Origin: an uncultured Flavobacteriaceae bacterium
Lineage (GTDB): Bacteria; Bacteroidota; Bacteroidia; Flavobacteriales; Flavobacteriaceae
Length of the DNA: 45,688 nt
Assembly (NCBI GenBank): GCA_905182575.1
Contig: CAJJCA010000009.1
Span: forward strand, 1-45,688
Direction: 5' to 3'
The translations under genes and the position numbers were made by a program. The notes below the pieces were generated by a model. The model was not told where the DNA came from, did no database searches, and was given only the letters and a program-made list of their open reading frames with translations. The first letter of the stretch is position 1, and every line of letters begins with the position of its first letter. Shown piece by piece: positions 1 through 45,688 of the stretch.

Positions 1-140
1 ATGCGGGTGGCCAAGTTGGTTTGAACTACAGGAGAGTTAAGCACCAAAATCAGCAGAAAGAAAACCACTGTAAAAGTCAAAAAGATTATCCCCGCTATTT
101 TATATGACTTTTTGATTGTAAAATTTTATTTTTGTTCCAT
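1..140 (-). pseudogene. TamB-like protein, N-terminal fragment
   Basis: Reading leftward from an ATG at 140-138, the frame gives Met-Glu-Gln-Lys, an in-frame TAA at 128-126, and then about 40 residues with one strongly hydrophobic membrane anchor ending in LVLNSPVVQTNLATR. This is what the start of a TamB/DUF490 inner-membrane translocation and assembly protein looks like, and the motif of a segment leaving the membrane followed by an S-P-x-V-Q stretch fits. The gene runs off the left edge, so the assignment rests on the first 46 codons only. The early stop sits in an A/T run and may be a base error. It is divergent from tsaD with only 14 bases between the starts. Confidence 0.45.
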
Positions 141-154
141 ATTTAAGAAACTTC

Positions 155-1177
155 ATGGAAAAAGACCCGTGCTACATTTTAGGAATTGAATCTTCTTGCG
201 ACGATACTGCTGCTGCAGTGCTATGCAATGATGAAGTCTTATCCAGTTGTATTGCAAATCAGGAAATTCATCGTCAATATGGCGGTGTTGTCCCTGAACT
301 TGCTTCACGAGCCCATCAAGCCAACATTGTTCCTGTTGTCCATCAAGCACTCTCTATTGCAAATATCGACAAAAAACAGCTATCTGCAATTGCCTACACA
401 CAAGGACCTGGTTTATTGGGTTCATTACTTGTAGGGAGTGCATTTGCCAAGTCTCTCGCATTAAGTTTAAACATCCCCTTAATAGCAGTAAATCACATGC
501 AAGGGCATTTGCTGTGTCATTTTATAAAGAACAAAGAAAAAAAAGCACCTGAGTTTCCTTTTCTTGGGGTTACCCTATCTGGGGGTCACACCCAATTGGT
601 TTTGGCAGAAAGTCACCTTAAGATGTCAATCTTAGGGAATACTTTAGACGATGCTATCGGTGAGGCGTTTGATAAGTGTGGTAAAATCATGGGATTAGGC
701 TATCCTGCTGGACCTGCCATTGACAAACTGTCAAAAAAAGGAAATCCAAACGCATTTAAACTCCCCATCCCGAAAGTTTCTGGACTGAACATGAGTTTTA
801 GTGGTATTAAAACTGCTTTTCGAAATTTGGTGCATAATAATGTTTCAAAGAATGCTGATTTTGTAGAAGAAAATCTTGAGGATCTTTGTGCTTCCTTACA
901 AATGACCTTGGTCGCTATTGTGATGGCTAAAATTCAATTGGCAACTGAGGAGGTTAATGTAAAAAGAATTGCAATCGGCGGCGGCGTTGCTGCCAATTCG
1001 GAAATTAGAACTGTTCTCGAAAGCAAAGCCCTTGAAAATCAATGGGAAGTTTTTCTTCCAAAGCTTGAATTCACCACAGACAATGCAGCAATGATCGGTA
1101 TTGTCGGATATTATAAATACAAGTCCAAAGAATTTGGTAGCTTAAATCATACCGTCAGTGCACGTTTACCTTTTTAA
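155..1177 (+). CDS. tsaD: tRNA N6-adenosine threonylcarbamoyltransferase TsaD
   Basis: Transfers the threonylcarbamoyl group from threonylcarbamoyl-AMP to A37 of ANN-decoding tRNAs, as the catalytic subunit acting with TsaB and TsaE in the cytoplasm. The protein has 340 residues, the normal family length. It carries the ASKHA-fold start GIESSCDDT (about residues 10-18), the metal-binding HMQGH pair (His114 and His118), the nucleotide loop LSGGHTQL (about 141-148), a second glycine-rich loop IAIGGGVAANSE, and the late aspartate in TDNAAMIG. The start at 155 is the first ATG after the divergent TamB-like gene. It is followed by rsmE after two bases, so the two are probably cotranscribed. The gene is intact. 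Confidence 0.97.
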   Translation: MEKDPCYILGIESSCDDTAAAVLCNDEVLSSCIANQEIHRQYGGVVPELASRAHQANIVPVVHQALSIANIDKKQLSAIAYTQGPGLLGSLLVGSAFAKSLALSLNIPLIAVNHMQGHLLCHFIKNKEKKAPEFPFLGVTLSGGHTQLVLAESHLKMSILGNTLDDAIGEAFDKCGKIMGLGYPAGPAIDKLSKKGNPNAFKLPIPKVSGLNMSFSGIKTAFRNLVHNNVSKNADFVEENLEDLCASLQMTLVAIVMAKIQLATEEVNVKRIAIGGGVAANSEIRTVLESKALENQWEVFLPKLEFTTDNAAMIGIVGYYKYKSKEFGSLNHTVSARLPF

Positions 1178-1179
1178 AT

Positions 1180-1896
1180 ATGGAACTTTTTTTTCAGGAA
1201 AATCTTTTGGAATCCACTTCGGAAATAAAATTCTCCACTGAAGAGAGCAGACACATTTCCAAAGTATTACGAAAAAAAACAGGAGATGCAATCACCGTGA
1301 CTAATGGGAAAGGGCTTGAGTGGAAAGGGGAAATCACAATGCTTGACACCAGAAATACTCTTGCAAAAAAAACAGCAACAATATTTCACGAAAAAGCTAC
1401 GTCGAACATCCATATTGCAATAGCACCGACCAAAAGCAACGACCGAATGGAATGGTTTTTAGAGAAAGCTACAGAAATCGGAATCACACACATCACTCCT
1501 ATTCTATGCAATCATTCGGAACGCAGAAACATTAAATCAGAAAGATTTGAGAAAATATTAATTGGTGCACTCAAGCAGTCCTATCAGTTTCACCTTCCTA
1601 AATTGAACGCCCTCACAAACTTCTCTGATTTTGTCCCCAGCAATAGCGCTGTCAATAAGTTCATCGCTCATTGTAAAGAAAGTAATAAATCGAATCTTTC
1701 TTCTTACAACTCCCTGAGTAAAGATGTTCTGATTTTGATTGGTCCAGAAGGCGACTTTTCAAATGAAGAAGTTGTGTTGGCTTTGGAAAACGATTTTCTT
1801 CCTATCGCTTTGGGTAGTCAGAGATTGCGAACTGAAACTGCGGGAATCGTTGCCTGTCACACAGTCGTTTTAAACAGAGTATCAATGACATTATAA
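1180..1896 (+). CDS. rsmE: 16S rRNA (uracil1498-N3)-methyltransferase RsmE
   Basis: Methylates N3 of U1498 in 16S rRNA using S-adenosylmethionine. The 238-residue protein has the two-part layout of the family: an N-terminal PUA-like RNA-binding region (about 1-70) and a SPOUT methyltransferase domain with a deep trefoil knot. The knot motifs are clear near the C-terminus: LIGPEGDFS followed by LGSQRLRTETAGIVA. The segment DRMEWFLEKATEIG in the middle is also typical. It starts two bases after the tsaD stop and appears intact. The tsaD-rsmE pairing in Bacteroidota supports the call. Confidence 0.95.
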   Translation: MELFFQENLLESTSEIKFSTEESRHISKVLRKKTGDAITVTNGKGLEWKGEITMLDTRNTLAKKTATIFHEKATSNIHIAIAPTKSNDRMEWFLEKATEIGITHITPILCNHSERRNIKSERFEKILIGALKQSYQFHLPKLNALTNFSDFVPSNSAVNKFIAHCKESNKSNLSSYNSLSKDVLILIGPEGDFSNEEVVLALENDFLPIALGSQRLRTETAGIVACHTVVLNRVSMTL

Positions 1897-1928
1897 AAAA
1901 ATCTTCTTTTTCTTCTTATATTTAACCT

Positions 1929-3018
1929 ATGAATAATAACGGAATTGCTAAAGGCATTGTAAATGCAATACTTCAACTTTCACTGATTGTTTTTGGCATT
2001 TGGTTGATTGTAGAACTTCATGTTTTGTTGATTTATATCTGTATTGCTTTTGTGGTTTCTCTGATTGGAAGACCAATTGTATTTTTTTTAAAATCAAAAC
2101 TAAAGTTCAGTAATCTGTTGGCAGCTTCTACCACTTTATTAATACTCATCGGTATATTAGCAGGGATCATCTCCTTATTTATTCCCTTAATCATTCAGCA
2201 AGGAGAAAACCTATCCCTACTGAATTTGGAGGAGTTAGAACTAAATGTTAAAAAGATATTAGAGGAGATAAGTGTTCATTTTAATCTTAAAAGTGATTTT
2301 TGGGATTCGATTCCAACAAACGAAAGCTTGTTTAGTAACGATTACTTAAGTGCCATTCCTGAATTTCTTAATCAACTATTGAGCGTTCTTGGAAGCATTA
2401 CCATCGGGATGTTTTCCGTGACTTTTATTTCTTTCTTCCTTTTGAAAGACAGTCTTTTATTGGAAAGAGGCGCAATGTTATTAGTTAATGATCGAGATGA
2501 AAACAGATTAAAAAAATCGTTTGAAAAAATCAAAGATTTGCTCTCGAGATATTTTTTGGGTTTGTTGCTTCAAATCAGTATTCTAATGGTAATTATGTAG
2601 GCTTGTTCTTGTCGTCTTTGGGATTCAAAATGCATTTGTAATTGCCTTCTTATGTGCTTTGCTCAACCTCATTCCTTATGTCGGTCCACTCATCGGAGGA
2701 CTCCTCATGATGTTTCTGAGCATGACCAGTAACCTTGATGCCGAGTTCAGTACAGTGATACTGCCCAAAACGATTTATGTCATGATTGGCTTTTCCATCG
2801 GGCAATTAATCGATAATTTTTTCAGTCAACCAATGATTTTTTCCAATAGTGTGAAATCTCACCCTTTAGAAATATTTATTGTAATTCTGGCAGGAGGCAG
2901 CCTTATGGGATCGGTAGGAATGATTGTTGCCATACCTCTTTACACCTCTATTAAAGTGATGCTTAAGGAGTTTTTATCAGAAAATAAAATTATTAAATCA
3001 TTAACGCACGACCTTTAA
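1929..3018 (+). pseudogene. AI-2E family (YdiK/PerM-like) permease, frameshifted
   Basis: A polytopic inner-membrane protein of the AI-2E transporter/permease family (some members export the autoinducer AI-2, most have unknown substrates). The N-terminal part (1929-2600) has several membrane segments around a soluble insert at about residues 90-150. The C-terminal part (about 2600-3018) carries the family signature LLNLIPYVGPLIGG and the late SVGMIVAIPLY stretch. The two parts lie in different frames: the first ends at a TAG right after ATT ATG at about 2600, and the second continues at once as LVLVVFGIQNAF. Shifting by one base restores a protein of about 360 residues, the usual size. Either a one-base error or a fresh mutation. 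Confidence 0.85.
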
Positions 3019-3260
3019 GAAATAAAGATGCTCCAAATGAGATTGCAGTACCTAACACTTAAACTGAAGCATGAGTCAAATGAAAGAGATATTTTAGACT
3101 AACCATTAATTATTGACATCGTAACCAGAGATAAAGAAAATGGAGGGTGGAGGTCCGATATTAGACCATTACCAATTAAAGACGATACATTATAGCAGAA
3201 ACACTATAAATTTTTGGTAAAAATTAAAACTGTATTGCTTTACATTGACGAAACTAATAT

Positions 3261-3268
3261 TATATTTG
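3261..3268 (+). promoter_or_regulatory. candidate -7 promoter box for tRNA-Arg
   Basis: TATATTTG matches the Bacteroidota -7 consensus TAnnTTTG exactly. A good -33 TTTG is not present at the ideal distance, only TTG-like triplets nearby. It would give a leader of about 115 bases before the tRNA, to be removed by processing. Confidence 0.35.
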
Positions 3269-3310
3269 CGCTCTACTAATTGATTACCAACAGTACCTAT
3301 ACTTTTAAGA

Positions 3311-3332
3311 AATACGTAAAAAAATACGTAAA
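3311..3332. repeat. tandem AATACGTAAA repeat
   Basis: Two exact 10-base copies, 12 bases apart start to start, each centred on the palindrome TACGTA. They lie upstream of the tRNA, in a place typical of recombinase arm sites or regulator sites; the function is unknown. Confidence 0.6.
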
Positions 3333-3389
3333 ACCTGAAATTTTATGTCATTAATTCATCTTAAAAGCTCTGAAAAGTATTCATATTAA

Positions 3390-3463
3390 GGTCGCGTAGC
3401 TCAGCTGGATAGAGCATCTGCCTTCTAAGCAGACGGTCACAGGTTCGAATCCTGTCGCGATCA
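3390..3463 (+). tRNA. tRNA-Arg (anticodon TCT)
   Basis: A full cloverleaf can be drawn. The acceptor arm GGTCGCG pairs with CGCGATC through a single G-T wobble. The D arm is GCTC...GAGC. The anticodon stem TCTGC/GCAGA holds the loop CTTCTAA, so the anticodon is TCT (reads AGA). The T arm is ACAGG TTCGAAT CCTGT. The discriminator base is A and the CCA tail is not encoded. A strong hairpin terminator follows at 3497. Confidence 0.97.
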
Positions 3464-3496
3464 CATAACCAGCAAAAAGCTCTATAACTCTTAAAA

Positions 3497-3528
3497 AACA
3501 ATTCCTCACATTGATGTGAGGAATTGTT
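3497..3528 (+). terminator. intrinsic terminator after tRNA-Arg
   Basis: A perfect 14-bp stem with a TTGA loop: AACAATTCCTCACA (3497-3510) pairs with TGTGAGGAATTGTT (3515-3528). A/T-rich DNA on both sides means it could work in either direction. Confidence 0.85.
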
Positions 3529-3608
3529 TATGCACTAAAATTACATTTTTAATGTACTCAAGAAAAATCAACTGTCATTTTACTGTAATCTATTTAAGCA
3601 CTATTTGA

Positions 3609-4031
3609 CAGCTATATGAAACTCAAAGAAATACTATTCCGAAAGATCTACCTGAGGATGAAAAACGCCTGCTTAAAAAGATTAATGAGCGCAAAAGGCT
3701 AGTTCGACGAATGGGCATTGATCCAGATAATGGCTGGGCAGCAAATTATGAAATTATTCCTGAAAAAGAAAAAGTAATTAAAGAGCTAAAAACAGCTGCA
3801 AAGTCAGTGGATACAATTTTTCTTGCAACTGATTTAGATAGAGAGGGTGAGGCAATCGCATGGCATTTAAAAGAAGCTCTTGGGGCAGATAAATTTAATT
3901 ACTCAAGAGTTAGATTTAATCAGATTACCAAAGATGCAATTTTAAAATCTTTTGAAGACCCCAAAGAGATAGATAAGAATTTAGTTGATGCACAGCAGGC
4001 CAGAAGATTTTTAGATCGAGTGGTTGGTTAG
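3609..4031 (+). pseudogene. DNA topoisomerase I (TopA) Toprim fragment, proteobacterial-like
   Basis: An open frame from 3609 to 4031 covers only the second half of the Toprim domain of a type IA topoisomerase. It contains the acidic motif [15 protein letters not shown] and the family stretch [14 protein letters not shown], right after which the frame ends at a TAG. The N-terminal catalytic start (VIVESPAKA) and everything after the Toprim domain, including the active-site tyrosine, are absent. The linker [19 protein letters not shown] resembles gammaproteobacterial TopA (NRMGVDPWHNWEAHYEV in E. coli), not Bacteroidota TopA, which has [12 protein letters not shown] remnant of transferred DNA is the simplest reading. 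It cannot be an active topoisomerase. Confidence 0.8.
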
Positions 4032-4121
4032 AGTAGCTGATTAAGGCTAGTTTAAATTATTCCCTATATTTAAACATATAAAAGTCAGCGCTACAAAAAG
4101 CTGCATACTTACAATAAATTT

Positions 4122-5087
4122 ATGAAATATCTACTTCATTTTTTTTTTCCTATTGTCGTTTTATCGTTAATAAGTACAACGGCACAAAATAACCCAGTTT
4201 TCGCAGGCTGGTATGCAGATCCAGAAGGTATTATTATGGATGATGAATATTGGATTTTCCCAACCTATTCCGCACCTTATGATAAACAGGTCCATTTCGA
4301 TGCTTTTTCTTCACCAGACTTGGTAAATTGGACAAAACACGAGCGCATAATAGATACAACAGCTATAAAATGGGCACATAGAGCAGTTTGGGCACCATCA
4401 ATTATTAAAAAAGAGGATAAATATTTTCTTTTTTTTGGTGCAAATGATATACAAAGTAATGAAGAATATGGCGGGATAGGCGTTTCGATTTCAGATAGAC
4501 CTCAAGGTCCTTATAAAGACCATTTAGGAAAACCACTCGTGGATAAATTCCATAATGGTGCTCAGCCCATTGATCAGTTTGTTTTTCAGGATAATGGAAA
4601 GTACTACCTCATTTATGGTGGTTGGAGACATTGTAATATTGCCCAATTGAAAGATGATTTTACAGGATTTAATCCTTTTGAAGATGGAACAACATTCAAA
4701 GAAATAACGCCTGAAAACTATGTAGAAGGTCCTTTTATGTTCAAAAAAGACGACAAATACTATTTTATGTGGAGCGAAGGTGGTTGGACTGGTCCAGATT
4801 ATAGTGTGGCTTATGCAGTTGCAGATTCACCATTCGGACCCTTTAAACGTATTGGTAAAACACTACAACAGGATACCAAAATTGCTACTGGTGCTGGTCA
4901 TCATAGTATAATTCACAACAAAGATACAGATGATTATTATATGGTTTATCATCGTAGACCACTAGATGAAACTGACCGTAATTCTCGCGAAACTTGTATC
5001 GACTTAATGGAATTTAATGATGACGGTACAATAAAGCAGGTTGTGATAACAAATGAGGGTGTAAAAGCAAATTCATTAAAGAAATAA
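4122..5087 (+). CDS. secreted glycoside hydrolase family 43 protein
   Basis: A retaining-fold five-bladed beta-propeller enzyme of the GH43 type; members are mostly beta-xylosidases and alpha-L-arabinofuranosidases acting on plant or algal side chains. The 321-residue protein starts with a signal peptide (about 1-21, cleavage after STTAQ). The three catalytic acids are in place: base Asp33 in WYADPEG, the pKa-setting Asp151 in QPIDQFVF, and the acid Glu202 in YVEGPFMF. The segment WAPSIIKKEDKYFLFFG is typical of the second blade. There is no extra carbohydrate-binding module. It stands alone between the topA fragment and repeat-rich DNA, without a SusC/D pair, and is intact. The exact substrate cannot be read from sequence. 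Confidence 0.9.
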   Translation: MKYLLHFFFPIVVLSLISTTAQNNPVFAGWYADPEGIIMDDEYWIFPTYSAPYDKQVHFDAFSSPDLVNWTKHERIIDTTAIKWAHRAVWAPSIIKKEDKYFLFFGANDIQSNEEYGGIGVSISDRPQGPYKDHLGKPLVDKFHNGAQPIDQFVFQDNGKYYLIYGGWRHCNIAQLKDDFTGFNPFEDGTTFKEITPENYVEGPFMFKKDDKYYFMWSEGGWTGPDYSVAYAVADSPFGPFKRIGKTLQQDTKIATGAGHHSIIHNKDTDDYYMVYHRRPLDETDRNSRETCIDLMEFNDDGTIKQVVITNEGVKANSLKK

Positions 5088-5155
5088 AATATATTGTTTA
5101 TTACAGTTATCATTTATTTCTTTAAAATAACCATCCTCTAAATTAATTACAACAA

Positions 5156-5285
5156 ATGAAACTTAGAGACGTTAATCAAAGGATTAAAATGCTTCAAATA
5201 GCCTTACAATACACTCTACCAAGAATGAAAAAAGCTACTAATGAAGTAAGTAAAGACTTGCCTTTATTTCTTGATTAGATTAAGT
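5156..5285. repeat. 100-bp dispersed repeat, copy 1
   Basis: The stretch from about GGATTAAAATGCTTCAAATA to the run ending in GATTAGATTA is shared, at roughly 80% by eye, with 8242-8347. On the plus strand it can be read as a 40-codon ORF from 5156 (start MKLRDVNQRIKMLQIA). On the minus strand it ends a frame with C-I-V-R-L-F-E-A-F-stop, which matches the minus-strand ends at 8262 and 40115. Probably the decayed 3' end of a gene rather than a functional small protein. Confidence 0.6.
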
Positions 5286-5333
5286 TATTTTAACAAGATT
5301 ATTTTATTTATTTTATTAAAAAAGGTTTAAATT

Positions 5334-6090
5334 ATGAAAAAGTTATTTATCGCAACAATTATTTGTCTATTTACTATTACTTGTAATAAAGAAAAAATAT
5401 TGTTGAAGAAGTCATAGTTACTATTGACATTAGCCATAAACCAATCAGTAAATCCATTAATAAAATAATATGTTTGGGAGCATCAAGGGTAGAAGGGGCA
5501 AGACCTAATTTTTAAAGTTATCGTTTTAATTTGTGGAAAGATTTAAAAGAAAACAATTGGACTTTTGACTTCATTGGCACTCGATCTGATAATGCCTCTT
5601 ATCCATCTTTAAGTGGTGCTGAATTTGATACTGACCACGAAGGGAGAGGTGGTTGGACTTCCGGTGAAATATTAGATGGACTTGATTATTGGTTAAATCA
5701 GACAGGCGCTGCTGATATTGTTTTATTAAGTTCGCCAGGTGGCAATGATGGGCTTCAGGGATTACCCTATTCACAAGCAGTATCTAACATCAATTCCATA
5801 ATTGATATTCTTCAAGACAACAATCCAAACGTCACAATTATCCTTGAGAACATGCAAAAAATAGGAATGCTAGCATCCTGGCAGAATTAACAGGTTATTT
5901 TGCCACAAATGCAGCAAGAAGTTTTAAATATTGCAACCAAATTACAGCTGCATCGCAGATCATTGGAGTAGATATATTTACAGGATTTAATGATGGTTTA
6001 ATGGCGGATGATGTGCATTATAATGAAGCAGGTTCCGAATTTATTGCAAACAGATACTATAATGTCCTTGTAAACCGTATTGGAATATGA
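5334..6090 (+). pseudogene. SGNH/GDSL hydrolase-like lipoprotein, broken
   Basis: Begins with a lipoprotein signal (MKKLFIATIICLFTITCNK) and then needs frame changes to be read through. Downstream pieces carry the SGNH blocks: IICLGASRVEG (block I with the nucleophile Ser), a GGND-like PGGND in block III, and DDVHYNEAGSEF with the Asp/His pair in block V. Lesions are a frameshift at about 5396, a TAA at 5512-5514 in the middle of the second piece, and a frameshift in the A6 run at about 5853 (the last piece needs seven A). Reconstructed length is about 250 residues, normal for secreted carbohydrate esterases. Function would be an outer-membrane or periplasmic esterase, substrate unknown. Confidence 0.75.
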
Positions 6091-6134
6091 AAAAACACAG
6101 AGAATAATGTATAAAGATAACTGCAGTTTTAGTT

Positions 6135-6167
6135 TTAAACCATAGGCATAACATCTTGAGTAAGTTA
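6135..6167 (-). repeat. LTEDDMPVV-type gene-end repeat, copy 1
   Basis: On the minus strand the short frame reads L-T-Q-D-V-M-P-M-V-stop. It matches four other spacer copies (9975, 40089, 41727, 42664), with mostly synonymous or conservative changes. It lies just past the 3' end of the SGNH pseudogene and before the MFS gene end. Confidence 0.55.
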
Positions 6168-6185
6168 TTAGGGTTCTTATTTTTT

Positions 6186-7429
6186 TCAATCCCATATAAC
6201 ATCTGTTTTTTTAAACAAATAGGCGAAAACAACTCCTAATAATGGAAATAATGTGAATAATGTGAATAATTTTTGGTATTCCAATACAGTGGGATCATTA
6301 CCTAACATATAGCCTATCAATAGAGACATAAATATGTCTGGTGTAAAACCTATCACAGAAATTATCCCGACAAGCGTTCCCGTTAGTTGAATAGGTGCTT
6401 TAATTTCTTCAATTAACGCAAAATATAGTCCTCTCAGAGAATATGTACCTAGGGCAATTAGTATAAATAAACAAAAATAAATTGTAAAGTAGTTTGCTTC
6501 ACTACCTCCAAGTCCAATCATTAAAGATGAAAATAAAATGCAAATAAAACAAGGAATCATAACCTTTGATGGAGAAAAATGATCCGCAACACTTCCAATT
6601 AAAATTACGATGATTGGTCGTAAGAATTGAATCATAACTGCGAAATAAGTTGCGTTTTCAAGACTAAAACTCCAGACATCTCTTGCGTAAATTCCAAAAA
6701 CACCAGTTAATTTATATGCACTATAAGCAGATAAAATCATTAAAGAATGAAAGATTATTTTTCTTTTTTTTAACAAAGTAAATATTAGTTGAAAACTAAA
6801 AAGAGTTTTTTTGTTTTGATTTACGCCTCGCCTGGAAGTGTAAACCAAACAAAAACGCCAATTATTAAAACTACAGCGGTAATAACTGCAAATATAAATT
6901 GTAGAGTAATCTTTTTATCTTCATAGGTTACCAAAGCAGCATCTTCTGGAAACAAATAACTTAAAATAGTTGCTCCAAAAAAAGCTATAGATGCCGCAAA
7001 AAGTCCTCTTCCTCCATCTAATAAACCAAATGAAAGCCCCTGGTTATTTTCATTTCCCCACTGCCTTGTTGCTTTAATTAGTGCTGCCCAAAAAAGAAAT
7101 GTTGTGGAAATACCCCAGAGTGTATAAATAATTTTGAATATTCCAATTGTAGGAATAGAGATCATTACTATTCCTCCAATACTCGTTAGTATTAACGAGA
7201 TCGACAATAGCTTTCTAGCTTCCCACCTGTCAGCTATAAATCCACCAAAAAAATAGGAAAATAAAGCCGTTATACCATAAAAAGCCTGTGCTTGTCCAAT
7301 TTCAATATCAGAAATCAGGAAGACTTCTCGTATTATTGGTTTAAAAACTCTCATCACAATAAAAGGCAATAAAAAAATTGCTTCTCCCGCAATAATCAAT
7401 GTAGTTATTGAAATTAATTTTGACTTCAA
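6186..7429 (-). pseudogene. MFS transporter, one frameshift
   Basis: A major facilitator superfamily permease of about 415 residues with 12 predicted membrane segments, in two frames. The N-terminal half (7429 down to 6821) starts MKSKLISITTLIIAGEAIFL and has the loop-2 to loop-3 motif GGFIADRWEARK, the standard MFS motif A. The C-terminal half (6848 down to 6186) has six segments and ends in LFKKTDVIWD. The halves overlap at about 6830, where one base change in the GGCGAGGC area would restore the frame. Substrate cannot be assigned. An 8-bp perfect inverted repeat lies 24 bases upstream of its start. Confidence 0.8.
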
Positions 7430-7452
7430 AATTTAATCTTTTTTAGAAAGTG

Positions 7453-7474
7453 TTTACAATGATATAATTGTAAA
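7453..7474. promoter_or_regulatory. perfect inverted repeat upstream of the MFS gene
   Basis: TTTACAAT-GATATA-ATTGTAAA, an exact 8-bp palindrome with a 6-bp spacer, 24 bases before the MFS start codon. Size and position fit a dimeric repressor site, but no regulator gene sits beside it. Confidence 0.5.
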
Positions 7475-7522
7475 TATTTCACAAGCTGTTTCAAATATAT
7501 ATTTAATAAAGTAATATACCCA

Positions 7523-7642
7523 CTAAGACCTAACTGTTTGGTATGTAATAACTATATCAGGATCTTTATTTGTAATATCTGTTATCATTTTAGTATTTAA
7601 ATTATAAGTTTCTAACATATTACACGAGTTATTATAAGTGAA
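7523..7642 (-). pseudogene. unrecognised C-terminal gene fragment
   Basis: About 40 open codons on the minus strand, ending LETYNLNTKMITDITNKD... and a stop at 7525-7523. The residue composition looks like real protein, but no start and no family motif are visible. It lies between the divergent MFS and DUF6090-like genes, in a 289-base spacer that otherwise holds only the inverted repeat at 7453 and the shared leader at 7682. Confidence 0.3.
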
Positions 7643-7681
7643 TTAATCCCCTCAAATCCATAACGGCTTAAAGCTAGTTTG

Positions 7682-7718
7682 AAATATTCCCATATTTAAA
7701 CATCTAATAATCAACATT
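7682..7718 (+). repeat. shared leader element before the DUF6090-like gene
   Basis: The stretch ATATTTAAACATCTAATAA, followed by a CAACA box and then a MKK-type start, recurs at 40041-40070, where the gene that follows is gone. A shorter version occurs at 4066-4078. It probably marks former copies of the same gene type. Confidence 0.5.
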
Positions 7719-8260
7719 ATGAAAAAAGCTTTATTAACTAACCCTGCATTCAGATATGTTTTTGAGATATTTGTGATTGTATTCTCTTTAATGATATCTT
7801 TTTTCATACAAGACGTTTTAAACGATAGAGAAAAAATAGAACTTAAAAACAAAATTAGTTTTTTGTAATCTTACCAGCTAAGTAACTTCTTGAGTTATAT
7901 ACATCTAATGTAATTTCAACTAGAATTAAATTGACAGAAGATATTTTGGAAGGGAATACATCAAATCAAAACCTTAGATCAGTGATGTTGACTTGGGGGT
8001 TTACAGGTCAAGATTCAAATTTTAAATCTCTAATCTCAACAGGAGCTGTTGAATATATCGATAATGATTCTTTGACTTTGGAATTAACTAGATATTATGT
8101 GCATAATTATGCATTGATAAATGATATATCCGAACAATATAAACAACACTATTTTTGTAGAGGTATTGACAAATTATCAAAAATAATTATGACTGAATTA
8201 AACCTAAATAACCAGTCAAATCCATTAAGCATAAAACTCCATAGGATTAAGATACTTTAA
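7719..8260 (+). pseudogene. DUF6090-like membrane-anchored protein, decayed
   Basis: Flavobacterial DUF6090 proteins have one N-terminal membrane anchor followed by a helical soluble domain of unknown function. Here the first frame (7719-7865) gives MKKALLTNPAFRYVFEIFVI and an anchor ending at a TAA. The second frame, open from about 7884 to 8260, has the family-like tail with STGAVEYIDNDSLTLELTRY, as in the family's SG...I.N..L...L..YY pattern. A frameshift at about 7862 in a T-run and a TAA at about 7882 separate the two. The tail runs straight into the 100-bp repeat. Family assignment is by resemblance only. Confidence 0.55.
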
Positions 8261-8347
8261 ATAGCCTTTCAATACACTTTTCCAAGAATGAAACAAGCTA
8301 CTTATAAAGGAAATAAATACTTACCTTTTTTTTCTTAATTAGATTAT
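8242..8347. repeat. 100-bp dispersed repeat, copy 2
   Basis: Matches 5186-5285. Conserved blocks include AATAGCCTTTCAATACACTT, then CCAAGAATGAAACAAGCTAC, and TCTTAATTAGATTA. On the minus strand it ends a frame with C-I-E-R-L-F-K-V-S-stop. It overlaps the last codons of the DUF6090-like gene and comes just before the surface-protein gene. Confidence 0.65.
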
Positions 8348-8368
8348 ACTTAAATTGCAAAAAAAATT

Positions 8369-9920
8369 ATGAGGAGGTTTATAATTATTTTTCTGTTTAT
8401 TCCAATGATTTCTTTTGGACAGAACAATATTAATTATCAAGCGATAGTTTCTAATTCTAGCGGTACTGTTATATCCTCTCAGTCGATTGGTGTTAAATTA
8501 AGTGTTATTTATACCAATGCTAATTCAGGTGCTGTTTATTCAGAAACGCATACAACAACAACTACCTCATCGGGTCTAATAAATATTAAGCTTGGTAGCG
8601 GGGGAACTGCAAGTGGAACTTTTGCAAACATCGATTGGAGTACATCTGCGATATATTTAAAATCAGAAGTAAACATAGGGAGTGGATATGTTAATATGGG
8701 AACACAGCAAATTGAGGCTGTACCTGTTGCTCTTTATGCAAAAAATGTAAATAATATTTATATAAACAACAATAACACTGCTATTGGAATTAATTCAATG
8801 ACTACAAGTACAACATCTGGTCAAGTAAATACTGCTGTTGGCGGAAACACTCTTTACAGTAATTCTTCAGGTGAGGGAAATACTGCAATCGGATATGCAG
8901 CACTTGAGGATAACACTACTGGCTTTACTAATGTTGCACTAGGTCAAAATACTCTCAAAGAAAATACTACAGCATCGCAAAATGTTGCTGTTGGTTATGC
9001 CGCAATGAGATCAAATGTAACCAACGGATCTCTTACTGCAGTTGGTGCTTATAGTTTATCGAGTGTTATAGCAAACACTTATGGCTTAACCGCGATTGGA
9101 TATAAATCTTTAGAAAACAACACCACAGGATGGAACACAACAGCTTTAGGGCATATGTCACTTAATTCAAATACTACTGGTGCAGATAACTTAGCTCTTG
9201 GGGCTGTTAACTCTGAATCAAATACCACTGGGTCTGCAAATACTTCTGTAGGTTCACACGGTCTTCAAAACAACACTATTGGTAACGATAACACAACACT
9301 TGGATATGTTACATTAAAAAATAATACACAGGGAGATAATAATACTGCAATCGGATCTAGAGCAGGAGAAGATTTAAATACAAATAGTAATAACAACACC
9401 TTTTTAGGGTCAGGTGCTGACACTACTTCCGGAACTACTCTTAGTAACTCGACTGCTATAGGATCGGGAGCTGTTGTTACTGCGAGTAATAAAATAAGGC
9501 TTGGTAATACTAATGTTACCTCTATAGAAGGACAAGTAGCTTGGACTAATGCATCTGACAGAAGACTTAAGAAAGATATTACCAGTACCAAATACGGGTT
9601 AGAGACCATCTTAAAACTAGTTCCTGTTGATTATCTATTAAAATCAAATAACCTTTCTCAAATTGGATTTATAGCACAAGACCTAAAACCGATAGTTCCA
9701 GAGGCAGTAAATGGAACAGAAGGAGACATAGAAAAGGGAGAAACTCTAGGTATTACATACACCTCGATAATCCCTATTTTAACTAAGGCTATTCAAGAAC
9801 AGGAAGCTAAAATTAAAAAGCAAAATGAGAAAATTAAATATCTAATAGTTAAATATTGACACCTTAACTAAAACAATTGATTCCATAATTAAAAGAATTG
9901 ATACTTTAGAGAATAAATAA
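8369..9920 (+). pseudogene. secreted beta-roll protein with C-terminal S74 chaperone domain, late frameshift
   Basis: A signal peptide (about 1-17, MRRFIIIFLFIPMISFG) precedes a beta-sandwich head and then about 13 degenerate repeats of roughly 20 residues (pattern NTAIGYxALxxNTTGxxN) at about residues 125-385. These resemble the YadA-like left-handed beta-roll seen in trimeric adhesins and phage tail-fibre-like proteins. A Peptidase_S74-type intramolecular chaperone starts at about residue 390; DRRLKKDI and IGFIAQDLKPIVPEAV are its hallmarks, and such domains trimerise the fibre and then cut themselves off. The frame stops at 9859, but a +1 frame continues a heptad coiled coil (IDTLTKTIDSIIKRIDTLEN) to 9920, so one base appears lost or gained near 9855. 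The main 496 residues are intact. Confidence 0.8.
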
Positions 9921-9944
9921 TCCAAATTGATATCATAAGATACT

Positions 9945-9972
9945 AACGTCACTAATCAACTTTAGTGGCGTT
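9945..9972 (+). terminator. intrinsic terminator after the surface protein
   Basis: AACGTCACTAA (9945-9955) pairs with TTTAGTGGCGTT (9961-9972) around a TCAAC loop, with one G-T wobble, and a T-run follows. Nearly the same hairpin occurs at 41696. Both are directly joined to an LTEDDMPVV-type repeat. Confidence 0.8.
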
Positions 9973-9974
9973 TT

Positions 9975-10013
9975 TTAAAACACTAAAGGCATATCCTCTT
10001 CAGTAAGTTTTAC
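9975..10013 (-). repeat. LTEDDMPVV-type gene-end repeat, copy 2
   Basis: The minus-strand frame reads K-L-T-E-E-D-M-P-L-V-F-stop. Together with the adjacent hairpin, the 9945-10013 block matches 41696-41762 over about 68 bases. Confidence 0.6.
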
Positions 10014-10050
10014 AATACCTTTAATTCTATTAATCATAAATCAATGTTAA

Positions 10051-10428
10051 TTGAAGAAGATTACAGTAAAAAAAAGACAGGTTTTACAAAAAAAGGGTGA
10101 CTTGAACACTAAAATATTTCAAGTTGAGTCTGGTTTGTTGCGTAGTTATTCCATTGATGAAAAAGGCAAAGAGCATATTTTTATGTTTGGTACTGAAGAG
10201 TGGATTATAGCAGATATAGAGTCCAATGTATTTAGTAAACCTACTCAACTTTATATTGACACTATTGAAGATAGTGAGATAGTTGTTTTTAGTTTAGATT
10301 ATTTAAAGACTGATCAATCAACAAAAGAAAAACTTCAAAAAAATTCAAAATTATTGTCTTTCCGCTATAGAACAATAGAGGTTTTAGCTAAAAAAGAGGC
10401 CAAAAAATTTGGCTATAATAAAAGTTAA
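10051..10428 (+). pseudogene. Crp/Fnr-family regulator, cyclic-nucleotide domain only
   Basis: The 125 codons cover the jelly-roll sensor domain of a Crp/Fnr-type regulator, as in FQVESGLLRSYSIDEKGKEH and the following FGTEEWIIADIESNVF. The usual N-terminal helix is cut short: an in-frame TAA directly precedes the TTG used as start. The C-terminal helix-turn-helix DNA-binding domain is missing, since the frame ends with KKFGYNKS where the family normally continues about 60-70 residues. It therefore cannot bind DNA as a standard Crp. Truncated at both ends and probably a remnant, though a stand-alone sensor domain is possible. Confidence 0.65.
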
Positions 10429-10616
10429 ATATTTCACCCAAAAGATCAGATTGCTGCTTAAGATGCTTCAAAATTTCTCTATCAGTTATTTTTTGCTCGA
10501 TGGTTCTTGTTTTGTTAAAATATTTCATGTTTAATTGGGTTTATATTGTTTAAATTTATAGAAATTTTAATTAAATATTGACTATAATAAAAAAGCAGAA
10601 CAATTTTATAAAGTAC

Positions 10617-11069
10617 ATGAAACAAAACCTTTTTAAAATAAGCGTTTTCACTTTTTTCAAACTACCGGCTGCATGGTGGACAGGAGTTAGGGTAAGTGAA
10701 ATTAATGACACTTCTTGTGTAGTTTCTGTCAGACACCGCTGGATCAATCAAAATCCTTTTGGATCTATGTTTTGGGCGGTACAAGGAATGGCAGCAGAAC
10801 TGTCAACAGGAGTGTTCTTTATCTGGTCAATTAAATCGAGTAAAGTTGCAGTCTCGATGCTTGTATTGAAAAACAAAGCGACTTTCAAAAAGAAGGCAAA
10901 GGGATTGATTCGGTTTAAATGCGATCAAGGGGAAGCTGCAGTTGCAGCAATAAATAAAACAATTGATACTGGAGAACCCGTAATTGTAAAAATGAAATCA
11001 GTAGGAACTGACAGTAGTGGAGACGTCGTTTCTGAATTTGAATTTGAATGGACATTAAAACGTAAATAG
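10617..11069 (+). CDS. DUF4442 hotdog-fold protein
   Basis: A 150-residue protein of the DUF4442 family, which has the hotdog fold of acyl-CoA thioesterases (PaaI-like); the substrate is unknown. Visible blocks are a VSVRHRWINQNPFGSMFWAV motif around residues 35-55, where the helix of a hotdog domain with its N-P-F-G-S turn is expected, and GMAAELSTG in the central helix. The ATG at 10617 is preferred over an in-frame TTG at 10578, because conservation seems to begin near KISVFTFFKLPAAWW. Its stop is followed after one base by the nitronate monooxygenase start, so the two likely form a unit in acyl or nitroalkane metabolism. Confidence 0.75.
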   Translation: MKQNLFKISVFTFFKLPAAWWTGVRVSEINDTSCVVSVRHRWINQNPFGSMFWAVQGMAAELSTGVFFIWSIKSSKVAVSMLVLKNKATFKKKAKGLIRFKCDQGEAAVAAINKTIDTGEPVIVKMKSVGTDSSGDVVSEFEFEWTLKRK

Positions 11070-11070
11070 A

Positions 11071-12040
11071 ATGAATAAAGATTATTTTAAGTCACTTGAA
11101 CTTCCCGTGATCGCAGCTCCGATGTTTCTAATTTCTGGACCAGAATTGGTGATAGAATGTTGTAAAAATGGAATTGTAGGAACATTTCCAGCATTGAATC
11201 ATAGAACAACCGAAGGCTTTGAGCAGTGGGTAATCCAAATAAAGGACTCTCTTACTGCTTTTGAAGCAGAAACAGGTAAAAAGGCAGCACCTTTTGGAGT
11301 TAACCTTATTGTACACGCCACGAACATGCGTGTTCAGGCTGATCTTGAAATTTGTGTGAAACATCAAGTTCCTTTAATTATAACTTCTTTGGGCACGGTA
11401 GCTCAGTTGGTTGATGTGGTCCACAGCTATGGTGGCTTGGTTTATCATGACGTCATCAAAAGACGTCATGCTGAAAAAGCTGCTGAAGTAGGAGTAGATG
11501 GTCTCATTCTTGTTGCTGCTGGCGCATCGAAAATTAACTTTACATCCTATTGCGTTGATTAATGAGATAAAAAAGTTTTTTAATAAAACAATTCTTTTGT
11601 CTGGTTGTTTAAGTACGGGGAAAGACGTCGCAAGTGCAATGCAGATGGGTGCTGATATGGCCTATATGGGAACACGATTCATCAATGTAGAGGAAAGTAT
11701 GGCGGATGAGGAGTATCAAAAAATGATTGTAGAGAGTTCTGCTGAAGACATTATCTATACTGCTGCAGTTTCTGGAGTTCATGCAAGTTTTTTAAGACCC
11801 AGCCTTGAGGCAATGGGCGTGACGGAAGACAAATGGAAACAGTCTAAAAAGATTGACTTTGGAAGCGAATTGGATGCGGCCAAGGCTGAGGCAAAAGCTT
11901 GGAAGACCATTTGGTCTGCTGGTCAAGGTGTAAGTGCAATTAAAGAGACACTTCCTGTTGCGAGTTTGGTACGCCAACTAAAAGAAGAGTTCATTGCCGC
12001 AATTAAAGAACAACAAAAATTATTAAATATTTATAAATAA
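11071..12040 (+). pseudogene. nitronate monooxygenase (2-nitropropane dioxygenase family), damaged
   Basis: An FMN-dependent TIM-barrel enzyme that oxidises alkyl nitronates, related to FabK-type reductases. The first part (11071-11562) has the start LELPVIAAPMFLISGPELV and reaches VDGLILVAAGA. The second part (from about 11528) continues HPIALINEIKKFFNKTILLS, then the phosphate-binding ALAS-like SAMQMGADMAYMGTRFI, and ends at 12040. Between them the frame shifts, and the family's glycine-rich GGHAG loop, which holds the FMN phosphate, is replaced by unrelated bases at about 11523-11540. So the damage is more than one base and hits a cofactor site. It follows DUF4442 after one base. Confidence 0.75.
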
Positions 12041-12048
12041 AACACAAT

Positions 12049-12258
12049 ATTAAGTCAGATTGTAATAGTTGTGATGGCGCCAATGGAGATCAAACTAATT
12101 ACACCAATTATGACAATGAAAAGGCAAGTGCAGATGGAATATTAAATCGTATTCAACTACAGGAAGATGCCTCTGGATTTATGTCACGCTATGGATCAAA
12201 GTTATCTCAGGAAGACATTAACCTCATAAAGCAATGGAAAGCGAATGGTTTAATTTAA
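12049..12258 (+). pseudogene. cytochrome c-like C-terminal fragment with altered heme motif
   Basis: About 69 codons without a start codon, open after a TAA at 12034. They read like the end of a small flavobacterial c-type cytochrome lipoprotein. A C-x-x-C motif is present (DCNSCDGANG), and the tail FMSRYGSKLSQEDINLIKQW matches the usual MPR-G-KLS-x-x-D-I-x-x-I-x-x-W pattern. The residue after the second Cys is Asp where a heme-binding His is expected, and no N-terminal signal is left. It is a remnant lying between the monooxygenase and the oxidoreductase. Confidence 0.5.
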
Positions 12259-12349
12259 TTAACTTACTATCACCTAATTTTATTAAAGCTCTTTTATAAA
12301 TTGTTCTTTTATTAAATTATATATTAATGGTTATTTACAATTTTAAACA

Positions 12350-13682
12350 ATGAATAGAATTGACTTCATAAAAAAATCCTCGATCGCAGGAGCTGGCGGT
12401 CTGTTCCTACCCTCCCTCTCTGGCTATTCTAAAACAAAATTATTTAAACGATATTTCTCCCAATAGTCAAATAAATATTGGTACCATAGGCATCAATGGA
12501 ATGGGATGGGCCAATACGCTTGCTGCACTCAAAATTCCTGGAGTTAATTTGGTCGCCATTTGCGATGTTGATCAGGACTTTAATAAGCAAAAGACTCAAT
12601 GAAATAAAGAGATTAGCACTTTTAAAGACAAAATTCGTGTGTATTCAGACTATCGCGAATTACTCGAACAGAAAGACATTGACGCTGTTTATATTGGAAC
12701 ACCCGATCATTGGCATGCTTTAATGATGATTCATGCATCGGAAGCAGGAAAGGATATTTATGTTGAAAAACCCGTGGGGAATTCTATTGTAGAATGTCAG
12801 ACCATGACAGCAGCTCAAAAGTATCACGGCAATATTGTCCAAGCAGGTCAATGGCAAAGAAGCCACAAACATTTTCAAGATGCAGTTTCCTTTGTGCATA
12901 GTGGACAACTTGGTTCCATCAGAACCGTAAAAGTTTGGTGCTATCAGGGTTGGATGAAGCCGCAGCCAGTTGTCGCCAATAGCGCGCCACCCAAAGGTGT
13001 TGATTATGCCTCATGGTTAGGTCCTGCGCCTACCTTACCTTTTAATTCTAGTAGATTTCATTTTCATTTCAGGTGGTTTTGGGATTATGCAGGAGGCTTA
13101 ATGACCGACTGGGGAGTACATTTGTTGGATTACGCACTCCTAGGGATGAAAGCCAGTTTACCAAAAACAATAGTTGGACTAGGTGGGAAATATGCCTATC
13201 CTGATTTGAGTCAAGAAACCCCAGATACACTTACGACATTGTATGAATTTGATGGGTTTAACTTGGTTTGGGACTCTGCCATGGGAATTGATAATGGATC
13301 TTATAGAAGGAATCACGGAATTGCCTTTATAGGCAATAATGGCACCCTTGTTCTTGATCGAAATGGATGGGAAGTGATCGAAGAGCGAAGAAGTAAAGTA
13401 AATGTCTTAAAACCACTTCAAAAGAAAAGTGACAATGGACATGCCAATCATCAACTCAATTTCATAAATGCTATCAGAGATAATAAGCCAGATCTTTTGA
13501 CTTGTAACATACAAGACGCTGCACATGTGGCCAAGGTTGCCCAAATGGGAAACATCTCCTACAGAGCGAACCAAAAATTGATTTGGGAGGGTTCGAAAGA
13601 TCGTTTTACAGATAATAAAATCAATAAAAAATACCTTTCAAAAGAATACCACAATGGCTATAAACTTCCTTCAATTGGTTAA
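12350..13682 (+). pseudogene. exported Gfo/Idh/MocA-family oxidoreductase, broken near the start
   Basis: An NAD(P)-dependent sugar or sugar-acid oxidoreductase, here with an export leader (MNRIDFIKKSSIAGAGGLFL) typical of Bacteroidota members. The Rossmann part follows in another frame (INIGTIGINGMGWANTLAAL, then VNLVAICDVD), and the C-terminal domain has the family marks EKPVGNSIVE and WDYAGGLMTDWGVHLLDYAL. Lesions: a frameshift at about 12445, and a TGA at 12600-12602 within the continuing frame. About 430 residues if repaired, a normal size. The 13682 stop is 8 bases before the kinase start, so it heads a probable sugar operon. Substrate unknown. Confidence 0.8.
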
Positions 13683-13690
13683 AGATTAGA

Positions 13691-14759
13691 ATGAATAAGA
13701 TTTTATCAACTGCCCCAGGGAGAATCTGCCTTTTTGGAGATCACCAAGATTATCTAAAACTCCCCGTAATTGCTTGCGCTATAAACCGTTTTATTCGCAT
13801 TGAAGCAACGCCTAATAAAAAGAGTGTTTTCGACTTCAATCTTTTAGATCTAAACAAAAAAACTCAAATTGACTTCAAATCTGATTTTAACAATATCGCA
13901 AAAGGTGATTTTTTAAGAACAGCATTAAAGGTGGTTCGAAAGATCGACTGTATTCCGGATAAGGGTTATGACATTGAAATAAAAAGCAATATTCCAATCA
14001 ATGCTGGCCTGTCAAGCTCCTCCGCACTCACCCTTGCATGGATTCAGTTCCTACTTGAAGCCTTTGGTTCAAATCAAAAGCCAACCCCTAATTTACTGGC
14101 TTACTTAGCTTATGAAACCGAAGTTTTAGAACAAGGTTCCTCTGGGGGTAAAATGGATCAATACACCATTGGGCTGGGCAACCTAATCTATTTAGACACC
14201 AAAAATGACGCAGTCACTTCTTTTAAAAAACCGCTTGATAACCTGGTGGTTGGGGTTTCGGGAGTCTCCAAAGATACTTTTGGAACCTTGTCCTTTTTAA
14301 AAAGCAATGCTTGGAAGGCGATTGATAAAGTAACTCAAATAATTCCTAAATTTAAAATCTCTAAAGCTAAGGTCGAAGATCAAGATCGTTATCTAAATTT
14401 ATTAGACGAAAGACAAAAACCATTTCTATATGCAGCAATCAACAACCATGCAATTACCCAAAAAGCCAAAGTGGAATTGCAAAATGACGCCCTGACTTAG
14501 ACAAATTAGTCACTTCCTCAATGAGCAGCATTATATTTTAAAAGAATATTTAAAAATAACGCCTCCAAGAATAGATAAAATGATAGAAAACGCTCTCAAT
14601 GCAGGTGCTTTAGGTGCAAAAATTATTGGCTCTGGAGGTGGAGGATGCATCGTCGCAATTGCAACGCCAGAAAATGAACAAGAAGTAATTAATGCCCTAC
14701 TAGAAGCGGATGCAATTGACGCATTTTCGGCTCAAATTACAGCGGGTGCCAAATATTAA
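13691..14759 (+). pseudogene. GHMP-family sugar kinase, frameshifted near the end
   Basis: An ATP-dependent sugar kinase of the galactokinase/heptose kinase type. It shows the N-terminal signature APGRICLFGDHQDY (residues 8-21; galactokinases have GR-NLIGEH-DY), the ATP loop PINAGLSSSSAL at about residues 100-111, and SSGGKMDQY. After codon 269 a stop appears at 14498, but the missing end lies in the next frames: a short LDKLVT stretch, then NEQHYILKEYLKI and the third GHMP motif GSGGGGCIVAI, ending at 14759. Two one-base losses at about 14492 and 14515 explain this. Paired with the nucleotidylyltransferase 5 bases downstream, it likely makes an activated sugar. Confidence 0.8.
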
Positions 14760-14764
14760 AAACT

Positions 14765-15598
14765 ATGAATGAAACATTAATTATTATGGCAGGAGGAGCT
14801 TCCTCTAGAATGAAAAAATCAGAAAGCAATTTACTTTCTGAAAAAATACAGGAGCAGGCCAACAAAAGAAGCAAAGGCCTTATTGAACTTGGTGGAAAAC
14901 CATTTATGGATTATCTGCTTCTCAACGCAGTCGGCGCGGGATATAAATCAATTTATATCATAACAGGTGAAAATTCAGAACTGTTCCGGTCGCTTTATCA
15001 AAACAATGCTCAATTCCCTGAACTCCTTATTCAATTCGCGACCCAATACATCCCCAAGGAAAGAGAAAAACCCTTTGGAACTGCCGATGCTCTGTATCAG
15101 TGTATGGTGCAATTCCCTGCTTTAAAAGAATTGAATTTTTCTGTGTGTAATAGCGATAATCTTTATTCCATAGCGGCTTTAAAAGCCATTAGAACTGTCA
15201 AATCAAACAATACTTGTATCGCTTATGAAATTGATCATTTAGATTATCCCAAAGAAAGGATTTCTCGTTTCGCTGTAATTAAATTTGATGATGAGTTCAG
15301 GCTACAAGGCATTATTGAAAAACCAGAAGCCGATAAAATTAATCAGTATGTTGATGTTGAAGGTAAAATAAGGGTTAGCATGAACTTGTTTTCTTTTAAC
15401 GGTAAAATATTTTTCAATCATTTAAAAAATTGTCCAGTTCACCCCGTTCGAAACGAAAAGGAGCTTCCAACTGCCATTATGAACATGATCAATGAAACTG
15501 CTCCAATGCTGGGAATACCTTTTGCAGAACATGTTCCTGATTTAACTTCCAAAGAAGATATTTTAAAATTAGAAGAATACATTGCAAAACATTTTTGA
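14765..15598 (+). CDS. sugar-phosphate nucleotidylyltransferase
   Basis: Joins a sugar 1-phosphate to an NTP. This 277-residue Rossmann-type enzyme starts with MAGGASSRM (residues 8-16, the NTP-binding GG-x-x-x-R) and has the substrate-lysine area KGLIELGGKPFMDYLLLNAV at about residues 37-56. An N-S-D metal motif in FSVCNSDNL (about 122-130) and IIEKP (about 180-184) are also typical. The serine-rich insert after the first loop is slightly long. It follows the GHMP kinase and an oxidoreductase, suggesting a three-step route from a free sugar to a nucleotide sugar. The sugar is not identifiable. Intact. Confidence 0.85.
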   Translation: MNETLIIMAGGASSRMKKSESNLLSEKIQEQANKRSKGLIELGGKPFMDYLLLNAVGAGYKSIYIITGENSELFRSLYQNNAQFPELLIQFATQYIPKEREKPFGTADALYQCMVQFPALKELNFSVCNSDNLYSIAALKAIRTVKSNNTCIAYEIDHLDYPKERISRFAVIKFDDEFRLQGIIEKPEADKINQYVDVEGKIRVSMNLFSFNGKIFFNHLKNCPVHPVRNEKELPTAIMNMINETAPMLGIPFAEHVPDLTSKEDILKLEEYIAKHF

Positions 15599-15683
15599 TA
15601 AAGTAGCGAAGAAAACTTTATTTAAAATTAATTGATTTCTATATTTGTTAAAACAGCTGTTTTAATCTTAATATCTAACTAAA

Positions 15684-16423
15684 ATGAGCAGACACCTTTC
15701 TTTAAGATCTGGAAATCCAGTTTTATCAAAAAGCACCTTCAACAGTGCAACAAACATTACGGAAACGATGACCATCAATGGAACGGTTAACAAAACTGCC
15801 ATTAGTCTTTTTTTACTTGTTGGTACAGGATATTTAACGTTTAATACCATGAATACTGTTCTATTGATTGCTTGCGGAATCGGGGGATTTATTGTGGCTT
15901 TGACAACAGTTTTTAGAAAACATTGGGCGCCCATTACCGTCCCAATTTATGCGATTTTAGAAGGAGGAATGCTAGGAGGCATCTCGTTTATGTACAACAG
16001 CATGTATGATGGAATTGTCACTAATGCCATCTTTCTAACCCTTGGTATACTTCTTTCCTTACTGATGGCCTATCGCTCGGGTTTAATAAAACCTAGTGAA
16101 AACTTTTAAACTAGGAGTTGCCGCAGCTACAGGAGGTATCGCCATTGTATACCTGATTAATTTCGTGATGGGATTTTTTGGATCAGGAATGGGCATCATG
16201 AATATTAACAATTCCTCGATAATGAGTATTGGATTTAGTTTGGTAGTTATCGTAATTGCATCCTTAAACCTTGGTGTTGGATTTTGATTTTATTGAAGAA
16301 GGAGCTGAAAAAGGAGCACCAAAATACATGGAGTGGTATGGAGCTTTTGGCTTATTGGTTACCCTTATTTGGCTTTATTTAGAAATACTTCGCTTACTGG
16401 CAAAACTCAACTCAAGAAAGTAA
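15684..16423 (+). pseudogene. Bax inhibitor-1/YccA family membrane protein, two frameshifts
   Basis: A seven-helix inner-membrane protein of the BI-1/YccA (TMBIM) family. The first frame starts MSRHLSLRSGNPVLSKSTFN, as is usual in the YccA branch, and holds four helices including PITVPIYAILEGGMLGGISF, a family signature. It stops at 16107 in AACTTTTAAACT; dropping one T continues as FKLGVAAATGG. A second lesion at about 16277 (an extra G) hides the end, which carries DFDFIEEGAEKGAPKYMEW and the last helices, stopping at 16423. The family end motif with acidic residues is thus present. About 245 residues when repaired. Both lesions look like single extra bases in short homopolymers. Confidence 0.85.
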
Positions 16424-16585
16424 ACTGTTTTCAATATTTCTGTTTATGGTCCTAACTTTGACATTAAACAGTTAGAGTTTTTCCTTCGTGCTGATTTGGT
16501 TGTTTTTCAATTAAAAACAGCTTCCAAAAGTTCCACTCGACAAATCGTTCTTTTTGACTAATTTTAAACCATAAATCAAAATATT

Positions 16586-18027
16586 ATGAAGACAGCCGAC
16601 TTAGTATTTGATCGATCTTATGTCAATGTAGAATGGGTAACGGCTGGAAATGCCACTTTTGAAGTCATCAATCCAGCTTCGGGAGAAGTTGTGGCAAGAG
16701 TTGCCGATGGTGGTGCAGACCTAACAGAAAAAGCGATTCATGCGGCTGAAAGTGCCTTTGTGTCTTGGCGAAAAACTACAGCAAAACATCGCAGTATAAT
16801 CCTAGAAAAATGGAATGATTTAATTCTTGAGAACGCAGCCACACTGGCAGAAATAATGACTTTAGAATGTGGAAAACCTTTAAAGGAAAGTCTAGGAGAA
16901 GTGACCTATGGCGCATCGTTTATCAAATGGTTCGCAGAAGAAGGAAAACGAGTATATGGGGACGTAATCCCACCGCATACGGAAGACCGTCGTTTGGTGG
17001 TCATTAAACAACCCATAGGCGCTGTCGCCGCAATGACCCCATGGAATTTCCCTTTGGACGTCATCACAAGAAAAGTTGCCCCTGCCCTGGCCGCTGGATG
17101 TACTGTCATCATCAGACCCACAAGCGAATCTCCTCTAACAGCCATGGCGATTGCGCATATAGCAGAAAAAGCGGGCTTCCCTCCTGGTGTTCTTAATGTT
17201 GTGGTGGGTATTGATTCTTCTGCCATTGGGAAGATATTTTCTGAGAGTGAAGTGGTGAAGAAAATCTCATTTACGGGCTCTACCCGAGTCGGACAAATCC
17301 TGACGGAACAAAGCGCAAAAACACTTAAAAAATTAAGTTTAGAATTGGGAGGTAACGCTCCTTTTATTGTCTTTGAAGATGCTGACATCGACAAAGCTGT
17401 TGCGGGTGCAATGGTTTCAAAATATAGAAACGCTGGACAAACCTGTGTCTGCGTCAACCGTTTTTTGGTTCACGAAAAAATCTATGACGTGTTTATAGCT
17501 AAATTGGCAAAAGCTGTGGAAAAACTCAAAGTAGGAAATGGAATGGAAACGGGTGTAAATATTGGTCCATTAATCAACAAAAAAGCCGTTGAAACGACGA
17601 AATATTTTGTTGCCGATGCCCTCGAAAAAGGAGGCGATTTGATTCTTGGTGGCAATGCAATTGGTGAATGTTTCTTTGAGCCCACCATTATTGGAAATGC
17701 AACCAAGGATATGAAATTTTCTACTGAAGAAATTTTTGGTCCGGTCGCACCATCTATAAGTTTAAAACCGATAAAGAGGCCATCTCAATGGCAAACGACA
17801 CCGTCTATGGTCTGGCTTCTTACTTCTATTCCGAGGGTGTTTCTCGTTGTTGGAAAGTAGCCGAAGCCCTTGAATATGGTATGGTTGGGATTAACGAAGG
17901 AATGATTTCTACAGAAGTGGCTCCTTTTGGTGGCGTTAAGTTTTCTGGAAACGGTCGTGAAGGTTCTAAATATGGAATAGCGGATTATTTAGAGATTAAA
18001 TACCTCTGTTTCGGAAACATAATTTAA
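16586..18027 (+). pseudogene. NAD(P)-dependent (succinate-)semialdehyde dehydrogenase, one frameshift
   Basis: Oxidises an aldehyde, probably succinate semialdehyde, to the acid. The first 390 codons have the whole cofactor and catalytic core: MTPWNFPLDVITRKVAPALA, the general base Glu in LELGGNAPF, and the thiol Cys in NAGQTCVCVNR. At about 17753 one base is missing after GGTCCGGTCGCACC; the other frame continues [20 protein letters not shown] to the class ending [18 protein letters not shown] at 18027. The total is about 480 residues. The usual cofactor-pocket lysine of the VVLKP loop is Arg here (VIIRPTSES). A following 200-base spacer holds only a weak gene remnant. Confidence 0.85.
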
Positions 18028-18049
18028 ATACCATGAAAAAGAAAACAAT

Positions 18050-18222
18050 AATTTGATGCTTAAAAAGTAAGATATACTGTCTGTAGCCTTTGTAATACGC
18101 CACAATCCCAGAATTACTTATCATGATGTCTTTGAGGATGAGGTTTCTCTTAAAAATAAAAATCCCGCTCTTAAAACAAAAAATATTAACTTGACAATTG
18201 AAAAAAAGCTTAATAAACTTTA
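18050..18222 (+). pseudogene. unrecognised C-terminal remnant
   Basis: After a TAA at 18068 the frame is open to 18222, reading HNPRITYHDVFEDEVSLKNK and a lysine-rich tail. It has no start codon in place and no family motif. It looks like the end of a lost gene between the dehydrogenase and phoD-like genes. Confidence 0.3.
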
Positions 18223-18234
18223 AGATCAATAAAT

Positions 18235-19281
18235 ATGTGTAAAAGAATTATCATCATTTTTTGTTTGTTTCTAGCCAGTTGCACTCCTGCAGAGAAAGAA
18301 GCTCCTTTTACAATCGCCTTTGGATCTTGTGGACATCAAGACAATCCATTGACCATTTTCAACAATATCGCAGCGCTTCAACCAGATCTCTTTGTCTTTT
18401 TAGGGGATAACATCTATGGAGACACCAAGGAAATGGATACTCTAAAAGCCAAATACAAGAAACTGAGCGACAAGCCCTCATTTCAAAATCTTAAGAAAAA
18501 CACAACAATCATAGGCACATGGGACGATCACGATTTTGGATGGAACGATTCGGGTCGGCATTATCAATTCAAAATCCTTCAAGATATTTTTCTTGACTTT
18601 TTTTTCCAAAACCTGGACAGTGAGCGCCGAAACCACAAAGGAATTTATCATGCTTATGAATACAAACACCAGGGGAAAATCATTCAAGTCATCCTGCTAG
18701 ACGGCAGAACCTTTCGCGACAGTTTGTTGGATTATGCAGGAGAATACAAAGACGATCGCAGGTTTTTTTACGAACCAGATTATTTTCCTCACCCCATCGA
18801 CAGCGACAAAACCCTTTTGGGAGCAGCCCAATGGGAATGGCTCGAAAAAGAATTACAAAAACCAGCAGACGTTCGAATCATCGGTTCTGGAACTCAGTTT
18901 GGAATTTCGTTCAATGGTTATGAAGCTTGGGCCAACTTTCCAAACGAACAATTAAGGTTTTTAAACCTGATCAAAAAAACCAAAGCCAACGGCGTTTTGT
19001 TCATCACTGGAGACGTTCATTATGGAGAAATTTCAAAAATAAAGCATCCTGGCCTCTACCCTATATATGATGTAACGTCTAGTGGTTTGTCCTCCATTTG
19101 GCATTTCGCAACGAGCAACAGTAACAGGATCGAAGGCCCCATCATGGACAATCATTTCGGATTACTCTCCATTGACTTCAGTGGTTCAAAACCTGCAGTA
19201 AAAACTGAAATATGGGACAAGAATGACAATCAACGCGTTGAATATACCATTCCAATCTCAGAGATAACTTTTAAAAATTAA
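18235..19281 (+). CDS. PhoD-like alkaline phosphatase lipoprotein
   Basis: A metal-dependent phosphatase or phosphodiesterase of the PhoD/metallophos family, anchored as a lipoprotein (lipobox LASC, Cys16). The 348-residue protein has FGSCGHQDN at about residues 29-37, LGDNIYGD at about 60 (metal ligands Asp and Asn), GTWDDHDFGWND at about 98-109, and FITGDVHYGE near residue 260, the standard metallophos blocks. LLDGRTFRDS sits between them. It is intact, with the start ATG setting the lipoprotein leader. It sits just upstream of three sulfatases, so release of phosphate esters next to sulfate esters is a plausible joint role in processing substituted glycans. Confidence 0.85.
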   Translation: MCKRIIIIFCLFLASCTPAEKEAPFTIAFGSCGHQDNPLTIFNNIAALQPDLFVFLGDNIYGDTKEMDTLKAKYKKLSDKPSFQNLKKNTTIIGTWDDHDFGWNDSGRHYQFKILQDIFLDFFFQNLDSERRNHKGIYHAYEYKHQGKIIQVILLDGRTFRDSLLDYAGEYKDDRRFFYEPDYFPHPIDSDKTLLGAAQWEWLEKELQKPADVRIIGSGTQFGISFNGYEAWANFPNEQLRFLNLIKKTKANGVLFITGDVHYGEISKIKHPGLYPIYDVTSSGLSSIWHFATSNSNRIEGPIMDNHFGLLSIDFSGSKPAVKTEIWDKNDNQRVEYTIPISEITFKN

Positions 19282-19292
19282 CACCCAAACCA

Positions 19293-20837
19293 ATGACCAT
19301 CCTAATTTTTAAAAACTAAAAACCTATCTCATTACTTTTGGCTTTTTATTTGTCGGCTGCAACCAATTAAGCCTGTAATATCCCCCCTAATATTATTTAT
19401 ATTGTTGCTGACGATCTCGGTTATGCGGAACTTGGGGTTTATGGTCAGACCAAAATAAAAACACCAAACATTGATGCCCTAGCAAAAAACGGAATGCTTT
19501 TTACCCAACATTATTCAGGAGCTCCTGTGTGCGCTCCTGCTCGTTATGTATTCGTTACAGGAAAACATGCTGGGCATTCATACATCAGAGGAAATGATGA
19601 ATGGGGATCGCGAGGAGAGGTTTGGAATTATGAAAAAGCCTTTCGTAACCCTGAACTTGAAGGTCAAAGGCCAATCAAAAAGAACACACCAACCATTGGA
19701 AACAAACTAAAAAATGCAGGATATGCGACCAGTATCATCGGGAAGTGGGGACTGGGCGCGCCGCTCACCGAAGGGATTCCTAACCTCAAGGGGTTTGATT
19801 ATTTTTACGGATACAATTGCCAGCGGCAAGCGCACAACCTCTACCCTTCTCATCTTTGGGAGAATAGGGAAAAAATATTGCTCAACAATGAGTTGATCTC
19901 GCCTAGAACCAAAATTAGATTCACTTGCTAATCCATATCTCGAGCAAAGCTATTCGAAATTTACGCAACAGGATTATGCGCCACAAAAAATGCAAGAGAA
20001 AGCACTGGCTTTTATTACTAAGAATAAAGACCAGCCCTTTTTCATGTATTACGCATCTCCCCTGCCGCATCTCCCATTGCAAGTTCCAAAAAAGGGTGTG
20101 GAGGAATATAAAAAGGTTTTTGGAAAAGAAGAACCATATTTGGGCAATCAAAGTTATTTCCCCAACCGAAATCCAAAAGCGACCTATGCGGCCATGATAA
20201 CCTATTTAGACAATCAAGTTGGTGAGATTGTTACCCACCTTAAGGAAAAAGGAATTTATGAAAACACAGTTATTTTCTTTTCGAGTGACAATGGACCAAC
20301 CTATTTGGGGGGCGTTGATTTTAATTATTTTGAAAGCTCTAAACCTTTCACCAACGGATTCGGCAGAACCAAAGGCTTTCTTTACGAAGGAGGAATCAGA
20401 GTACCCTTAATCGTGAGTTGGCCAAATCACATTGAACCCGGTTCCAAAAGCAATCATATTTCTGCATTCTATGATCTCATGCCTACCCTCTGCGACATTG
20501 CTGGTACTTCCGCTCCGGAGGCCATTGATGGAATTAGTTTTAAATCCACTTTACTTAATAAAAAACAAAAACAACACGATTTTCTCTATTGGGAATTCCC
20601 AGCCTATCAGGGGCAACAAGCCGTTAGAATGGGGAAGTGGAAAGGCATTCGTAAAAACATTTTCAAAGGCAATATGAAAATCGAACTCTATAATTTAGGA
20701 ACCGATCTAGAGGAATTGAATGATGTTTCTAAGTGAATTCCCAGAGGTTGTAGAAAAAATCAGCGAACGTCATGTTAGATGAACACGAACCGGCAACCAT
20801 AGAAAGATTTAAGTTTAAACAACTTGGAGATATTTAA
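19293..20837 (+). pseudogene. sulfatase (S1 family) lipoprotein 1, broken
   Basis: An exported arylsulfatase-type enzyme of the alkaline phosphatase superfamily. A lipoprotein head (FLFVGCNQ) and NIIYIVADDLGYAELGVYG with the metal-binding Asp-Asp are readable through frame changes at about 19325 and in the C6 run at about 19386. The activation motif is VCAPARYVFVTG: the Cys to be turned into formylglycine and the Arg are present, with Ala where Ser is most common. The frame then stops at 19929 but continues after one base as KLDSLANPYL, reaching SSDNGPTYLGG, YEGGIRVPLIVSWP and the C-terminal subdomain. A further shift at about 20733 precedes the last residues (ending KQLGDI). About 500 residues when repaired. 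Confidence 0.8.
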
Positions 20838-20880
20838 TTATTTCATAATGAAATCGAATAAATCAGCTTAGAAAAACAAA

Positions 20881-22334
20881 ATGAATATACATACAAACAA
20901 CTTGATTCTGACTTTAATATTATTAACACTGGTGGCTTGTCAAAATCAAACAGAAACCTCAGGAGCCAACCAGCTAAAAAGCCAAACATTATTTATATCC
21001 TTGCTGATGATCTTGGCTATGGAGATTTGAGTTTTACTGGGCAGCAAAAATTTAAAACTCCCAACATTGACCAATTGGCAAAAGATGGAATGTTTTTTAC
21101 CCAACACTATTCTGGTTCAACAGTTTGTGCACCCTCGCGTTCGGCTTTGATGACAGGACAACACACGGGACACACTTTTATCCGCGGAAACAAACCCATA
21201 TTTCCTGAAGGGCAATACCCTTTATTATCATCCGCAGTAACAGTTTCAAAAATTCTAAAATCCTCGGGGTATGTAACTGGTGCTTTTGGAAAATGGGGCT
21301 TAGGAAACCCTGGCTCGACAGGTGACCCCAACAACCAAGGATTTGATGAGTTTTATGGCTACAACTGCCAAAGAATTGCACACAACTATTATCCTTATCA
21401 CCTGTGGGACAATCAGACCAAAGAAACACTCCAAGGAAATAGCGAAAGAAAAACAGAAACTTATGGCTCCTGAAATCATTCATCAAAAAGCGCTTTCTTT
21501 TCTCGAGGAAAACAAAGACAACACTTTTTTTATGTTTTATCCTTCCGTAATTCCACATGCAGAAATGTTTGCTCCTGAAAAATATATGGCAAAATATCGT
21601 GGTAAATTTCTTCCCGAAAAAAACTTTGACGGTGTAGATGATGGGGAAATGTATAAAATGGGTTCCTATGGCTCTCAATCTGAAGGCCATGCAGCTTTTG
21701 CAGCTATGGTAGACCTTTTAGATCAACAAGTGGGTGAAATCAGACAAAAAATAGAAAACCTTGGAATTGCCGAAAATACAATTATAATTTTCTCTTCAGA
21801 CAACGGTCCTCATCAGGAAGCAGGGGCTGATCCCGAATATTTTAACAGCAATGGTAAGTTTAAAGGAATCAAATAACTTTATATGAAGGAGGCATTCGCG
21901 TTCCCATGATTGCTTATTGGCCCACTAAAATCAAACCCAACACCACCTCAGCTCATGTTTCTGCATTTTGGGACTTTCTCCCTACCGTATGTGACATTGC
22001 TCAAGTGGAATTACCGAAAAACATTGATGGTATTTCCTTCTTACCAGAACTAATGGGAAATAAACAAAAACTGCACGATCATTTGTACTGGGAATTTCAC
22101 GAAAGGGGTGGCCGACAAGCCGTTAGACTTGGAAACTGGAAAGGCATACGGCTTAAAATGAGCAACAACTCAAAGGCTCCTTTGGAACTCTATGACCTTG
22201 CACAAGACGTGGGAGAACAAAACAACGTCGCGAACAGCCATCCTAGATTGTAGGCAGTAAAGTCAATGCCATTATGGAAAGAGGAACATGTCACTTCTGA
22301 AGTGTTTCGTTTTGGATTTGAGAAAACCAATTGA
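20881..22334 (+). pseudogene. sulfatase (S1 family) lipoprotein 2, broken
   Basis: A close relative of the preceding gene and probably a tandem duplicate. The lipoprotein leader ends in TLVAC (residue 20). After a frameshift at about 20965 it reads KPNIIYILADDLGYGDLSFT, with the full activation motif VCAPSRSALMTGQHTG. Lesions follow at about 21467 (an extra T; the frame resumes PEIIHQKALSFLEENK), in the AAA run at about 21873 (resumes TLYEGGIRVPMIAYWP), and at about 22247. SSDNGPHQEAG carries the late metal ligands. The last stop, at 22334, comes after HVTSEVFRFG. About 470 residues if repaired. Substrate: sulfated glycans, type unknown. Confidence 0.8.
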
Positions 22335-22362
22335 TTTAAATCTTAACATAAATTAATAATAA

Positions 22363-24024
22363 ATGTCAATTTTATTTAAAAAATTATTTCTAAACCGTAC
22401 GGTTTCAATATTAATATTAAGCCTTTTGTTTTCTTGCAAATTTTCTAAAAAACCTAAAGGAGAAAATACTATTCCCATTCCAAAAAAATCCAATATATTA
22501 TGGTTGGTCACAGAGGACATGGGGCAATACCTCCCTTCTTTTGGAGACAATACTGTTCTGACTCCAAACCTGAGTCGCTTAGCAAACGAAGGCATTCGAT
22601 ATCCAAATGTTTTCTCACCCTCGGGCGTTTGTGCGCCCAGTCGTGCAGCCATTGCCACAGGAATGTATCCCTCAAGCATCGGCGCAAACCACATGCGAAC
22701 GACCTCTTATACGGAGGTAACGGGATTGCCCAAATACGAGGCTGTTCCGCCGCCAGAAGTGAAAATGTTTAGTGAGTTGTTAAGAAAGCAAGGCTATTAT
22801 TGTACCAACAACGCTAAAAACGATTATCAATTCAAAGCCCCGGTTACGGGTTGGGATCAAAATGGCAAAAAAGCGCACTGGAAGAATCGGGCGCAAGGTC
22901 AACCCTTTTTTTCAATTTTTAATTTTAACGTAACCCACGAATCAGGTCTTTTTGAACCCTACGAAAGAGCAATCGCAATTCCTGAGGATATTGAATTTAG
23001 AATTCCGCCCTATTTGCCAGACACAAAAACTGTTCGTCGCGACCTTTGGAAAATGTATAACAACATTGCTTTGATGGATCAACAGATTGGAAAAGTGCTT
23101 AAGGAATTAGAGGACGATGGGTTGTTAGAAAACACAATTGTGTTTTTCTATTCGGATCATGGTGGTCCGCTGCCACGTCAAAAAAGACTTGTTTATGACA
23201 GTGGTCTTAAAGTCCCAATGATTATTCGATTTCCAAATAAGATTTACGCCGGAACACAAGACGATCAACTTATCAGTTTTGTGGATTTTGCACCAACCGT
23301 GCTTGCGCTTTCAGGACAAGTCCCCCCCGATTATCTTCAAGGGCAGGCTTTTATCGGAGAGAAACAAATCAAAAGAGATTACATTCATGCGGCAAGTGAT
23401 CGGTTTGATGGCTTTACAGATGCCATAAGAGCAGTGCGCGATAGTCGTTTTAAATACATCAGAAACTACCGAACCGAACAAGGTTATTACCTGCCTGTAA
23501 CCTATCGGGAACGAATCCCAACGATGAAGGAATTAATCAAATTAAGAGGCGAAGGGAGTTTAAATGAAGTACAATCCCAATGGTTTAGAGAAAAGAAATC
23601 CAAAGAGGAATTATTTGATTGTCTCAATGATCCACACGAGATTAACAACCTTGCGAACCAAGCTGAATATCAGAATAAATTGATAGAATTACGTAATGAA
23701 ATGGATCGATGGTTAACCGAAATCAATGACCAACCCAACTTGCCCGAACGTGACTTAATTAATAAATTGTGGGAAAACAAGGTAGAAAAACCAAAAACGA
23801 CAACTCCTGTTGTTTCTATCACTGAGGGTGAAATCACAATCGAATGTGGAACTAAGGGAGCTTCAATTGGTTATCGAATTGTAAACGAAAACGCAAGTCC
23901 CTCCGCTCCCTATAAAGTTTATACTGTTCCTTTTAAAATTGAAAAGGGTAATCACTTAGAAATAATTGCCCACCGCATCGGGTTTGAAGCAAGTAATCCG
24001 ATAAAATACATTTCTAAATTTTGA
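22363..24024 (+). CDS. sulfatase (S1 family) lipoprotein 3, intact
   Basis: A 553-residue exported sulfatase, from a different subfamily than its two neighbours. The leader ends in LLFSCKFSKK (lipobox LFSC, Cys25). NILWLVTEDMGQYLPSFGDN has the Asp-based metal site with Glu in the first position. The activation motif is GVCAPSRAAIATGMYPSSIG with the Cys to be turned into formylglycine. FFYSDHGGPLPRQK carries the late Asp-His metal ligands. The end, from about residue 470, is a small beta domain (TTTPVVSITEGEITIECGTK), like a fibronectin or chitobiase C-terminal fold. It resembles the heparan-sulfatase or N-sulfoglucosamine type, but the substrate is not certain. Confidence 0.88.
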   Translation: MSILFKKLFLNRTVSILILSLLFSCKFSKKPKGENTIPIPKKSNILWLVTEDMGQYLPSFGDNTVLTPNLSRLANEGIRYPNVFSPSGVCAPSRAAIATGMYPSSIGANHMRTTSYTEVTGLPKYEAVPPPEVKMFSELLRKQGYYCTNNAKNDYQFKAPVTGWDQNGKKAHWKNRAQGQPFFSIFNFNVTHESGLFEPYERAIAIPEDIEFRIPPYLPDTKTVRRDLWKMYNNIALMDQQIGKVLKELEDDGLLENTIVFFYSDHGGPLPRQKRLVYDSGLKVPMIIRFPNKIYAGTQDDQLISFVDFAPTVLALSGQVPPDYLQGQAFIGEKQIKRDYIHAASDRFDGFTDAIRAVRDSRFKYIRNYRTEQGYYLPVTYRERIPTMKELIKLRGEGSLNEVQSQWFREKKSKEELFDCLNDPHEINNLANQAEYQNKLIELRNEMDRWLTEINDQPNLPERDLINKLWENKVEKPKTTTPVVSITEGEITIECGTKGASIGYRIVNENASPSAPYKVYTVPFKIEKGNHLEIIAHRIGFEASNPIKYISKF

Positions 24025-24068
24025 TTATTTTTTATAGGATAACTATTAAAAAAAGATTTGATTAAATA

Positions 24069-24076
24069 TAGATTTG
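24069..24076 (+). promoter_or_regulatory. candidate -7 promoter box of the thiamine operon
   Basis: TAGATTTG fits TAnnTTTG exactly and would start RNA about 25 bases before the TPP riboswitch. No good -33 box is seen at the usual distance, so this is tentative. Confidence 0.35.
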
Positions 24077-24108
24077 CAATCTAAATTTTAATACATTTAA
24101 ATTAATAA

Positions 24109-24190
24109 AACTTTGGGGGTGTTCTAATAACAGAACTGAGAAATACCCTTTGAACCTGAATAAGTTAGTGCTTACGTAGGGAAAAGTTGA
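24109..24190 (+). promoter_or_regulatory. TPP riboswitch (THI element)
   Basis: The conserved core is plain: GGGGGTG, then AACTGAGAAATACCCTT, then GAACCTGA and the closing ACGTAGGGAAAAG. These are the thi-box blocks CUGAGA and ACCUGA...GUAGGGA that bind thiamine pyrophosphate. It lies about 115 bases before thiS, first gene of the operon. The expression platform is not clear: the following bases hold a TGTGG/CCACA stem but no good T-run. Bacteroidota versions commonly act on translation. Confidence 0.95.
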
Positions 24191-24304
24191 AGTGCTAATT
24201 TTAAAGCTCCTTCCTTTTCTAAGTGTGGTTTTTATAAGTCCACAAGATTCAAAGAATTTCATCCATTAGATTTATTTTTATTAATTAGTTAATTAGTTTG
24301 GTCT

Positions 24305-24508
24305 ATGGTTACTGTTCTGGTCAATGAAAATCCAATTGAAGTTGAGGAAAACGCAACACTTTCTCAATTGCTTCAAAAAGTAAACACTTCGGTTGAAGGA
24401 ATCGCCATTGCCATCAATGATGAAATTATAGCCAAAAATACTTGGAAATCTAAAGCGATTAAAAACAACGATAACGTACTTATTATTAAAGCAACTCAGG
24501 GAGGTTAA
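24305..24508 (+). CDS. thiS: thiamine biosynthesis sulfur carrier ThiS
   Basis: A 67-residue ubiquitin-like protein that carries sulfur for thiazole synthesis. It ends with the diagnostic QGG, whose last Gly is adenylated by ThiF and then thiocarboxylated. The beta-grasp pattern (MVTVLVNENPIEVEENATLS, later KNNDNVLIIKATQGG) is normal. It is first in the TPP-controlled operon and is followed by thiC after 41 bases. Intact. Confidence 0.95.
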   Translation: MVTVLVNENPIEVEENATLSQLLQKVNTSVEGIAIAINDEIIAKNTWKSKAIKNNDNVLIIKATQGG

Positions 24509-24528
24509 TTAGGCTTTAGCAGTATTAA

Positions 24529-26409
<1,881 letters not shown>

Positions 26410-26413
26410 ATAG

Positions 26414-27004
26414 ATGATCGTACTAATTTCTCCTGAAAGTGATGTTAAAGATGAAGTGAGCATTCTCAATCAACTTTTCGAAGCGGGGTTGGCCTACTAT
26501 CATTTAAGAAAACCTGATAAGGACTACCAAGAGCATTGTGACTATTTGGATCAAATTGATTCAAAATACCACAACCAAATTGTAGTGCATTATTTTCATG
26601 AATTAATTAATGTATATAATCTAAAAGGGATTCATTTTCAAGAACAAAAAAGAATAGATCACATTGAAAATCCCAGTAACTATTTTAAGGATTTTGAAAT
26701 GTATGGAAAGACCATCAGTAGTTCTTTTCATGAAATTCAAGATTTAGAGGATTGTGATTTTGAATTTGACTATCACCTTTTAAGTCCTGTTTTTTCCTCA
26801 ATTTCTAAAGTAGGCTATGCCGGTAGAGGATTTGATGTAAGTGCTGTTGATAAGAAAATAATAGGCATGGGAGGCGTTACCTCAGATAATTTAGAAAAGA
26901 TTTCAAGTCTTGGTTATAAAGGGGTTGGTGTTTTAGGTGGGATTTGGAACAGCTCCACCCCTATTGCTGATTTTAAAAAAATGAAAAAATATTTTCTTAA
27001 ATGA
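26414..27004 (+). CDS. ThiE/TenI-like protein (first copy)
   Basis: A 196-residue TIM-barrel protein of the thiamine phosphate synthase/TenI superfamily. The phosphate-binding end is visible as IIGMGGVTSDNLEKISSLGY and GVGVLGGIW. The pyrophosphate Lys/Asp motifs of true ThiE are weak: the N-terminal part reads LAYYHLRKPDKDY rather than QLR-K, and the middle is divergent. It may be a TenI-type thiazole tautomerase or a second synthase. In the operon it comes 4 bases after thiC and overlaps thiD by 4 (ATGA). The presence of a second, more typical thiE four kilobases into the operon suggests divided roles. Confidence 0.85.
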   Translation: MIVLISPESDVKDEVSILNQLFEAGLAYYHLRKPDKDYQEHCDYLDQIDSKYHNQIVVHYFHELINVYNLKGIHFQEQKRIDHIENPSNYFKDFEMYGKTISSSFHEIQDLEDCDFEFDYHLLSPVFSSISKVGYAGRGFDVSAVDKKIIGMGGVTSDNLEKISSLGYKGVGVLGGIWNSSTPIADFKKMKKYFLK

Positions 27005-27768
27005 CCGATGAGAATTACATATTGACCATTGCTGGTTTTGATCCCACAAACGGCGCGGGACTCACTTCTGACCTTAAGACCTTTCAGGCGCATGGTTTGT
27101 ATGGATTATCAGTTTGTACTGCTGTCACCGTTCAAAATACATCAGAATTTAATGCCTGTCACTGGATAGAAACTGAAGTAATCCTTGACCAAATTAAAAT
27201 TCTATTTAAGGAGTTTAAAATTGATGTGGTTAAGATTGGTATTGTTCAAAACTGGGAGATTTTATCTTTAATTATTAAAGAATTAAAAAAAATAAATTCA
27301 GAAATTAAAATCATTTTAGATCCAATTTTAAAAGCGAGTTCAGGTTATGATTTTCACCCCAAAGAAGATTTAAAAGCCCTAGATCAGATTTTGGAGCAAA
27401 TTTTTTTAATCACACCAAACTATGAAGAAATTAAGAATTTATATCCCGATAAATCAATAGAAGAAACGATTGAACATATTAGTGCCAAAACAAATTTGTA
27501 CTTAAAAGGTGGACATCGGACTGATAAAATTGGGTTGGATCAATTGTTTTATAAAACCATTGTTCAGCTAAACATTGAGCCAGAGAGTAAAGATATTTCC
27601 CCCAAGCATGGCAGTGGCTGTGTGTTGTCGTCCTCCCTTGCAAGTCATATCAAATTGGGAATCCCAATTGAAGAAGCTGCATTAATGGGGAAAAGATATA
27701 CGGAGAAATTTTTAAGCAGTAATGATTCTCTTTTAGGAAGTCATCATTTAACCACCATCAAAATATAA
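27001..27768 (+). CDS. thiD: hydroxymethylpyrimidine(-phosphate) kinase ThiD
   Basis: Phosphorylates HMP and HMP phosphate. The 255-residue ribokinase-type fold opens with ILTIAGFDPTNGAGLTSDLK (usual: TIAGSDPSGGAGIQADLK) and has the catalytic loop KHGSGCVLSSSLASHI near residue 200, where the GTGC-type Cys is kept. The middle IDVVKIGIVQ and PILKASSGYDF also match. It overlaps the preceding gene by four bases and ends one base before thiE, showing tight coupling. Intact. Confidence 0.93.
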   Translation: MTDENYILTIAGFDPTNGAGLTSDLKTFQAHGLYGLSVCTAVTVQNTSEFNACHWIETEVILDQIKILFKEFKIDVVKIGIVQNWEILSLIIKELKKINSEIKIILDPILKASSGYDFHPKEDLKALDQILEQIFLITPNYEEIKNLYPDKSIEETIEHISAKTNLYLKGGHRTDKIGLDQLFYKTIVQLNIEPESKDISPKHGSGCVLSSSLASHIKLGIPIEEAALMGKRYTEKFLSSNDSLLGSHHLTTIKI

Positions 27769-27769
27769 T

Positions 27770-28423
27770 ATGCTTCCAAAATTACACTACATATCGCAGG
27801 GAAATACGACCGAGGAGCACTTAGTCAACATACGAAATGCTTGTACTTTTGGTGCCGAATTGGTTCAGCTAAGACTTAAAGGATTTACGAATAAAGAGGT
27901 TTTACGCACTGCAGAAATGGCAAGAGAAATCACCGAAAGTTACCAAACAAGACTGATCATCAATGATCATTATAAAATTGCAAAAGCAGTTAAAGCAGAT
28001 GGGGTGCATTTGGGGAAAAATGATATCTCTATAGGGGTTGCAAGGAAATCACTAACAAGCTGGCAAATCATTGGTGGTACTGCAAATACAATTCAAGATT
28101 GTAATGCATTGATCCGTGAAAAAGTAGCTTACATCGGTTTGGGTCCTTTTCGCTTTACAAATACGAAAAAGCAATTGAGCCCTGTTCTTGGGCACAACGG
28201 CTATCTGACCTTACTTGAAGCATTAAATACAGCGGTTCCCATTATTGCGGTTGGGGGCATTACGCTAAAGGATATTCCAAAAATTATGGAAACAGGAGTC
28301 TATGGAATTGCTGCTTCGGGAGAAATAACAAAAGATTTTAATAACATAAAACACTTTAATTCATTGTTAAAGGGTACTGAATTGCAAGAGCAAATTTGGA
28401 TGCCAGATCAAGAAAACACATAA
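27770..28423 (+). CDS. thiE: thiamine phosphate synthase ThiE
   Basis: Joins HMP-PP and the thiazole phosphate to make thiamine phosphate. The 217-residue TIM barrel has [12 protein letters not shown] (the Q-x-R-x-K type pyrophosphate site), [20 protein letters not shown] with the Asp ligands, [14 protein letters not shown]-like [15 protein letters not shown], and [12 protein letters not shown] for the phosphate. This is the better match of the two ThiE-like genes. Its TAA overlaps the thiG ATG (TAATG). Confidence 0.93.
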
Positions 28424-29196
28424 TGAAAGATACACTCAAGATTGCAGACAAAACTTTCAATTCTAGATTGTTTACCGGAACAGGAAAGTTTAATAGTTCA
28501 GAAAAAATGAGAGAAGCCATTTTGGCTTCTGAGAGTGAATTGGTGACCGTTGCCTTAAAAAGAGTTGAAATAAACAACAGCTCGGATGACATATTGATCC
28601 ATCTTAAGGAAAAGCACATCAATTTATTACCCAACACCTCAGGGGTCAGAACTGCAAGAGAAGCAGTTTTTGCCTCGGAGTTGGCAAGAGAAGCTTTAGA
28701 AACAAATTGGATTAAATTAGAAATTCATCCCGATCCAAAATACTTGTTGCCAGATCCCATAGAAACGTTAAACGCTGCCGAGGAATTAGTAAGAAAAGGG
28801 TTTGTGGTCATGCCTTACATTCATGCCGATCCTGTTTTGTGCAAACGATTGGAAGAAGTGGGGGTGCAATGTGTCATGCCTTTGGGAGCACCGATTGGTA
28901 GCAACAAAGGAATTGCAACAAAGGATTTTCTTGAAATAATCATAGCGCAAAGCAATGTTCCTGTAATCATAGACGCTGGAATTGGAGCACCTTCACATGC
29001 ATCTTTCGCAATGGAGCTTGGCGCAGATGCTGTCTTGGTCAATACAGCGATTGCTGTTTCGCAAAACCCAGTCGAAATGGGAAAAGCATTCAAACTTGCG
29101 GTTGAGGCTGGGAGAATGGCATACAATGCAAAATTAGCCCCAGTAAAACAAAAGGCCGAAGCCAGTAGTCCATTAACCTCTTTTTTAAATGAATAA
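28423..29196 (+). CDS. thiG: thiazole synthase ThiG
   Basis: Builds the thiazole ring from deoxyxylulose 5-phosphate, dehydroglycine and ThiS-thiocarboxylate. The start at 28423 (ATG overlapping the thiE stop) is chosen over an in-frame 28396, because the conserved [20 protein letters not shown] begins there, giving 257 residues, the family size. The Schiff-base Lys is in [53 protein letters not shown] and [20 protein letters not shown] all match. Intact. Confidence 0.96.
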
Positions 29197-30312
29197 TTTT
29201 AAAAACACATTTGATTTATACGATTGGGATCAGCTTGAAAAAGAAATCTATGGTTTCTCTGCGGCAGATGTAAAAACTGTATTATCAAAAAAAACAAAAT
29301 CACCATAGATGATTTTAAAATATTGATCTCGCCAGCGGCAAAACCTTTTATAGAGGAAATGGCACAAAGAAGCAGTGCAATCACTAAGAAACGTTTTGGG
29401 AAAACCATTCAAATGTACCTTCCTATGTACCTTTCAAACGAATGTCAAAATATTTGTACTTATTGTGGGTTTAGCATGACCAATAAGATCAAAAGAAAAA
29501 CACTTTCTGATAAAGAAATTCTCGATGAAGTGGCACATATCAAACGTTTGGGGTATGATCACATTCTTTTGGTAACAGGCGAAGCCAACAGAACTGTGGG
29601 AGTTTCTTACTTGAAAAACGCCATCAACCTCATTCAATCACATTTTTCAAACATCAGCATCGAGGTTCAGCCCCTTGATCAGGAAGAGTATGAAAATTTG
29701 ATTGAAGAAGGTTTGTATGCTGTATTGGTCTACCAAGAAACTTATCATAAAGCTACTTATAAGACTCACCATCCTAAAGGAAAAAAATCCAATTTCGATT
29801 ATCGATTAGACACTCCTGATCGGTTGGGACGTGCTGGAATTCATAAAATTGGGTTGGGTGCTCTTTTTGGTTTGGAAGATTGGAGGGTCGATAGTTTTTA
29901 TACAGCATTGCATTTAAAATACCTGCAAAAAAACTATTGGAAAACGAAATACTCTATTTCATTTCCAAGACTCCGACCGCATCAGGGAGACGTGATGCCC
30001 AAGGTCGAAATGACCGATGCTGATCTGGTTCAATTGATTTGCGCCTATCGCCTATTGGATGAAGACGTGGAGCTATCAATGTCCACTCGAGAAAGTGAAA
30101 CTTTTAGAAACAACATTGTGAATTTAGGAATAACTTCCATAAGTGCAGAATCTAAAACCAACCCAGGAGGTTATGCGGTAGAACCCGAGTCCTTTGAACA
30201 ATTTGAGATTTCGGATGAAAGAAGCACCGAAGAAATCAAACAAATGATTCAATCGCAGGGATATGAAGTAGTTTGGAAAGACTGGGACAAGAGTTATTTT
30301 GAAATTGCATAA
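29189..30312 (+). pseudogene. thiH: 2-iminoacetate synthase ThiH, frameshift near the start
   Basis: A radical SAM tyrosine lyase that makes dehydroglycine for ThiG. The cluster motif C-x3-C-x2-C is in SNECQNICTYCGFS, as in all ThiH. The ATG at 29189 overlaps the end of thiG by eight bases, and the first 43 codons read [20 protein letters not shown]. They then run into a TAG, because the run of eight A at 29287-29294 needs nine; in the right frame the protein continues KITIDDFKILISPAAKPFIE to the stop at 30312. Reconstructed length is about 373 residues, normal. With the whole operon otherwise intact, a base-calling error is the likelier cause. Confidence 0.93.
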
Positions 30313-30313
30313 A

Positions 30314-31381
30314 ATGAGTTTATCAGCAGCAGAGAAAGAGCAATATGACAGACACCTAATTCTTAATGAAATTGGTGAAGAAGGTCAACTAAAACTTAAA
30401 AAAGCAAAGGTGTTGGTCATAGGTGCTGGTGGTTTGGGTTGTCCTATCTTGCAATATTTATCTGCTGCTGGAGTTGGGACAATTGGCGTTGTAGATGATG
30501 ACAATGTAGATCAATCCAATCTTCAAAGACAAATTCTTTACACCCATCTAGACATTGGTGAAAACAAAGCAGAATCTTCTGCAAAGAGGCTAAAATCATT
30601 AAATCCGTTTGTTGATTTTAAGGTTTATAGAACAAGACTTACCACCAAAAACGTTTTGAATTTATTTAAAAATTACGATCTAATTGTAGATGGAACTGAT
30701 AATTTCCCTTCAAGGTACTTGATTAATGATGCTGCGGTGCTAACTGACAAGCCCATCATTTTTGGATCAATATTTAAGTTTAAAGGACAATTGTCTGTGT
30801 TTAATTACAAAAACGGCCCCACCTACCGCTGTTTGTTTCCCACCCCTCCCAAAGCAAATGAAGTACCCAATTGTTCTGAAATTGGAGTTCTTGGAGTTTT
30901 GCCGGGAATTATAGGCAGCTTACAAGCCAACGAAGTCCTTAAAATTATTCTTGGTTTAGGAGAAATCTTAACTGGAAAACTATTGACTTTTGATGCATTA
31001 TCGATGAATCAGAGGCTCCTTACCTTTAAAAAAAACCCTTCTATTTCAATTACAAAATTAGAAGAAGAATATGATTCTATTTGTGGAATTCCTCCCGCCG
31101 CAAAAGAAATAAGTTTTACGACATTTAAAAATCAAGCTTTTCAATTTAATGTACTCGATGTGAGAACACCGAAAGAACGAAATGAATTTCACATCAAAAG
31201 TTTTCATATTCCTTTGAACGACCTGTCAGAAAGACACCACGAAATTTCGCAAGACAAAAAACTACTGGTTTACTGCAAGTCTGGTGTCCGAAGTGCTCAT
31301 GCGATTGCGATACTTCAAGAAAATGGTTTTAAAAATGAATTGGTGAATCTAAAAGGTGGCTTGCCTTTGGATATGTCTTGA
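30314..31381 (+). CDS. thiF: ThiF/MoeB-type adenylyltransferase fused to a rhodanese domain
   Basis: Adenylates the C-terminal Gly of ThiS and helps deliver sulfur. The 355 residues have an E1-like domain (about 1-240) with the ATP loop VLVIGAGGLGCPILQYLSAA, VDDDNVDQSNLQRQILY, and IVDGTDNFPSRYLINDA. A C-terminal rhodanese domain follows from about 265, with FNVLDVRTPKERNEFH and the active-site loop LVYCKSGVRSAHA (catalytic Cys in V-Y-C-K). The two zinc-binding Cys pairs of MoeB seem reduced to one Cys each (TYRCLF and SICGIP). The 30314 ATG, two bases after thiH, is preferred over an upstream in-frame TTG. Last gene of the operon. Confidence 0.92.
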   Translation: MSLSAAEKEQYDRHLILNEIGEEGQLKLKKAKVLVIGAGGLGCPILQYLSAAGVGTIGVVDDDNVDQSNLQRQILYTHLDIGENKAESSAKRLKSLNPFVDFKVYRTRLTTKNVLNLFKNYDLIVDGTDNFPSRYLINDAAVLTDKPIIFGSIFKFKGQLSVFNYKNGPTYRCLFPTPPKANEVPNCSEIGVLGVLPGIIGSLQANEVLKIILGLGEILTGKLLTFDALSMNQRLLTFKKNPSISITKLEEEYDSICGIPPAAKEISFTTFKNQAFQFNVLDVRTPKERNEFHIKSFHIPLNDLSERHHEISQDKKLLVYCKSGVRSAHAIAILQENGFKNELVNLKGGLPLDMS

Positions 31382-31384
31382 ACT

Positions 31385-31810
31385 CTACGGTTTTAAAAAC
31401 TCTTCTTGTGAAATTTGGAGGAAGTTCCCATCTTTTGAGGCGTCAAAAAAGAAGTCAAAAGTATGTCTTTCTCCATAATTGATTACAGTATGTTCTTTGT
31501 CCTCAAAATAAAACTCTTTTGACTTGTATTGTACATACAGGCGTGTGATCGGAATTCCTGTAAATAGAAACTCATCATTATTTCGGATGTAAATGTGATT
31601 TAAATATTTTTTGTACTGGTCTCGAATGCATACAATAATGTCATGATCGACAGTGTTTCTAATTAAAAGAGCAGAACTTGAAATTTCGTAAATCACATCG
31701 GGTGGAAATTTATCTGCAAAGGTTTTATCACCCGTCTCACCTCTCTGGGAAAAGCCTAGTGAAAAAACTAAAAAGGTAAAAAAAAATAAATTATATTTAA
31801 ACTTTATCAT
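31385..31810 (-). CDS. secreted protein of unknown function
   Basis: 141 residues with a signal peptide (about 1-21, MIKFKYNLFFFTFLVFSLGF then SQ). The mature part is a small beta-rich domain with SALLIRNTVDHDIIVCIRDQ and an IRNNDEFLFTGIP turn, resembling short flavobacterial outer-membrane or periplasmic proteins that read rigid domains, but I cannot name a family. It converges on thiF, with four bases between the two stops. Function unknown. Confidence 0.7.
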   Translation of the reverse strand: MIKFKYNLFFFTFLVFSLGFSQRGETGDKTFADKFPPDVIYEISSSALLIRNTVDHDIIVCIRDQYKKYLNHIYIRNNDEFLFTGIPITRLYVQYKSKEFYFEDKEHTVINYGERHTFDFFFDASKDGNFLQISQEEFLKP

Positions 31811-31919
31811 TTTAATTGAATTTATTGAGGTTTACGATTTAGATAATTATTGCTTCAAATAGTTTAATTTAAACTAGAAATACATAAGAAATATATAAAA
31901 AATAAAATTGATACTTCAC

Positions 31920-33113
31920 ATGGCTTATCTTAAAATATTATTGATACTTATTTTTAGTACTACTTTAATTGCGCAAAGTAAGTTTGAAACCTTAAACATG
32001 CGGATGCATAAATTTGTAGACGATGAAGATCTAGCTGGTGTTCAAACATTAGTAATTAAAGACAATAAGGTTTTAAATTTTGACACTTATGGGTATTCGA
32101 ACATTAAGGAACAAAAACCTTTAACAGAAAACAGTATTTTCAGAATTGGTTCCATGACCAAGTGTATTGTATCTGTTGCATTTATGAAGCTTTACGATCA
32201 AGGTCACTTTAATCTTGAAGATCCTATTAAAAAGTATATTCCAGAATTCAACAACACATTGGTTGATGATGGAAAGGGTAATTATGTTAAAGTTTCTAGG
32301 CCCATAAGAATCATCGACCTACTTCGTCATACTTCTGGCTATGGAAAATCTAATCCTTTTCTTGCTGAAAAATTTAATCATCTAAAATCTTTTAAGTCAG
32401 CTGATCTTAAAACTGAGGTGGAAAGAATGAGTGAAATTCCTCTTTCCTGTGAGCCAGGTACTGTATGGAGATATGGGCCTTCGGTGAATATCTGTGGATA
32501 TTTAATTGAATTAATCTCTAGGAAAAAACTTGACGAATTCCTGAAAGATGAGATTTTTGATCCGTTAAATATGACGGATACTTTTTTTGAGATTCCAGCG
32601 AGTAAATTCGATAGATTTACAACACTATACATTAAAGACAATGAAAATAATATCGTTGAATTTGATCATCCGAATGATTCTTCTTTTACAAAAGAAGTAA
32701 CTTTTTTTAACGCTGCAGGACTTATGGCTTCAACAATCAAAGATTTTTCTCAGTTTTGTAAAATGATGCTTAACAAGGGGGAGTTAAATGGTGTCCAAAT
32801 TCTTAAACCTAAAACTGTTTTACTTATGACTGAAGATCGTTTAAATGGAATCCCAAATGCTAAACCTTCTAATGCTAATCATAAACCCAATGCCTCAGTT
32901 GGTTTTGGATTGGGATTTAATGTAATCACTGATATTCAAAAATATCCAATTGAAGGAAGTCTAGGAAGCTATGGCTGGCATGGATCCAATGGGACATATT
33001 TTAAAATTGATCCAAAAGAAAACTTAATGCTCATTTTCATGACACAAATGAAGGGTTTTGAATATTCTCAAAAGGAAATATTCGAGTCAATGGTATACAA
33101 GGCTGTTTTATAA
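31920..33113 (+). CDS. serine hydrolase (class C beta-lactamase/esterase family)
   Basis: A secreted serine hydrolase of the beta-lactamase/D-aminopeptidase/EstB fold. The signal peptide spans about residues 1-19 (MAYLKILLILIFSTTLIAQ). The nucleophile motif is S-x-x-K in IGSMTKCIVS, the Tyr motif is in WRYGPSVNICGYLIE, and the KTG-equivalent is WHGSNGTYFKIDP. The ATG at 31920 is preferred over an in-frame TTG at 31908. About 397 residues, intact. Bacteroidota use such proteins as esterases or as D-amino peptide hydrolases; activity against antibiotics is not implied. The substrate is unknown. Confidence 0.85.
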   Translation: MAYLKILLILIFSTTLIAQSKFETLNMRMHKFVDDEDLAGVQTLVIKDNKVLNFDTYGYSNIKEQKPLTENSIFRIGSMTKCIVSVAFMKLYDQGHFNLEDPIKKYIPEFNNTLVDDGKGNYVKVSRPIRIIDLLRHTSGYGKSNPFLAEKFNHLKSFKSADLKTEVERMSEIPLSCEPGTVWRYGPSVNICGYLIELISRKKLDEFLKDEIFDPLNMTDTFFEIPASKFDRFTTLYIKDNENNIVEFDHPNDSSFTKEVTFFNAAGLMASTIKDFSQFCKMMLNKGELNGVQILKPKTVLLMTEDRLNGIPNAKPSNANHKPNASVGFGLGFNVITDIQKYPIEGSLGSYGWHGSNGTYFKIDPKENLMLIFMTQMKGFEYSQKEIFESMVYKAVL

Positions 33114-33188
33114 ATATTAAGTCTTCTAAGAGTGCCTTTTGTTTGTCTATATAAGCATTATTGCCTATGTATTAATTATAACACGTAG

Positions 33189-33509
33189 TTGTGTTACTGT
33201 CAACCTAATTGTGTCCATTTTTTAAAAAAGGAATGTTATGCCTGTCCGGAGTGCAGTCTTCAATGGAACCCAGATGCTAACGTCGAAGCAATCGTTTTGA
33301 TTGTCAAGGATTCAAATGGAAATGTTTTGGTCGATGGAGATCCGGTTATTGTCATAAAATATGTACCAGTTAAGAGTTCTTCCACTACCATAAAAAGAGT
33401 GACAAAAGTAAAACGTATCCGACTCAGTGAAGGCGATCACAACATTAGCTGTAAAATTGAGGGTTTTTGCTCCATGGCACTCAAATCTGAGTTTATCAAA
33501 AAGGTATAA
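33189..33509 (+). CDS. YjdM/PhnA-like zinc ribbon protein, start unclear
   Basis: A small cytoplasmic protein with an N-terminal zinc ribbon (C-x-x-C in [11 protein letters not shown], with earlier Cys at positions 2, 4 and 8) and a C-terminal SH3-like part: [40 protein letters not shown]. This is the YjdM/PhnA pattern, a widespread protein of uncertain role that is named after phosphonate genes. No ATG precedes; the TTG at 33189 is only the first open start, and the first ten codons do not match the family, so the N-terminus may be damaged. The downstream GH78 gene converges on it with 8 bases between. Confidence 0.7.
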
Positions 33510-33517
33510 AAGTATAT

Positions 33518-35803
33518 TTACCTTGCGCTTATCTCATGCACTCCCCCTTTTACATGAAACAATTTATAGTTGTCCGCAAGGCCTACTGAAATGCCTTTAT
33601 TGCCATTTATAGTTACTTGTTTGTTCTTAATTGGAATGTAAACAATCGCAACTGAGTTTTCAGGTACAGATAAATAAATATCCATTCCATTTTTCACTTT
33701 TGTGATTTTGACGGCAACTTTACCAGCAACCGTTTCATTTCCAGTTTCTGCAAATTCAAGATTTCCCAATTGTGGTTTAACATAAAAACTTTTCCATCCT
33801 GCGCTTGCAGGATAAAGTCCACAAACGTATTGGGAAAGCAGCGTCAAACCTCCCCCACTCCAAGCGTGATTATTAGTGCCCATGCCCGTTTGATCTCCTA
33901 AGCGTATGCGCGCTAGATCTGTTTTTTCTCCAAAGTTTTCGCTAAGTGTCGTCCATGGAGAAACATCCACCATATTGTAGAAACGTTTTTTCATTCTTTC
34001 CAAACCATATTCGGGTTCTTCCATAATAAACAGGGCCTCCAAAACATACTTCTCCATGTAGGGACTTGACAATTCTGTAGACTTTAAAATTTTAAAAAGA
34101 CTATTGTAGTCCTCTTTATCTGCTAAGCCAGATTTGGCAAGAGCTTGGGCTCGATCGTCATATTCACCTTCGTAGTCTTTGGTCCGGTATCCTTTTCCAT
34201 CCCAAAACGTTGCGTTAAAGTTGTTTTTGAATAATCTCATTGCTTCGCGTGTTGCATTAGCTTGATCCATTTCACCTAAAAGCTGAGACATATTGGCATG
34301 GCCTTTTAAGGCTAAATAATACCAGGCATTAAACCCCAACTGTTTGTCAATTTTCTTACCCCAATCGCCCCAATACCAATCCCCTTGCCTTTCGACTAGC
34401 GTACCATCTGGTTTCAACTTCCACACATCAAGGTAACGTTTAACACCTTCATAAATTTTTTCGATGGTGGCTTTATCTCCCGTATTTAAGTAATAATTCC
34501 AAAAACCATAATAACCCACACTTGCTAGCATCTGCCCAGGGAGCTCTTTGTTCCAGTTGCCTTGAGGAATTGGAGAGTAGATCGTTCCATCTTCTCGTTG
34601 CCAATGAATCAGTTCTAAGATTCCTTTTTTTGTTAAACTAGCAGCAGAAGGACTGAGCGCATAAAATGCCTCACCACTTTCATTAACCAAGTCGCCCCAC
34701 CATTGGGCGCGCTCTCTATCTGGACAATCCATGTAAGTGTCTCGCATTGTCACATAGAGAGTCCTAACTGACTTCTTCCAAAGTCTTTCATAAAACTTAT
34801 CATTGGCATTAAACCAACCGGTAAATGATGTGTTAAATCCTGTTTCACGGTATTTAAGGGAGTTGATTTTCAATCCTTTAGGAATAAAGTACTTCATAAC
34901 GTGACCATTCATCCAACCCAAAGACTCGTATTTTTGCTGACCTTCTTTTGTGACGTATTCGGCACGAACAGAAGCTAAATCCCAGCCCATGTAATCCGTG
35001 TTATCTGTTTGCATTTTAATTGTCAAACCTGCAGGAGCATCAATGTCTAAAATTGGAGTAACATGGCTGTTATAGGGGAGTTTGCACACAATCCATTCTC
35101 CATTTCCCTCGGAGGGAATTTCCTCTGAATTTTCATAGGCCCTAACTCCATAGTTTTTCCATAATGGAACAGGCCTTAAAACCAAATTATTCCATGGAGC
35201 TGATGTTGCATACCCAATGATTAATGAGGGTCTATATCCTTTTAATTTAGCATTGGGTTTCACCCAATCAAAATCACCGTTTTGCGCATCAAATTTTATA
35301 TTGGGCTCTGGTAATCTGAAATTAGGTTTAGGTCGTGAGGTGTCATCAAAGGCAATATTCAGCTTTGACAACCAGCTTGTATTTGTATAGAGACCAATCG
35401 CATCAGATTCAAAGACCAATCCTGCTTGACCACTACTTTTGTGAGAAAAACCGTCCTTGCCAAAATACCAGACCAAAACCGCGATTGTATTATTTCCTTG
35501 TTCTAGGAATGATCCAATGTCTACTTCGTCGTAATAGGTATCGTTCGGGTTTGGGCCACGTTTTAATTGACCTTCAAAAACGATCATCTCTCCGTTAATC
35601 CAAAGCCAATATTTTGAATCACAGGCTATTTTAGCAATTACTTTTTCAGGAATGATCTTAAGATTGATCTCTTTTCTGAAATTTATCCAGGTATTGGATT
35701 CATTCTGAACATCTTTGGAGGTAATTCTATTGGCTTTCCAACTGCTTGATTGTCCAAAAGAAAAAATACTGGTCAGCAAAGCGATGAATAATAGTCTTTT
35801 CAT
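33518..35803 (-). CDS. alpha-L-rhamnosidase, glycoside hydrolase family 78
   Basis: Cuts terminal L-rhamnose from plant or algal polysaccharides. The 761-residue protein starts with a signal peptide (about 1-17, MKRLLFIALLTSIFSFG). An N-terminal jelly-roll domain comes first, then the (alpha/alpha)6 barrel. Its acidic motif DCPDRERAQWWGD places Asp, Glu and Asp at the +0, +5 and +12 spacing of known GH78 active sites. GTNNHAWSGGG lies in the later barrel, followed by a small C-terminal beta domain ending in VHEISAR. Intact and alone, transcribed away from transaldolase. It fits breakdown of rhamnose-bearing sulfated polymers together with the sulfatases. Confidence 0.9.
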   Translation of the reverse strand: MKRLLFIALLTSIFSFGQSSSWKANRITSKDVQNESNTWINFRKEINLKIIPEKVIAKIACDSKYWLWINGEMIVFEGQLKRGPNPNDTYYDEVDIGSFLEQGNNTIAVLVWYFGKDGFSHKSSGQAGLVFESDAIGLYTNTSWLSKLNIAFDDTSRPKPNFRLPEPNIKFDAQNGDFDWVKPNAKLKGYRPSLIIGYATSAPWNNLVLRPVPLWKNYGVRAYENSEEIPSEGNGEWIVCKLPYNSHVTPILDIDAPAGLTIKMQTDNTDYMGWDLASVRAEYVTKEGQQKYESLGWMNGHVMKYFIPKGLKINSLKYRETGFNTSFTGWFNANDKFYERLWKKSVRTLYVTMRDTYMDCPDRERAQWWGDLVNESGEAFYALSPSAASLTKKGILELIHWQREDGTIYSPIPQGNWNKELPGQMLASVGYYGFWNYYLNTGDKATIEKIYEGVKRYLDVWKLKPDGTLVERQGDWYWGDWGKKIDKQLGFNAWYYLALKGHANMSQLLGEMDQANATREAMRLFKNNFNATFWDGKGYRTKDYEGEYDDRAQALAKSGLADKEDYNSLFKILKSTELSSPYMEKYVLEALFIMEEPEYGLERMKKRFYNMVDVSPWTTLSENFGEKTDLARIRLGDQTGMGTNNHAWSGGGLTLLSQYVCGLYPASAGWKSFYVKPQLGNLEFAETGNETVAGKVAVKITKVKNGMDIYLSVPENSVAIVYIPIKNKQVTINGNKGISVGLADNYKLFHVKGGVHEISAR

Positions 35804-35880
35804 TTATTTATCTTTTCAAAAAATTAAGATAAATAAAACCAGATAAAAAATTAAAATTTAATGATATTAAATAAAAAAAT

Positions 35881-35917
35881 AATGATTAACCAATATTTAG
35901 ATATCGGTTAATCATTA
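35881..35917 (-). terminator. intrinsic terminator after transaldolase
   Basis: AATGATTAACC (35881-35891) pairs with GGTTAATCATT (35906-35916), an exact 11-bp stem. Read leftward it is followed by a T-run, so it ends transcription from the transaldolase gene. Confidence 0.8.
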
Positions 35918-35949
35918 TGTATAAAGTATTGATTAAAAGGTTTAAATCA

Positions 35950-36603
35950 CTAATTACCTTTAGCGTAATCTTCAAGAAATTTAGCCAAACCACTATCCGT
36001 TAAAGGGTGTTTTAATAGCCCTGTTATTGAAGATAATGGGCCAGTCATCACATCAGATCCAATTTTGGCACAATTAATAACGTGCATGGTATGTCTTACA
36101 GATGCTGCGAGAATTTGAGTTTGAAAACCATAGTTATCATAAATCATTCTGATCTCTTCAATTAGCGTCAAACCATCCGTAGAGATGTCATCTAATCTCC
36201 CTATAAAAGGAGAAACATATGTTGCGCCAGCCTTGGCAGCTAATAGTGCTTGACCTGCAGAAAAAACTAAGGTGACGTTTGTTTTAACACCTTTATCAGA
36301 AAAATATTTACAAGCTTTCACACCATCTGCAATCATTGGTAGTTTTACTACAATTTGAGGATGTAATGCTGCCAATGCTTCCCCTTCTTTTATCATGCCG
36401 TCAAGATCAGTGGCGATTACTTCAGCACTAACATCTCCTGAAACTAAATCACATATTTTGGTGTAATGTGCTAAAATATTTTCTGTACCCGTGATGCCTT
36501 CCTTTGCCATCAATGATGGATTTGTAGTTACTCCATCTAAAACACCTAAAGCTTCTGCTTCTGCGATGTCACTGAGGTTTGCGGTGTCAATAAAAAATTT
36601 CAT
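35950..36603 (-). CDS. tal: transaldolase, short TalC/Fsa-type
   Basis: Transfers a three-carbon unit in the pentose phosphate pathway through a Schiff base. The 217-residue barrel has [26 protein letters not shown] and the catalytic Lys in [10 protein letters not shown] at about residue 86. The residue that separates the two enzymes of this family is Phe ([11 protein letters not shown]), as in transaldolases, where fructose-6-phosphate aldolase has Tyr. [20 protein letters not shown] also matches. Intact. A TATATTTG box lies about 110 bases upstream on the same strand. Confidence 0.93.
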
Positions 36604-36710
36604 ATTACAAGTTTTTTTTAAAAGTTTTTACAATTAAGAATTGAACTGACGTTTTTATTATTCAATCTTCTCTAAGTTTTTACCTTTCGAATTTGGATAT
36701 TTAATTTCTG

Positions 36711-36718
36711 CAAATATA
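36711..36718 (-). promoter_or_regulatory. candidate -7 promoter box for transaldolase
   Basis: Read on the minus strand the bases are TATATTTG, an exact TAnnTTTG match, with a TTG triplet (36735-36737) 16 bases upstream. It would give a leader of about 100 bases. Confidence 0.4.
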
Positions 36719-36795
36719 GCTGAAAGATTTTTATCAATATAAATTGGATGATACTATTAGGGGAACTTAGAGCTAATTAAATCCGTTTAAATAAA

Positions 36796-38318
36796 TTATT
36801 TTTTGAAAATGATCCTGTTTTCATCATAAATAGGGCTTTCTATTCCTAAGAAATCTAAAACACTGTGAAAAACATTATGTTGGTATAAAACTTCATTGTT
36901 CTTAAGTGTTTTGGCATCATCAGATAGCCAAACAATAAATGGAATTTCTAATTGTTCCTTTGGTGCAATACTTGCAGGTATACCGTGCATATATAAATTA
37001 TTTTCGCCTAAAGATTCTCCATGATCAGAAACATAAAACATAGAACTATTATATTCTTCCAATTCTTTTAATTCCTCAATTAAACTAGACAAAATGAAGT
37101 CCGTGTAAACAATGGTATTGTCGTAAGCATTTATTAGTTCTTCTTGGGTACATTTTCCCAACTCTACATTTTCGCATACTGGTGTGAATTTATTAAATTT
37201 GGTGGATATTTCTTGTAGTAAGTTGGTCCATGGCTGGTACTGGTGTGGAGTACGAGTAATATTTTATCTTTTTTACTTTCCAACAATTGTGCTCTTAAAC
37301 CGCTGAGTAATATTTCATCATATCCACACCCTTCCCCTTCGCATAGTTTTTCTAAAGCTGCCCCCTACCTTGATAGTTATTAATCTTAACAGCAGGCTCT
37401 CCCCAGTTTGTAGTTCTCCAAATAACTTCTACATCATTTCTAAATAAATAATTGGGTAAAGTCTCATACGATTCACCGCCATCTTTGTGTTCTAGAATGC
37501 ACTGAACTCCAGCAGTCGTATAGGTTGCACAGGATTCTGCTTTATAACTATAAACATTCTCTATCTTAGAAAGCAGCGGATTTGTTTCCTTCCCATAACC
37601 GTATAATGAAAAGTTTTCACTTCGAGCAGATTCTCCAATTACAAGTACTGCAATAGATTTTTTATCATTCTCTATAGTAGCGTGTTTAAAGGGCTTTTTT
37701 TGCTTATTTTCTTCATTTTTGTGAATATAAAATCGAGAGGTATTTACAATATAGGACCAGGGCATAACCAAACCTCCTAAGGCTTTTGAATTTTTATCAA
37801 TCCACAACCAACTACTAGAGTTGCAAGAATTTTAGGAGAAAATGAATTAATGCCGAGCCGATATGTGCCAAAAAAGTTTTGAGTTTTACTTTAACAATTT
37901 TAATTTTAAAAATTAAAATATTTGGGATCACTCCTAACAAAATTAAATACAGAATCAAGCTAAAAGAAAAGAAACTACTGGACTCTTCATAATTGGTGTT
38001 GAGAACATTACCAATCATTGTTTTGTCTATTATTACTCCATAAGTAAATATAAAATATACAGCAATTGCATTTGTGTTGACAGAAAGAACCAGTAATACT
38101 CTACCAATAAAAGGTGCTATAAATAGTATTATATAAAAAATAAGCGCGTTTAAAACTAAAATGGTAGCAATCAAACTGACAAGGGTTAAAACTCCATCCA
38201 AACTTTTATAGTCCAAATTATCCGTAGCGAATTGAAATAACGGCAGGTGGTATAAAACTAAATTAACACAACTAATTATTAATGAAACGTAGCTTACTTT
38301 AATGTTGTTTTTGAACAT
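36796..38318 (-). pseudogene. phosphoethanolamine transferase (EptA-like), frameshifted
   Basis: Adds phosphoethanolamine to lipid A or another envelope lipid at the periplasmic side. The N-terminal part (38318 to 37815) has five hydrophobic segments starting MFKNNIKVSYVSLIISCVN. The middle (37807 to 37352) opens the sulfatase-like domain with VLVIGESARSENFSLYGYG and the nucleophile Thr in SCATYTTAGVQCI. The end (37161 to 36796) has MFYVSDHGESLGENNLYMHG, the zinc-binding Asp/His set. Frames break at about 37815, at 37355, and in an AAA run at about 37190; between the last two the frame reads EKLCEGEGCGYDEILLSGLR. Normal length is about 510-540. It overlaps the PAP2 gene by 20 bases. Confidence 0.85.
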
Positions 38319-39062
38319 GAATCTTTATCATTAAATATAATGTTGTAAAAATAGAAAATAGTGAAATATAAACCACCAACAGATTTTTGTCATAAATTTC
38401 TTTGATGAGAGCAAGGGCCCAAATTATTAAAAAGAAAATTATAAAGGTATAATATTTTTTATTTTTAATAAAATCCCAATACAAATTAAATAACTTACTA
38501 TGCTCGTCTCCGTGCACAGATGTATCCAATCGTACTGCCAATAAAAACATCAACTGGAAAATGCGCTCCTACTCCAACTCTAGAAAACGCAATAAATAAT
38601 CCAACCACAAGAATAAAAAAAGTCCATAATATTTTGTTTTAAATTCCTTGGGCATAAATGCGAATAGTAATAAAGTAATTACTGAAAAAGTTGTTATTGA
38701 ATGTCCCGATGGCAAGCTTGAAAAACCGGTATGTACTCTTCCTATAATTACAAAAAATTCATTATCAAGTATTTCTGCAGGTCTAGGAACATCAAATATT
38801 TCTTTTAGTAGAAATGATATTACGGCTGAAATTATTGTAGGTATTTTAATGATTTTATACGTTTAGGTGCATAAACAATAAAAACAGTCAAAAAAGGCAA
38901 AATTATTAGTGGATTACCCAGCTGCGTTAAGTTAAATTGTAAGCTGGAAAGCTCGGATAATTTACTGTTTAAATAAAAAAATAAATCTTTTTGAATTTCA
39001 ACATAACCCTCAACACTAAAAGCACCATGCTGAAGTAGTAATAAAACAATTACAAACAACAA
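38299..39062 (-). pseudogene. PAP2-family lipid phosphatase, frameshifted and start lost
   Basis: An inner-membrane phosphatase of the PAP2 superfamily (as in lipid A or undecaprenyl pyrophosphate phosphatases). Reading leftward, all three active-site blocks are found across three frames: KEIFDVPRPAEI, then FSSLPSGHSITTF, then FSRVGVGAHFPVDVFIG. An early membrane helix and NLTQLGNPLIILPFLTVFIV precede them. Frame changes lie at about 38840 and 38600. Above 39062 the frame stays open to about 39192, but no proper start is seen, and the upstream side collides with the truncated recombinase, so the N-terminus is probably lost. It overlaps the transferase gene, and the two likely form an operon for lipid A remodelling. 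Confidence 0.8.
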
Positions 39063-39133
39063 TAAAAAAGGAATAAAAAGTAATCTTAATCTTATGTTGT
39101 TAAAGTTATTAATTACTAGATTGGCTTTGTTAG

Positions 39134-39799
39134 AACGAAAACATACTCTATTTAAGCCCCAAAGAGCTACGATTAATAGAAGATGCTCCCCTATTGAGTA
39201 ATTCGCTTAAAAACGCTCGGAAATGGCTCCTACTGGGCTGCAACATTGGGCAAAGAGGGAGTGACCTATTGCTATTAGATGAAACCAATTTTATAAATAG
39301 AAACGGCCTAGACGTAATTGAATTAAAGCAGCAAAAAACAGATAAAAGAGTTACAATTCCAGTGCTTGAAAAAACTAAAGAAATCATAAAAGATGGATTG
39401 CCTTACAAAATATCAATTCAGAAATTCAACAAGCATATTAAAGAAATATGTAGAATTGCAGAGATTAACGAAATGATAAATGATAGTAAGATAACTGTAA
39501 CAGAAATAGGCAAAGGGAACAAAGAGAAAAGAAAAGTAAGTGGCACTTATCCAAAATGGGAACTAATGGCTTCACACGTTTGCAGACGTTCTTTCTGCAC
39601 TAACCTCTACGGAACTCTTCCAACTCCCTTAATAATGAGTATATCCGCTCACAGTTCAGAAAAGATGCTATTAAACTATATTGGTAAAGACAGTTTAGAT
39701 TTTGCTCAGCAAATTGCTGATTTCTATACCCTACAAGCCTTAAGAGAGAAAAAAGAGCCTCAATTAAAAGTAATTAAAAACGCCTCTTCACAAGATTAG
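39134..39799 (+). pseudogene. tyrosine recombinase, catalytic-domain fragment
   Basis: A Bacteroidota-type tyrosine recombinase/integrase lacking its N-terminal arm and core-binding domains. The frame opens at 39134 after a TAG and begins ILYLSPKELRLIEDA, then ARKWLLLGCNIGQRGSDLLL with the first catalytic Arg. Further on are the H-x-x-R block in SHVCRRSFCTNL, the second His in SAHSSEKML, and the nucleophile Tyr in LLNYIGKDSL, so the catalytic residues survive. The protein ends at 39799. It is 5'-cut exactly where the oppositely oriented PAP2 gene begins, and 128 bases before the first large direct repeat. Probably an immobile remnant. Confidence 0.8.
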
Positions 39800-39926
39800 T
39801 CAAGCTGAAAGCAAATACTCTAAGCGCTCTTGTTATATGCATACCAGCATGATAGCTTACACTCTAACTAGCTCTATTAACTAGCAAAAAGCAAAAAAAT
39901 CCAGGAGTCTTTTAAAGACTCTCACC

Positions 39927-40024
39927 CCCCACCCCTTCAAAATAAGTCTATTTCCCTTTTGGGGATACGCTGGTGAAATGGGTATATAATCTAATCTCCT
40001 AATCCAACTATGGGTTTTTTATGC
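39927..40024. repeat. 98-bp direct repeat, copy A
   Basis: Nearly identical to 41942-42038; shared blocks include CCCCACCCCTTCAAAATAAG, TTTTGGGGATACGCTGGTG and GAAATGGGTATATAA, then CTAATCTCCTAATCCA. The match may extend left to about 39892 more weakly. It ends in GGGTTTTTTATGC on this strand, and a T-rich run also lies at the left end on the other strand. Both strands have short open frames, but neither looks like a known protein. Confidence 0.9.
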
Positions 40025-40088
40025 TTAATTATATTTCTCTATATTTAAACATCTAATAACCAACACTGTGAAAAAGTAACTTTTTCTG

Positions 40089-40128
40089 TTAAACCACATG
40101 CATATCATTTTTTGTAAGTTCAAATAGC
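40089..40128 (-). repeat. LTEDDMPVV-type gene-end repeat, copy 3
   Basis: The minus-strand frame reads I-A-R-L-F-E-L-T-K-N-D-M-H-V-V-stop. It joins the C-I-x-R-L-F ending seen at 5198 and 8262 to the L-T-E-D-D-M-P-V-V ending of the other copies, so the two repeat families appear to be parts of one sequence. Confidence 0.55.
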
Positions 40129-40141
40129 CTTGCAATATACT

Positions 40142-40558
40142 TTACAGGACTATTTCTTTGTATTTATCAATAATTTGTTGATTTAATTTACTCTTATTAT
40201 TAACATTCATATTAAGCATATAAATATCACTTTCCCTAATATTATTATGACTCCACAAAGCTAATTCAGTAATAACTGGAGTTAATGAAAGTCCTTTTTC
40301 AGTCAGATTGTAGATAAAAGTTTTCTTGTTATCTGGATGATTTACTTTAGTTATAAATCCAGTTTTTAATAAAGTTTTTAAACGAGCTGACAAAATATTT
40401 GGTGCTATAGACTCGTCACTCTCATAAAAATCTTTGAATGTTTTTTTGTATTCAAGTAGCATTAGTTTTATGATAACAAGGGTCCATTTATCTCCAACAA
40501 CATCTAATGCTGAAGTTACAGGACAATCACACCTAAAAATCTTATCTAAAAATGACAT
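40142..40558 (-). CDS. HxlR-family transcriptional regulator
   Basis: A 138-residue winged helix-turn-helix regulator. The N-terminal CDCPVTSALDVVGDKWTLVI is the HxlR signature with Cys at positions 10 and 12, which in some members sense oxidants or aldehydes. The recognition helix region is APNILSARLKTLLKTGFITK, and the wing is the following HPDNKKTFIYNLTEKG. It is divergent from the SDR gene, with two exact 16-bp repeats in the 91-base gap, so control of that gene is likely. Intact, bracketed by the direct repeats. Confidence 0.9.
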   Translation of the reverse strand: MSFLDKIFRCDCPVTSALDVVGDKWTLVIIKLMLLEYKKTFKDFYESDESIAPNILSARLKTLLKTGFITKVNHPDNKKTFIYNLTEKGLSLTPVITELALWSHNNIRESDIYMLNMNVNNKSKLNQQIIDKYKEIVL

Positions 40559-40576
40559 AATTTTTTTAAACTAAAT

Positions 40577-40625
40577 TTTACTATCAAAACAATAGTTATT
40601 TATTCTATCTTTACTATCAAAACAA
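40577..40625. promoter_or_regulatory. direct-repeat operator pair between hxlR and the SDR gene
   Basis: TTTACTATCAAAACAA occurs exactly twice, at 40577-40592 and 40610-40625, 33 bases apart start to start (about three helical turns). It sits between divergent starts, so it is a good candidate for the HxlR binding site. Confidence 0.65.
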
Positions 40626-40649
40626 AAGTAATAATAAATAATCTATCAA

Positions 40650-41663
40650 ATGAATAAAAAAGTATTGTTAACGGGTATTTCGGGATATATCGGTAATCAT
40701 TGTGCTGTGGAGCTATTGAAGAATGGATATTCTGTTCGTGGTTCCGTAAGAAGTCTTTCAAAATCAGAAAAAGTTATTGCCGTAATTAAAAAAGAAGTAG
40801 ACCCAAAAGATAATTTGGAGTTTTGTGAGTTGGACCTTCTAAGTGATGACGGCTGGGATGATGCAATGAAAGGATGTGAGTTTGTATTGCATGTGGCTTC
40901 TCCGTTTATCATTTTAGAGCCAAAAGACGAAAATGAATATATTAGACCTGCTGTTGATGGCACAATTAGAGCCTTAAAGGCAGCGAAAAAAGCAGGTATT
41001 AAGCGTGTTGTCCTTACTTCTTCGATGGTCTCTATGTTAGAAGATGCCGACAAATCAATCGATATTAACTTCGAGTCTTGGACGAATGTTAATGCTAAAA
41101 ATGTAAATGCTTATGCAAAAAGTAAAACCTTAGCTGAGCAAGCTGCTTGGGACTTTATTCGTGCTCAAACTGATGCTAAACCAATGGAACTTTCTGTTGT
41201 GAATCCAGGTCCTGTTTATGGCCCAACTCTCTCGGGTGACTTATCAGGAGCTTCTATGGGTATGTTTAAGCAAATAATGTCAGGGAAAATGCCAATGGTT
41301 CCTCAGGCTGCAATTAACATGTCTGATGTTCGAGACATTGCCAAAATCCATGTTTTAGCACTTGAAAATGAAAATGCTAATGGAAAACGTTTTATTGTAG
41401 CAACTGAGAAAGCTCACAAGTTTCAGGATATTGCCCAGCATATAAAATCCAATGGATATGATAAGGTAAGTACAAGATTAGCTCCAAATTTTTTACTAAA
41501 TTTTATTGGTAATTTTGATAGAGAAGCTCGAAGTATGAAGACTTTTATTGGTAAAACATACGATGGTGATGTTTCCTCAACAATGGAAACATTCGATTGG
41601 AAGCCAATTAGTTTAGAAAAAACTGTTTTGGATACTATTAAATCAATAGAATCATTTGCTTAG
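40650..41663 (+). CDS. extended SDR, NAD-dependent epimerase/dihydroflavonol reductase-like
   Basis: A 337-residue extended short-chain dehydrogenase of the dihydroflavonol 4-reductase/aldehyde reductase group. The cofactor loop is LLTGISGYIGNHCAVELLKN (G-x-x-G-x-x-G), and the catalytic Tyr/Lys pair is in YAKSKTLAEQAAW, preceded by VVLTSSMVSML with the Ser. VVNPGPVYGPTL follows, as expected. Likely reduces an aldehyde or ketone with NADPH; substrate unknown. A terminator follows at 41696. It is divergent from the HxlR gene, with shared repeats, so induction by a reactive aldehyde is a reasonable guess. Confidence 0.88.
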   Translation: MNKKVLLTGISGYIGNHCAVELLKNGYSVRGSVRSLSKSEKVIAVIKKEVDPKDNLEFCELDLLSDDGWDDAMKGCEFVLHVASPFIILEPKDENEYIRPAVDGTIRALKAAKKAGIKRVVLTSSMVSMLEDADKSIDINFESWTNVNAKNVNAYAKSKTLAEQAAWDFIRAQTDAKPMELSVVNPGPVYGPTLSGDLSGASMGMFKQIMSGKMPMVPQAAINMSDVRDIAKIHVLALENENANGKRFIVATEKAHKFQDIAQHIKSNGYDKVSTRLAPNFLLNFIGNFDREARSMKTFIGKTYDGDVSSTMETFDWKPISLEKTVLDTIKSIESFA

Positions 41664-41695
41664 TAAATGTTATTTTTATTGTGCTTTTATAAATT

Positions 41696-41719
41696 CGCCT
41701 CTAATTAAGTTTAGTGGCG
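41696..41719 (+). terminator. intrinsic terminator after the SDR gene
   Basis: CGCCTCTAA (41696-41704) pairs with TTTAGTGGCG around TTAAG, with one mismatch, then TTTTC. It is closely similar to the terminator at 9945. Confidence 0.7.
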
Positions 41720-41726
41720 TTTTCTT

Positions 41727-41762
41727 TTAAACCACAGGCATATCATCTTCAGTGAGTTCTGG
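41727..41762 (-). repeat. LTEDDMPVV-type gene-end repeat, copy 4
   Basis: The minus-strand frame reads E-L-T-E-D-D-M-P-V-V-stop, the consensus form. With the adjacent hairpin it matches 9945-10013. Confidence 0.65.
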
Positions 41763-41941
41763 TATTTCTAAACCTCTTAAATAGGTCAAACTAACGTTTA
41801 TAGCTAACTTTTATAAGCCCAAGAATTTCATCAGTCGTATAGCTCTAAACCACCTATTTCACTGGGATAGCTGGGTTCTAATTACCTACTTTTATTTGGG
41901 GTTAACCCCAAAAAATCCAACCTAAAACTCTCAATTCAACA

Positions 41942-42038
41942 CCCCACCCCTTCAAAATAAGTCTATTTTCCTTTTGGGGATACGCTGGTGAAATGGGTAT
42001 ATAACCTAATCTCCTAATCCATCTAGGGTTTTTTATGC
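41942..42038. repeat. 98-bp direct repeat, copy B
   Basis: Same orientation as copy A about 2,015 bases upstream, with a handful of differences by eye. The two copies bracket the HxlR/SDR pair. It ends in GGGTTTTTTATGC, 76 bases before the next gene. Confidence 0.9.
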
Positions 42039-42113
42039 AAAAACGTGACATATGTCATTTTTTAAATGGTTCAATAATTATAAATTAGATTTTTAATCAT
42101 AAATCAATTTAAA

Positions 42114-42545
42114 ATGAGAAAAATAACATTAGTTTTAGTTTCTATTCTTATTCTTGGATGCAGTGGAACTGGAGTACAACTTAGTGCTGCCTCACGAGGA
42201 ACTGCTGTACATGAACTTGCTGAAAACTATTTAAATAATGATATGGATGGACTAAAGTCTCTTTGGTCTCCTGACTTAAAGGTATATCTTAATAGTACAG
42301 AATCAATTTCACTTGAAGAATTAGAAGTTTTATTACAGGCTCAACATACTACTTTTGACCCTATTACAATGTCATGGGGGCAAAATGATAATCAAGATAT
42401 TAAACAATGGGTTGAAACAACTAATTATCCTGCTGGACCAGCTAATGATGCTGTTACAGTTACTCAAACTTGGTTTAATTGGATAGCTACAAGCAAATTG
42501 ACTGGAGAAAAAATTACAATGCCAGCGCACATAAGCTTTGTTTAG
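42114..42545 (+). CDS. lipoprotein with SnoaL/NTF2-like fold, probably cut at the C-terminus
   Basis: 143 residues starting with a lipoprotein signal (MRKITLVLVSILILGCSG, lipobox LILGC, Cys16). The mature part, with AVHELAENYLNNDMDGLKSLWSPDL and then WFNWIATSKLTGEKITMPAH, reads like the NTF2/SnoaL cone-shaped domain common in flavobacterial small proteins. Family members normally run on with V-W-E-x-D-K-I and a final strand; here a stop follows ISFV. The sequence after about 42545 has a different look, so the end was probably lost. No catalytic residue can be assigned. Confidence 0.6.
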   Translation: MRKITLVLVSILILGCSGTGVQLSAASRGTAVHELAENYLNNDMDGLKSLWSPDLKVYLNSTESISLEELEVLLQAQHTTFDPITMSWGQNDNQDIKQWVETTNYPAGPANDAVTVTQTWFNWIATSKLTGEKITMPAHISFV

Positions 42546-42916
42546 ACTTCTTAGTGGTTAGGGCAGAATCTTGTGTGACTGTTTCACATGCAACTGTAGA
42601 GGCATCAGCCGTAGTAGTACCTGGTCCGAATACACATTTACTGAATAGTCCGCTAGGGGTATTTTAATTCAACTCAGGCATATCCTCTTCAGAAAGTTCA
42701 AGATGATATGCCTGTACTAAGGACAAGTCTACCAAATCGGTCTGTTAACGTTTATTTGGGATGACCCTGTTGCAAAATCAATTGGATGAGTCAAAATATT
42801 AGTGACACTCACATCCAATATAATCAGAAAAAATTATTGTATGCCATGCCTGCAAAGAACAGAGCTGGATGGCAAACGGGCCATTCATTCCAAATGTAGA
42901 TATCCTTTTCGTTAGT
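42546..42916. other. spacer with gene-end repeat and hairpin
   Basis: No supported gene. Copy 5 of the LTEDDMPVV-type repeat lies at 42664-42705, overlapping an exact 9-bp inverted repeat AGGCATATC/GATATGCCT (42676-42684 with 42705-42713). The plus-strand frame over 42546-42667 is open but unrecognised. Confidence 0.5.
42664..42705 (-). repeat. LTEDDMPVV-type gene-end repeat, copy 5
   Basis: The minus-strand frame reads E-L-S-E-E-D-M-P-E-L-N-stop, preceded by about 16 open codons (ending S-L-V-Q-A-Y-H-L). It is the most divergent copy but keeps the E-E-D-M-P core. Confidence 0.5.
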
Positions 42917-43934
42917 TTATTTACACTGAATTAGGACATGGATCGATTTATCATCAGATTTATCATTTCTAAGCTCAAAAGCCTCTTGAATTTGGCTCAA
43001 TGGGTATATATGAGTGATCATTTGTTTCGTATTAATAAGACCATCCAACACTAGTTGAACAGCCTCCTGATAAAACCGTCGCATATCAATATCCGATCTT
43101 GGTTCAGTGCTTAATATTGATAGTCGTTTGCGATGCACCTTGAAAAAATCGAAAGGTTCATTACATATGCCAATGCAGCCGTACATGACTATTTTACCGC
43201 AAAAAGCGGCACAATCAAGAGCGTCTATCATGCCCTCTCCATCCAATAAACATGGTATAACAATATCAAAACCATCTGGAAAATCCTGTTTCAAAACTTC
43301 AAAGTTTGAAGTTTTTTCATTTTTAATTTTGTAGGTGTGGGTTCCACCGTATTTTTTTGCGAGACTTAGTTTATGATCGTGCAAATCGGTAACCACAAGA
43401 TTTTTAGGGCTAAATAATTTGGTCACCTGTGTCATGATCAGACCGCTAACCCCTTGCCCCATGATCAGGACATTCGAGTTTGGTTTTATATCTGACAACT
43501 CAGCTGCGTGCATGATGCCTGGAAGTACTTCCAGTAGGCTTGTCTCCTTGATAGGGAAATAGTCAGGTACAACCTTAACATTAAAAGGTTCGCAAACTAT
43601 ATATTCAGCAAAGGCTCCCCGAAACATACCTGCAGGTTACTTTATCTCCTTTTTTTATCGAAGAAATGTTCTTTCCGACTTTATCCACGATTCCCCCAAC
43701 TTAGTGCCCCAGTCGGTTCGGGAATGACAGGAATTCTGGATGTCTGTTTCCTCTGTAACATTCCAAGTCTGATCCACAAATACCAACAAAAGCAATCTTT
43801 ATTCTGATCTCATCTTCGTTTGGTTCTGGTATTTCGGCAAAACCCAAATCCATTTTAAACGGTTCTCTCAATATGGCAACCCGCTGATTGTTCGGATGAT
43901 ATTCATCCACCGGTTTCAGGTTAGCTAGCAACAT
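42917..43934 (-). pseudogene. medium-chain alcohol dehydrogenase (zinc-type), broken
   Basis: An NAD(P)-dependent dehydrogenase of the zinc-binding MDR family. The N-terminal GroES-like part (43934 to 43701) has FVGICGSDLECYRGNRHPEF with the first zinc Cys, then L-G-H followed by TAA where the family has Glu (GHE), then VGGIVDKVGKNISSIKKGD. After a frame change at about 43645 the Rossmann part reads FAEYIVCEPFNV, VLIMGQGVSGLIMTQVTKLF and DGFDIVIPCL, ending at 42917. The structural zinc loop between the two is missing (about 25 residues). So this has a nonsense change, a shift and a loss. Substrate unknown. Confidence 0.75.
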
Positions 43935-44221
43935 TTTTGAAGAAATATAATAATTTAATTAATATTTAGGATTAGTCTTTATCCCTGAACTTACTAGAGT
44001 TGATCTTCATTTCACATATTTTTTCCCAGTTCCAGAATTGTTTGTTGGTTTTCCAGCTGGTTTAGAACTTGGATTTTATTTTTGAAAGAAGGGAATCGAC
44101 TCATTGAAAAAGAAATCAACTTATAATGATTGAAAAATATTTCTCTTTCAAACAAAATTGTTTATTTTCAATAATTAAAGTTTTTAAATATAAATGATAA
44201 CTCAATATAACTTTTAAAATC

Positions 44222-44350
44222 ATGGCTCATTACAATAAACTTTTATTAGTACTAAGTATATTTATATTCTTTTCATCTTGTGAAAACAAAAAATCAACTC
44301 CAATTCAATCCATTGCTGAATTAGACTTAAAGGATACATCGGTCTTTTGA
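44222..44350 (+). pseudogene. lipoprotein head fragment
   Basis: 42 codons: MAHYNKLLLVLSIFIFFSSC is a good lipoprotein leader (Cys20), followed by ENKKSTPIQSIAELDLKD and then TGA. No domain follows, so it is either a tiny lipoprotein or, more likely, the cut start of a larger one. A GACTCC-TGCT-GGAGTC hairpin lies 35 bases after the stop. Confidence 0.45.
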
Positions 44351-44384
44351 TTCTTTTACAACCTAGACTACTAAGGTCTTGATA

Positions 44385-44400
44385 GACTCCTGCTGGAGTC
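44385..44400. repeat. short perfect hairpin
   Basis: GACTCC/GGAGTC around TGCT, exact 6-bp stem. No T-run follows directly, so it is not a standard terminator. Confidence 0.5.
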
Positions 44401-44455
44401 AGCTAGGTGAGAGTTAAAAATATTTAACTACATTTAATTTAAAATAATTTGCATT

Positions 44456-44498
44456 ATGAAAAAGCTATTCCTTATACTTTTATTCATTCCTTATTAAT
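44456..44498 (+). pseudogene. signal-peptide stub
   Basis: An ATG followed by KKLFLILLFIPY and a stop. It looks like a cut-off signal peptide, in the same style as the head fragment at 44222. The partial repeat at 44516 follows directly. Confidence 0.35.
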
Positions 44499-44515
44499 TA
44501 AAACAAGATATCGAT

Positions 44516-44545
44516 CCTCATCTAATCCAACTAGGGTTTTTTATG
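44516..44545. repeat. 98-bp repeat, partial copy C
   Basis: Only the right end is present: CTAATCCAACTAGGGTTTTT and then ATG. It is 15 bases before the DUF5916 gene, just as the complete copies lie before their following segments. Confidence 0.65.
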
Positions 44546-44559
44546 GTTAATTAATTTAA

Positions 44560-45688
44560 ATGAAAAAAAAAATAAAGACACTATTATTACTCAAATTCTT
44601 ATTTATAACTAGTCAAATTATTTCCCAGGATCTTGTGCCTGAATATATAGTGAAGTTTACGTCATTACCTATTATGATTGACGGAAATGATAATGATTTA
44701 CCCTGGGACTCTACCAACTCAATAAATACTCAATGGACAAACTTCCCCAACGTAACAAATGACTTTGAGTCACCTACTCAAGTTAAGATGCTTTACGATG
44801 ATAGGTACATTTATATTTTATGTAAAGCAATCACAAAAAATAAAAATTTTGTAATACCATCATTGAGATGGGATTTTAGCGGAAGGGCATCTGATAAAAT
44901 TAATTTAGCTTTTGATACATTTAGTGATGGAAACAATGCTTATCACTTTGGCTCTAATATGGTTGGTGTTAAAGCTGACGCATTAATTTCTAACGGTGGA
45001 GTTGGTGGATCAGGAAGCAGGACAGAAGTTTATAACCGTTCTTGGGATGGAAAATGGGATGTAGAAGGCGGGATTTATGATGGTTATTATTTAATTGAAT
45101 TTAGAATTCCTTTCTCTACTTTACATTATCCAAAGGATTCGGAATCATGGAGATTTAATTTTACCCGAAATGATACTCAGCATAAACAAAGAACGACTTG
45201 GGTAAAGATTCCGCAGCAATTTAACACAATTAATCTTTCTTTTCTTGGAAAAATTAAGTTTGAGAAAGGTCTTTCAAAGCCAAAAGGAAAAGTTTCATAT
45301 ATACCATATGTAAATGGGCTTTCAGAAAAAAATAATATTTATGATAGATCACTCAATCAGTTAAGTTATGGAGGTGATATTAAAATTCCTATTAGCTCTG
45401 GGCTTAATGTTGATTTAACCATCAATCCTGACTTTTCCCAAGTTGAAGTCGATAATGAAATCATTAACCTTAGTATGTTTGAAGTCAGAATGGATGAGAA
45501 AAGACAGTTTTTTCTTCAAAATAAAGATATTTTTTCAAATTTTGGAGCAGCGAGAACTACTAATCCCTTTTTTACCAGAAGGATAGGTCTTTCTAGAGAC
45601 CTTAATGGTGATTTAATTCAAAATAAAATTGTAGGTGGATTCAGATTAAGTGGTAAAATTAATAATAATCTTAAGATTGGTGTGCTGA
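44560..45688 (+). CDS. DUF5916 outer-membrane-associated protein, partial
   Basis: An open frame of 376 codons runs off the right edge with no stop. A signal peptide (about 1-22, ending SQIISQ) is followed by a CBM9-like beta-sandwich (about residues 28-220), with PIMIDGNDNDLPWDSTNSIN and later VKMLYDDRYIYILCKA, as in carbohydrate-binding family 9-type domains at the front of DUF5916 proteins. The DUF5916 part begins at about residue 245 with the tell-tale NPDFSQVEVDNEIINLSMFE, then MDEKRQFFLQNKDIFSNFGA and FFTRRIGLSRDL. The full protein is expected to be 750-850 residues, with an outer-membrane barrel-like second half. Its role is unproven. No frameshift in the visible part. Confidence 0.88.
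   Translation, partial: MKKKIKTLLLLKFLFITSQIISQDLVPEYIVKFTSLPIMIDGNDNDLPWDSTNSINTQWTNFPNVTNDFESPTQVKMLYDDRYIYILCKAITKNKNFVIPSLRWDFSGRASDKINLAFDTFSDGNNAYHFGSNMVGVKADALISNGGVGGSGSRTEVYNRSWDGKWDVEGGIYDGYYLIEFRIPFSTLHYPKDSESWRFNFTRNDTQHKQRTTWVKIPQQFNTINLSFLGKIKFEKGLSKPKGKVSYIPYVNGLSEKNNIYDRSLNQLSYGGDIKIPISSGLNVDLTINPDFSQVEVDNEIINLSMFEVRMDEKRQFFLQNKDIFSNFGAARTTNPFFTRRIGLSRDLNGDLIQNKIVGGFRLSGKINNNLKIGVL

Follow-up and report, generated by a model that had tools for sequence, protein, structure and literature searches.

A putative gene-cassette system in Flavobacteriales with sites matching a tyrosine recombinase gene's 3' end

The window is a stretch of 45,688 nt (contig CAJJCA010000009.1) from the genome of an uncultured Flavobacteriaceae bacterium. 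Between positions 39134 and 44545 its genes run in the order HxlR, SDR, 143-aa ORF, ADH and DUF5916, and are interspersed with direct repeats of 98 bp. This arrangement (repeat, HxlR/SDR, repeat, lipoprotein/ADH, partial repeat, DUF5916) had been recorded in a preliminary description of the sequence and is confirmed by the ORF list and Pfam. The 143-aa ORF matched no Pfam family at E 0.001. In the features given below, IntX (gene intX, or int) is a label coined in this analysis for a recombinase that is intact in related genomes.

6132..6170, minus strand: weak site copy (nhmmer E 0.0095, window alone; 32 of 38 consensus bases)
9975..10013, minus strand: site copy downstream of a 496-aa ORF (nhmmer E 8e-5, window alone, and 3e-3 in 1.68 Mb; 28 of 38 consensus bases)
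39134..39799, plus strand: 5'-truncated remnant of a phage-type tyrosine recombinase, not the cassette enzyme (Pfam PF00589, E 1.6e-6)
39924..40024, plus strand: 98-bp repeat copy A (module M3), a dispersed intergenic repeat and no cassette edge
40086..40124, minus strand: decayed site preceding HxlR and presumably bounding the HxlR/SDR cassette on the left (30 of 38 genus consensus bases)
40142..40558, minus strand: HxlR-type regulator carried in the presumed first cassette (Pfam PF01638, E 1.9e-14)
40650..41663, plus strand: NAD-dependent epimerase/SDR gene, also carried in the presumed first cassette (Pfam PF01370, E 1.2e-26)
41728..41803, minus strand: full-length cassette site 3' of the SDR gene, equal to the last 25 codons and stop of the IntX gene (nhmmer E 1.4e-18 in 1.68 Mb; tblastn to intact IntX C-termini)
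41737..41744, plus strand: presumed crossover core GGCATATC (GATATGCC on the int strand), placed from relatives' recombinant junctions and the best dyad centre
41806..41905, plus strand: module M2, a dispersed repeat 3' of the site and part of the next gene's leader
41906..42040, plus strand: 98-bp repeat copy B (module M3), here at its complete length of 135 bp
42114..42545, plus strand: 143-aa lipoprotein-like gene (ORF), cargo of the presumed second cassette
42664..42702, minus strand: decayed site after the 143-aa gene (nhmmer E 5.6e-4, window alone; 28 of 38 consensus bases)
about 42699-42718, inverted: second truncated copy in head-to-head fusion with the preceding site (nhmmer E 0.12, window alone; inverted core)
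within 42917-43934, minus strand: ADH, split over two ORFs (gene list)
44522..44545, plus strand: partial repeat copy C, 24 nt near the M3 end (96% identity)
from 44560, plus strand: DUF5916 (gene list)

The 98-bp direct repeats are real. Copies A and B are 94% identical over 96 nt (39924-40019 and 41939-42034) and 95% identical over 101 nt (39924-40024 and 41939-42038). They had been proposed as the elements through which blocks of genes were moved or duplicated, possibly as a new cassette system. In this group, gene blocks do appear to move as cassettes, and the direct repeats that flank them come from a tyrosine recombinase gene, but the 98-bp repeats are not the edges: in the stretches searched in three species, 32 copies occur in mixed orientation and only 3 of them lie within 200 nt of a cassette site. 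A coding role for the element (a 44-aa frame) was considered and rejected, its matches falling in short frames, many with stops, and an Rfam search of window positions 38800-44700 gave no match up to E 0.5. The site at 41728..41803, M2 and M3 together are 81% conserved over 398 columns in another genome (G012), where they stand behind a different gene (L107 1678). A 2.3-kb query from this stretch returned 50 genome matches, itself included, indicating that parts of it recur elsewhere.

The truncated recombinase is not supported as the cassette enzyme; it is the remnant of a different, phage-type integrase. It stops at 39799, 124 bases short of copy A, its catalytic residues were read by eye, and the genome carries two more 5'-truncated copies (C17, 98%; C24, 83%). 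It was also thought to have cut a PAP2 gene; two pieces were tested and neither has a PAP2 Pfam match. A collapsed A/B site without HxlR/SDR was looked for and none was found.

By sequence comparison, the real cassette edges are shorter repeats, the 3' ends of another recombinase gene, intX. A 44-nt repeat, absent from the preliminary description, occurs three times (at 40078, 41716 and 42656), with the outer copies 73-80% identical to the middle one. The best-preserved copy in the window is 41728-41803, the minus strand of which encodes the IntX 3' end including the catalytic tyrosine codon; all other sites in the window are decayed. The 40086..40124 copy is 80-81% identical to that at 41716 (85% over 40 nt), and with an nhmmer E of 0.23 (window alone) the site left of HxlR is only marginal. 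Weaker matches to a PWM, the training set of which included some of the sites later scored by it, are found at 30177 and 44009, both on the opposite strand. The window likely contains the decayed remains of an integron-like gene-cassette system, a grading that belongs jointly to the whole explanation developed here, and HxlR/SDR is probably one decayed cassette. The pair was not seen as a cassette elsewhere, and its two best relatives (L192 and L193, 2.3-2.5 kb each) are without an IntX site.

IntX is intact in five sister species and many other marine Flavobacteriales. Most of the data analysed come from MAGs and single-cell genomes. Among 22 genomes of the genus, an ORF of 347-349 aa is present once each in G004, G006, G007, G009 and G015, and the window's genome (70.7% complete) contains no intact intX. 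Tyrosine recombinases share the catalytic residue set R, HxxR, H and Y; IntX has these residues and the catalytic fold, and PF00589 is its only Pfam match above cut-off. The predicted model places an N-terminal domain ahead of the core-binding domain. A sequence search of solved structures (E 0.001) returned a XerC-like recombinase and two "Integrase" chains (P2 integrase by title) and no IntI, and structure comparison does not discriminate IntI from Cre, Xer or phage Int. Relatives of IntX were absent from the viral contigs, phages and plasmids searched, and no cassette vehicle was found there; PADLOC gave no matches for eight cargo proteins and IntX. A tRNA gene lies within 700 bp upstream of int in 15/64 cases compared with 4/38 control windows (ARAGORN). 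Decayed tRNA copies were seen by eye near other ints.

An nhmmer model built from 68 IntX 3' ends (threshold E<0.01) gave 211 matches in 1.68 Mb and none in shuffled sequence. Of these, 64 fall within intact-looking int ORFs and 147 outside. The latter comprise 20 with int-like sequence upstream (longer int remnants) and 127 solo copies, in which the last 12-25 IntX codons stand alone at gene ends (0 in shuffles); the main counts were redone without the 20 remnant ends and the result held. When 79 named loci were searched with the last 90 nt of int, 92 further copies turned up, spread over 38 loci, as against 5 copies of a control segment in 4 (L112 was anchored on its second tail, so that the int itself is counted among its copies). 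Solo sites abut a convergent gene end in 101 of the 122 cases with flanks (random positions, 19%). Neighbouring sites share a strand in 101 cases and are opposed in 5, with a median spacing of 1,042 bp, and solo-solo neighbours behave alike (61 versus 4). Same-direction arrays with one site per cassette are found, an example being a Polaribacter chromosome with 14 same-strand sites within 11 kb. Their cargo includes DUF6090, DUF4440/SnoaL-like proteins, lipoproteins and DUF285 surface proteins, and 15 of 53 cassettes carry a promoter-like TANNTTTG box.

The arrays usually run towards, and often end in, the site copy of an intact intX. This side is not universal, since 35/92 copies in the 90-nt count and 11/50 same-strand solo sites near an intact int lie on the int 5' side. 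The G006 array runs on beyond the int, and in G007 (C52) the sites flanking the int on its two sides run oppositely. F. ammonificans GENT11, the set's complete isolate genome, carries intX but no further site at E 0.1.

Such tails could also accumulate by accretion, if successive int-bearing islands (e.g., at tRNA genes) inserted and their int genes decayed to 3' ends. The upstream tRNA genes, the decayed tRNA copies and the 20 longer remnants among the 147 outside copies are in line with this. Random decay, however, predicts varied lengths, whereas full-length sites share an end near -76 (site length is about 38 bp in some clades and about 76 bp in others). Conservation also ends at the site edges, with 1.14 bits inside and 0.15 and 0.05 bits in the flanks (11 of the 27 outside copies shown for this profile are ends of longer int remnants), and the 0.15 bits compare with 1.61 in intact ints. 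Furthermore, one cassette adjoins an intact int in one genome and is internal to an array in another. Accretion is considered quite unlikely.

That cassette, of 398 bp, adjoins Int in L141 and sits inside arrays in L130 and L190 (91-94%). A second cassette differs in order between L130 and L141. Anchored comparison maps the recombinant junctions to an 8-bp core, GATATGCC. In 7 pairs with the same gene and a different R side, identity drops to background on the int side of the core, and in 12 pairs with the same int and a different gene it drops on the opposite side; there are few such pairs, and they are not independent of one another, L190 7970 being used in two. Positions of +16 to +27 of the core, or -37 to -19, had been obtained for the crossover from BLAST ends and were superseded by the anchored comparison; L186, a candidate perfect junction, was discarded as a contig end. 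The core holds the best dyad centre (0.452, against a mean of 0.274, sd 0.051; 116 sites). It encodes Asp-Met-Pro at the IntX C-terminus, and the Asp of this DMP is GAT in 38/38 ints, compared with 358/541 among all Asp codons there, a bias suggesting constraint at the DNA level beyond the protein's need. After DMP, 39 ints have 23 different endings. The core is not universal: in G004, Int has a different end after LRG.

These junctions bear on whether a site-specific enzyme is needed at all, as old int 3' ends could serve as repeats between which RecA shuffles cassettes. In favour of this, the sites resemble one another and measure about 76 bp or less, and the 20 kb read for at least one long array (L222) contain no intact int. 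Exchange of this kind could fall anywhere in the 76 bp, yet the switch in the 7 and 12 pairs is confined to a core that also holds the dyad centre and is conserved beyond what the protein requires. Homologous recombination is considered unlikely.

The preferred explanation, to which a probability of roughly 80% is assigned as a whole, is a gene-cassette system with sites derived from the intX 3' end and IntX as the recombinase. A cassette would consist of a single gene or a small number of genes and, behind them, a short site copied from the intX 3' end. IntX, presumably the enzyme, would join sites as double-stranded DNA, with strand exchange in the core GATATGCC. A circular cassette may enter at the intX copy, displacing the previous cassette outwards, and its insertion would replace the last residues and stop codon of IntX with new ones. 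As the joint is a copy of the recombinase gene's last codons, each docking gene appears to rewrite the enzyme's tail. What emerges looks like a gene-capture system of marine Bacteroidota, separate from integrons. It is fairly probable that it is independent of them, that its docking site is the recombinase's own 3' end, and that each cassette has been selected to encode a new C-terminus.

Integrons are the textbook bacterial route for stockpiling and shuffling small genes. If the present explanation is correct, a second system follows the same logic with another enzyme, another type of site and an att site inside the enzyme gene, and would clearly exemplify how one set of bases can serve both as a DNA site and as the code for a protein's end. 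It would also help to explain gene turnover in small-genome marine Flavobacteriales and provide a new source of cassette genes. The 8-bp core makes the system directly testable.

The closest parallel is with integrons, which likewise line up mostly small genes in a single direction with one site to each cassette, use a tyrosine recombinase, include arrays without a nearby enzyme and show shuffled gene order. The arrays might accordingly be thought to belong to an ordinary integron with an unusual integrase, the more so as a Polaribacter phage is reported to carry attC sites of the integron type, going by the accessible text of PMC9892861. This reading, however, fails two defining tests. The integron integrase profile (TIGR02249) scores it at best 22.2 bits against a cut-off of 265. 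The attC-like bulged hairpins that the preliminary description suggested looking for are absent: 58 sites give a mean folding z of -0.05 on one strand and -0.07 on the other, beside -1.17 for control tRNA genes (n 15), only 4 of which fall below -2. In integrons the primary site, attI, lies beside the 5' end of the integrase gene, whereas the site linked to int lies at the other, 3' end of intX, overlapping the enzyme's own gene; some IntX cassettes also carry the TANNTTTG box. An ordinary integron is considered very improbable. Complete integrons are described as very rare in Bacteroidetes in the accessible text of the IntegronFinder 2.0 article, which places one only in Salinibacter ruber M1 (PMC9024848). 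A literature search, with thin coverage of subscription journals and preprints, found no such system described in the sources it reached.

The archaeal suicidal integrases (SSV1, pTN3, pT26-2) carry an att site inside the integrase gene, as the repeats and junctions suggest for IntX. On integration, their gene is broken into two halves; the available text of a review (PMC8371274) terms them exclusive to archaea. In contrast, int ORFs beside cassettes retain frame and stop, presumably because an incoming cassette would supply a compatible end, and IntX has a Bacteroidota host and PF00589 as the only family above cut-off. The integrases of Bacteroidota phages, ICEs and tRNA islands resemble IntX in PF00589, in the N-terminal domain predicted ahead of the core-binding domain and in a tRNA gene near the int 5' end in about a quarter of cases. 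IntX differs from them in having repeated cassette sites at its 3' end.

A 44-nt repeat was returned by the repeat finder at positions 40078, 41716 and 42656 of the window, and its copy after the SDR gene, on the minus strand, codes for LAINVSLTYLRGLEIPELTEDDMPVV followed by a stop. In sister species, the LAINVSLTYLRGLEIPELTEDDMPVV stretch forms the C-terminal end of a tyrosine recombinase of 347-348 aa (IntX, gene int), and the 3' end of int is the proposed cassette site. Among 22 genomes of the genus (G-numbers), an intact IntX ORF is present once each in G004, G006, G007, G009 and G015; the genome of the window, at 70.7% completeness, yielded none. The G004 protein (349 aa) has a different ending, and this suggests that there may be a second junction point; the ending diverges after LRG and abuts what looks by eye like a sigma-factor-like gene (locus L111, 3407-4456). 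Of 296 sampled genomes of the order, 15 contain a strong IntX match (E up to 1e-50). Flavobacterium ammonificans GENT11 carries IntX with the core in place (L121, 10980-11400), and no further site was found across that genome besides the one in IntX. A tRNA gene lies 700 bp or less upstream of int in 15/64 cases, compared with 4/38 controls. At loci L098, L092, L102, L109 and L111, int and the tRNA (or a decayed copy, judged by eye) are arranged with their 5' ends towards one another and TGCCA motifs in the interval.

The 3' end of int recurs in arrays. Scanning 542 kb of array regions from the genus with a 26-bp core PWM, whose training set partly overlapped the sites scored, gave 99 matches, compared with 6 in shuffled sequence. 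Sites within one run come after gene ends and all point in one direction. In G009, G011, G015 and G017, the 3' terminus of IntX, or of a remnant of it, marks where a run stops; the run of G006 extends beyond int on its 5' side, and on contig C52 of G007 the sites flanking int on its two sides point opposite ways. The same 374-aa gene is adjoined by different gene sets in G006, G007 and G015.

A genome scan gave 79 named loci, most labelled (by record title) Flavobacteriales, plus Marinoscillum, Flammeovirgaceae and Cyclobacteriaceae; the few with labels such as Rhodobacteraceae or Euryarchaeota are probably misplaced bins. Sequence matching the terminal 90 nt of int reappears 92 times, spread over 38 of the 79 loci, against 5 recurrences of a control segment; 87 are on the int strand, and 57 lie on the 3' side of int and 35 on its 5' side. 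An nhmmer model built from 68 int ends (E<0.01) returned 211 matches in the 1.68 Mb searched and 0 in shuffles. These comprise 64 within intact-looking int ORFs and 147 outside, of which 127 are solo sites and the other 20 are preceded by int-like sequence. A convergent gene end abuts 101 of the 122 solo sites with flanks (median 26 nt; random positions 19%), and a co-directional gene start is found, instead or additionally, at 13 of the 122 (random positions 19%). Adjacent sites share a strand in 101 cases and are opposed in 5 (61 and 4 for solo-solo neighbours), and the int stop codon is retained in place in 59/101 solo sites. Near intact int genes, solo sites on the same strand number 36 on the 3' side and 11 on the 5' side, with 3 on the opposite strand. 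On the Polaribacter chromosome OX044355, an 11-kb stretch contains 14 sites, all on the same strand, bounding mostly single-gene cassettes; its genome has 23 tail matches overall, and no intact int was found in the 20 kb read.

The crossover point was approached by comparing junction pairs anchored on GATATGCC, which are not independent of one another. In seven pairs with the same gene and another R side, identity on the int side was near background beside the core (0.71; background 0.63), and identity on the gene side was high at 0.90 and 0.89 (background 0.64 and 0.32). In 12 pairs with the same int (at least 94%) and another gene, the pattern was reversed, the int side giving 0.84-0.94 and the gene side 0.81, then 0.38. 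The site's dyad score is maximal at the middle of ATATG. The core codes for Asp-Met-Pro (DMP), whose Asp codon is GAT in 38/38 genes, versus 358/541 when every Asp codon in them is counted; the Pro codon varies at its third base, and the 39 ints show 23 different endings after DMP. Junction pairs, dyad score, and codon and ending data agree on a putative 8-bp core in double-stranded DNA.

Individual cassettes are found in different positions. A 398-bp cassette is, edge to edge, first after Int in L141 and within arrays in L130 and L190 (91-94%). In L141, the cassette that comes first after Int in L130 lies behind a later site (91% over 1,376 of 1,745 bp, the match reaching the end of the contig), and L138 has further cassettes in common with L168 (98%), L190 (95%) and the OX044355 chromosome (97%). 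In the window's genus, the sites at L013 5157 and L108 10733 have the same gene and different sequence past the site, and L013 5157 and L108 13847 have the sequence past the site in common; the exchange logic seen in the other loci holds here too.

Conservation of full-length sites (n = 52, some being ends of int remnants) is limited to about -76 to 0, and just the last ~38 bp are retained in other clades. The reading frame is open in 63/70 genus copies, and third codon positions of standalone copies are more variable than other positions, as passage of the copies through the int gene would predict. A TANNTTTG box, the Bacteroidetes -7 promoter motif, follows 15/53 sites and occurs in 12/409 background windows. 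The cargo examined (20 proteins, then 2 more) included DUF6090, DUF4440/SnoaL, DUF285 with a secretion tail, GH5 cellulase and DUF3764, together with a few matches under cut-off; no family was found for 9 of the first 20. DUF6090 accounts for 4/20 scanned proteins (loci L222, L124).

The window itself carries the following sites.

Site cores in the window
6145, one strand, site copy
9988, same strand, site copy
40099, same strand, site copy
41737, same strand, site copy
42677, same strand, site copy
30177, other strand, weaker PWM match
44009, other strand, weaker PWM match
42712, inverted core

The sole full, strong copy is 41728-41803, and that left of HxlR is marginal. At 42677-42718, two cores are joined head to head, possibly an inversion scar. 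HxlR/SDR (40099 to 41737) and a lipoprotein-like gene with a leader of the dispersed repeats M2 and M3 (41737 to 42677) are presumed candidate cassettes. The best relatives of HxlR/SDR (G018, G013) showed no site within the 2.3-2.5 kb read; the site, M2 and M3 block is common to G012, there behind a different gene. Nearby on the minus strand are a phosphoethanolamine-transferase-like gene (36796-38318; EptA_B_N and sulfatase domains) broken into several pieces and a zinc alcohol dehydrogenase gene in two ORFs (42917-43934). Two short signal-peptide-like stubs (44222-44500), seen by eye, precede DUF5916 and suggest further lost genes.

Both 98-bp copies, and the shorter third one, were recovered where the preliminary description had placed them. 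The copies are not particular to this locus: a 2.3-kb query around them returned 50 matches within this genome, counting itself. Across the sequence searched in three species, 32 copies of the element (M3; full length 135 bp) occur in mixed orientation, 3/32 lying within 200 nt of a cassette site; G011 and G013 gave single matches each, to part of M3 only. M3 is a dispersed intergenic repeat that starts near GGGGTTAACCCC and is common in three of the genus's species. Its copies are those at 39924-40024 and 41906-42040 of the window and 30 others in loci of G000, G012 and G004. The truncated recombinase beside the first copy belongs to a set of three remnants in the window's genome, all from the 3' end of a phage-type integrase.

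Phage-type integrase remnants
39134-39799, window
14008-14625, locus L012
3720-4114, locus L024

The 5' cut point differs in each remnant, the 3' end is kept in all, and M3 comes after two of the three.

Phage_integrase was the sole Pfam match of IntX above cut-off, and its scores fall far short of the NCBIfam thresholds for Xer and for integron integrases. An AlphaFold2 model (pLDDT 90.6; low confidence C-terminal to the tyrosine) shows strands and a helix at the N-terminus, followed by the core-binding domain and then the catalytic domain, and its structural matches were tied among XerA, Tn1549 Int, HP1 Int, IntI and Cre. The classification in PMC8138268 places integron integrases among the simple recombinases and describes phage and ICE enzymes as carrying an additional DNA-binding domain. 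Judged by the model, IntX looks like the phage/ICE class rather than the simple recombinases.

A literature search found no description of such a cassette system. As a system, its logic works like that of integrons, although tests for two of their defining features, an IntI-family integrase and the attC hairpin fold, found neither. Archaeal suicidal integrases resemble the proposed IntX system in having the att site within the integrase gene but, unlike it, split their own gene on integration (PMC8371274).
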